DNA of 42,561 nt from Acidobacteriota bacterium (GTDB lineage: Bacteria > Acidobacteriota > Vicinamibacteria > Vicinamibacterales > UBA8438), in assembly GCA_002726085.1 (NCBI GenBank), contig PBRZ01000080.1, positions 54,925 through 97,485 of the forward strand, written 5' to 3'. The notes beneath the pieces are model-generated. The model had not been told where the DNA came from. It made no database searches and saw only the letters and a list, made by a program, of their open reading frames with translations. Positions 1 to 42,561 of the stretch are shown in pieces; the first letter of the stretch is position 1, and each line of letters starts with the position of its first letter. Both the position numbers and the translations under genes were made by a program.

Positions 1-663
1 CACGGCGCGTCCCTCCATGGTCGTGGTCTCGGCCAGGTCCTGGGGTCTCGACCCGTCGTCCGGCCACGGCGCGAACGCGGGCTCTTCCCCCGTCGTCCGA
101 TAGACGAAATCCACCCGCGTGTCGAACGAACAGTCCGCGTCCATCCCATCGCCCAGTAGCAGGTCGCCGTTGCCAATGGCGAATTGTCTGGCCTCGCCGT
201 CACGCCCCGAGCCAAGCTCTCCAAGGCAGAAGTAGGGCTCGAGATGCTCGCCAGAGAAGATGGGCCCCGCGAGCGGGTAGCTTGTTATCGTCAGTTTCGC
301 CTGTGCCTCCCCCAGGCTCACCTGTAGGGTGCTGTCACCGTCGGCGAGTCCCTCGAGCAGCCCCAAGAGCGCGTGGCCCGGGCGACCCAGCCGGTCGACC
401 GGTGCCTGGCGAAACGCCCTAGTAACATCGGTCCCGTCGAGCGCCATGGTTGCCGCCGCGGCATCGCCGTTGGGGGGAAGCTCCACACGAATCAGCGTGT
501 CCCCTCCACTGACCAGGTGTGCAGGGGTCGGCACGGTCGTCACACGCAGACCCGACACGGCCTCCTCGACAGGTGCCCCGTCGATGCACGCGCCCGCGCC
601 AAGGGCGCACGCCACGGCCACGCCCACTATCAGACCATCAAAGCGTCCACCGTCACTCGTCAT
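1..663 (-). CDS. DUF6351-like secreted or lipoprotein, N-terminal part (runs off the window)
   Basis: The minus-strand frame is open for 221 codons from an ATG at 663 to the window edge, so the C-terminus is missing. The N-terminus has a short hydrophobic stretch (residues 11-25) ending in GAGAC, with Cys26 as a weak lipobox candidate. An Ig-like segment follows, with the pattern ITSYPLAGPIFSGEHLEPYF near residue 130, then a Cys, then DADCSFDTRVDFVYRT. This resembles the start of DUF6351 proteins, large secreted proteins sometimes annotated as tannase-like. That match is from memory of the family pattern, and the function is unknown. The start lies 10 bp after the M2 peptidase stop, so the two genes probably share an mRNA. 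Confidence 0.6.
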   Translation of the reverse strand, partial: MTSDGGRFDGLIVGVAVACALGAGACIDGAPVEEAVSGLRVTTVPTPAHLVSGGDTLIRVELPPNGDAAAATMALDGTDVTRAFRQAPVDRLGRPGHALLGLLEGLADGDSTLQVSLGEAQAKLTITSYPLAGPIFSGEHLEPYFCLGELGSGRDGEARQFAIGNGDLLLGDGMDADCSFDTRVDFVYRTTGEEPAFAPWPDDGSRPQDLAETTTMEGRAV

Positions 664-673
664 CGACTCGCTC

Positions 674-2488
674 CTACCACCCGCACGACCGGCCCGCGTT
701 CTGCTCGTCCAGCCACGCCTGCAACGGCGCGAAGTAATCCAATATCGCCGTGGCGTCCATCTCCCGCTGTCCTGTCACCACTTCCAGCGCGTTCGGCCAC
801 GGCTGGCTGGCACCCATTTCAAGCATGGTGTTCAACCGCTCACCCGCTTCCAGACTTCCGAAGATCGAGCACCGATGCAGCGGCCCGTCGACATCGGCGA
901 CCTCGCACAGCGCCCGATGGAACTGAAACTGCAGGATGTGCGCAAGAAAGTATCGGGTATAGGAAGTGTTTGCCGGGATGTGATACTTGGCGCCCGGGTC
1001 GAAGTCTGCCTCGCTCCTCGGCACCGGCGCGCGGATGCCCTGATACTCCGTCCTGAGGTCCCACCAGCCCTCGTTGTACTCGTCGGGACCGATCTCGCCG
1101 GAGAATACTTTCCAGCGCCACTGGTCCACCATCAGTCCGAACGGGAGGAACGCGACCTTGTCGAGCGCCAGGCGCATGAGCAAGCCCAGATCCCGGTCCG
1201 CCTCGGGCACACGCCGAAGCAGCCCGACCTCGGCCAAATACTCCGGCGTCATCGACAACGCGATGGTGTCACCGATGCCCTCGTGAAATCCGTCGTTGGC
1301 GCTCGTGCGATGCAGCGGCGACTGCTGCTGATAGGCGCGCTGATAGTAGTTGTGCCCGAGCTCGTGATGAATGACGACGAAGTCTTCACCGTTGACGCCG
1401 ATGCACATCTTGATTCGAACGTCCGACTCGAAGTCCAGATCCCAGGCGCTTGCATGACAGACCGCGTCCCTGTCGACTGGCTGGGTGAAGAGCGACCGAT
1501 CCCAGAACGTGTCTGGCAGCGGGGCAAAGCCGAGCGAGCTGAAGAACCGTTCCCCGTAGCGCACCATCTCGAGCTCGTCCACCCGGTTCGATTCGAGCAG
1601 TTGAGTCAGGTCGTACCCGGGGTCGGACCGCGCCGGGCCCACGATGTCGTAGATGTTGGCCCAGGTCTGGCTCCACATGTTGCCGAGCAGGTGGGCCGGA
1701 ATCGGCTCGTCCGGTGGCACCACCGCCGTCCCATACTCCTCCCCGAGCTCGGCGCGCACATGACAGTGGAGCGACTCATAGAGCGGACGCACCTGCTGCC
1801 AGAGTCGCTCGAGCTCCGCCGTGAACGCATCAGGGGGCATGTCGTAGCCGGCCCGCCAGAGCTCGCCGAGATCCGCGAAGCCGAGGTCGCCTGCACCGGC
1901 GTTGGCCAGCTCGACGAACCGCGCATACTGCGCACGCATCGGCGGCGAGATGGTGCGCCACCCGGTCCAGAGGTCGAGCAACTCGTCGGTATCGCGGCTC
2001 TCGGCGATCATCCGCTCCATCTGCGGCAGATCCAGGCAGTCCTCCCCGTCGCCCGGGCAAACCAGCCCCTTGCCGTAGGTGCTCTCCATCCCCGTCGTGA
2101 TTCTGGACAGCTCCGCCTGGAGCGCCGGATCCTCCGGCGCCGCCAGCCCCATCGACGTCTTCAACAGCATCAGCTTGCGCCGAATCTCCTCGGGCAAGGT
2201 AACGCCATCGAAACGGGCCGCCTGGCTAGCCAGCTCCATCGTCGCGCCGATCAGGGCCGTCTGGGCATCGGCCGCAATGGCTGTCGTGTCGTCGGTAATG
2301 AACGTGCTCTGCACCCACGCCGCGCGCTCGGCAACAATCCAGTGCTCCAGGAGCCGTATCTCGGCGTCGTCGACGAACGCCCGCGCCTCCTCGACGGACG
2401 GTCCAGGCGCGGCACACCCAGCAGCCAGGATCAACATCACCAGACCACCGAGAGGCGCGAGACGGCTTCCCCCCGTAACGTGTCGCAT
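674..2488 (-). CDS. M2-family zinc metallopeptidase (ACE-like peptidyl-dipeptidase), lipoprotein
   Basis: Predicted dipeptidyl carboxypeptidase of the angiotensin-converting-enzyme family, which clips dipeptides from peptide C-termini in the periplasm or at the cell surface. The 604 residues fit the usual bacterial M2 length. The signal peptide ends in LAAGC, so Cys25 is the likely lipidation site. The zinc site HELGH spans residues 375-379, with the third ligand Glu403 in FHEGIGD, the classic gluzincin spacing. The substrate-side motif SANDGFHE and the tail segment YFLAHILQFQFHRALC are typical of the family. The gene follows purA after 44 bp and precedes a second secreted protein after 10 bp. 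I see no defect in it. Confidence 0.93.
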   Translation of the reverse strand: MRHVTGGSRLAPLGGLVMLILAAGCAAPGPSVEEARAFVDDAEIRLLEHWIVAERAAWVQSTFITDDTTAIAADAQTALIGATMELASQAARFDGVTLPEEIRRKLMLLKTSMGLAAPEDPALQAELSRITTGMESTYGKGLVCPGDGEDCLDLPQMERMIAESRDTDELLDLWTGWRTISPPMRAQYARFVELANAGAGDLGFADLGELWRAGYDMPPDAFTAELERLWQQVRPLYESLHCHVRAELGEEYGTAVVPPDEPIPAHLLGNMWSQTWANIYDIVGPARSDPGYDLTQLLESNRVDELEMVRYGERFFSSLGFAPLPDTFWDRSLFTQPVDRDAVCHASAWDLDFESDVRIKMCIGVNGEDFVVIHHELGHNYYQRAYQQQSPLHRTSANDGFHEGIGDTIALSMTPEYLAEVGLLRRVPEADRDLGLLMRLALDKVAFLPFGLMVDQWRWKVFSGEIGPDEYNEGWWDLRTEYQGIRAPVPRSEADFDPGAKYHIPANTSYTRYFLAHILQFQFHRALCEVADVDGPLHRCSIFGSLEAGERLNTMLEMGASQPWPNALEVVTGQREMDATAILDYFAPLQAWLDEQNAGRSCGW

Positions 2489-2494
2489 ACCTGT

Positions 2495-2524
2495 TTCTTC
2501 TGACTTCTGCCTTCTCGCTCCTCG
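2495..2524. repeat. Short TC-rich 7-bp-phased intergenic repeat
   Basis: Between purA and the peptidase gene the plus strand reads TTCTGAC, TTCTGCC, TTCTCGC in 7-bp steps. The same 7-mers recur in intergenic gaps at 14.8, 24.5, 27.9, 37.0 and 40.3 kb. This copy lacks the hairpin module present in the longer members. Confidence 0.5.
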
Positions 2525-2532
2525 ACAGCGTT

Positions 2533-3858
2533 CTACGACGCGGACGTCGACATCGCGCGTTCCGCTTGCCAGCGATCGATCAGCCCCCCGGCCACGAGAA
2601 TGGTGTCGGCGCGGTCTGACCCGGTCGAGACGATCGCGATGGGAACACCCGTGACCTCCTCGATCCGCTGGAGATACGCCTGCGCTTCAGGCGGCAGGTC
2701 TTCGTACCTGCGAACGCCGGCGGTCGGGCTCGTCCACCCTGGCAGCTCTTCATATACCGGCTCACACGCGGCCAGCGTTGCGCCGTTCGACGGAAACTCG
2801 GTCAAGATCTCCTCCCCGTGCCTGTAGCCGGTGCACAACGGAATCTCGTCGAGCCCATCCAACACGTCAAGCTTCGTGACCGCGAGCGCATCCAGCCCGC
2901 TGATCCGCACCGCGTAGCGCACCGCCACCGCGTCGTACCATCCACAACGACGTGGGCGGCCGGTCGAGGCGCCGTACTCGCGACCGCTCTCGCGCAACTG
3001 ATCCCCCATGTCACCATGCAGCTCAGTCGGTAGGGGGCCCTCGCCGACTCGCGTCGTGTACACCTTCGCGATGCCCAGCACCGCGCCAATCGAGCGCGGA
3101 CCCACGCCCAGTCCCGTACAGATGCCGCCGGCCGTGCTGCTCGATGACGAGACGAACGGATACGTCCCATGATCGATATCGAGCATCGTCCCCTGCGCGC
3201 CCTCGAACAGCACGCACTGACCGGCCTGTATCGCCGCCGACAAGAACAGGGAGGCGTCATCCACCCATTGTTCGAGTCGCGACCAGGTCGCGCGCACGTC
3301 CGCATGCAGAGTGCGCCAGTCGGTCTCCGCACCGTCGATTGCACGGTTCCGTGCCGACACGTTTTCCCGAATCGCCGCCGCCAGGGGGCCATCGGCCGAA
3401 GCGTCGCCCAGGTCCGCGATCCGGATCCCGCGGCGTCCCACCTTGTCCTCGTAACTTGGCCCGATCCCACGCGACGTCGTGCCGATTCGACGGTCGCCGC
3501 GTCGCGCCTCGGCGAGCACTTCGAGCTCCCGATGATAGGGCAGAATCACATGCGCCTTGTCGCTGATCAGCAGTCGGTCCCCGACTTCGATCCCCTGCCT
3601 GGCGAGGATGTCGACCTCGGCGAACAACGCATCGGGATCGACCACGACGCCATTGCCGATGACGCAGCGTACCCCGGGATGGAGAATGCCAGAGGGGAGC
3701 AGATGCAGGATGAACTGCTCGTCGCCCACGTTGACCGTGTGGCCCGCGTTGTGTCCGCCCTGATAACGAGCGACGATCGACACGTGCGGCGTGAGCAGGT
3801 CGACGATTTTGCCCTTCCCTTCGTCACCCCACTGCGCGCCGATGACCGCGATGTTCAC
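2533..3858 (-). CDS. purA: Adenylosuccinate synthetase
   Basis: Catalyses GTP-dependent condensation of IMP with aspartate to adenylosuccinate, the first committed step to AMP. The 441 residues are close to the family norm of about 430. The N-terminus IAVIGAQWGDEGKGK holds the GDEGKGK phosphate loop (residues 12-18). GGHNAGHT and the signature GIGPSYEDK are intact, as is QGTMLDIDHGTYPFV. Translation starts at a GTG (3858), preceded by GAGG at good spacing. The divergent gap to the ATPase gene contains three TGTTCAC copies, one of which overlaps the start codon. The peptidase gene follows on the same strand. Confidence 0.97.
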   Translation of the reverse strand: MNIAVIGAQWGDEGKGKIVDLLTPHVSIVARYQGGHNAGHTVNVGDEQFILHLLPSGILHPGVRCVIGNGVVVDPDALFAEVDILARQGIEVGDRLLISDKAHVILPYHRELEVLAEARRGDRRIGTTSRGIGPSYEDKVGRRGIRIADLGDASADGPLAAAIRENVSARNRAIDGAETDWRTLHADVRATWSRLEQWVDDASLFLSAAIQAGQCVLFEGAQGTMLDIDHGTYPFVSSSSSTAGGICTGLGVGPRSIGAVLGIAKVYTTRVGEGPLPTELHGDMGDQLRESGREYGASTGRPRRCGWYDAVAVRYAVRISGLDALAVTKLDVLDGLDEIPLCTGYRHGEEILTEFPSNGATLAACEPVYEELPGWTSPTAGVRRYEDLPPEAQAYLQRIEEVTGVPIAIVSTGSDRADTILVAGGLIDRWQAERAMSTSAS

Positions 3859-3883
3859 GCTCTGCCTCTGTTCACATGTTCAC
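3852..3883. repeat. Three TGTTCAC copies around the purA start
   Basis: TGTTCAC occurs at 3852-3858, 3869-3875 and 3877-3883, all in the same orientation, with the first copy covering the GTG start of purA. The clustering could be an operator or chance. No known regulator site is matched. The rest of the 3859-4163 gap holds only the putative promoter of the next gene and no coding signal. Confidence 0.3.
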
Positions 3884-4062
3884 GAGCGGTGCACTCAGGC
3901 AGCCCTCGTGGCCGCACCCAAGCGATCGATCCTAACAGAAGGCGACACACGGCGCACGACGCGAGAACCCGACACGCCCATGTCATCAGGGGACCTAACG
4001 AGGCGTTCGCACGACGTCGCAGAAGTCAAGCGAGAAATTGTTTATCCGAGAGCACGTTCGGT

Positions 4063-4091
4063 TTGACAATCTGTTCGCTCTTATTTACCTT
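4063..4091 (+). promoter_or_regulatory. Putative sigma-70-type promoter of the ATPase gene
   Basis: A consensus TTGACA at 4063-4068 is followed after 17 bp by TACCTT (4086-4091), a weak -10. It sits in a locally AT-rich stretch of otherwise G+C-rich DNA, about 70 bp ahead of the GTG start. Confidence 0.45.
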
Positions 4092-4163
4092 CTAGCGAGC
4101 CGAGTGATCATCCGCTGTGCTCCGCAGCGCGCCAACGATACGGCGTCACTTTGAAAAGAGCGA

Positions 4164-5318
4164 GTGCTGGCTGAGCGTCCTGCCGTCGAACGGAGAATAC
4201 TCGCCGCGCTCGAGGCGACCCCGCCACGGCTCCCGGTGATCGTCGGTGGGTGTGGCAGTGGCCGCACCACCGTCTTACATCGCCTTGCCGAACTGCTCGG
4301 GTCCGAGACGGAGTACATCGACGTCGAGCGTATCGCCACTACCCCCGAGGGTTGTCTCTCCTCGGTCACGCAGACGGCAGGGTGCCAGGCCCCCGAAATG
4401 CGCGCGGGCAGCGACGACACCGGCTCTGCCCGCGCGGCGTTCGACCACATCTGTCACTTCCTCGAGCACGCGCGCACACCGAGTGGGGCCAGCGTCACCT
4501 TCTTGCTCGATGAAGCACTCGAGGTCCGGACATTTGAGAGCTTCCCGGGACTGCGTGGCGCGCTGCGCGAGTTCTGGCAGACCCTGTGCGAGAGTCCGAA
4601 TCGATTCGTGCTGACGACCCGCTTTGCGACCCGCTCGTTACGGCTCTTTCGCGACGCTCCGGAGCGCTTCGAGTTCGTCCATCTGCCCCCGTTGACCCCG
4701 TCGGAAGTCACAACGGCGTTGACACGCCTCGACATCGGAAACACGAACGACGAACGGCTCGAACTCGCCCGTATCATTCACGCGCTGACCGACGGTCGCC
4801 CCCTGTATCTGCGTCTGCTTGCCGAGGCCACAGCGACCATGGGCGCCGGTGATCCGGTGAGCGCGCTGGCAGCGCAGATGGCACCCGGTGCTCCGCTCTC
4901 GATGGCCTGTCGGTTCTGTTACGAGCTGCGGCTCCATCGCGCGCGGGGGTACGGAGCGCTAAAGGCGATTCTTCAGATACTGGCTAAGGAAGAGCCCCTT
5001 ACGCTGACCGAGATCGCGCACCGGCTCCGTCGCACGCCGGGTTCGACAAAGGACTACCTGTCCTGGCTGGAGGATGTCGATCTGTTGACCGTGCGTCAGA
5101 AACGCTACAGCTTCGCCGACCCGGTGTTGCGGCTCTGGGTCCATCTCCATGGACAATCGAAACCGCCCGGTGAGGAAGACCTTGCCAGGGAAGCGCAGGA
5201 GTACGCCGTCAGTCGCTTCCCGTACATGGAGCCCGCGATGACGATGCCGGAGCGTCCCATTGCATCCGCCGACCGCGACGCGAAGGACCCCTCCTGGAGC
5301 CTGATCGAGATCGATTGA
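4164..5318 (+). CDS. P-loop ATPase with C-terminal winged-helix domain
   Basis: A 384-residue AAA-type ATPase of unknown role. The Walker A motif GGCGSGRTT lies at residues 28-36. A Walker B-like segment VTFLLDEALE and a sensor-like VLTTRFATRS follow. Residues about 268-320 (LTLTEIAHRLRRTPGSTKDY and onward) look like a winged helix, ending in a segment reading FADPVLRLWV. This order (ATPase_2-like core, then wHTH, then a short tail) is known from archaeal-type ATPases and some STAND-like regulators. The gene starts at GTG with AAAAGAG upstream and stands alone between divergent purA and convergent rnc. It could be a regulator or a defence-type ATPase, and the sequence does not decide between them. 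Confidence 0.75.
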   Translation: MLAERPAVERRILAALEATPPRLPVIVGGCGSGRTTVLHRLAELLGSETEYIDVERIATTPEGCLSSVTQTAGCQAPEMRAGSDDTGSARAAFDHICHFLEHARTPSGASVTFLLDEALEVRTFESFPGLRGALREFWQTLCESPNRFVLTTRFATRSLRLFRDAPERFEFVHLPPLTPSEVTTALTRLDIGNTNDERLELARIIHALTDGRPLYLRLLAEATATMGAGDPVSALAAQMAPGAPLSMACRFCYELRLHRARGYGALKAILQILAKEEPLTLTEIAHRLRRTPGSTKDYLSWLEDVDLLTVRQKRYSFADPVLRLWVHLHGQSKPPGEEDLAREAQEYAVSRFPYMEPAMTMPERPIASADRDAKDPSWSLIEID

Positions 5319-5330
5319 CCTCTCAGCCAC

Positions 5331-6284
5331 TCAGCCTCGGGCAAGCGCCTGCAGCGCGCGCTCGGCGGCCCGCTGTTCCGATTCTTTCTTGCTGAAGCCC
5401 TCACCACGAGCAAGCGGACGCTCCCCGGCTCGCACTTCGGTCTCGAACACTTTCCGGTGGGCCGGCCCGGTCTCGCCAACGAGGCGATACTGCGGCAACC
5501 CCATATCGCGAGACCGCAGACGTTCTTGCAGCGTAGACTTATGGTCGGCTGTCAGGCCCGGAGCGAGCGCCCCGACCCGCACCGCGTCGAGTTGTGGCCG
5601 GAACCAGCGCTCGATGAATCCTCTCGCCGCCTCGATGCCACCGTCCAGATAGACCGCAGCCACAATGGCCTCGAAGGTGTCCGCAATGAGCGACCGCTTC
5701 CGCCGGCCACCTGTCTTCTCCTCTCCGCGCCCCAGAAGGAGATAGTCGCCGAGTCCCAGCTCGTCACCCACTCGTGCCAGAGCCGTCGTCGACACCATCA
5801 TCGCCTTGGCCTTCGACTTCTGACCCTCGTCCCAGTCGGGACACTCACGAAACAGACGGTCCGCAATGACGAACCCCAGCACTGCGTCTCCCAAGAACTC
5901 GAGCGACTCGTTGTCCCGCACGCCCCCGCTGGCATCCTCGTGCGCCCGCGACCGATGCGTCAGCGCATGCTCGAGGAGGCCCCCATCGGTGAAGCGATAC
6001 CCCAGCACCTCTTCGACCGCGCGAAATTCGTCCCGGATCCGGGTCACCCGGTCCGACACCTCGCGCCGAAAATCGGCAATCAGCCGGGTCGCCCTCTCCG
6101 CATCGTCGGCACGCACGGTCAACCGCGCCTCACCGGGCGCGCTGAGGGGGACTGGCAAGATGGCATGCGACCCGTACGTGGACAACACAGCAGTGATGCC
6201 GTGGGTCTCGAGCAAACCTTTCACAACGCTTGCCTCGATCTCGGACTGGGTGCGGAAGACAACAGCAGGATCGGTCTCAGTCAT
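5331..6284 (-). CDS. rnc: Ribonuclease III with an N-terminal DUF2007-like domain
   Basis: Double-strand-specific endoribonuclease for rRNA and mRNA processing. The 317 residues exceed the usual 220-250 because residues 1-75 form a separate domain resembling DUF2007 (a small putative signal-transducing fold with the pattern EIEASVVKGLLETHGITAVL). The RNase III domain starts near residue 84. Its signature NESLEFLGDAVL lies at 125-136 with Asp133, and the second metal site DTFEAIVAAVYLDGG at 202-216 supplies Asp202 and Glu205. A dsRNA-binding domain covers about 247-315. The ATG at 6284 overlaps the phosphatase stop (ATGA), which supports this start. The frame stays open far upstream inside the phosphatase gene, but that part is antisense-like noise. 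An internal GTG near residue 76 could give a normal-length enzyme. Confidence 0.92.
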   Translation of the reverse strand: MTETDPAVVFRTQSEIEASVVKGLLETHGITAVLSTYGSHAILPVPLSAPGEARLTVRADDAERATRLIADFRREVSDRVTRIRDEFRAVEEVLGYRFTDGGLLEHALTHRSRAHEDASGGVRDNESLEFLGDAVLGFVIADRLFRECPDWDEGQKSKAKAMMVSTTALARVGDELGLGDYLLLGRGEEKTGGRRKRSLIADTFEAIVAAVYLDGGIEAARGFIERWFRPQLDAVRVGALAPGLTADHKSTLQERLRSRDMGLPQYRLVGETGPAHRKVFETEVRAGERPLARGEGFSKKESEQRAAERALQALARG

Positions 6285-8449
6285 TCGTCGGTCGTCGCCG
6301 CGGGGCCACCGGAGAGCTGCTCCTCGATGCGTAACAGCACGATGGTCATGTCGTCGTGCTGCTCGGCGCCACCGACAAACGCCTCCACGTCGCCTAAGAT
6401 CCGCTCCCGAAGCTCGTCTGACGGCAGGTGTGCATGCTCCTCCAGCAGGTGACTGAGCCGTTCCTCGCCGAACAGGTCCGACTCCTCGTTCATCGCTTCG
6501 GTGATGCCATCGGTGAACAGAACGAACAGGTCCCCGGCCGCGATCGGCAACGTGCACTCTTCGAGCAGTCCCGCAAACTTCTCTTCGATTCCCTCGAGAT
6601 GCAATCCAACAACAAGCCCGTCGGGTATCAGCACCTGGGAGCGTCCGCCCGCATGGCCATCGGCCGGCACGTAGATCATGGGTGTATGTCCTGCTCGCGC
6701 ATAGGTCAGTGTGCGGGCCTCCTGGTCCACGACTGCGTATGTCATCGTGATGAAAGTGCGGTTGTCGAGACTGCCCGACAGTATCTTGTTTACCTCCATG
6801 AGCAGACGCTTCGGGCTCTGGTAGATCTGGCTCAGCGACAAGATCAGGCCTTTGAGCTCGGCCATATAAAACGCCGCCGACGTCCCCTTCCCCGACACGT
6901 CGGCCACCAGCACACCGATCCGGTGCTCTCCGAGCGACACGAACTCGTAGTAGTCGCCCCCCACCTCCCGCGCCGGACGACACATCGCGTTCACCGCAAG
7001 CCCCGGGAACGACACCGTTCCCGCCGGCAACAGCGACATCTGGATGTCTCGAGCGATCCGGAGCTCCTCCTCGAGTCGACGCTTCTCCTCCGCCTGCTTC
7101 AATAGATCCCCGATGCTCCCGGTCATCGCGTTGAAAGACCCGGCGAGCTCACCCAGTTGGTCTCTGGCCTCGACCTGTATCCGATGCGAGAAATCCCCCC
7201 CCCGCACACGCTCGGTCCCTGTGAAGAGCTCGTGCACCGCGCCGGTGATCGACCTGGCCAGAGCGAATCCCATGACGAGTGCTACTGCCTCGATCGTGAG
7301 GAACATGACACTGAGCGCCATCAGCACGATCAGCAGATCGCTGGCAAAACCGAAGTCGCCGCCCCGCACCACCGGACCGAGGAAGGCGCTCGGCTGCACC
7401 TGAAAGGACACCGACCCCCTTCCTGTCATCCCGGTCGACCACTCGAGCAGGTCGAAGAACAGGACCCACGGCAAGCCGCCGCCACCGTCGACGACCGCAT
7501 TTCCATCCCTCGGGCTCAGCGCCACGCGCTGCTCGGCTGCCGCCGGGACGGCGACTGCTGTCTCTGATTCGCTCACCGGACGCTCGACGATCGCTTCGGT
7601 CAGCTCGATTCCATTCGCCGACTCGATTCGCTCGACCACGGTGCCGGCAATTGGCAAATCGACGACGACCGCATACACGCGCCCTCCGACATCGAGGGTC
7701 TCGGCGCCGCGCGCCACGACGGAACGGCGCCCCTCTCGCGCGGTCATCACGATTCCGCTGCCGGTATCCTCGAGCCAGGACGGAAACGCCGGGGGACCAT
7801 CGGTATGCCGCCACGGACCTGCGATGGCCCCGCCTATCGCCGATGCCGCACTGTCGCCCACCTTCGGCACGAAGGCGATCGAAGCCAGCGGATATCGCTC
7901 CGCGACGACCCTGAGCCGCCGGTCGAGCAGTGTCCCTACGTCCGCCACGCCTTCCGGTCTCCGCAGGTCGACAGCGGCCGTCGCGGCAAGCCCCGTCGCA
8001 TCGTCCACCACATCCTCGAAACTCAGCTGCACCAACGACGAGGTCACGATGCCCAGCATCAACAGAGCGGCCAGCAAGAAGAACGACACGATGAGGACGA
8101 TCGGCACGAAGCCGATGAAGATGTAGGACAGCACCAATTTGCGCCGAACCCGCCAGAGCAGTCGGCGTTGCAGCAGCCCGACGAGCCGCGCCAGTAGATA
8201 GCCGAGGGCGACCACCAGCACGATCGTCCCTGCCGTATCGAGCACCCAGAGCCAGCCCGCTGCGGCGGTGCCGAGCACGCTGACCACCAGCTTGAAACCA
8301 ACGGTCAAGAGGAGCACCCGTCCAAGCGGCGACGACGCCGTGCCACGCACTCTGGCCCACTGAGTGTCAGGCCGCGACGACGACGCTCCTTCTGGCCGCT
8401 CGAGCGGCAAGGTCCCTGGAGCGGTGGGCGGAGAGGACTGCGGCGTCAT
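6281..8449 (-). CDS. Membrane-bound SpoIIE-type PP2C serine phosphatase with HAMP domain
   Basis: Predicted RsbU/SpoIIE-like phosphatase that dephosphorylates anti-sigma antagonists or similar partners in response to an external signal. The 722 residues hold hydrophobic helices near residues 43-65, 70-90 and 108-135. An extracytoplasmic sensor region of about 230 residues follows, then a further membrane helix, a HAMP domain (FALARSITGAVHELFTGTER) and a short coiled coil. The C-terminal catalytic domain has VGGDYYEF, VADVSGKGTSAAFYMAELKG, VLFTDGITEAMN and a final EQHDDMTIVLL, which carry the metal-binding aspartates. It is the middle gene of cutA-phosphatase-rnc and overlaps rnc by 4 bp. No anti-sigma partner is visible nearby. 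Confidence 0.93.
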   Translation of the reverse strand: MTPQSSPPTAPGTLPLERPEGASSSRPDTQWARVRGTASSPLGRVLLLTVGFKLVVSVLGTAAAGWLWVLDTAGTIVLVVALGYLLARLVGLLQRRLLWRVRRKLVLSYIFIGFVPIVLIVSFFLLAALLMLGIVTSSLVQLSFEDVVDDATGLAATAAVDLRRPEGVADVGTLLDRRLRVVAERYPLASIAFVPKVGDSAASAIGGAIAGPWRHTDGPPAFPSWLEDTGSGIVMTAREGRRSVVARGAETLDVGGRVYAVVVDLPIAGTVVERIESANGIELTEAIVERPVSESETAVAVPAAAEQRVALSPRDGNAVVDGGGGLPWVLFFDLLEWSTGMTGRGSVSFQVQPSAFLGPVVRGGDFGFASDLLIVLMALSVMFLTIEAVALVMGFALARSITGAVHELFTGTERVRGGDFSHRIQVEARDQLGELAGSFNAMTGSIGDLLKQAEEKRRLEEELRIARDIQMSLLPAGTVSFPGLAVNAMCRPAREVGGDYYEFVSLGEHRIGVLVADVSGKGTSAAFYMAELKGLILSLSQIYQSPKRLLMEVNKILSGSLDNRTFITMTYAVVDQEARTLTYARAGHTPMIYVPADGHAGGRSQVLIPDGLVVGLHLEGIEEKFAGLLEECTLPIAAGDLFVLFTDGITEAMNEESDLFGEERLSHLLEEHAHLPSDELRERILGDVEAFVGGAEQHDDMTIVLLRIEEQLSGGPAATTDE

Positions 8450-8460
8450 GGAGGTCTGTT

Positions 8461-8811
8461 CTAGGCTCCGGTCTCATCGGTCCGGTCAGACGTAGTCGCC
8501 TCTTGGATCCACGCCAGATATCGCTCGTCCCCACCGATGACACGGAGCACGAGGAACTCTGGCGTGTCGTAGGGGTGCAGTGCACCAACGCGGCGCCGCA
8601 GCGCCTCGACCTTGTCCAGCGTAGTCTTTACGATCAATTGACGTTCGCGCGTCCGCTCGATTGCCCCGTCCCACCAATAGACCGACTCGCCCTCCGGCAG
8701 CACACTGACACAGGCCGCCTCACCGCCACGCACCAGCGCCGTGGCGAACGCCGACACGTCACCGTCGGTCGGAAAGGTGAGCAGCACAACAACGGGCTCC
8801 GGCTCAGTCAT
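8461..8811 (-). CDS. cutA: CutA1-family divalent cation tolerance protein
   Basis: Small trimeric protein linked to divalent-cation tolerance, with a biochemical role that is still uncertain. The sequence carries the family pattern: VLLTFPTDG at the start, AACVSVLPEGESVYWWDGAI, RQLIVKTTLDKVEAL, then HPYDTPEFLVLRV and a final YLAWIQEAT. I place the start at the ATG at 8811 (116 residues) because GGGAGG precedes it by 9 bases. A longer frame begins at 8844, but its Shine-Dalgarno would abut the ATG. The stop lies 11 bp before the phosphatase start. Confidence 0.9.
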   Translation of the reverse strand: MTEPEPVVVLLTFPTDGDVSAFATALVRGGEAACVSVLPEGESVYWWDGAIERTRERQLIVKTTLDKVEALRRRVGALHPYDTPEFLVLRVIGGDERYLAWIQEATTSDRTDETGA

Positions 8812-8906
8812 TCGTCCGCGCCTCCCGTCCAGGTGCCTTGACATCTCCTATGGGCGAGATCGTCACGTTTGGATCAACCTTTTCGTCGGCGCCAGAGATG
8901 TCTAGC

Positions 8907-9170
8907 ACCCGCGTAGCGGGGCTGTGAATAAAGCTTCTGCTAGCGCAGGCTGCGTGTTTCACACGTCGGTTTGTGGCGCAGCTTCGCTAGCAGCCCGAGG
9001 CAAAAGCCCCGCTGCATTCGAACGACGCTGCATCCTGGCTCTCGGCGTTGCTCCGCGGCCGAATACTGGGCGGTATTATCCTCTCCGCGCCTTGTGCCGG
9101 CCATGCGCGACAGTGCCAATCCAGGATCTGGGTGCGACGCGGGGCTTCACCGCGGGTTGCTAGCCCCGCT
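8907..9170. repeat. Palindrome-rich intergenic island
   Basis: This fills most of the gap from 8812 to 9248, in which I see no convincing gene. One long hairpin is closed by GCGGGGCT (8916-8923) and AGCCCCGC (9005-9012). It continues through CTGCTAGCGCAGGCTGCG (8937-8954) paired with CGCAGCTTCGCTAGCAG (8977-8993), with a small CGTGT/ACACG hairpin at its tip. A second hairpin uses the same clamp, GCGGGGCT (9139-9146) and AGCCCCGC (9162-9169). A compact CCCGC-GTA-GCGGG hairpin leads in. It could be a dispersed repeat or a structured RNA. Confidence 0.5.
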
Positions 9171-9248
9171 CCCATGCCACCCCGCGGAATGCCACGCGCA
9201 GCCGGTGTCCTAATCTTGACCGGCCAAGCGACCGAAAAAAGGATGTGC

Positions 9249-9665
9249 ATGCCCCGCGCGCCTCGCTCATCGGCCACTCGACGGCGGGACCACCGACAAG
9301 GCACCCTTCCGCTTCGGCCGCCCAATCGGACCGGCGCACAGAAAGTCCGCCCCAGCAACGAGCGCCCTCCAAAGGGACGCCGCCTGGCAAGCTTTCTGCT
9401 CGTTCTCACAATTGCGGTCCTCGTGGCAAACGCGATCGTCGGAGAACGGGGTCTCGTCAAGACCGCGCGAGCCCGCCGCGAGCATCGGGAACTTGCTGAG
9501 TCGATCGCGCGACTCCAGCGGGAGAATCGAAGACTCGCACTTCAGGCCGACCGCATCCGGCGAGACCCCTCGGCCGTCGAAGCACTGGCCCGGGGCGAGC
9601 TCGGCCTCATCCGCCCCGGAGAACAGCTCTTCATCATCACCGACAGACCCCTACCGACACGGTAA
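9249..9665 (+). CDS. FtsB/DivIC-like septum formation initiator
   Basis: Small bitopic cell-division protein that would join FtsL and FtsQ-type partners at the septum. The 138 residues comprise a basic cytoplasmic tail, one membrane helix (residues 47-64, ASFLLVLTIAVLVANAIV), and a coiled coil (about 70-105) rich in Arg/Glu/Leu. It ends in the hallmark ARGELGLIRPGEQLFII. I chose the ATG at 9249 because AAGG precedes it by 6 bases; an in-frame ATG at 9243 is the alternative. The N-terminal tail of about 45 residues is longer than in E. coli FtsB, as is common in DivIC-type members. It stands alone ahead of the initiator tRNA. Confidence 0.85.
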   Translation: MPRAPRSSATRRRDHRQGTLPLRPPNRTGAQKVRPSNERPPKGRRLASFLLVLTIAVLVANAIVGERGLVKTARARREHRELAESIARLQRENRRLALQADRIRRDPSAVEALARGELGLIRPGEQLFIITDRPLPTR

Positions 9666-9702
9666 GGCTGCCTCGACGGAACGGACGACCCCTGCCGCCC
9701 CG

Positions 9703-9731
9703 TTGACCCGATCCGAGCCGCATGGTACCAT
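9703..9731 (+). promoter_or_regulatory. Promoter of the initiator tRNA gene
   Basis: TTGACC (9703-9708) and TACCAT (9726-9731) are separated by exactly 17 bp. Transcription would start near 9738, about 24 nt before the mature tRNA. Confidence 0.6.
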
Positions 9732-9761
9732 GTCGGCAAGATAGCAATTCTAGTCAGTTGA

Positions 9762-9838
<77 letters not shown>

Positions 9839-9862
9839 CGTTTCCGGCGTCTCGGTGGCAGA

Positions 9863-9888
9863 GGGGTGACTGGTGTCACCCCTTTTTT
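9863..9888 (+). terminator. Intrinsic terminator after tRNA-fMet
   Basis: A perfect 8-bp stem, GGGGTGAC and GTCACCCC, encloses the loop TGGT and is followed directly by six T residues (9883-9888). Confidence 0.92.
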
Positions 9889-9954
9889 GTGTATAGTCGG
9901 TTAAACGACACCGGTCGCCAGACCGGATCCGGCTCACACAGGCAGAATCTCCTG

Positions 9955-11718
9955 ATGACGGTCTTGCCGCAAGATCGTGGCGCCAGCTTTCTTCTCGACC
10001 GGATCGAGCCCTCAGACATCGTCTGTCCCGAAGACATGGGTGACGACGAACGGCTCCTGATGCGCTCTATCAGGGAGTTCGCCGAGCAGGAGGTGGTCCC
10101 AAGGCTCGACGAGATCGAGCGTCGCAATATAGATGTCATTCGCCCCTTGTTCAAGAAAGCGGCCGACCTCGGCATCTTCATGGCGGAGGTGCCCGAAGCG
10201 CATGGCGGCCTCGGACTGAGCCTGTTGGCGATTGCCGGCATGAGCGAGACGCGTTCGTATCTTGGGGGCTTGGCGTCGACTGTGTTCGCACACCAGGGTA
10301 TTGGCACGCTGCCGTTGATCAACTTCGGCACGAAACCCCAGATCGACCGGTATTTGACCCGGTGCATGAACGGCGAGCTGATGGCGGCCTTCGCACTGAC
10401 CGAACCCGGCTCCGGTTCCGACGCCATGAACATCAAGACCACGGCGGTGCTGAGCCCGGACCGTACGCACTACATGGTGAACGGTGCAAAGCAGTGGATC
10501 ACGAACGCAGGTTGGGCCGATCTCTTCATCCTGTTCGCCAAGGTCAATGGCACCGACTTCTCCGCGTTCCTGCTCGACCGTGACAGCCCAGGCCTGACCA
10601 TAGGCGAACACGAGAAGCTGCTCGGCCTGCAGGGCTCGTCGGTCTGCGCGATGCAGCTCGACGACGTCGCCATCCCGGTCGAGAACCTGCTCGGCGAGAT
10701 CGGCAAGGGCCACAAGGTGGCGATGTGCACGCTCAACCTGGGCCGCATGAAGATGTCTGCGAATTGCGCCGGCACGGCCAAGAAGATTCTCGCGACGACG
10801 ACGCAGTATGCCACTGAGCGGCGACAGTTCGGCCACCCGATTGCAGACTTCGGGTTGATTCAACGCAAGCTCGCCGACATGGCCGCACGCGCCTACAGCG
10901 CCGAATCGGTCGCCTATCGAACGGCCGGGCTGGTCTATGCGGCCACCGAGGTGATGGGTGACGAGCGCGCAGAGGCGCTCGACCTCAAGCTGAAGACACT
11001 CGCAGAATTTTCCGTGGAATGTGCGATGGCGAAGGTCATCGGGTCAGAGACCTATCATGGACTCTCGGACGACGCCTTACAGATTTACGGCGGCAACGGC
11101 TACAGCGAAGAGTATCCAGCGGCACGCTGGTATCGAGACTCGCGAATCACGCGCATTTACGAAGGCACGAGCGAAATCTGCCGCCTCAGTATCGCGAAGA
11201 CGATCCTCCGTCGAGCAGCCCGCGGCCAGCTCCCCCTGCGTGACGCGGTCACGGGGCTGACACCCCCCGCCAAGAGCGACCAGAGATCTCGCTCCCACCG
11301 GGCGGGCATCGACGCCTTCAAGCAGATATTTCTCTTCGTCATGGGTGAGGTATGGGCCGGTGTCGACGACGCGCAGCTACTCGAACCGACGCATCAGCAG
11401 TTCCTTGGCAGCCTCGCCGACATCGCCATCGAGACGTATCGTGCCGAGAGCACGGTTCTCCGCGTCTCGAAGCTAACCCAGCAGCAGCCACGTGCCGATC
11501 TGCGTCTCCAGGCGGCGCTGGCGCGACTCGTCTTCTACCACGCAGCCGACCGCATACGTCAAGAGGCAACGGAGGTCCTCGCCGCGCTCCTGGAAGGCGA
11601 CCGGCTCGCCGTCGCCATGAACCAGCTCGGCGACTGGCTGCCGACTCCAGCCGGCCTCATCGATACCCGCACCCTCGTCGCCGGCGAACTTGTCACCCGC
11701 AAGGGCGCCCTCCCCTGA
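9955..11718 (+). CDS. Acyl-CoA dehydrogenase with C-terminal helical extension
   Basis: FAD-dependent enzyme for the first step of fatty-acid beta-oxidation, passing electrons to ETF. At 587 residues it is about 200 longer than short- and medium-chain enzymes and resembles the very-long-chain or bacterial FadE-like type with an extra C-terminal helical domain. Visible motifs are FALTEPGSGSDA (substrate/FAD loop), WITNAGWADLF, the DALQIYGGNGYSEEYP segment and YEGTSEI, with Glu403 a candidate catalytic base. The ATG at 9955 avoids overlap with the tRNA terminator; the frame is open from 9889. No clear Shine-Dalgarno is seen. No ETF or thiolase lies nearby. Confidence 0.92.
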   Translation: MTVLPQDRGASFLLDRIEPSDIVCPEDMGDDERLLMRSIREFAEQEVVPRLDEIERRNIDVIRPLFKKAADLGIFMAEVPEAHGGLGLSLLAIAGMSETRSYLGGLASTVFAHQGIGTLPLINFGTKPQIDRYLTRCMNGELMAAFALTEPGSGSDAMNIKTTAVLSPDRTHYMVNGAKQWITNAGWADLFILFAKVNGTDFSAFLLDRDSPGLTIGEHEKLLGLQGSSVCAMQLDDVAIPVENLLGEIGKGHKVAMCTLNLGRMKMSANCAGTAKKILATTTQYATERRQFGHPIADFGLIQRKLADMAARAYSAESVAYRTAGLVYAATEVMGDERAEALDLKLKTLAEFSVECAMAKVIGSETYHGLSDDALQIYGGNGYSEEYPAARWYRDSRITRIYEGTSEICRLSIAKTILRRAARGQLPLRDAVTGLTPPAKSDQRSRSHRAGIDAFKQIFLFVMGEVWAGVDDAQLLEPTHQQFLGSLADIAIETYRAESTVLRVSKLTQQQPRADLRLQAALARLVFYHAADRIRQEATEVLAALLEGDRLAVAMNQLGDWLPTPAGLIDTRTLVAGELVTRKGALP

Positions 11719-11790
11719 GCCGTTCGTTGGTGTGCCGTCCTGGCGCTCCTCGCCTCCAAACTCGCCTCTCCCCCCCCCGACCTGTTCAAG

Positions 11791-11819
11791 TTGGTGGGTT
11801 TCGACCCCTGGAGTATAGT
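11791..11819 (+). promoter_or_regulatory. Putative promoter of glnB-amtB
   Basis: TATAGT (11814-11819) lies 17 bp after TTGGTG (11791-11796) and about 70 bp before the glnB start. No sigma-54 GG-GC pattern was seen. Confidence 0.45.
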
Positions 11820-11821
11820 GA

Positions 11822-12226
<405 letters not shown>

Positions 12227-12239
12227 AGGAGCCAGACTG

Positions 12240-13544
12240 ATGACGACTCTCAAACGGAGAACCGCCGTTCTGGTCGCAGCCGCGATGCTCGTGCTCGCGC
12301 TCCCCCGCCTCGCGGTCGCGCAGGATGGGTTGAGCGCTGGCGACACCGCCTGGATGCTCACATCGAGCGTGCTTGTCCTTTTCATGACCATCCCCGGGCT
12401 GGCGCTCTTCTACGCTGGTCTCGTGCGCGCGAAGAACGTGCTCTCGGTCATGATGCAGTGCTTCGCACTCACCTGCATGGTTACCGTCCTGTGGACCGTC
12501 TACGTCTACGGCCTGGCGTTCGGCGACGGCGGCGGGCTGAACGATTACATCGGCTTCGGCAAGTTCTTCCTCTCGGGTGTCTCGGTGGACAGCCTCTGGC
12601 CGGGCACCGCGATTCCAGAGTCGGTCTACCAGATGTTTCAGCTGACCTTCGCCATCATCACCCCGGCGCTCATCGTCGGGGCGTTCGCCGAGCGGATGAA
12701 GTTCTCGGCGATGATGGTGTTCATGTCGCTGTGGGTGACGTTCGTCTACGCCCCGGTAGCGCACTGGGTCTGGGGCGGCGGCTTCCTGAGCCAGATGGGG
12801 GTGCTCGACTTCGCCGGCGGCACCGTCGTGCACATCAACGCCGGCGTTGCCGCGCTGGTGCTCTGTATCCTGCTCGGCAGACGCGCCGGATACCCCACCA
12901 CCTCGATGGCGCCAAATAGCCTCGTGCTCACCGTCGTCGGCGCCTCGATGCTCTGGGTCGGCTGGTTCGGCTTCAACGCCGGAAGTGAGCTCGCGGCTGA
13001 CGGAACGGCCGGCATGGCAATGGCGGTAACCCACATCTCGACCGCAATGGCCGGGTTCACCTGGATGCTCATCGAGTGGTCCAGTCACGGGAAGCCGAGC
13101 GTGCTCGGCGTCGCCACCGGCGCGGTGGCGGGTTTGGTCGCCATCACTCCGGCGTCCGGCTACGTCGGTCCGGTGGGTGCCCTGACGATTGGGCTTTCCG
13201 CAGGCGTGCTGTGCTACTGGGGCGCCAACGGTCTGAAGCGGCAGTTTGGCTACGACGACTCGCTGGACGTCTTCGGCGTTCACGGCGTGGGCGGCATCGT
13301 GGGCGCGCTCCTGACCGGGGTCTTCGCCTCCAGCGCCCTGGGCGGCTCGGAGGAGGGCCTGAACATCGGCAGCCAGCTCGGACTGCAGGCGGTTGGTGTC
13401 GGCACCACCCTGGTGTATTCGGGCGTGGTGACGTTCATCCTCGTCAAGGTGGTCGACGGCCTGATCGGCATCCGCGTGACCGACGAGGAGGAGAGCACCG
13501 GGCTCGACCTCGCCTTGCACGACGAGCGAGGGTTTAGTCTCTAG
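12240..13544 (+). CDS. amtB: Ammonium transporter AmtB
   Basis: Trimeric inner-membrane ammonium channel. The 434 residues begin with a cleavable signal peptide (about residues 1-27, ending ALPRLAVAQ), followed by eleven expected helices. The pore twin histidines are visible in GGTVVHINAGVAAL and DVFGVHGVGGIVGA. The signature LALFYAGLVRAKNVLS is present. The start at 12240 is preceded by GAGGAG; the frame is open upstream inside glnB, but that part is a shadow. Regulation by the adjacent PII protein is expected. Confidence 0.97.
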   Translation: MTTLKRRTAVLVAAAMLVLALPRLAVAQDGLSAGDTAWMLTSSVLVLFMTIPGLALFYAGLVRAKNVLSVMMQCFALTCMVTVLWTVYVYGLAFGDGGGLNDYIGFGKFFLSGVSVDSLWPGTAIPESVYQMFQLTFAIITPALIVGAFAERMKFSAMMVFMSLWVTFVYAPVAHWVWGGGFLSQMGVLDFAGGTVVHINAGVAALVLCILLGRRAGYPTTSMAPNSLVLTVVGASMLWVGWFGFNAGSELAADGTAGMAMAVTHISTAMAGFTWMLIEWSSHGKPSVLGVATGAVAGLVAITPASGYVGPVGALTIGLSAGVLCYWGANGLKRQFGYDDSLDVFGVHGVGGIVGALLTGVFASSALGGSEEGLNIGSQLGLQAVGVGTTLVYSGVVTFILVKVVDGLIGIRVTDEEESTGLDLALHDERGFSL

Positions 13545-13548
13545 TCAG

Positions 13549-13634
13549 CTGGGGCTCCGCCCCAGACCCCGGCTTCGTCGCTTGTGGGGCCCCACCGCCC
13601 CACGCCGTGCTTCGCGGGCGCGCACGTGCGCACC
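13549..13634. repeat. Structured intergenic repeat, copy A
   Basis: An 86-bp element in the convergent gap between amtB and the dehydrogenase gene. It starts with the hairpin CTGGGGC-TCC-GCCCCAG (13549-13565), continues with the palindrome GTGGGGCCCCAC and ends in GGCGCGCACGTGCGCACC (one mismatch from a palindrome). About 80 percent of it matches copy B at 27790-27875. A further GCCGCC-TCC-GGCGGC hairpin follows at 13635-13649. It may act as a transcription end signal for either side, though no T-run is present. Confidence 0.7.
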
Positions 13635-13663
13635 GCCGCCTCCGGCGGCCTGGGAAAGCGGTC

Positions 13664-14731
13664 CTAGGAAAGCGCGGCGATGACGGCGGCCGTCATGTCG
13701 TCGGTGGTGGCCGCACCGCCGAGGTCGCCCGTCTTCGTCGCCCCTGCCGCCAGGACCCGCTCGACCGCGGCCACTAGCGTTGCGGCCGCGTCGACCTCAC
13801 TCAGCTGTTCGAGCATCATTGCCCCGGTCAGAATTTGGGCGATCGGATTGGCGACGCCTCGCCCAGCGATGTCTGGCGCCGACCCATGCACCGGTTCGAA
13901 CATGGAGGGGTGCGACCTGTCCGGATTCAGATTGGCTCCCGGCGCCAGCCCGATCGAGCCGGCAATCGCCGGCCCCAGATCGGACAGGATGTCCCCGAAC
14001 AAGTTGCTTGCGACGATGACGTCGAACCAATCTGGGTGCTGCACCAGATGCGCCGTGAGAATGTCGATGTGATACTGGTCCGTCCGAATGTCGGGATAGT
14101 CTGCCGCGATAACCTGGAACCGCTCGTCCCAGAACGGCATGGTGTGGATGATCCCGTTCGACTTGGTTGCCGACGTCACATGACGCGCCGGCCGGGTGCC
14201 GGCAAGCTCGAATCCATAGCGAAGCACACGGTCCACCCCTTTTCGGGTAAAGATTGCCTGCTGCACAGCCATCTCGTCCGGGGTTCCCGCATAGAGGCGT
14301 CCGCCGATCTCGGAGTACTCGCCCTCGTTGTTCTCCCGAACGACGACAAAGTCGATATCGGATGGTGCGCGGTCGGCCAACGGCGTACGGACACCCGGGA
14401 GGAGCCGAACCGGACGCAGATTGACGTACTGGATGAACCGCCGACGTATCGGGATCAGCAGACCCCAGAGCGATACGTGGTCTGGTACACCCGGATAGCC
14501 GATGGCACCCAGAAAGATCGCGTCGAACCCGGACAAATCCGACACGTCGCCGTCTCCGGTCATACTCCCGGTCCGCGCATATAGCTCACACGACCAGTCG
14601 AACGCCGTCCAGTCGAACCGGAAGCCGAACCGCTCCCCCACCGCCTCGAGTGCCCGCTGCGCCGCCGGCACCACCTCCTGCCCGATCCCATCGCCGGGAA
14701 TCACGGCGATCCGATGTGTGCTGTCTGTCAT
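13664..14731 (-). CDS. dmlA: D-malate / tartrate dehydrogenase (decarboxylating)
   Basis: NAD-dependent oxidative decarboxylase of the isocitrate/isopropylmalate dehydrogenase superfamily. The 355 residues align closely from memory with E. coli DmlA: IPGDGIGQEV, FLGAIGYPGVPDHVSLWG, QYVNLRPVRLLPGV, VRENNEGEYSEIGGRLYAGT, TSATKSNGI and FGDILSDLGPA. The PDHVSLWG segment is typical of D-malate/tartrate enzymes rather than LeuB. I start at the ATG at 14731, which has AAGGTG upstream; the longer frame reads into a TC-rich repeat. It is the second gene after a CoA-transferase, so a small organic-acid catabolic unit is possible. It is unlikely to replace the broken icd seen at 35 kb. Confidence 0.88.
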   Translation of the reverse strand: MTDSTHRIAVIPGDGIGQEVVPAAQRALEAVGERFGFRFDWTAFDWSCELYARTGSMTGDGDVSDLSGFDAIFLGAIGYPGVPDHVSLWGLLIPIRRRFIQYVNLRPVRLLPGVRTPLADRAPSDIDFVVVRENNEGEYSEIGGRLYAGTPDEMAVQQAIFTRKGVDRVLRYGFELAGTRPARHVTSATKSNGIIHTMPFWDERFQVIAADYPDIRTDQYHIDILTAHLVQHPDWFDVIVASNLFGDILSDLGPAIAGSIGLAPGANLNPDRSHPSMFEPVHGSAPDIAGRGVANPIAQILTGAMMLEQLSEVDAAATLVAAVERVLAAGATKTGDLGGAATTDDMTAAVIAALS

Positions 14732-14758
14732 GTCACCTTCTGAATTGCAACTGATGAT

Positions 14759-14806
14759 GGCGAAGCCCTCCCGCTCCCTCCTGCCTCCTGTCTCCTGTCT
14801 CCTCGC
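14759..14806. repeat. TC-rich 7-bp-phased repeat with hairpin-type module
   Basis: On the minus strand this reads GAGACAGGAGACAGGAGGC in 7-bp steps, followed by a degenerate form of the module AGCCGGAGGGCTTCGCC. It lies in the gap between the CoA-transferase and the dehydrogenase. Related copies lie at 27931-27994 and 37015-37066. Confidence 0.7.
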
Positions 14807-14814
14807 GCACTCCG

Positions 14815-15999
14815 TCAACCCACCGCGCCAAGACGACGCAGCTCGGCGATCTCATCCGCCGAAAAGCCGGCCTGGCTCAACACCTCGTCGGTATGCTGGC
14901 CGAGTAGTGGCGCGGGCCGGCCTGGCGTCAACGGCGTTTCGGACAATTTCAGCGGTGTGCCCAATGTCTGGATGCGACCCAGCGTCGGATGGTCCGTCTC
15001 GACGACCAGCTCCCGCGCCCGAACGTGCGCGTCCGCCATCACTTCCGCGTAGTCGTTGATCGGACCGCACGGTACGTCGTGCGTGTCGAACACGGTGAGC
15101 CAGTGTGCCCGGGAACGGCTCGCCATCACTGCTTCGATACGCCCAACCAGTGCGACCCGGTTCCGGATCCGGTGCGCGTCATCTCGATAATCCGGGTCCC
15201 CGGCCCACTCGGAATGCCCAAGCGCGTCACACAACTTGCGAAAAATCTTGTCGTTGGCCGCGCCGACCGTTACGTAGCCATCGGCGCACCGCATCGCTTG
15301 ATACGGCGCGTTCATGCGATGAGCCGAACCCAGGGGTTCCGGCACGCCACGCCCGGAAAAATACTGGGTCGCTTCCCACACCGACAGCGCGACACCTGCA
15401 TCGACCAGAGACGTATCGACCAACTGGCCACGACCGGTTCGTGCCCGCGCCAGAAGCGCCGACAGGATACCGATCACCGCGAACAGCCCCGCGCCCAAAT
15501 CGGTGATGGGCACACCAACCTTCACGGGCGGTCTGCCAGCCTCACCGGTCACCGACATGAGCCCAGACACGCCCTGCGCCACCAGGTCGAAACCGCCCTT
15601 TCCCGCCGACGGGCCTGTCCTCCCGTAGCCGGAGATCGAGGCGTACACCAGTGCGGGATGCCGGCTTGCCAGCTCTTCGTAACCCAGCCCAAGGCGGCCC
15701 ATGACCCCAGGCCGGTAGTTCTCGACCAGCACGTCCACCGAGCCCACGAGTCGGCGCACCGTGTCCTGACCTGCCTGCTGTTTCAGATCCACTACGACGC
15801 CGCGCTTACCGCGATTGACCGCATTGAAGCTCGGGCTGTCGGTTCCGACCGCGCCCGGCATCCGCCTGGTAGAGTCCCCAGTGGGCGATTCGACCTTGAT
15901 CACGTCAGCGCCCATGTCGCACAGTAGCATCGCGCAGAACGGCCCGGCCATCACCTGCGTCAGGTCCAGTACCCGTATGCCGTCGAGGGCGTGTGTCAT
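14815..15999 (-). CDS. CaiB/BaiF family class III CoA-transferase
   Basis: Moves CoA between acyl-CoA and a carboxylic acid through an aspartyl-CoA thioester. The 394 residues have the standard length. Family features are LDLTQVMAGPFCAMLLCDMG, GADVIKVE, NRGKRGVVVDLK, NYRPGVMGRLGLGY, and the likely catalytic Asp167 in VGVPITDLGAG. The C-terminus holds LGQHTDEVLSQAGFS, also typical. The substrate cannot be read from sequence. It is divergent from a crotonase-fold gene 116 bp away and precedes the dehydrogenase, so all three may treat one CoA-bound substrate. Confidence 0.93.
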   Translation of the reverse strand: MTHALDGIRVLDLTQVMAGPFCAMLLCDMGADVIKVESPTGDSTRRMPGAVGTDSPSFNAVNRGKRGVVVDLKQQAGQDTVRRLVGSVDVLVENYRPGVMGRLGLGYEELASRHPALVYASISGYGRTGPSAGKGGFDLVAQGVSGLMSVTGEAGRPPVKVGVPITDLGAGLFAVIGILSALLARARTGRGQLVDTSLVDAGVALSVWEATQYFSGRGVPEPLGSAHRMNAPYQAMRCADGYVTVGAANDKIFRKLCDALGHSEWAGDPDYRDDAHRIRNRVALVGRIEAVMASRSRAHWLTVFDTHDVPCGPINDYAEVMADAHVRARELVVETDHPTLGRIQTLGTPLKLSETPLTPGRPAPLLGQHTDEVLSQAGFSADEIAELRRLGAVG

Positions 16000-16019
16000 A
16001 AGAGGCCTCGCGGGATGCA

Positions 16020-16066
16020 GCGCCCTTTGGCAGGCTCAGGGCGTCCCGAACACGTCGAGGGACGCC
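16020..16066. repeat. Hairpin repeat between divergent genes
   Basis: GGCGTCCC (16040-16047) and GGGACGCC (16059-16066) form a perfect 8-bp stem. The adjoining CCCTTTGGCAGGCTCAGGG forms a second weaker hairpin and resembles a palindromic repeat seen in many environmental genomes. It sits where promoters of the CoA-transferase and the crotonase gene would be expected. Confidence 0.5.
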
Positions 16067-16115
16067 GGCCGCATGCAGCAGGGCGTTTACCACCGGCTGC
16101 GAGGAGAACGAAACC

Positions 16116-16901
16116 GTGTCTACGTCTCACACCATCTACACCACCGCTGGCCCGGTCGCCACGCTCACATTCAATCGCCCCACGTCGCGGAACGCCATGA
16201 CCTGGGCGATGTACGACGCGCTGCTGGACACCTGCGACGCAGTCGATGCCGACCCGGCCGTCCGTGTCCTCGTCCTGCGCGGGACCGACGACCGAGCCTT
16301 CGTCGCCGGCACCGACATCAGCCAATTTCAGGACCTCCACACTGGCGAGGACGCCCTGGCCTACGAGGCTCGGCTCGACCATGTGATCGACCGGCTCGAG
16401 CGGCTGACCAAGCCAACCATCGCGCGAATTCAAGGAGTCGCCGTCGGTGGAGGCTGTGTCATTGCGATGGCCTGCGACCTGCGCATCTGCGGGCCGGACG
16501 CGCACTTCGGTGTGCCGGTCGCCCGCACACTCGGCAACTGCCTGTCGGCCGCCAACTGCGCTCGTCTGCTGGATCTCGTCGGCCCGGCTCGTCTGAAAGA
16601 CATCCTGTTCACCGCCCGGTTGCTCGGTGCACAGGAAGCGCTCGCCGCCGGGCTGGCGACCCGGGTCGTAGACGCCGACGCCCTTGACCGGGTCGTGACC
16701 GAGACCGCCGAGACGATCGCCGCGAACGCCCCGCTCACCGTCAGGGCCACCAAAGAAATGGTGCGTCGCCTGCAGGCTCATCGACGAATCGAACCGGCCC
16801 TGGGTCACGATTTGATCATTGCCTGCTACACGAGCCAAGACTTCAAACTTGCCGTCGAGGCGTTTCTCGCCAAGCGCCCTCCGGTCTGGACCGGTCGCTG
16901 A
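16116..16901 (+). CDS. Crotonase-fold protein (enoyl-CoA hydratase/isomerase family) lacking both usual glutamates
   Basis: A 261-residue crotonase-superfamily protein that should bind an acyl-CoA. The oxyanion-hole regions are present (FVAGTDISQFQDL and AVGGGCVIAMACDL). The residues matching the two catalytic glutamates of enoyl-CoA hydratase are replaced: Val115 in GGGCV and Val135 in FGVPV. Water addition by the standard mechanism is therefore unlikely. Isomerase, hydrolase, decarboxylase or another crotonase chemistry remains open. The GTG start is preceded by GAGGAG. The gene is divergent from a CaiB-type CoA-transferase, which points to a shared substrate. Confidence 0.88.
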   Translation: MSTSHTIYTTAGPVATLTFNRPTSRNAMTWAMYDALLDTCDAVDADPAVRVLVLRGTDDRAFVAGTDISQFQDLHTGEDALAYEARLDHVIDRLERLTKPTIARIQGVAVGGGCVIAMACDLRICGPDAHFGVPVARTLGNCLSAANCARLLDLVGPARLKDILFTARLLGAQEALAAGLATRVVDADALDRVVTETAETIAANAPLTVRATKEMVRRLQAHRRIEPALGHDLIIACYTSQDFKLAVEAFLAKRPPVWTGR

Positions 16902-16994
16902 CCGTGCCGCGCCCCCCGTCACTCGGCCGACTCGTAGGCGGCCGTCAGGTCACGCGTCGCTACCTTTACACCAGCGTGACGTTGTCGCGTTCTT

Positions 16995-17013
16995 GCCGGG
17001 CCGCCAGCCCGGC
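16995..17013. terminator. Hairpin between convergent genes, possible terminator
   Basis: GCCGGGC and GCCCGGC form a perfect 7-bp stem around CGCCA, between the ends of the crotonase gene and rpiB. There is no T-run on either side, so its role as terminator is uncertain. Confidence 0.35.
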
Positions 17014-17086
17014 GCGGTCCCGGTCTCGCAAGGGCTCTCCCAGCGCGGCGTCCAGGTCTGACCCCAACCTCGACCTGCCCGTTCGG

Positions 17087-17557
17087 TCAGTCAGGCCCCC
17101 CCGCCTCAGACCAGTCCCGTGCCTCTAACTGCTCCACCTTGCCGAGCCGGCGACGATGGCGCTCGTCAGCCGAGAACCGGGCTCCGAGAAATGCCTCGAG
17201 CACCTCGACGGCGAGCGCGACCCCGATGATGCGAGCACCCAGCACCAGGACGTTCATGTCGTCGTGCTCAACCCCCTGATGGGCGGAGTATGTGTCGTGA
17301 CAAACCGCGGCACGCACACCCGGCACCTTGTTGGCGGCCACACTCGCGCCGACACCGCTGCCGCAGATCATGACTCCCCGGTCGACCTCGCTCTGACGCA
17401 CGGCAACAGCCACAGCTTCGGCGTAGTCTGGATAGTCCACCGCTTGATCGCCGTCGGCACCCACGTCGACGACCTCGTGACCACCATGACGCAGCGTCCC
17501 GATCAGCATGTCCTTCAGGTGAAATCCGGCGTGATCCGACCCGATCGCGATACGCAT
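17087..17557 (-). CDS. rpiB: Ribose-5-phosphate isomerase B
   Basis: Interconverts ribulose 5-phosphate and ribose 5-phosphate in the non-oxidative pentose phosphate pathway. The 156 residues match RpiB/Lac[15 protein letters not shown] with Asp8 and His9, [20 protein letters not shown] with catalytic Cys65, and [15 protein letters not shown]. The ATG at 17557 follows GGGAGAGAGACGG; longer open frames upstream carry no similarity. The gene is divergent from the sirtuin and convergent with the crotonase gene, so it is likely monocistronic. Confidence 0.96.
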
Positions 17558-17656
17558 CCGTCTCTCTCCCGTTGCGGACCTCTCTCGCCATGGCCGCGGC
17601 GGGAACACATCCGCGGCGAAGGCGGATCGTACTACAGCAAGACTGGCTGCTCTCGG

Positions 17657-17662
17657 TAGAAT
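17657..17662 (+). promoter_or_regulatory. -10 box for a possibly leaderless sirtuin mRNA
   Basis: TAGAAT ends exactly 6 nt before the ATG at 17669, so transcription would begin at or next to the start codon. No Shine-Dalgarno is visible and the -35 is not recognisable. kdsA shows the same spacing. Confidence 0.4.
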
Positions 17663-17668
17663 GCACCG

Positions 17669-18427
17669 ATGTCGACGGATCTCGATCTGGCCCGGCTGGT
17701 TGAGCGTCTCGGAACACGTCCGCGAACCACTGTTCTGACCGGCGCAGGGGTCTCCGCCGCCAGCGGCGTCCCAACGTTTCGCGGCGAGCATGGGCTCTGG
17801 AAAAGCCACCATCCAGCGGAACTGGCGACACCAGAAGCCTTCGAACGAGACCCTGCACTGGTGTGGGAATGGTACGACTGGCGACGCCAGCAAATCGCCG
17901 CCTGTACGCCGAACCGCGCACACGCCGTCCTGGCCGAATGGAACCGCCGCGACCCCACCTTCACGCTGGTCACGCAAAACGTCGACGGGCTGCACGAGCT
18001 GGCCGGCACGACCGACGTCGTCCGGTTTCACGGCTCCATTTGGGAAGTGCGGTGTTGGCGCGCCTGCGCCGCGTCACCGAGCCGCTGGCGCGACGACTCG
18101 GTCCCGCTCCCATCGATCCCGCCAACCTGTCCGCACTGCGACGGGCCACTTCGGCCCGGGGTGGTATGGTTTGGCGAGGGCATCGACCCCGCCGTCATCG
18201 CGCGGAGCGAGCTAGCAACACGGTGTGAGCTATTCCTGACGATCGGCACCTCGTCGCTGGTCTATCCGGCCGCTGGACTCGTGCAGCAGGCTCGCCGACA
18301 CGGCGCGTTCACCGTGGAGATCAACCCCGAAGCCACCCCGCTCTCATCCGGGATTGACCTCGTGCTGCGGGGAAAGGCCGAAGACGTGCTCGACACCCTG
18401 TGGCCACAGCTGATGCAAATCACCTGA
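17669..18427 (+). CDS. cobB: NAD-dependent protein deacylase, SIRT5-like class III sirtuin
   Basis: Removes acyl groups from lysines using NAD+, releasing nicotinamide. The 252 residues carry [15 protein letters not shown] (25-39), QNVDGLH (103-109), the catalytic His121, zinc cysteines Cys129, Cys133, Cys154 and Cys157, and GTSSLVYPA. The YxxR pair (Tyr69, Arg72 in WYDWR) marks class III sirtuins, which prefer succinyl and malonyl lysine. It is beside pncB and pncA, which recycle nicotinamide, giving a coherent NAD+ loop. Its stop lies 12 bp from the convergent pncB stop. Confidence 0.94.
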
Positions 18428-18439
18428 CGCCTTCTCGCA

Positions 18440-19816
18440 TCAAGACGGCTGACTGCCGCTCTCCTCCAGAGCACCGCGGCCTGAGCGCTCCGAGGCGACC
18501 TCCGTCGCCAACTGTGCAAGGGGTCGGCTCACGACAACGGGATACTCCGTGGCATCTCGGTGTCGCCGCACCCCTTCCGGCAGACCCGCCACGGCGGCCT
18601 GACACGATGCGCGAATCTCGTCGATGGGACGCGCCGGTTGCTGCCGTTTCCCGTTCCGCACGACGCGCCTCAGTAGTGGCTCACCCTCGGTCGGCCCCGT
18701 CTCGTCGACCAGTGCAACGACGTCCCTGACCACACCGGTTCGACTGCTCACCCGCCAGACCTGCTTGGCTCCCGGATACGTCTGCTTCCCGCTACTCAGC
18801 TTCATCAGCGGAGTCATCGCGCCCTCCCGCTCGATCTCCACCAGCTTGTACACCCCGCCAAGAGCCGGCGCGTCATTCGATGTGCTCAGCGCAGTACCCA
18901 CCCCGAAACCGTCGATCGGTGCGCCCGCGGACACGAGCGCCGCCACCTTGTGCTCATCCAGGTCTCCGCTGGCCAGAATCTGTGTGCCAGCGAGCCCGCC
19001 TGCATCCAGGATCCGACGCACGGCCCGGCTGAGATCGACCAGATCGCCGCTGTCGAGCCTAACGCCTGCCGGCCTGAGCCCGGCTCCGACGATGTGTCGT
19101 GCCGCGGCGACCGAATCATAGGTATCGATCAACAAGACCGACTGCTCGCCGTAGATGGTCATGAAACGTTCGAATGCGGTCAGCTCGTCCGTCTGCGCCA
19201 TCACCCACGAGTGCGCCATCGTGCCCGACACAGGCACCCCGTAGCGATAGCCAGCCTCGACGTTCGAAGTGGACTGGCAACCCGCCAGACACGCGGCCCG
19301 CGCCGCGCACATCGCCGCCTGCGTCCCGTGCGCGCGACGCCCGCCGAACTCGGACACGGGTCGTCCGCCGGCCGCCTGCGTTACCCGTGCCGCCTTACTC
19401 GCAATCGAGGTCTGAAACAGGATGGTCGCCAGCAGCGCCGTCTCTACCAGCTGCGCCTCAGGCAGCGGTGCCGTCACCCGCACGATCGGCTCACCGGCAA
19501 AGACCGGGGTTCCCTCTGGCACAGCCCACACGTCGCCGGTGAACCGCAGTCGGGGCAGATAGTCGTCGAAAAACTCTGGAGCGGCGCCCCGTAAAGCAGA
19601 GAGTGTCCTGACATACGCGATCTCGTCAGGTGTGCATCGCCACGTCTCGAGGTAGCAAATCGCCTGCTCGAGCCCAGCCGCCACCAGATATCCGCGTGTC
19701 GCCGGCAAGTCCCGCACAAAGAGCTCGAACGTGGCTCTGGTCTTGTCGGCCCCCATGGCGACATATCCCGCGGCCATCGTCAGCTCGTAGAGGTCTGTGG
19801 AGAGGGCCCCTGGCAT
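18440..19816 (-). CDS. pncB: Nicotinate phosphoribosyltransferase
   Basis: Joins nicotinate to PRPP to give nicotinate mononucleotide, entering NAD+ via the Preiss-Handler route. The 458 residues show the family pattern STDLYELTMAAGY at the N-terminus, SEFGGRRAHG (phosphoribosyl-binding region), the phosphorylatable-His-type segment GTMAHSWVMA, IDTYDS, VRLDSGDL and GFGVGTALSTS. The ATG lies 24 bp from the divergent pncA ATG, leaving almost no leader for either gene. An imperfect palindrome occupies that gap. Confidence 0.95.
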   Translation of the reverse strand: MPGALSTDLYELTMAAGYVAMGADKTRATFELFVRDLPATRGYLVAAGLEQAICYLETWRCTPDEIAYVRTLSALRGAAPEFFDDYLPRLRFTGDVWAVPEGTPVFAGEPIVRVTAPLPEAQLVETALLATILFQTSIASKAARVTQAAGGRPVSEFGGRRAHGTQAAMCAARAACLAGCQSTSNVEAGYRYGVPVSGTMAHSWVMAQTDELTAFERFMTIYGEQSVLLIDTYDSVAAARHIVGAGLRPAGVRLDSGDLVDLSRAVRRILDAGGLAGTQILASGDLDEHKVAALVSAGAPIDGFGVGTALSTSNDAPALGGVYKLVEIEREGAMTPLMKLSSGKQTYPGAKQVWRVSSRTGVVRDVVALVDETGPTEGEPLLRRVVRNGKRQQPARPIDEIRASCQAAVAGLPEGVRRHRDATEYPVVVSRPLAQLATEVASERSGRGALEESGSQPS

Positions 19817-19825
19817 GATCCGGGT

Positions 19826-19839
19826 GGTAATGTATCACC
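19826..19839. promoter_or_regulatory. Imperfect palindrome shared by divergent pncB and pncA
   Basis: GGTAATGTATCACC has 5 of 7 positions symmetric and lies between start codons only 24 bp apart. It contains TACATT on the minus strand, a possible -10 for pncB. It could be a joint operator or promoter core. No match to a named NAD regulator site is claimed. Confidence 0.4.
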
Positions 19840-19840
19840 G

Positions 19841-20467
19841 ATGATCGAGCCACCCCAGCCACCAGCAACACCGGACGACGGCACCTCCATCGCGGTCCTC
19901 GCGGTGGATGTGCAGCGCGACTTCTGTCCGGGCGGGGCGTTGGCTGTGGCTGACGGCGACCGGGTCGTAACTGTGCTGAATCGAATCCTGGACGCTGCTC
20001 ACACGCGCGGCTTTCCGGTCTACGCCACCCGGGACTGGCACCCTCCAGACTCCAGGCACTTCCTCGCAGGAGGAGGCTCCTGGCCCGTGCACTGTGTCGC
20101 CGGCTCCCAGGGCGCCCAGTTTCACCCCGACCTGCGTCTGCCGGACGGCACCCAGGTCGTCAACACGGGGACCGAGGCCGACAGCGACGGCTACTCAGCC
20201 TTCGAGGGGACTCTCGACGACGGCACCCCACTCGCCGAAGACCTGCGCCGCCGGGGCATCACCCACATGGTGGCGGGAGGACTCGCGACCGATTACTGCG
20301 TACGACACTCGGTCCTAGACGCCATTCGCGGAGGATGGCGCGTGACGCTCGTGACCGACGCGATCGCCGCTGTGGATCTGAAGCCTGGAGATGGCGCGCA
20401 CGCCCTGGAGGAGATGCGCGCAGCCGGCGCTGAGCTCCGCCAATCGACCGAGCTCGACTTATGGTAG
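19841..20467 (+). CDS. pncA: Nicotinamidase-family hydrolase with altered catalytic triad
   Basis: Expected to deamidate nicotinamide to nicotinate. The 208 residues show VDVQRDFCPGGALAV (catalytic Asp23), metal ligands Asp65, His67 and His73 in RDWHPPDSRHF with His84 in WPVHC, and nucleophile Cys153 in GGLATDYCVRHS. The third triad member is a Lys in KG(T/E) followed by YSAF in E. coli and M. tuberculosis PncA. Here that site reads NTGTEADSDGYSAFEG, placing Thr109 at the Lys position. The codon is ACG, two changes from AAA and one from AAG. Genomic context with pncB and a sirtuin still favours nicotinamidase, but activity is in question. Confidence 0.88.
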   Translation: MIEPPQPPATPDDGTSIAVLAVDVQRDFCPGGALAVADGDRVVTVLNRILDAAHTRGFPVYATRDWHPPDSRHFLAGGGSWPVHCVAGSQGAQFHPDLRLPDGTQVVNTGTEADSDGYSAFEGTLDDGTPLAEDLRRRGITHMVAGGLATDYCVRHSVLDAIRGGWRVTLVTDAIAAVDLKPGDGAHALEEMRAAGAELRQSTELDLW

Positions 20468-20515
20468 CAAGGGCCTTTAGGCCTGTCCGAACGCGCCGGG
20501 TCCCCCGCTGTCGGA

Positions 20516-23353
20516 TCAATTGCCTCTAACCGGACTGGGACCCCCGCTGAAGGTCCACAGGTAGTCGCGGACAGACCTGATCTGTGCGACCCCGTCCTGG
20601 TCGAACTGCGGGTAGAACGAGTCGGGATACTCGGTCCAGAAATTCGGCATGTTGGTGCCGGGCTGGATGTCCAGCGGCCGGATCATCCACTCGAGGACCC
20701 AGTCCGGCTGCAGCCGTTCCGGTGACATTCGCAGGTCCGGCGCCAACGTCGCGACGTCCTGACCTTCTGGAATCGTATCCAGCACGTGGCACTGCTGACA
20801 GCGCAACAACTCGAACAGTTCCTCGCCCGTGCGGAGATCGCCCGGGTCCGGATCGGCCTCGTGCGTGCGGAATGGTCCGACGGCATCGGAGACGGCCGCG
20901 AAGTAGTCGATCGCCTCGTTCCAGTCCGCATCGTCGAGTCCGAAACTGGGCATCCTCACATCGAGCCACGGCCGAATGGTGATCGGGTCCCGCAAGAACG
21001 CATACAGCCAATCGGGCTTCACCTTGGCGCCCTCTGGCGTCAGGAGCGGAGGTACCAGGTGCGCCTCCTCCACCAGGTCTCGGTAATCCCCGCCATCCCC
21101 TTCCATCTCGTGACACGCCACACAATTCCGGCGACGGAACAGATTGCGACCATTGATCGTCGCATCCTTCCGGGCCGAGCGCGCCACCTGCGCCACCTTC
21201 GGCTGCACATCCCGCTGGAAGCTCATGACCGCGGTCGTCAGTAGGCGGGCCTCCTCTTCACTGAAACCGAAGTCCGGCATCCGAAGCTTCTCGAGCGGCT
21301 GCAGGATCCTGTTCCGGTCGTAGATACTCGGGTCGAGGAGCTTCTGCCCGATCCAGTCCCGCTTGGTGTGTGGGATGTCGTGCACGAAGGCGAAGTCGAA
21401 TTGCGGGAGCAGCTTGCTCCCCTCCGCCGAGAGCTCCGTGCCGATCGGCTGAATGTCGTCGAACCCGGCGATCTCGTGACAGCTGTAGCACCCGTACCGA
21501 CCAATCGCCCGACGTCCGAGGTCGAGCTGACGCTCCTCCGGGCTCATCCCCGCCACTTCGGCCTGCGCCTCTTCATACGGCACAACCGCGCGGATGTAGT
21601 CCAGCAACACCGCATCCACGTCCGTCGCCTGATACGTCGCCTGGGCACCCACACCGGCGCCCCCTGTCAGCCCGACCAGATACGTCGCGACGTCGCTCAC
21701 CTCGCCGTCGGTCAGCCGCATGTCCGGCATGTAGGCATCGGCGCTGTAGTGCCGCGGATTCCGCACCCAATCGAACAACCACTCAAAGGTCGTCTTGCTA
21801 CCAATCGCCTGGAGCGGCTGGCCAAACGTGCGTCGCGGCCCCGCCGCCTGGCGAGTCTCGCCGCCAGTGACATGACACGCCAGACACCCCACCGATTCGA
21901 CGATCTGCTGCCCGTTCCCGGCGTCGCCACGACGCGGGTCCGACACCGCGAACTCGTGTTCCTCGGAATTCGCGTAGAGGTAGGCCACGACGGCATCGAT
22001 TTCGACTTCGTTGCGAACGGCGTCCTCCGGCGAGTCGGTATTGGAGTTGTACCAGATACTCGGCATCCAGGTGCTGGGTTTGACGGCTCGTGGGTCGCGC
22101 AGCCAGTCGCCCACCCAGTCCCGGTCGAGCTTCGAGGCGACCTTCACCAGGTCGGGCCCAGGCTTCCGTAGATCCTCGAAACCGGCCGTCTTGTGGCAGG
22201 TATAGCAGCCGGCGCGCTCATACATGCCATAGGCGAGATTCAGATTGTCCGCCTCCGGCACGAATACCTCACCTTTGTGGCACTTGGCGCACGATGCCTC
22301 GGTCATCCCGGTGGGCAGCATCGGGTAGTCCCAGAGATGCGACTCCTCCCAGTGATAGTCCTCTTCCCATTGCGCCATCTGCTCGTCTGTGGCCGGAGAG
22401 TGGGCCGCGTCAGCGAATGTAATTGACTGCCCCATGCCCTCGTGGCACACAGTGCAGCCCGTGGTCTCTATCGAGTGGGGCGAGCTGTTGCCGACATAGA
22501 CATCCAGGTTGGGGTGCGTCCGAAACGGCTGCGGGTACTCTTCGTAGCCCACCCGGTCGATCGCCAGATGACAGGTTTCGCACCGATCCATCTTTGGCAC
22601 GCGGATGAAGTTCACGTCGTCCACGACGTTCGGCGTGATAGTCTGTCGCACCGTCAAGCTAGGCGCCAGGAAATCCAGGAGTGGCGCGTTCAGGAGATAG
22701 TCGTCGATCAGGCTCGGCTCCAGGTCCGAAATCAGGCTCTGGAGCCGCTCCGTCTCGCCAGTCAGCGTCGTCAGCTCGTCGTCGATGACGGCAACCCCCT
22801 CGCTGATCGCCGCCAGCTGCGCCCGCAGACCGTCCCGAGTCGCCGTCTGCGACTCCACCTCGAGCCCTTGCGCCAGCCACTCCTCGTACAGCGCGGCAAC
22901 CTCCGCCTCCCCCGGCACCTCCGCCTCAGGGTCCTCGGCGTGGATCTCTTCGCGCCGCGTCTCGAATGTATAGCGGTCCACGTCGTAGTTCGCCTTGGTG
23001 AACTGGAAGTTCTGGGTGGCGACGAACAGCTCCCGCTCGACCTCCGCCAGCTGCGCCTCGAGCTCCTCCGTCTGCGCAGCACTCGAGGCCAGCCCCTGCT
23101 CGGCCGTAGCCCGTTGGGACGTCAACTCCGCCACCCGCGCCTGGTCGACATCCCCCTGGGCGGCCGCCAGACCGGCGCGCGTCACTTCCATCTCGAGCTG
23201 CGTGAACTGCCGCTGGTAGTTCTTCCACTCCCGATCGTAGTCGTCCCAGATCATCCAGACCGTCGTGAACAGCACGAACAGGCTGGACACGGCGAAGACC
23301 ACGTTCAGGAAATCGATGTTGTAGGCGTGTCCGACTGCCCTCTTGTCTGCCAT
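20516..23353 (-). CDS. Membrane-anchored octaheme c-type cytochrome with long coiled coil, bc-complex subunit
   Basis: A 945-residue cytochrome encoded last in the bc-complex operon. One N-terminal membrane helix (residues 18-36) is followed by a coiled coil of roughly 180 residues (about 45-225). Eight CxxCH motifs start at residues 258, 300, 355, 383, 490, 622, 744 and 852. The last five are each followed by an MP motif (Met430, 542, 692, 801, 902), as expected of tandem class I cytochrome c domains with His/Met ligands. The first three lack one and may be bis-His. No separate cytochrome c1 gene is present, so this protein probably takes that role. Most of the protein should be periplasmic. 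Confidence 0.9.
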   Translation of the reverse strand: MADKRAVGHAYNIDFLNVVFAVSSLFVLFTTVWMIWDDYDREWKNYQRQFTQLEMEVTRAGLAAAQGDVDQARVAELTSQRATAEQGLASSAAQTEELEAQLAEVERELFVATQNFQFTKANYDVDRYTFETRREEIHAEDPEAEVPGEAEVAALYEEWLAQGLEVESQTATRDGLRAQLAAISEGVAVIDDELTTLTGETERLQSLISDLEPSLIDDYLLNAPLLDFLAPSLTVRQTITPNVVDDVNFIRVPKMDRCETCHLAIDRVGYEEYPQPFRTHPNLDVYVGNSSPHSIETTGCTVCHEGMGQSITFADAAHSPATDEQMAQWEEDYHWEESHLWDYPMLPTGMTEASCAKCHKGEVFVPEADNLNLAYGMYERAGCYTCHKTAGFEDLRKPGPDLVKVASKLDRDWVGDWLRDPRAVKPSTWMPSIWYNSNTDSPEDAVRNEVEIDAVVAYLYANSEEHEFAVSDPRRGDAGNGQQIVESVGCLACHVTGGETRQAAGPRRTFGQPLQAIGSKTTFEWLFDWVRNPRHYSADAYMPDMRLTDGEVSDVATYLVGLTGGAGVGAQATYQATDVDAVLLDYIRAVVPYEEAQAEVAGMSPEERQLDLGRRAIGRYGCYSCHEIAGFDDIQPIGTELSAEGSKLLPQFDFAFVHDIPHTKRDWIGQKLLDPSIYDRNRILQPLEKLRMPDFGFSEEEARLLTTAVMSFQRDVQPKVAQVARSARKDATINGRNLFRRRNCVACHEMEGDGGDYRDLVEEAHLVPPLLTPEGAKVKPDWLYAFLRDPITIRPWLDVRMPSFGLDDADWNEAIDYFAAVSDAVGPFRTHEADPDPGDLRTGEELFELLRCQQCHVLDTIPEGQDVATLAPDLRMSPERLQPDWVLEWMIRPLDIQPGTNMPNFWTEYPDSFYPQFDQDGVAQIRSVRDYLWTFSGGPSPVRGN

Positions 23354-23393
23354 GGCGCGAGATCTCGCCGTCCCAGCGGGGACGTCCTCGGGG

Positions 23394-24470
23394 TTAGATA
23401 TTGAAGAAGAACTCCGGAATCGACACGATGTATTTGAGGTTGAACAGCCACCGCGTCAGCATCTTCACCGGCAGCGACAACATCAACAGAAACAGCAGAA
23501 CAGTGACGTAGTAGCGTGTGGGCCCCAACTTCTCGTAGTACTTGGTGAGCCCCTTCTTGGCCAGCGCGGCCGGCAACACCACCATGTAGCCAATGGTCAG
23601 CAAGATTCCGAAGATCTCCCGGATGAACCAGTTCTCCGGCTGCGCCATCCCCAGCCCACGCACCCAAATGAACTCGGACAACTGCACGTTGGTCAGCGCC
23701 TCGAGCTTGTGGATGTCCCAGAACTCGAAGGGACCGAAGAAGTTCCAGTTCGGCCCGCGCAAAAAGGTCCCCAGCACGATCAGCGACGACCAGAGCACGA
23801 CGAACCCGAACAGGAAGATCGTGATCTCGACGCGACGCTCGTTGAAGGTGTAATACCCGTTTCCTTTCGGGTTCTTGTCGATGTAGGGAATCGCCATCAG
23901 CCCGACGATGATCAGCCCCGGCAGGACGACCCCGGCCAGCCACGGGTCGAAATAGACGAGCATCTCCTGCAACCCGAGGAAATACCAGGGCGCCTTCGAC
24001 GGGTTGGGGGTATTTGCGTTGTTGGCCGGCTGCTCGAGCGGCGCATCGAGCCCGATCGACCACACGATGATGATGACTGTGCAGACGACCATCGCGATCA
24101 GCTCGATGTAGACCAGATCTGGCCACGTCCACACCCGGTCTTCCTCGTCCTTCTCGATCGGCGGCTCGCCGGCCGCGAGCCGCCGGTCGTTGCGCACCGC
24201 CTCGCGCATCGAATACCAGGTGAAGAACACCAGCAGAAAGATCAATCCCACAATCGGGACGTTGTCCGGCTTGGTGAGAATCAGATTGAAATTCTCGTCT
24301 GTCAGCCCAAAGCCGAAAAACACTGCCAGAAAGGCCATCAGGCCCCAGCCCCAGCTGTTCGAGGCAAACGCCTCCCGCTTCCAGACAATGAAGACAAGCG
24401 CCACGACCGTGGTGAGGAAAAACAGCCGCGGGTCTGCGAACAGGTCGATAAAGCTCTTGAGCTCGTCCAT
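23394..24470 (-). CDS. Cytochrome b C-terminal subunit (subunit IV-like) with extra N-terminal helices
   Basis: C-terminal half of split cytochrome b, forming part of the quinol oxidation site. The 358 residues are over twice the length of b6f subunit IV. Three additional hydrophobic helices (about 12-30, 42-56, 70-87) precede the subunit IV-like part. The ef-loop motif reads SKAPWYFLGLQEM (residues 158-170) where mitochondrial enzymes have PEWY. Loss of that Glu is common in menaquinol-using complexes. The C-terminal helices and an Asn/Phe-rich loop follow. It lies between the octaheme and cytochrome b6-type genes, all on one strand. Confidence 0.92.
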   Translation of the reverse strand: MDELKSFIDLFADPRLFFLTTVVALVFIVWKREAFASNSWGWGLMAFLAVFFGFGLTDENFNLILTKPDNVPIVGLIFLLVFFTWYSMREAVRNDRRLAAGEPPIEKDEEDRVWTWPDLVYIELIAMVVCTVIIIVWSIGLDAPLEQPANNANTPNPSKAPWYFLGLQEMLVYFDPWLAGVVLPGLIIVGLMAIPYIDKNPKGNGYYTFNERRVEITIFLFGFVVLWSSLIVLGTFLRGPNWNFFGPFEFWDIHKLEALTNVQLSEFIWVRGLGMAQPENWFIREIFGILLTIGYMVVLPAALAKKGLTKYYEKLGPTRYYVTVLLFLLMLSLPVKMLTRWLFNLKYIVSIPEFFFNI

Positions 24471-24481
24471 ATATCGATTAC

Positions 24482-24502
24482 CCGGCTTCTGACTTCTCGA
24501 AC
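24482..24502. repeat. Short TC-rich repeat remnant
   Basis: The plus strand reads GGCTTCTGACTTCTCG in the 39-bp gap between the two cytochrome b genes. It shares TTCTGAC and TTCTCG with the copy at 2495-2524. Confidence 0.35.
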
Positions 24503-24509
24503 ATTCAGC

Positions 24510-25325
24510 CTAGAGCGGTCCTGATATCCCGCCATCTTTCCGCACCCGCCAGAAATGCACCGCCATCAGGAAGCCGATCGCCAGCGGCAGTCCAACGCAG
24601 TGCAGCACATAAAACCGCAACAACGCCCCCTCGCCGACGAACGTGCCGCCCAGCAGCGCAAAGCGCACGTCGTCGGCTATGTGCACCAGCGGCACGTCGC
24701 CCAGCGCTATCAGGGAGACCAGAGGGCCCTCGTGGCCCAGGAACGGTGTCGCTCGCGCCATGCTCGAGCCGACCGTGATCGCCCAGATCGCCAACTGGTC
24801 CCACGGCAGCAGATAGCCAGTAAAGGACAGCAGCAGGGTCAGCACCAGCATGATGACGCCGACATTCCAGTTGAATTCCCGTGGCGGTTTGTAGGACCCG
24901 GTCATGAAGACCCGGAACATGTGCAGCCAGACCGTGATGACCATCGCATGGGCGCCCCACCGGTGCATCTCCCGCATGATGCCGAGCGGCACGTGCTCGC
25001 GCAGACTCACGATGTCCGCGTAGGCATATTCCAGGGTCGGTCGGTAGTAGAACATCAACAGCAAGCCAGTGAAGGTCAGCTGCAGGAACAGGAAGAAGCT
25101 GAGCCCCCCCATGCACCAGGTGTAGCGCATCCGGACGCCCGACTTCCGCAACCGCACCGGGTGCATGTGCAGAAACACGTTCGACAGCATGACCAGTACC
25201 CGGTTCCGGTCATTTATCGGCGCGGTATGTCTAAAGATCGACGTCCAGATTTGCGTCTCGGTGAGCCAGTCCCACGCGCGCACCAGTGCAGGGGGCTTCG
25301 GTTCGATCGTCTTCGTGTCAGCCAT
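24510..25325 (-). CDS. Cytochrome b6-type subunit (N-terminal half of cytochrome b)
   Basis: Carries the two b hemes of the quinol-oxidising complex. In 271 residues, heme ligands are His121 and His135 (spacing 14) and His242 and His257 (spacing 15). The 15-residue spacing is that of b6f, not mitochondrial bc1. Cys71 in [12 protein letters not shown] matches the Cys35 segment of plant cytochrome b6 that binds heme ci covalently, so a third heme is likely. [11 protein letters not shown] also fits. The gene lies 6 bp after the Rieske gene. Confidence 0.94.
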
Positions 25326-25331
25326 GTTCGC

Positions 25332-26018
25332 CTAAATCTGAAGGAAGGACTCCGGCTCGGTCCACTGCCCCAGTTCCTCTTGAAACTTCCGGCTCTTGTC
25401 GATGAGGATCTGACCGTCTTCGGCCAGGACGATGCGCGTCCGCTCCAGCGGCCGCGGGGCCGGACCCTCGAAATTGATGCCGGTCGGGCGGAACCCGCTG
25501 CCGTGGCAGGGGCACTTGAACTTGTTCTCGGCCGACAGCCAGTTTGGAGTACAACCCAGATGCGTACAGCTCGTAAACAGCGCGTAGAATCCCGGAGCCT
25601 CGTTCGTGTAGTCGTTGTCGGTACGTACGACCCACACGCCGTCCGAGTCCTTGAAGCGTTCGTCGACTCCCTCCCCGTAATCCTCCGGGAACCCGACTGT
25701 GAACTGCTGCGGCGGTTCGTTGAGCACATTCGGGAACATGAAGCGGCCGGTCGCGGCAAGGCACCCCGCAGACGCCGCGGTGAACGCCCCCCAGGCGAGC
25801 CCCATCCAGCCACGCCGACCCATCAGCGGCGACGTGTCGTCATCAACCTTCGCCTTCGGCTTTGGGGCGGGACGCGCAGCGGCCGTGGTCGTGCGGCCGG
25901 CAAGCTTGGCGTCATTCCCCGCTGCTGCGGCAGCCGGCTTCGCCGCAGCCGGTCTCGGCGCCGGCTTTTCCACCGCCGGTGCATCTCCCGCCGGAGTATT
26001 CTTTGGTTCGTCAGCCAT
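25332..26018 (-). CDS. Rieske iron-sulfur protein of the bc complex
   Basis: Carries the 2Fe-2S cluster that takes the first electron from quinol. The 228 residues hold CTHLGC (Cys151, His153, Cys156) and CPCHGSGF (Cys169, Cys171, His172). A TAT-like GRRGW (67-71) precedes a membrane helix (about 72-93). The first 60 residues are an unusual Ala/Pro/Lys-rich cytoplasmic tail, longer than in typical Rieske proteins. It may contact the cytoplasmic side of a supercomplex, which is inference. It sits between the HEAT protein and the cytochrome b6 gene. Confidence 0.95.
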   Translation of the reverse strand: MADEPKNTPAGDAPAVEKPAPRPAAAKPAAAAAGNDAKLAGRTTTAAARPAPKPKAKVDDDTSPLMGRRGWMGLAWGAFTAASAGCLAATGRFMFPNVLNEPPQQFTVGFPEDYGEGVDERFKDSDGVWVVRTDNDYTNEAPGFYALFTSCTHLGCTPNWLSAENKFKCPCHGSGFRPTGINFEGPAPRPLERTRIVLAEDGQILIDKSRKFQEELGQWTEPESFLQI

Positions 26019-26068
26019 TTCTGTGTCTCATCATCACGATCGCCTACCTCGAGGGGCGCACACCCGGC

Positions 26069-27007
26069 CTATTGTTGCTCCGCGGCGTAGCGACTGACCG
26101 GGGATATCTCGAGCGCTTCGAGCGTCTCCATCGCCGCCTGCCGCACCTTCAAGCTCTGGTCTGCCTCGGCAAGCGCGGCTACAGGCGCCCGAAAATTCTC
26201 GCCCACGCTGACCGCACCGAGCGCCGCCACGGCCCGCAGCCCGCTAATCATCACTTCGCTCGCCGGCTCTGCGAGTGTGTCCGACGTTACCAACCCTGCG
26301 ACGTAGTCCCGGTCGAGCATCCGACCGAGCACCGTAGCGCCGCGTCCATCGCCATGACGCGCCAGTGCGATCGCGGCGTTCCACTGCACGTCCGGTGCCG
26401 GATCGCCGAGCGCGGCGCGTAGCGTAATGTGCGTTCCGTCGTCCGGCAACGCTCCCAGCGCGTAGACGACCATCTTGCGCACACCGGCATCCTGTGACTG
26501 ATACATCTCCGCGAGGCGTGGCACCACCGCTGCATCACCCAGGGAGGCAAGCGCCCAGATCACGCTGATAGCGGTCTCTGTGTCTGCGTCGGCTTCGTTC
26601 AGCGCCTCGGTCAACGTCGCAACCGTCTCGGGCGGCGGGGCCTGGAGTCGCCCGATCGCCAACGCAAGATATCGCCGAACTCGCGGATCGTCGCCCTTCG
26701 ACTCCACGAACGCCCGGACCAGGGCTGGCGCCAGATCCGGATACTGCAGCTCCGTGTCTGGCTCACCCATCAGCCGAGACAATTCGAAGGCTGCGGGCCA
26801 TCGCCGCTCGCGTCCGCCGCTCCGCACCTCGGAGAGATACTCCTCTGGTGTCCGATCGTCGGCAACCATCATGCGAAAGCCGCCGTAGATCGCTGCGACG
26901 ACGGCAACCACCGCGAGGGGGACGAGGAAGAACTGGACAGCGAGGGACGGCGCAGCCGCAAGCGGACTGACCGGGCGCGCGGGTTCGCGCTCGTCAAGCT
27001 TCTGCAT
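26069..27007 (-). CDS. Membrane-anchored HEAT-repeat protein of the bc operon
   Basis: A 312-residue protein with one membrane helix (about residues 24-43) and then alpha-helical repeats of HEAT/armadillo type. Examples are the units around VRRYLALAIGRL, ISVIWALASLGDAAVVPRLA, VRKMVVYALGALPD and VQWNAAIALARHGDGRGATV. Such repeats bind other proteins. As first gene of the bc operon it is likely an assembly factor or structural subunit. No cofactor motif is visible. The ATG lacks a close Shine-Dalgarno: AGGAG lies 27 bases upstream and no in-frame start falls between. Confidence 0.82.
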   Translation of the reverse strand: MQKLDEREPARPVSPLAAAPSLAVQFFLVPLAVVAVVAAIYGGFRMMVADDRTPEEYLSEVRSGGRERRWPAAFELSRLMGEPDTELQYPDLAPALVRAFVESKGDDPRVRRYLALAIGRLQAPPPETVATLTEALNEADADTETAISVIWALASLGDAAVVPRLAEMYQSQDAGVRKMVVYALGALPDDGTHITLRAALGDPAPDVQWNAAIALARHGDGRGATVLGRMLDRDYVAGLVTSDTLAEPASEVMISGLRAVAALGAVSVGENFRAPVAALAEADQSLKVRQAAMETLEALEISPVSRYAAEQQ

Positions 27008-27119
27008 GAGTGCGTCGGGATAGCCGAGAGCTCCTATTTACACCTATGCCGCCGGCATTTGTGCCTTTGGTCACAAGCGCTGTCAGAGCGTTACAACATC
27101 AACACCAAACAACGGTGGG

Positions 27120-27148
27120 ATCTTACTATGGTTCCCCAGAGCGGTCAA
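27120..27148 (-). promoter_or_regulatory. Promoter of the bc-complex operon
   Basis: On the minus strand TTGACC (27148-27143) and TAAGAT (27125-27120) are separated by 17 bp. Transcription would begin near 27113, giving a leader of about 105 nt before the HEAT gene. Confidence 0.6.
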
Positions 27149-27230
27149 CCCGACACCACCCGTTACCCGCTCATTCCGCTGACCTTACGCCAGCTGCCGT
27201 GGCCTGGGGAACATCCCGTGATTGGGCGAT

Positions 27231-27782
27231 TCAGATCCGAGGCAGCGTCACCTCGCGCTGTGCCTGATACTTCCCGTGCTTGTCGGCGTACGACGTCTCG
27301 CAACGCTCGTCGCTCTGGAAGAACAGGACCTGCGCGATCCCCTCGTTCGCGTAAATCTTCGCCGGGAGCGGCGTGGTGTTCGAAATCTCGAGCGTGGCCG
27401 TCCCCTCCCACTCCGGTTCGAACGGAGTGACATTGACGATGATGCCGCATCGCGCGTAGGTCGACTTGCCGAGACAGACTGTCAGTATGTCTCTGGGAAT
27501 GCGGAAATACTCGACCGTTCGAGCCAGCGCGAACGAGTTGGGCGGCACAATGCACACGTCGGCCTTGACATCGATGAACGAACGCGGGTCGAAGGCCTTT
27601 GGGTCTATCAGGGTGCTATTGATGTTGGTAAAGATCTTGAACTCGTCCGCCACCCTGATGTCATACCCGTAGGACGACAGCCCGAACGACACGACGTCCT
27701 CGCGCACCTGGCACTCGACAAACGGCGAGATCATGCCGCCGCGGGCCATTTCCTTGATCCACCGATCCGATTTGATACTCAT
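27231..27782 (-). CDS. dcd: dCTP deaminase
   Basis: Deaminates dCTP to dUTP for thymidylate synthesis. The 183 residues match the Dcd family: [68 protein letters not shown] and [13 protein letters not shown]. The last contains the conserved Glu region that separates deaminase from dUTPase. No bifunctional extension is seen. Copy B of the structured repeat lies directly upstream of the ATG. The bc operon promoter follows after its stop. Confidence 0.96.
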
Positions 27783-27789
27783 TTTCTAG

Positions 27790-27875
27790 GTGGGGCGCTG
27801 CCCCACACCCCGACTCGTCGCTAGTGGGACCCCATCGCCCCACGCCGCTTCCTCGCGGGCGCGCACGTGCGCGCC
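27790..27875. repeat. Structured intergenic repeat, copy B
   Basis: Matches copy A at 13549-13634. Its opening hairpin is GTGGGGC-GCT-GCCCCAC (27790-27806); compared with copy A the outermost C:G pair has become G:C, a compensatory change. It ends in a perfect 18-bp palindrome GGCGCGCACGTGCGCGCC (27858-27875). It lies just upstream of dcd. Confidence 0.72.
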
Positions 27876-27885
27876 GCCAGCCCAA

Positions 27886-27994
27886 GCTTTTGACTCTTGG
27901 CTCTAGGCTTTGGGCGCTCCACACGCTGTTGAAGCCGGCGAAGCCCTCCGGCTTCTCCTGACTCCTGTCTCCTGTCTCCCGACTCCTGGAGCAT
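27886..27994. repeat. TC-rich 7-bp-phased repeat with hairpin module, double copy
   Basis: The first block (27886-27913) reads TTTTGAC, TCTTGGC, TCTAGGC, TTTGGGC. The second (27931-27994) contains the hairpin GAAGCC-CTCC-GGCTTC followed by repeats of TCCTGTC type. Positions 27936-27970 are identical on the minus strand to 37031-37065, 35 bp in all. Confidence 0.8.
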
Positions 27995-27999
27995 ACGGA

Positions 28000-28194
28000 T
28001 CATCGTCTCCACCACATCAACAGCAGCGTCAGGGCGACGCTCGCCAGCACCGATGTCGCGATCGGGATATACACGGTCAGGTTGTCACGCCGATACACGA
28101 TGTCACCCGGCAGCCGTCCCAGGGGCAACCCGAGCATCAGCAGCGCGCCGACCCCTGCCAGCGCCAGGCCGGTTACGACCAGGATCTTTCCCAT
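28000..28194 (-). CDS. DUF2905 family small membrane protein
   Basis: A 64-residue protein of two membrane helices flanking GRLPGDIVYRRDNLTVYIPI, the DUF2905 core. Function is unknown. I start at the ATG at 28194, giving MGKILVVTG, since the family begins directly with the first helix; the frame is open 13 codons further upstream. It follows ndk after 45 bp on the same strand. Confidence 0.85.
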   Translation of the reverse strand: MGKILVVTGLALAGVGALLMLGLPLGRLPGDIVYRRDNLTVYIPIATSVLASVALTLLLMWWRR

Positions 28195-28239
28195 CGGCCC
28201 CTGATCGTTGCCCCGCTCCGCACGCGGGCGCAAGCATCG

Positions 28240-28653
28240 CTAACCCAACTCGACGCCGCGGAAGAAATAGCCGAGCTCGAACGCCGCGGTCTCCGGCGCA
28301 TCGGAACCATGCGTCGCGTTGTGCTCGATGGAGCTGCCGAACTGCCGCCGCAGGGTCCCCTCATCGGCCTTGGCCGGGTCGGTGGCCCCCATCAGCGTAC
28401 GCCAGCGCGTGATGGCGTCGAGCGACTCGAGCGCCAGCACGACGGCCGGTCCAGACGACATGAAGGTCGTCAGGCTGTCAAAGAAAGGCCGCTCGCGGTG
28501 AACCGCGTAGAAGCCCTCCGCGTCGGTCTTGGTCAACCGCACCAGCCGCATCCCACGCAGGCTGAAGCCTGCCTCGTTGACTCGCTGCAAGATGGCCCCC
28601 GTGTGGCCGGCCAACACCGCGTCGGGTTTGATAATCGCAAACGTGCGTTCCAT
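28240..28653 (-). CDS. ndk: Nucleoside diphosphate kinase
   Basis: Balances NTP and dNTP pools by phosphate transfer through a phosphohistidine. The 137 residues have the family length. ERTFAIIKPDAV opens the protein and His115 in NATHGSD is the phosphorylated residue. I start at the ATG at 28653 with GGAG 4 bases upstream; an in-frame ATG eight codons earlier is less likely. It follows korB after 69 bp and may use the GTP or ATP made by SucCD in the same block. Confidence 0.96.
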   Translation of the reverse strand: MERTFAIIKPDAVLAGHTGAILQRVNEAGFSLRGMRLVRLTKTDAEGFYAVHRERPFFDSLTTFMSSGPAVVLALESLDAITRWRTLMGATDPAKADEGTLRRQFGSSIEHNATHGSDAPETAAFELGYFFRGVELG

Positions 28654-28722
28654 ACATCTCCGTTCATCCTCGAACACCCCTGGCGCCCGGCTGTGCCCCT
28701 GGGCTGCCAGACCGTAACCCCT

Positions 28723-29766
28723 CTAGCCGAGTGCCTCCATGATCTCGTTCAGCACCGATTCCGGCGGCCGCACCTGATTCTGCGGCAGCGCGGCCAGCGG
28801 CTCGTCCACGAGGTTCAGCGTCGCCAGGAAGTCTTCTGCCTTGGGCTCGACATAGACGAGACCTGTCGCGAACTCGCCCCGCTCGTGGGTCTCGTGCAGC
28901 ACCCGGAGCGCCCGCATCTTGTCTGTCGGGTCGTAGCCATCGTCGAGCTTTTTCAGGTAGAGGTGGGACCCATCGTGTAGCCTCACCTCTTGCGTCGTGC
29001 CCGGCTCGTAATCCACGTTGATGTCCTCGAAGTACGGCACGAAATCGAGCTCCTCCAACGGATCGTCGTGACTCTTCAGATACGCATAGCTCTTGGTCGA
29101 GCCCTCATGGTCGTTGAAAGTCACGCAGGGCGAGAGCACATCGATCATGGCTGTGCCGCGATGACCGATCGCCGCCTTCAGCACCGCCGTCAGCTGCTTC
29201 TTGTCTCCCGAGAACGAGCGCGCCACGAAGGTCGCCCCAAGTTGGATGGCCAGCGCGCAGGTGTCGATGGGTGGCAGGTCGTTGACCACACCCGTCTTCA
29301 GGGTGGAACCCATATCGGCGGTTGGCGAAAACTGCCCCTTCGTCAGACCGTAGCACCCGTTGTCCTCGATGATGTAGATCATCGGAATATTCCGCCGCAT
29401 CAGATGCACGAACTGCCCAATCCCAATCGCCCCGGTGTCGCCGTCGCCGCTCACACCGATTGCCACAAGGTCTTTGTTGGCGAGCAACGCACCAGTGCCG
29501 ACCGATGGCATCCGGCCATGCACGGAGTTGAAACCGTGGGAGGACCCAAGGAAATACGCCGGACTCTTGCTCGAGCAACCGATGCCGGACAGCTTCACGA
29601 CCTTTGTGGGGTCGACCCCCATACTGAAGCACGCGTCGATGATCCGTTCCGATATGGCATTGTGCCCGCACCCAGCGCACAGGGTGGTCTTGCTGCCGCG
29701 GTACACTGGAAGCTCGAGGCCGAGCCTGTTGCTCTTCTTCTTGGGAGTGGGTATCGCTGTAGCCAC
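28723..29766 (-). CDS. korB: 2-oxoacid:ferredoxin oxidoreductase, beta subunit
   Basis: Thiamine-diphosphate subunit of a ferredoxin-dependent 2-oxoacid oxidoreductase, most likely 2-oxoglutarate from its neighbours. The 347 residues contain TLCAGCGHNAISE (cysteines typical of the subunit), the TPP motif beginning SGDGDTGAIGIGQ and ending EDNGCYGLTKGQ, and GCSSKSP. A C-terminal extension after about residue 275 is seen in two-subunit KorAB enzymes. It begins at GTG. It follows korA after 68 bp. Confidence 0.95.
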   Translation of the reverse strand: MATAIPTPKKKSNRLGLELPVYRGSKTTLCAGCGHNAISERIIDACFSMGVDPTKVVKLSGIGCSSKSPAYFLGSSHGFNSVHGRMPSVGTGALLANKDLVAIGVSGDGDTGAIGIGQFVHLMRRNIPMIYIIEDNGCYGLTKGQFSPTADMGSTLKTGVVNDLPPIDTCALAIQLGATFVARSFSGDKKQLTAVLKAAIGHRGTAMIDVLSPCVTFNDHEGSTKSYAYLKSHDDPLEELDFVPYFEDINVDYEPGTTQEVRLHDGSHLYLKKLDDGYDPTDKMRALRVLHETHERGEFATGLVYVEPKAEDFLATLNLVDEPLAALPQNQVRPPESVLNEIMEALG

Positions 29767-29834
29767 GGTGCGTCCTTTTCGATGTGTCGTGTGTCTCTGT
29801 TCGATCCCGAGAGCAAGAGAGTCGCGCGAAGGCC

Positions 29835-31730
29835 CTACTCGCCGCCGACCCCAGCGTCGTGCGGGCTCGGTCCATCCGCCACCGCGTACTGGACCCGGTA
29901 GCCCTCCTGAATCAGGATGTCGTCGGTGATGGTGCGCGCGGCGACCGGCTCTCCGGCGTAGTTCAGGACGCTTCGGAGCCGCCCCGCCAGCTCGGCTCGC
30001 AGCTCGAGCCGCATCAACGTCGCCATCTGCGCATCACGGTTCTGCTCGACCACATATACACGGTCGTGCCGCTCGATGAACGACGCGAGGGCAGACCGAA
30101 ACGGGTAGGCCCGCAACCGATAATACGAGGTGCGCACGTCGGCCTCTTCTTTCAGCTGATCGCGACTCTCGACCACGGCCCAGTGTGTGGTGCCATACGC
30201 GATGATGCCGACCCGCGCCCTCCGGTTGATCTCCACGATCGGAGCCGGCATCCAGTTGCGCGCGGTCTCGAACTTGCGCGTCAACCGATCGACGTTTTTC
30301 CGGTAATCGTCCGAGCGCTCGCTGTACTGACCCCAGTCGTTGTGGCCGGACCCCCGGCAGAAATACGCCGGCATCTCGTTCCCAGGAACCGACCGATAGG
30401 GAATGCCGTCGCCATCCACGTCCCGATAGCGCCCAAACCGCCCGATCCGCTCGAGGGCTTCTGCGTCGAGCAACTTGCCCCGGTCGATCGGCTTGGACGG
30501 ATACTCGAACTTGGGTGACATCCACGTGTTCATGCCCAGATCCAGGTCGCTCAGCACGAAGATCGGCGTTTGAAAACGCTCCGCGAGGTCGAACGCCGTC
30601 ACCGCCATGGAATAGCACTCATCCGGTGAAGACGGGAACAGGAGCGGGTGACGGGTGTCCCCGTGAGAGAGGAACGCCGTCGACAGCACGTCACCCTGCG
30701 CCGTCCGCGTCGGCAACCCGGTCGCCGGTCCCACACGCTGAACGTCAAATATCACTGCCGGGACCTCGGCGTAGTAGCCGAGACCGGCAAACTCACCCAT
30801 TAGCGAGATTCCGGGTCCCGACGTCGCCGTCATCGACCGCCCTCCCGCCCAACCGGCGCCAAGCGCCATGCCGAGCGCCGCGATCTCATCCTCTGCCTGC
30901 ACGACGGCGAAGGTCGCCTTGCCCGTCTCTTTGTCGACCCGGTACTTGCGCAGATAGTCGATGAGCGTCTCGCAGAGCGACGACGACGGTGTGATTGGAT
31001 ACCAGGTGACGACGGTCACTCCCGCCATCATGCAGCCGATGGCGGCGGCGGAGTTGCCGTCGATCAGGATGCGCCCCTGGTTCTCGTCCATCGCCTCAAT
31101 GAGACACGGATCCCGCTTTTCGAGATGCTCTTTGGCGAACGCATAGCCGGCATCGAGCGCCTGCCGGTTGATGGCCACGACCTTCTCCTTGTTTCCGAAC
31201 TGCTTGCGCAGAGCGGCCTCCATCTGGTCGAGCTCGATCCCGAGCAGCCGCGCCAATACACCGTCATAGATCATGTTGCGGACACGACGGCGCAACTTGA
31301 CGTCCCGGGACACTTCGGCGACCAGCTTTTCGAACGGCACCGGGTAGAACACGACGTCGCTGCGCACGCTGTTCAGCTTCAGCGGCTCGTCGTAGATCAC
31401 CGCGGAGCCCGCATCGAGATTGAGCACATCCTCCTGCGCCGTCTCCGAATTCATCGCGACAAGGATCTCGGACTTCTTCTTCCAGCCGATATAGCCGTTC
31501 TTGTTGACTCGGATCGTGAACCAGGTAGGCAGACCGGCGATATTCGACGGGAACAAGTTCTTGGCCGAAACGGGCACGCCCATCTGAAAAATCGAGCGTA
31601 GCAGCACGAGGTTGGCGGTTTGGCTACCCGAGCCGTTCACCGTCGCGACCTGGACGGTGAAATCATTGACGCTGAACTCGATGGATGGTTCGGATGGACG
31701 CTCTTCGCCTGCGACGTCGGACGCGGACAT
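29835..31730 (-). CDS. korA: 2-oxoacid:ferredoxin oxidoreductase, fused gamma-alpha subunit
   Basis: Gamma domain (about residues 20-190) fused to the alpha domain, the usual two-subunit KorAB layout. The 631 residues include GSGSQTANLVLLRS, WYPITPSSSLCETL (pyrimidine-binding entry), VVQAEDEIAALGMALGAGWA and TATSGPGISLMGEF. With korB and sucCD it would oxidise 2-oxoglutarate to succinyl-CoA with ferredoxin reduction, replacing the NAD-linked dehydrogenase complex. It could also run reductively. GAGGAAC precedes the ATG. A 195-bp gap separates it from sucD, with its own -10 candidate. Confidence 0.95.
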   Translation of the reverse strand: MSASDVAGEERPSEPSIEFSVNDFTVQVATVNGSGSQTANLVLLRSIFQMGVPVSAKNLFPSNIAGLPTWFTIRVNKNGYIGWKKKSEILVAMNSETAQEDVLNLDAGSAVIYDEPLKLNSVRSDVVFYPVPFEKLVAEVSRDVKLRRRVRNMIYDGVLARLLGIELDQMEAALRKQFGNKEKVVAINRQALDAGYAFAKEHLEKRDPCLIEAMDENQGRILIDGNSAAAIGCMMAGVTVVTWYPITPSSSLCETLIDYLRKYRVDKETGKATFAVVQAEDEIAALGMALGAGWAGGRSMTATSGPGISLMGEFAGLGYYAEVPAVIFDVQRVGPATGLPTRTAQGDVLSTAFLSHGDTRHPLLFPSSPDECYSMAVTAFDLAERFQTPIFVLSDLDLGMNTWMSPKFEYPSKPIDRGKLLDAEALERIGRFGRYRDVDGDGIPYRSVPGNEMPAYFCRGSGHNDWGQYSERSDDYRKNVDRLTRKFETARNWMPAPIVEINRRARVGIIAYGTTHWAVVESRDQLKEEADVRTSYYRLRAYPFRSALASFIERHDRVYVVEQNRDAQMATLMRLELRAELAGRLRSVLNYAGEPVAARTITDDILIQEGYRVQYAVADGPSPHDAGVGGE

Positions 31731-31812
31731 TCAGGTTCCTCAGGATGACGGCGTGGTGGTTGGCTGACTGGGACGACGTCGTGCCCTCCACGGCACCACG
31801 CAGACCCAGCGT

Positions 31813-31818
31813 ATTGTA
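31813..31818 (-). promoter_or_regulatory. -10 candidate for korA-korB
   Basis: TACAAT on the minus strand (5 of 6 to consensus), about 82 nt before the korA start. No clear -35 was found. The rest of the 31731-31925 gap shows no gene. Confidence 0.35.
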
Positions 31819-31925
31819 GCATTTTCCGTTCAGATTCCGGGGCCAGGACGACCCGTCACGCCGTTGGTAGGGCTCGCGCGAAGCTGCGCCGAGGGTCTCC
31901 TCGCGACATCTCCAGACCGCCTGTC

Positions 31926-32807
31926 TCAAGCTGAATTCGGTTCGAGCGCTGCGGCGACCGCCGCGCCGATTTCGGATGGACTCCGCACGACAGTCACGCC
32001 GCCTGCTGTCAGCGCCGCCATCTTCTCGGCGGCCGTGCCCATGCCTCCTGAGATGATGGCTCCGGCATGTCCCATACGCCGACCGGGTGGGGCCGTCTGA
32101 CCGGCAATGAATCCGACGACTGGCTTGCTCACGTGCTCGCGTATGTAGACCGCGGCATCTTCCTCGGCGGTGCCGCCGATCTCGCCGATCAGCACAATTG
32201 CCTCGGTCGCCTCGTCCTGCTCGAACAGCCTGAGGATGTCGATGAAGCTCGTGCCGATCAACGGGTCGCCGCCTATCCCGATACAGGTCGTCTGGCCCAA
32301 TCCCAGCAGCGTCAACTGGTGAATCGCCTCGTAGGTCAATGTCCCGCTCTTCGAGACGATGCCGACGGGACCCTCGCGGCAGATGTGCCCCGGTATGATG
32401 CCGGCCTTCGCCTGTCCCGCCGAGATAAGCCCGGGACAATTGGGTCCGATCAACCGGCTCTCACGGCCATCGAGGAACCTCAATGCCCGCATTATATCCA
32501 AGGTCGGGATCCCCTCCGTGATGCACACAATGAGCCCGAGCGCCGCGTCCGCCGCCTCCATGACCGCGTCGGCAGCCACCGCTGGCGGCACGAAAATGAC
32601 CGACGCGCTCGCACCGGTCTCACGCACGGCCGACTCGACGGTGTTGAAGACGGGGAATCCCTCGTGGCTCGTGCCACCTTTGCCAGGTGTGACCCCTCCC
32701 ACGACGGTCGTGCCGTACTCGGCGGCCTCTCGCGCGTGAAACGTGCCCTCACGACCGGTCAGTCCCTGCACCAGCAACCGGGTCTGCTTGTCTATCAGGA
32801 CGGCCAT
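31926..32807 (-). CDS. sucD: Succinyl-CoA ligase, alpha subunit
   Basis: CoA-binding subunit of succinyl-CoA synthetase, which couples succinyl-CoA cleavage to NTP formation. The 293 residues include [32 protein letters not shown] and the active phosphohistidine in [10 protein letters not shown]. The gene follows sucC after 14 bp. It consumes the succinyl-CoA that KorAB makes. Confidence 0.97.
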
Positions 32808-32821
32808 AACTGGGGTACTAC

Positions 32822-33982
32822 CTACGCCAGCGCGAGCTCGACGACCTGTCGAGCCGCCTCACCCATGCTGTCGGCCGTCGTGAAATTCAGACCGCTGTCT
32901 CGCAGCATCCGTTTCCCCTCGTCGACGTTGGTGCCTTCCATCCGCACCACGACCGGCACCTTCACGCCGAGCTCCGTCACGGCGGCGATGACGCCTTCGG
33001 CCAGCACGTCGCATCGCAGAATCCCACCGAAGATATTGACGAGCACCGCGGTCACTTTTGTGTCCGACAAGAGAATCCGGAATGCATTCCGAATCTGTTC
33101 CGCGCTGGCTCCCCCGCCAACATCCAGAAAATTTGCAGGCTCGCCACCGGCCAGTTTGATGATGTCCATGGTGGCCATGGCGAGACCGGCGCCGTTGACC
33201 ATGCACCCGATGCTGCCGTCGAGCCGGATGTAGTTGAGCGCGTACTTCGACGCCTCGATCTCCAGCTCCTCTTCCTCGGCCAGATCCCTCAGCTCGCCCA
33301 GCTCTGGATGACGGAACAGCGCGTTGTCATCGAGCGTCACCTTCGCGTCGAGCGCCACCACGTCCTCGGTTGCCGTCACGACCAACGGATTGATCTCGAT
33401 CAGGGACGCGTCGACCGCCTGGAACGCCGCATACACGCTCTGCATCAGCGAGGCCGCCGCGCGCGCCGGGGGTCCCGTCAGACCGATAGCGTCAGCCAGC
33501 CGCCGGGCCTGGAATGCGGCCAGCCCCACGCCGGGGTCGATGTGCACCTTGTGGATGAGCTCAGGCGTCTCGGCCGCCACCTGCTCGATGTCCATTCCTC
33601 CGGCGGCGCTGGCCATCATCAGGGGCAGTTGCGTCGTCCGGTCGATCAAGAGTCCGAGATACAGCTCGTTGACGATTTCGAGCCCTTCCTCGATCAGCAG
33701 ACGGGACACCACTCTCCCTCCGGGACCGGTCTGTGCGGTGACCAACGTCATTCCGAGGATCTCGCCTGCGATCCGCTCGGCATCCCCAACGGTCTCGGCG
33801 AGCTTGACGCCCCCGCCTTTGCCGCGTCCGCCGGCGTGGATCTGCGCCTTGACGACAACGCGCCCCCCAAGACGGCGGGCTGCGTCGCCGACCTCCGTCA
33901 CCGAGAACACCGCCTCACCTCGCGGCGCGGCGACGCCGTGCTGCGCGAGCAGCCCCTTGCCCTGATACTCGTGAATCTTCAC
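32822..33982 (-). CDS. sucC: Succinyl-CoA ligase, beta subunit
   Basis: Nucleotide- and succinate-binding ATP-grasp subunit. The 386 residues begin [16 protein letters not shown] at a GTG start and include [30 protein letters not shown], and [12 protein letters not shown] with [11 protein letters not shown] near the C-terminus. The gene follows mdh after 8 bp, so mdh-sucC-sucD form one tight unit. Confidence 0.97.
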
Positions 33983-33990
33983 AGGCCTGT

Positions 33991-35116
<1,126 letters not shown>

Positions 35117-35177
35117 CGCGCCTGGCCACGCGCTTTAGGGCACGTCCCCATGCGCGATTCAAGATCTTCACAATATC

Positions 35178-35198
35178 TGTGGAAAACCTTGTGGAAAA
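35178..35198. other. Two DnaA-box-like 9-mers
   Basis: TGTGGAAAA occurs at 35178-35186 and 35190-35198; its complement TTTTCCACA fits the relaxed DnaA box TTWTNCACA. The two copies are 12 bp apart in an AT-richer patch of the mdh-serA gap. The gap 35117-35426 holds no other gene. Two boxes do not make an origin. Confidence 0.35.
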
Positions 35199-35250
35199 AT
35201 GCCCCCCCAGCAGCAAGCGAGCCGCGTCAACCGGGGACTTCTAGCGATTT

Positions 35251-35265
35251 GCACCATCGTGGTGC
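35251..35265. promoter_or_regulatory. Inverted repeat upstream of serA
   Basis: GCACCA-TCG-TGGTGC is a perfect 6-bp inverted repeat about 45 bp upstream of the serA -10 candidate. It could be an operator. No regulator is identified. Confidence 0.35.
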
Positions 35266-35307
35266 GGCATGCGTGCGATAACTGGGCCTCCGCAAACGGT
35301 CGCCTAT

Positions 35308-35313
35308 TATACT
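35308..35313 (+). promoter_or_regulatory. -10 candidate for serA
   Basis: TATACT, overlapped by TATTAT at 35305-35310, lies about 115 bp before the serA start. No matching -35 was found at standard spacing. Confidence 0.4.
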
Positions 35314-35426
35314 GTAAGGTCTTGGCGCGGCTGCGGACGCCGACGACCCGTCGGCGCCCACAGTGTGCGCAATTTTTGAACACGACCGCGCGCCTCCTAC
35401 TACACACATCGAGAAGAGAGATATCC

Positions 35427-37013
35427 ATGAAGATCGTGATCGCCGATCCGCTGCCGTCATCAGCGGCTGAGCTGCTCCGAGACCAAGGCTGGAATATAGA
35501 TGCGAAGACGGGGCGCCCGCCCGAGGAGCTCTACGCAGCCCTTGCCGATGCCGACGCGTTGATCGTCCGGAGCGCCACCCAGGTCGATGCCGAACTGATC
35601 GCGAAGGCGCCCGGATTGAAGGTGATCGCTCGTGCCGGAACCGGCGTCGACAACGTTGACCTCGATGCTGCTAGCGCCGGCGGCATTCTCGTCGTCAACG
35701 CGCCCGGCGCCAACAGCATCAGTGTCGCCGAGCACGCCTTTGCGCTGCTGCTGGCATCGGCCCGCTCGATCGCCCAGGCCGACGGCCTGATGAAGGCCGG
35801 CCGCTGGGAGAAGAAGCGGCTGATGGGGACCGAGTTGCGGGGTAAGACGCTGGGGGTCGTCGGTCTCGGTCGAATTGGCCGCGAAGTCGTGCACCGGGCT
35901 CATGCGTTCGGCATGCGGTCCATTGCCCACGACCCCTTCATCACCGGCCAGATTGCGGCCGACCTCGATGTAGAGCTCGTGGAGCTCGACGACCTGTGCA
36001 CCCAGGCTGACTTCATCACCCTGCACGTGCCGTCGAGCGGCGAGCGACCGCTCTTCGACGCCGAACGGCTGTCGCACTGCAAGCCCACTGTGCGGATCAT
36101 CAACACCGCGCGCGGCACGCTCATCGACGAGGCGGCCCTAGGCGACGCTATCGAGCGCGGTGTGGTCGGCGGAGCCGGATTGGACGTCTACGAGACCGAG
36201 CCGCCCACCGCCACCCGGGTCATCGGCTTGCCGCAGGTGGTCGCCACGCCCCATATCGCAGGGTCCACACGTGAAGCGCAGGAGCTGGTCGGTCTCGAAA
36301 CCGCAAGTTGTGTGCGCGACTTCCTGCAGACGGGGATCGTGCGCAACGCCGTGAACTATCCCTCGCTCGCGCCCGAGGAGCTGAAACGGATTCAACCCTA
36401 CACGATGCTGGCACGCCGGTTGGGCGCCTTCTTGGGACAGAGCTCCACGGACCGAGTCGAGACGGTCTCTATCAGGTATTACGGCGAGCTGGCCGAGGGG
36501 AATAACGAGATGCTCGTCGGTGCGACCCTGGTCGGCTTCTTTGGCACCATGCTGTCGTCGAACGTCACGCCAATCAATGCGCGCGCAATCGCCAGCGAGC
36601 GCGGCATCGAAGTGATCGAATCGCGCAGCTCGCGCCCGCGGAACTTCACCAGCCTGATCTCGCTCAAGCTGCACACCGCGGATGGCGAGCGCTGGGCCGA
36701 GGGTGCGATCTTCGAGCACGCCGGTCCGCGGTTGGTTCTACTCGACGGGGTCACCGTCGAGGCCCCACTCGAGGGCACGCTGGTGGTCATTCGCAACAAC
36801 GACCAACCGGGTGTGATCGGAGCAGTCGGCACGATCCTCGGACGCCACACCATCAACATCGCGACCTTCGCGCTTGGCCGTGGACCGACAGGAGCCGTAG
36901 CGGTGGTCAAGATCGACCGCAATGGCTCCGACAACCAGCAGATCACAGATGCGGTGCTCGACGAAATCCGCGCCGTGCCAGCCGTTCAGCAAGTGGCGGT
37001 GGTTACCGTGTGA
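35427..37013 (+). CDS. serA: D-3-phosphoglycerate dehydrogenase (long type)
   Basis: First step of serine synthesis: 3-phosphoglycerate to 3-phosphohydroxypyruvate with NAD. The 528 residues are of the long type with an intervening ASB domain (about 315-445) and an ACT domain (about 453-528) that usually binds serine as feedback inhibitor. The NAD loop GLGRIG is at 146-151. Catalytic residues are Arg229 in NTARGT, Glu258 and His276 in ATPHIAGST. The ATG at 35427 follows GAGAAGAGAG; the frame is open upstream but non-coding in look. It is transcribed away from mdh. Confidence 0.97.
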   Translation: MKIVIADPLPSSAAELLRDQGWNIDAKTGRPPEELYAALADADALIVRSATQVDAELIAKAPGLKVIARAGTGVDNVDLDAASAGGILVVNAPGANSISVAEHAFALLLASARSIAQADGLMKAGRWEKKRLMGTELRGKTLGVVGLGRIGREVVHRAHAFGMRSIAHDPFITGQIAADLDVELVELDDLCTQADFITLHVPSSGERPLFDAERLSHCKPTVRIINTARGTLIDEAALGDAIERGVVGGAGLDVYETEPPTATRVIGLPQVVATPHIAGSTREAQELVGLETASCVRDFLQTGIVRNAVNYPSLAPEELKRIQPYTMLARRLGAFLGQSSTDRVETVSIRYYGELAEGNNEMLVGATLVGFFGTMLSSNVTPINARAIASERGIEVIESRSSRPRNFTSLISLKLHTADGERWAEGAIFEHAGPRLVLLDGVTVEAPLEGTLVVIRNNDQPGVIGAVGTILGRHTINIATFALGRGPTGAVAVVKIDRNGSDNQQITDAVLDEIRAVPAVQQVAVVTV

Positions 37014-37014
37014 T

Positions 37015-37066
37015 GCTCCAAGAAGTCAGAAGACAGGAGTCAGGAGAAGCCGGAGGGCTTCGCCGA
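37015..37066. repeat. TC/GA-rich 7-bp-phased repeat with hairpin module
   Basis: Plus strand reads AGAAGTCAGAAGACAGGAGT and then the hairpin GAAGCC-GGAG-GGCTTC. Positions 37031-37065 are identical to the complement of 27936-27970. It lies right after the serA stop, between convergent genes. Confidence 0.8.
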
Positions 37067-37081
37067 CTGAGTCAAGACTAG

Positions 37082-37633
37082 CTACGGGAGCTCGAGGCGA
37101 AGGGGCGTGTCGTCGCGCAGGTCGATCAGGTCGACGGCATCGTCGGTGATGGCGCGCACCTGAAACCGGCCCAGCACTTCGTCGCCGATGTGCGCGAGCA
37201 CGACATGTCCCTCGGCGGATAGGATCGCCGTTCGCCGGCGACCGTAGGACGTGCGCTCGGCGCCAATGCCGACGAGCGCCACGACCGGGCCGGCTGCGGC
37301 GACGCGCTCGACCACCGCCGGCGTCGCGGCCGGGGGTGGCAGCGGCGCCGGTTTCGACGTAGTGGACGTCTCCATGCGCGAGCTGAGCGTGAACGGGTTC
37401 CGAGCCGGCTGACGGGGACGCGGCGCGTCCTCGAGACGGGAGGCCAATCGCGCAACCTCCCGCGTGAGATCGAGGGGAGCGGAGGCCGGCGTCACGGCTT
37501 GCGCCGGCGTCATCGCAACGCCGCTCGGAAGGTCGGACCGCACCGTTGATGGTGCGACCCCGGCTGCTGACGACAGCCAAGCTGCCAACAGCGCCCCACC
37601 ACCCGTCAACAGCGCCACACGCGAATTCGTCAT
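37082..37633 (-). CDS. PilP/GspC-like periplasmic protein with N-terminal anchor
   Basis: A 183-residue protein with one hydrophobic N-terminal segment (ALLTGGGALLAAWLSSAAG), a Pro/Ala-rich linker and a small C-terminal beta domain. The segment ARNPFTLSSR followed by ALVGIGAERTSYGRRRTAIL, VLAHIGDEVLGRFQVRAI and a final DLIDLRDDTPLRL has the rhythm of PilP/GspC domains of type IV pilus and type II secretion systems. No other pilus or secretion gene is nearby, so the assignment is by pattern only. I start at the ATG at 37633, since upstream residues are not signal-like. It is convergent with serA and divergent from kdsB. Confidence 0.55.
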   Translation of the reverse strand: MTNSRVALLTGGGALLAAWLSSAAGVAPSTVRSDLPSGVAMTPAQAVTPASAPLDLTREVARLASRLEDAPRPRQPARNPFTLSSRMETSTTSKPAPLPPPAATPAVVERVAAAGPVVALVGIGAERTSYGRRRTAILSAEGHVVLAHIGDEVLGRFQVRAITDDAVDLIDLRDDTPLRLELP

Positions 37634-37797
37634 AGGTCCAATCGCAGCCCGACGCCCCCATCGTACCACGAGACGGCCGCTCACCCGACCGGCGGCTGCA
37701 CACCGTTGCACGCGTTCCATTCGTTCTTGGACCTGATGTTTGATCGCACGCGATGCCGAATCGTAAGGCGACGAGATATTGTGTGTTATTCTTCATC

Positions 37798-40247
<2,450 letters not shown>

Positions 40248-40282
40248 GCGCCCCCGGCGAAGACGGTGAAGACGACCGGCGA

Positions 40283-40320
40283 TCTCCTGTCTTCTGACTG
40301 TTGCCTTCTGCCTTCTAGGC
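40283..40320. repeat. TC-rich 7-bp-phased repeat
   Basis: Reads TCTCCTGTCTTCTGACTG followed by TTGCCTTCTGCCTTCTAGG in the pyrG-kdsA gap. It belongs with the other TTCTGAC/TCCTGTC copies and ends just upstream of the kdsA -10 box. Confidence 0.6.
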
Positions 40321-40332
40321 GCGAGTCGTATC

Positions 40333-40338
40333 TATAAT
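40333..40338 (+). promoter_or_regulatory. Perfect -10 box for a probably leaderless kdsA mRNA
   Basis: Consensus TATAAT ends 6 nt before the GTG at 40345, so transcription should begin at or beside the start codon. No Shine-Dalgarno is seen. The -35 is poor, and the TC-rich repeat occupies its place. Confidence 0.55.
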
Positions 40339-40344
40339 GGTCGC

Positions 40345-41163
40345 GTGCCAGGAGTTGACATCCGCGGTGTGCCGATCGGCTCCGGTGCGCCGCTCGTCTT
40401 GATCGGGGGGCCCTGTGTCATCGAGAGCGAAGCACACGCGCTCTCGCTCGGCGGCGCCATCGCCGCGGTGGCGCGACGGTTCGGTGTGCCGTATATCTTC
40501 AAGGCGTCGTTCGACAAAGCCAACCGCACGTCCAACCAGTCGTTTCGCGGTCCGGGTCTCGACGCCGGGCTGCGAGCACTGGCCGCGGTCAAGGCGACGC
40601 ACGACGTTCCGGTGCTGACCGACGTGCACGAGATCGGCCAGGTCAGACCGGTGGCCGAGGTGGCCGACGTCCTACAGATTCCGGCGTTCCTGTCGCGACA
40701 GACCGACCTGATCGTCGCTGCCGCACGCACCGGCTGCGTTGTCAATCTGAAGAAGGGTCAGTTCATGGCGCCTGGCGACATGCGTCACGCGATCGACAAG
40801 GTGACGGCCACCGGGAACGACCGTGTGCTCGTCACCGAGCGCGGTGTCAGCTTCGGCTACCACAACCTCGTCGTGGACATCCGCGCATTCCCGCAGCTGC
40901 GGGCGCTCGGGGCGCCGGTCGTGTTCGACGTGACTCACAGTTTGCAGCTCCCGGGCGGCGGAGACGGCGTGACGGCCGGCCAGGCCGAATACATCGAGCC
41001 GCTCGCCGCGGCCGGCGTTGCCGCCGGCGTAGACGCCGTCTTCCTCGAGATTCACGAAGAACCCGCGCGCGCCAAGAGCGACGCGCAGAACGCTCTCCAG
41101 CTCGACCGACTGGCGCCGCTGCTCGAACGGCTGGTCCGGATCGACGCAGTCGCCCGTGTGTGA
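40345..41163 (+). CDS. kdsA: Kdo-8-phosphate synthase (metal-dependent type)
   Basis: Condenses arabinose 5-phosphate and PEP to Kdo 8-phosphate. The 272 residues show IGGPCVIES, FKASFDKANRTS, RGPGLDAGL, VLTDVHE, NLKKGQFMAPGDM and VFDVTHSLQLPGG. Cys24 in GGPC marks the metal-dependent class (E. coli has Asn there). The start is GTG directly behind a -10 box. The stop overlaps the kdsD start. Confidence 0.97.
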   Translation: MPGVDIRGVPIGSGAPLVLIGGPCVIESEAHALSLGGAIAAVARRFGVPYIFKASFDKANRTSNQSFRGPGLDAGLRALAAVKATHDVPVLTDVHEIGQVRPVAEVADVLQIPAFLSRQTDLIVAAARTGCVVNLKKGQFMAPGDMRHAIDKVTATGNDRVLVTERGVSFGYHNLVVDIRAFPQLRALGAPVVFDVTHSLQLPGGGDGVTAGQAEYIEPLAAAGVAAGVDAVFLEIHEEPARAKSDAQNALQLDRLAPLLERLVRIDAVARV

Positions 41164-42161
41164 CCACGATGTCAGACAGCAAGATTCCGTCCACCGACGC
41201 CGGCGTCGACCTGGGTCTAGCTCGCCGGGTGTTGGAAATCGAGGCAGCGGCCATCGTGGCACTTGTCGACCGGCTGGACGCCCGGTTCGAAGCAGCCATC
41301 GACGCGCTCGACAGCTGCACCGGCCGGGTCATCGTGACCGGCATGGGCAAGTCGGGCATCATCAGCCGGAAGATCGCCGCGACGCTCGCCAGCACCGGCA
41401 CACCGGCGTTCTTCCTTCATCCGGCCGAAGCGGTGCACGGCGACCTGGGTGTCATCCAGGGTGACGACGTGGTCGTCGCGCTCTCCTACAGCGTAGAGAC
41501 CGGCGAGATCTTACGTCTGCTAGAGACGATCAAGCGCGTGGGCGCGCGAATCATCTGTCTGACCGGCGCCCCCAAGTCATCCCTGGCCCAGGCAGCCGAT
41601 GTCACGCTCGATTGCCAGGTCCACGTAGAGGCCTGCCCGATGAACCTCGTGCCGACGGCGAGCACCACCGTCGCGTTGGCGCTCGGTGACGCGCTCGCGA
41701 TGACCTTGCTGGTGAGAAAGGGGTTCCGCGAAGACGACTTCGCCAGTCTCCACCCGGGCGGGGGACTCGGCAAGCGTCTGCTGCGCGTCGATCGCCTCAT
41801 GCATGTCGGGTCCGATCTGCCAACCGTTGATGACGGCGACACGCTGACCGCGGTGGTGCGGGAGATGTCCGACAAGGGCCTCGGTATGGCATGTGTCCTC
41901 GGTGCGGACGGGCGCCTGGCGGGCGTGATTACAGATGGGGATTTGAGGCGCAACCTCGCGAGTGGAGACAAGCTGCTCGAGCGCACCGCCGGCCAATTGA
42001 TGACGACCGCGCCGCAGACGATCGCCCCGTCGGCGCTGGCCGCGCAGGCGCTGCAGGTCATGGAAACGCGTCAGATTACATCGCTCGTCGTCGTCGATGA
42101 CGACAGGCGGCTGCAGGGTGTGGTCCATCTCCACGACCTGTGGCGAACCGAGCTGTTCTGA
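41160..42161 (+). CDS. kdsD: Arabinose-5-phosphate isomerase
   Basis: Converts ribulose 5-phosphate to arabinose 5-phosphate, the KdsA substrate. The 333 residues hold a SIS domain (about 45-180; VTGMGKSGIISRKIAATLAS, FFLHPAEAVHGDLG, NLVPTASTT, FASLHPGGGLGKRLL) and two CBS domains (about 210-325; GVITDGDLRR, RQITSLVVVDDD). Layout equals E. coli KdsD. The GTG start overlaps the kdsA stop (GTGA); an ATG three codons later is possible. RpiB at 17 kb acts on the same ribulose 5-phosphate pool. Confidence 0.96.
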   Translation: MTTMSDSKIPSTDAGVDLGLARRVLEIEAAAIVALVDRLDARFEAAIDALDSCTGRVIVTGMGKSGIISRKIAATLASTGTPAFFLHPAEAVHGDLGVIQGDDVVVALSYSVETGEILRLLETIKRVGARIICLTGAPKSSLAQAADVTLDCQVHVEACPMNLVPTASTTVALALGDALAMTLLVRKGFREDDFASLHPGGGLGKRLLRVDRLMHVGSDLPTVDDGDTLTAVVREMSDKGLGMACVLGADGRLAGVITDGDLRRNLASGDKLLERTAGQLMTTAPQTIAPSALAAQALQVMETRQITSLVVVDDDRRLQGVVHLHDLWRTELF

Positions 42162-42561
42162 TGAACGATTCTCTGACGCTGCTGGCCGTGCTGCTCACGC
42201 TGCTACTGGGCCTAGCGGCGGGCAAGGCCTGGGAGCGCTACAAGCTGCGCGCGGGCCGCTGGATCGACCGGCGAAAGGCCCGCGAATCCCCACACTACAT
42301 CCTCGGCCTCAATTTCCTTGTCGCGAACCAGCTCGACTGGGCCATTGAAGAACTGACCACTGCCGCCAGCATCGACGACGACGCGCTCGAAATCCATCTG
42401 ATCCTCGGCAACCTCTATCGCGAGAAAGGCCAGGTGACGCGCGCCATCGGGATGCATCAACAGTTGTTGCAGCGACCAAAGTTGACCAAGCTCGAGCAGG
42501 CCTACGTGCTGCTGTGTCTCGGGCTGGACTTCAGACGCGGCGGCTTCGTCGACCGAGCGCG
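42161..42561 (+). CDS. lapB: LapB/YciM-like TPR protein, N-terminal part (runs off the window)
   Basis: First 133 residues of a protein like E. coli LapB, which tunes LpxC turnover and hence LPS synthesis. An N-terminal membrane helix (residues 5-22) is followed by YILGLNFLVANQLDWAIEEL, then AL-EIHLILGNLYREKGQVTRAI and the GLDFRRGGFVDRA segment, which track the first TPR units of LapB. Its ATG shares the A of the kdsD stop. Its place after kdsA-kdsD supports an LPS role. The rubredoxin-like C-terminus is outside the window. Confidence 0.88.
   Translation, partial: MNDSLTLLAVLLTLLLGLAAGKAWERYKLRAGRWIDRRKARESPHYILGLNFLVANQLDWAIEELTTAASIDDDALEIHLILGNLYREKGQVTRAIGMHQQLLQRPKLTKLEQAYVLLCLGLDFRRGGFVDRA

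Follow-up and report, generated by a model that had tools for sequence, protein, structure and literature searches.

Dispersed heptamer arrays of an Acidobacteriota genome as probable gene-less copies of a small S23-encoding mobile element

Heptamer arrays and hairpins in the window

The window, i.e. the whole stretch of 42,561 nucleotides analysed here (G000:C80:54925-97485; contig PBRZ01000080.1 of the Acidobacteriota bacterium assembly GCA_002726085.1), contains a repeat after the 3' end of a DUF2905 gene (28000..28194, minus strand; PF11146, 72.6 bits). A C/T-rich heptamer array of period 7 (27955-27986, score 16), with GNCAGRA units on the minus strand, directly adjoins a GAAGCC...CCCTCC...GGCTTC hairpin. 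This heptamer was designated family 1. The hairpin core, GAAGCCGGAGGGCTTCGCCGGCTTC, occupies the inner edge of the array on the minus strand (27931..27955) and gave an RNA folding z of -2.27. A remnant of a second heptamer family faces the array in the same gap (27889-27920, plus strand). It ends in TAGGCTTTGGGCGCTC (exact at 27904-27919), a motif that was also found beside an S23 gene at G000:C36.

A second long copy follows the 3' end of a 2-hydroxyacid (phosphoglycerate) dehydrogenase gene (35427..37013, plus strand; PF02826, PF00389 and PF19304). Sequence and array scan placed its family 1 array at 37021..37046, and the hairpin core GAAGCCGGAGGGCTTC follows at 37046..37061, both on the plus strand (folding z -2.23). 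The scan also gave a family 1 array at 14777..14803 (minus strand) with a variant core at 14762-14777, the RNA folding of which was no better than that of shuffled sequences.

Short arrays without a hairpin were present on the minus strand at 2498..2511 and 40285..40298. The latter is followed by degenerate units, and the orthologous gap in the related genomes G001-G003 differs. At 24482..24498 (minus strand), a remnant consists of half a hairpin plus one heptamer (CCGGCTTC beside a single unit); the orthologous gap of G003 has an array. Most of the window copies sit just after a stop codon. No T-run was found 3' of the hairpin stem, and the Rho-site and terminator readings were weighed on sequence grounds only.

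The original prediction had described positions 27886-27994 as a C/T-rich heptamer array next to a GAAGCC/GGCTTC hairpin, and this was borne out at those coordinates. As one repeat, however, it holds only for 27931-27986, which is family 1, and 27889-27920 belongs to the second family. The predicted 35 identical bases were confirmed by an eye count between the 27.9-kb copy and the 37.0-kb copy, on the opposite strand, and the pair also gave a 45-nt inverted match of 93% identity. At least six copies had been proposed, all between genes. Five are arrays of at least two perfect units (starting at 2498, 14779, 27956, 37025 and 40285), all intergenic according to our own gene caller, but the 24.5-kb copy is only a remnant with one unit.

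Abundance, anatomy and placement of the copies

The genome (G000) is a 4.64-Mb draft of 170 contigs with a completeness of 88.65%. The family 1 pattern CTYCTGNCTYCTGNC had 586 matches (304+282) in it, against 2 (0+2) for the reversed control pattern. The hairpin GAAGCCGGAGGGCTTC, with at most two mismatches, gave 120 matches genome-wide against 11 for its control. The second family (TAGGCTTTGGGCGCTC) has few dispersed copies (15 matches genome-wide, 4 for the control).

Arrays were scanned in a sample of 442.6 kb, which comprised the window and 20 stretches picked from contigs known to carry copies; genes were called by a simple script of our own. Of the arrays with periods of 5-12, 38 of 41 had period 7, and three replicates of a Markov resample of the same DNA yielded 2 arrays in total, each with a period of 6. 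Most arrays (45/52) were intergenic. The copies are not random microsatellites.

A copy, read along the G-rich strand, has (C)CAAGGA followed by two to eight GNCAGRA units. The hairpin core GAAGCC-GGAG-GGCTTC ends 37 of the 76 distinct arrays; GAAGCCGGAGGGCTTCGCC stood directly at the inner edge of 37/76 and in none of the shuffled flanks. The 39 arrays without the core count against the S23-element interpretation given below.

Thirty-five of the 37 cores were aligned, L078 and L041 being left out for their indels. The inner stem GAAGCC/GGCTTC was paired in 92.9% of the cells, and its variation was one-sided, mostly to G.U. Compensatory changes were absent from the inner stem, and in the outer stem they were in no excess over shuffles. 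The alignment therefore does not prove a selected structure, and the lack of compensatory changes also weighs against the S23-element interpretation.

Of the 43 sampled arrays flanked by genes on both sides, 37 had their outer edge at a distance of 5-35 nt from a gene, against 13.8 expected from random placement in the same gaps; the inner edge was equally near the next gene in only five. All five array pairs less than 500 bp apart faced inward, like the two ends of a single element.

Heptamers born by slippage and kept as regulator binding sites near gene ends, as proposed for the TAACTGA repeats of Beggiatoaceae, would also lie close to genes, as these arrays do. The available text on those repeats proposes a translational role near start codons (PMC4679880). 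Such an origin does not account for a hairpin core repeated at 37/76 arrays, for close pairs that always face inward, or for the S23 genes found within inverted pairs (see below), and we regard it as improbable.

Distribution among relatives and turnover

Family 1 gave 423, 385 and 521 hits in G001, G002 and G003, respectively, and no more than 51 in each of the 24 other genomes of the same family that were searched. The expansion is confined to the genus formed by G000-G003 (385-586 hits each). Elsewhere in the order, the heptamer type recurs patchily, and the named public genomes with the exact core are MAGs labelled Acidobacteria or Vicinamibacterales. The reversed pattern CNGTCYTCNGTCYTC was itself enriched in G030 (36+53), G052, G062 and G100, and therefore serves poorly as a control there, unlike in G000 with its 2 matches. 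Its enrichment in these four genomes points to other heptamer families.

Turnover was followed in 35 gaps from three regions of this genome, which were compared with G001, G002 and G003. The flanks of matched gaps were about 83-96% identical in G001 and 70-91% in G002 and G003. Arrays were often common to the relatives, but their length and content change. Gap 26 has an array of seven units where G001 has a short one, and gap 23 a 106-bp palindromic element where a relative has one of 205 bp. The array was absent from gaps 12 and 34 in G003 and from gap 20 in G002. Conversely, gap 1 contains an array in G003 and only a remnant in the window. No movement event was seen within this genome itself, which counts against the S23-element interpretation.

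The copies had been predicted to form a small mobile or expanding repeat family, an idea that would have fallen if no further copies existed elsewhere in the genome. With 586 matches in G000, and 2 for the reversed control, that condition clearly fails. It is further supported by the expansion in this genus only and by the comparison at matching gaps, where copies are present in some of G000-G003 and missing in others.

S23 genes enclosed by the same heptamers

The S23/four-helix-bundle family (PF05635) is known from the intervening sequences (IVS) of 23S rRNA. G000 has two PF05635 genes (126.1 and 92.3 bits), both outside the window, the copies of which contain no S23 ORF. In gap 21, an inward-facing array pair encloses a gene, an arrangement kept in G002. 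The product is an S23/four-helix-bundle protein (PF05635, 126 bits; TIGR02436) with a solved relative in XCC0516 (2gsc); 2rld is another solved S23 relative.

The S23 gene at G000:C3 (12559-12864) lies inside GGCAGGA/TCCTGCC arrays, i.e. the heptamer of the window. At C36, the other S23 gene is enclosed by inverted arrays belonging to the second family, so that each of the two dispersed families has one S23-bearing copy in G000. Cyanobacterial relatives of the C3 protein (60-66% identity) carry units of the TCAGGAG type. The RNA of this genome's own S23 element at L069:12485-12940 folds into a long array stem around the ORF (z -4.74). Both elements of this genome lie between protein genes and not inside 23S rRNA, and are therefore called IVS-like.

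Two observations count against the S23-element interpretation. The hairpin sequence at the S23 copy differs from that of the array-only copies. In addition, no PF05635 match was found in G001 and G003 (74% and 89% complete), which have more than 400 hits each; in these incomplete genomes, gene-less copies may thus persist without S23.

A reverse transcriptase partner was considered and rejected, as the G000 draft (88.65% complete) has no match to RVT_1 (PF00078). On this criterion alone, the elements also differ from diversity-generating retroelements, the Avd protein of which is a distant S23 homolog (NF033474, 38.6 bits; PF22296, 30.2 bits; both below the cut-off).

One S23 element of G000 (L109), that of gap 21, adjoins a Y-family polymerase-like gene (IMS_C). 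A gene that we read from its sequence as dnaE2-like follows the S23 element in both L109 and L139 (G069), and the heptamers of the two loci differ. This shared neighbourhood may represent a recurrent site, or an old one with turnover of the units.

Arrays around S23 genes in general

A set of 107 S23 loci was assembled from the two of this genome, 88 of relatives, and 17 from plasmids, where 35 records matched S23; a 108th, L157, was dropped as the same place as L133. Sixty of the loci from relatives were hand-picked, several from S23-rich genomes, so the loci are not independent. The controls were 295 other genes in 20 stretches from four of the genomes, all of one order. A locus was scored as matched if both flanks had arrays of equal period with inverse-complement units, allowing at most one mismatch.

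At an array threshold of 10, arrays flanked 90 of the 107 S23 loci on one side or both, 65 on both sides, and 50 on both sides with inverse-complement units. The corresponding numbers for the 295 controls were 111, 12 and 0. At a threshold of 14, they were 79, 42 and 31 for the S23 loci and 67, 6 and 0 for the controls. Fisher tests of inverse-complement enclosure gave p = 4e-34 and 4e-20 at thresholds of 10 and 14, respectively. The 17/107 S23 loci with no array on either side at a threshold of 10 count against the S23-element interpretation.

Enclosed S23 loci were found in Acidobacteriota, Cyanobacteria and other phyla. Arrays scoring at least 14, counted before the duplicate L157 was dropped, had period 7 (86 arrays), 8 (19), 9 (10), 10 (5) or 6 (1). 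S23 was inside 23S rRNA only at L153, on an Azospirillum plasmid, among the loci tested.

The unit varies between S23 loci but tracks the protein. In a Mantel test of protein identity against unit distance at 59 of the 107 loci, r was -0.281, which was reached in none of 5000 permutations, and the mean unit distance fell from 3.48 for pairs below 30% identity to 1.73 for those above 60%. This covariation shows that arrays and gene stay together; shared descent alone could give the correlation. Array-only copies in G030, G042, G091 and G113 matched S23 units of their own genome in 13 of 41 cases, versus 9 of 123 for units of the other three genomes (Fisher p = 2.5e-4), with only part of each genome's S23 genes used.

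Filled and empty sites on plasmids

Homologous sites were sought for nine plasmid loci with an S23 gene. An S23-less counterpart was found for eight of them, and six of these were simple (L144, L141, L143, L147, L140 and L150). None of the six simple S23-less sites contained an array (best scores 4-8). Those of L148 and L145 were complex, with 273 and 162 bp of other sequence, and for L149 no record among the matches listed fits both flanks. The cyanobacterial plasmid S23 elements L143, L146 and L148 lie between CRISPR genes (cmr2-cmr3, cas6-cas4).

The best pair was plasmid C of Trichormus variabilis (L144) and the empty sites L237-L239, with flanks 97.6-98.2% identical; three of the six S23-less records listed at 97.5-98.3% were thus compared. 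The sequence of the empty site is AAAAAGTAATTAACAAATAAATATG. When filled, the site has GTAAT on both sides of an insert of about 420 bp, which comprises both arrays and the S23 gene. The near-identical sites being array-free, the gene and both arrays must have arrived together, as an insertion of about 420 bp at a stop codon.

The possibility that S23 genes are mobile alone and land in pre-existing heptamer arrays failed at the sites that were compared. In its favour, arrays lacking S23 far outnumber those with it. Against it, the six S23-less homologous sites were array-free, and the two flanking arrays are in inverted and not in direct orientation. We give it almost no credence. The same six sites also speak against microsatellites kept for regulation.

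Among the insertion sites, only that of L144 gave a clean short duplication. Four other sites had 11-25 bp of the target missing or unmatched with no duplication visible, and L141/L245 had only an imprecise overlap of 10 positions. Duplication is therefore not yet a general rule. Of the features of a MITE, inverted ends and gene-less copies are present, and the duplication was clean at one site, in the S23-bearing form only.

Insertions were at or beside a gene edge, which in L144, L141, L140 and L150 was the stop codon of the gene upstream. By annotation, the compared inserts encode S23 only. At the L144 site, a further plasmid backbone (L244) has a truncated copy in which the left array and the beginning of S23 remain and the rest is lost. 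This copy is a step from the full element towards the array-only form.

The arrays might instead be ordinary miniature transposons moved in trans by a transposase of the host or plasmid, with the S23 gene as a mere passenger to which the inverted ends are of benefit. The inverted ends, the gene-less copies and the short duplication at one site would all fit, as would the array-rich G001 and G003 without an S23 match. On the other hand, the end is a tandem 7-mer that varies between S23 loci and tracks the S23 protein, unlike the fixed ends of transposases, and one passenger gene recurring in several phyla would be unexpected. We consider this the less likely explanation but a serious one.

Other repeats and transposase genes

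Another interspersed repeat, of about 90 bp, was present in the window at 27790-27880 and 13568-13637. It has a palindromic GGGGC...GCCCC head and an TCGCGGGCGCGCACGTGCGC tail, and more than 20 further matches in G001-G003. G001-G003 contain dozens of copies, 82-94% identical, of a repeat of about 160 bp at L079:15504-15662 (G000:C49) that is MITE-like in size. An IS200-like TnpA gene stands at the very start of the contig of the window (G000:C80:48-491; L083), and a RAYT-like Y1 transposase gene lies at G000:C14:41600-42800 (L073) amid GCAGGGCTGAAGCCCTGC and CGCAGGCC..GGCCTGCG palindromes.

REPs have GGAG beside a hairpin and occur at gene ends. GGAG likewise adjoins the hairpin at gene ends here, and with a RAYT-like gene present the copies could be a REP/RAYT family, i.e. 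hairpins moved by a Y1 transposase. This was rejected: the RAYT-like gene is amid different palindromes and is not flanked by the heptamer repeat, the IS200-like gene has no heptamers around it, and REPs are not made of 7-nt tandem units. The explanation is hardly tenable, and the C14 locus is a REP-like system separate from the heptamer arrays.

Discussion

We interpreted the dispersed repeats as S23-less copies, either single ends or two facing ends, of a small intergenic mobile element, with a probability of roughly 0.6. Underlying this are the observed architecture of gene and arrays, their inverted orientation, the covariation of unit and protein, the joint insertion and the truncated copy. 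The window copies are inferred to derive from, or to have been moved by, the S23 element of the same heptamer (G000:C3:12559-12864).

The full element of about 420 bp consists of a heptamer array, an S23 gene (PF05635) starting just inside it, and an inverse-complement array. Base pairing between the arrays in the RNA would give a long stem that encloses the gene, like that of 23S rRNA intervening sequences; that RNase III cuts this stem from the mRNA is inferred, without RNA data. The element would enter the minimal gap separating a stop codon from the gene that follows and, being cut out of the RNA between genes, would do little harm. With tandem units, the stem would tolerate slippage, and either end could lengthen. 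The DNA copying step and the chemistry of mobility are unknown.

S23 most likely takes part in mobility, and the action of a transposase in trans remains possible. That S23 itself is the mobility factor, and that it binds the arrays, is a hypothesis. By analogy with its solved relative, the protein is probably pentameric.

Small dispersed repeats of Nostoc, according to Elhai et al. in 2008, are said to be short stem-loops with heptameric arrays and are thought to be mobile. Among the closest known systems is the 428-nt IVS in the 23S rRNA of Coxiella, for which the available text reports tandem heptamers (GACAGAT) before the S23 ORF in a copy number that varies between strains (PMC4990558). 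This IVS was called a selfish element, its mobility being proposed but not shown. The same text reports that 23S IVS elements are cut out by RNase III and that an S23 relative is pentameric, and cites S23-encoding IVS in Leptospira (PMC4990558). Our elements resemble these in the S23 ORF of about 120 codons and the inverted flanks forming a long stem. Unlike them, they lie between protein genes, with units that vary between loci and hundreds of gene-less copies.

The GGGNATC heptamers of Xanthomonas and Nostoc are likewise dispersed intergenic 7-nt arrays, with 70 and 75 convergent inverted pairs in two Xanthomonas genomes (PMC4692102). The main text of that study has no occurrence of S23, and the available part generally found no association with mobile elements. 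The TAACTGA repeats of Beggiatoaceae, Cyanobacteria and Bacteroidetes are also abundant intergenic heptamer arrays of patchy distribution; their horizontal spread was suspected, with no evident mechanism (PMC4679880). They differ in lying mostly just upstream of start codons, with a proposed regulatory role and no S23 link in the available text. In the open-access PMC literature, as far as its available text goes, a general rule of S23 genes in heptamer arrays was not found stated; the 5' heptamers of Coxiella were.

A wider view is possible but remains tentative, and we would not presently expect it to hold in full. S23 proteins may be the sole protein of widespread mobile elements of about 420 bp without a known transposase or reverse transcriptase, each lineage recognising its own end word of 7 to 10 nt, and many unexplained heptamers in Cyanobacteria, Xanthomonas, Beggiatoaceae and Acidobacteriota may be their debris.

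The interpretation offers one origin for two puzzles, the role of the S23/IVS protein and the source of bacterial heptameric repeats. Since the link supplies a candidate protein, a predicted target (an inverted array of its own unit) and natural pairs of empty and filled sites, both mobility and binding are open to direct test. A further prediction is that in other genomes rich in heptamers, too, the S23 genes lie inside arrays of the same heptamer.
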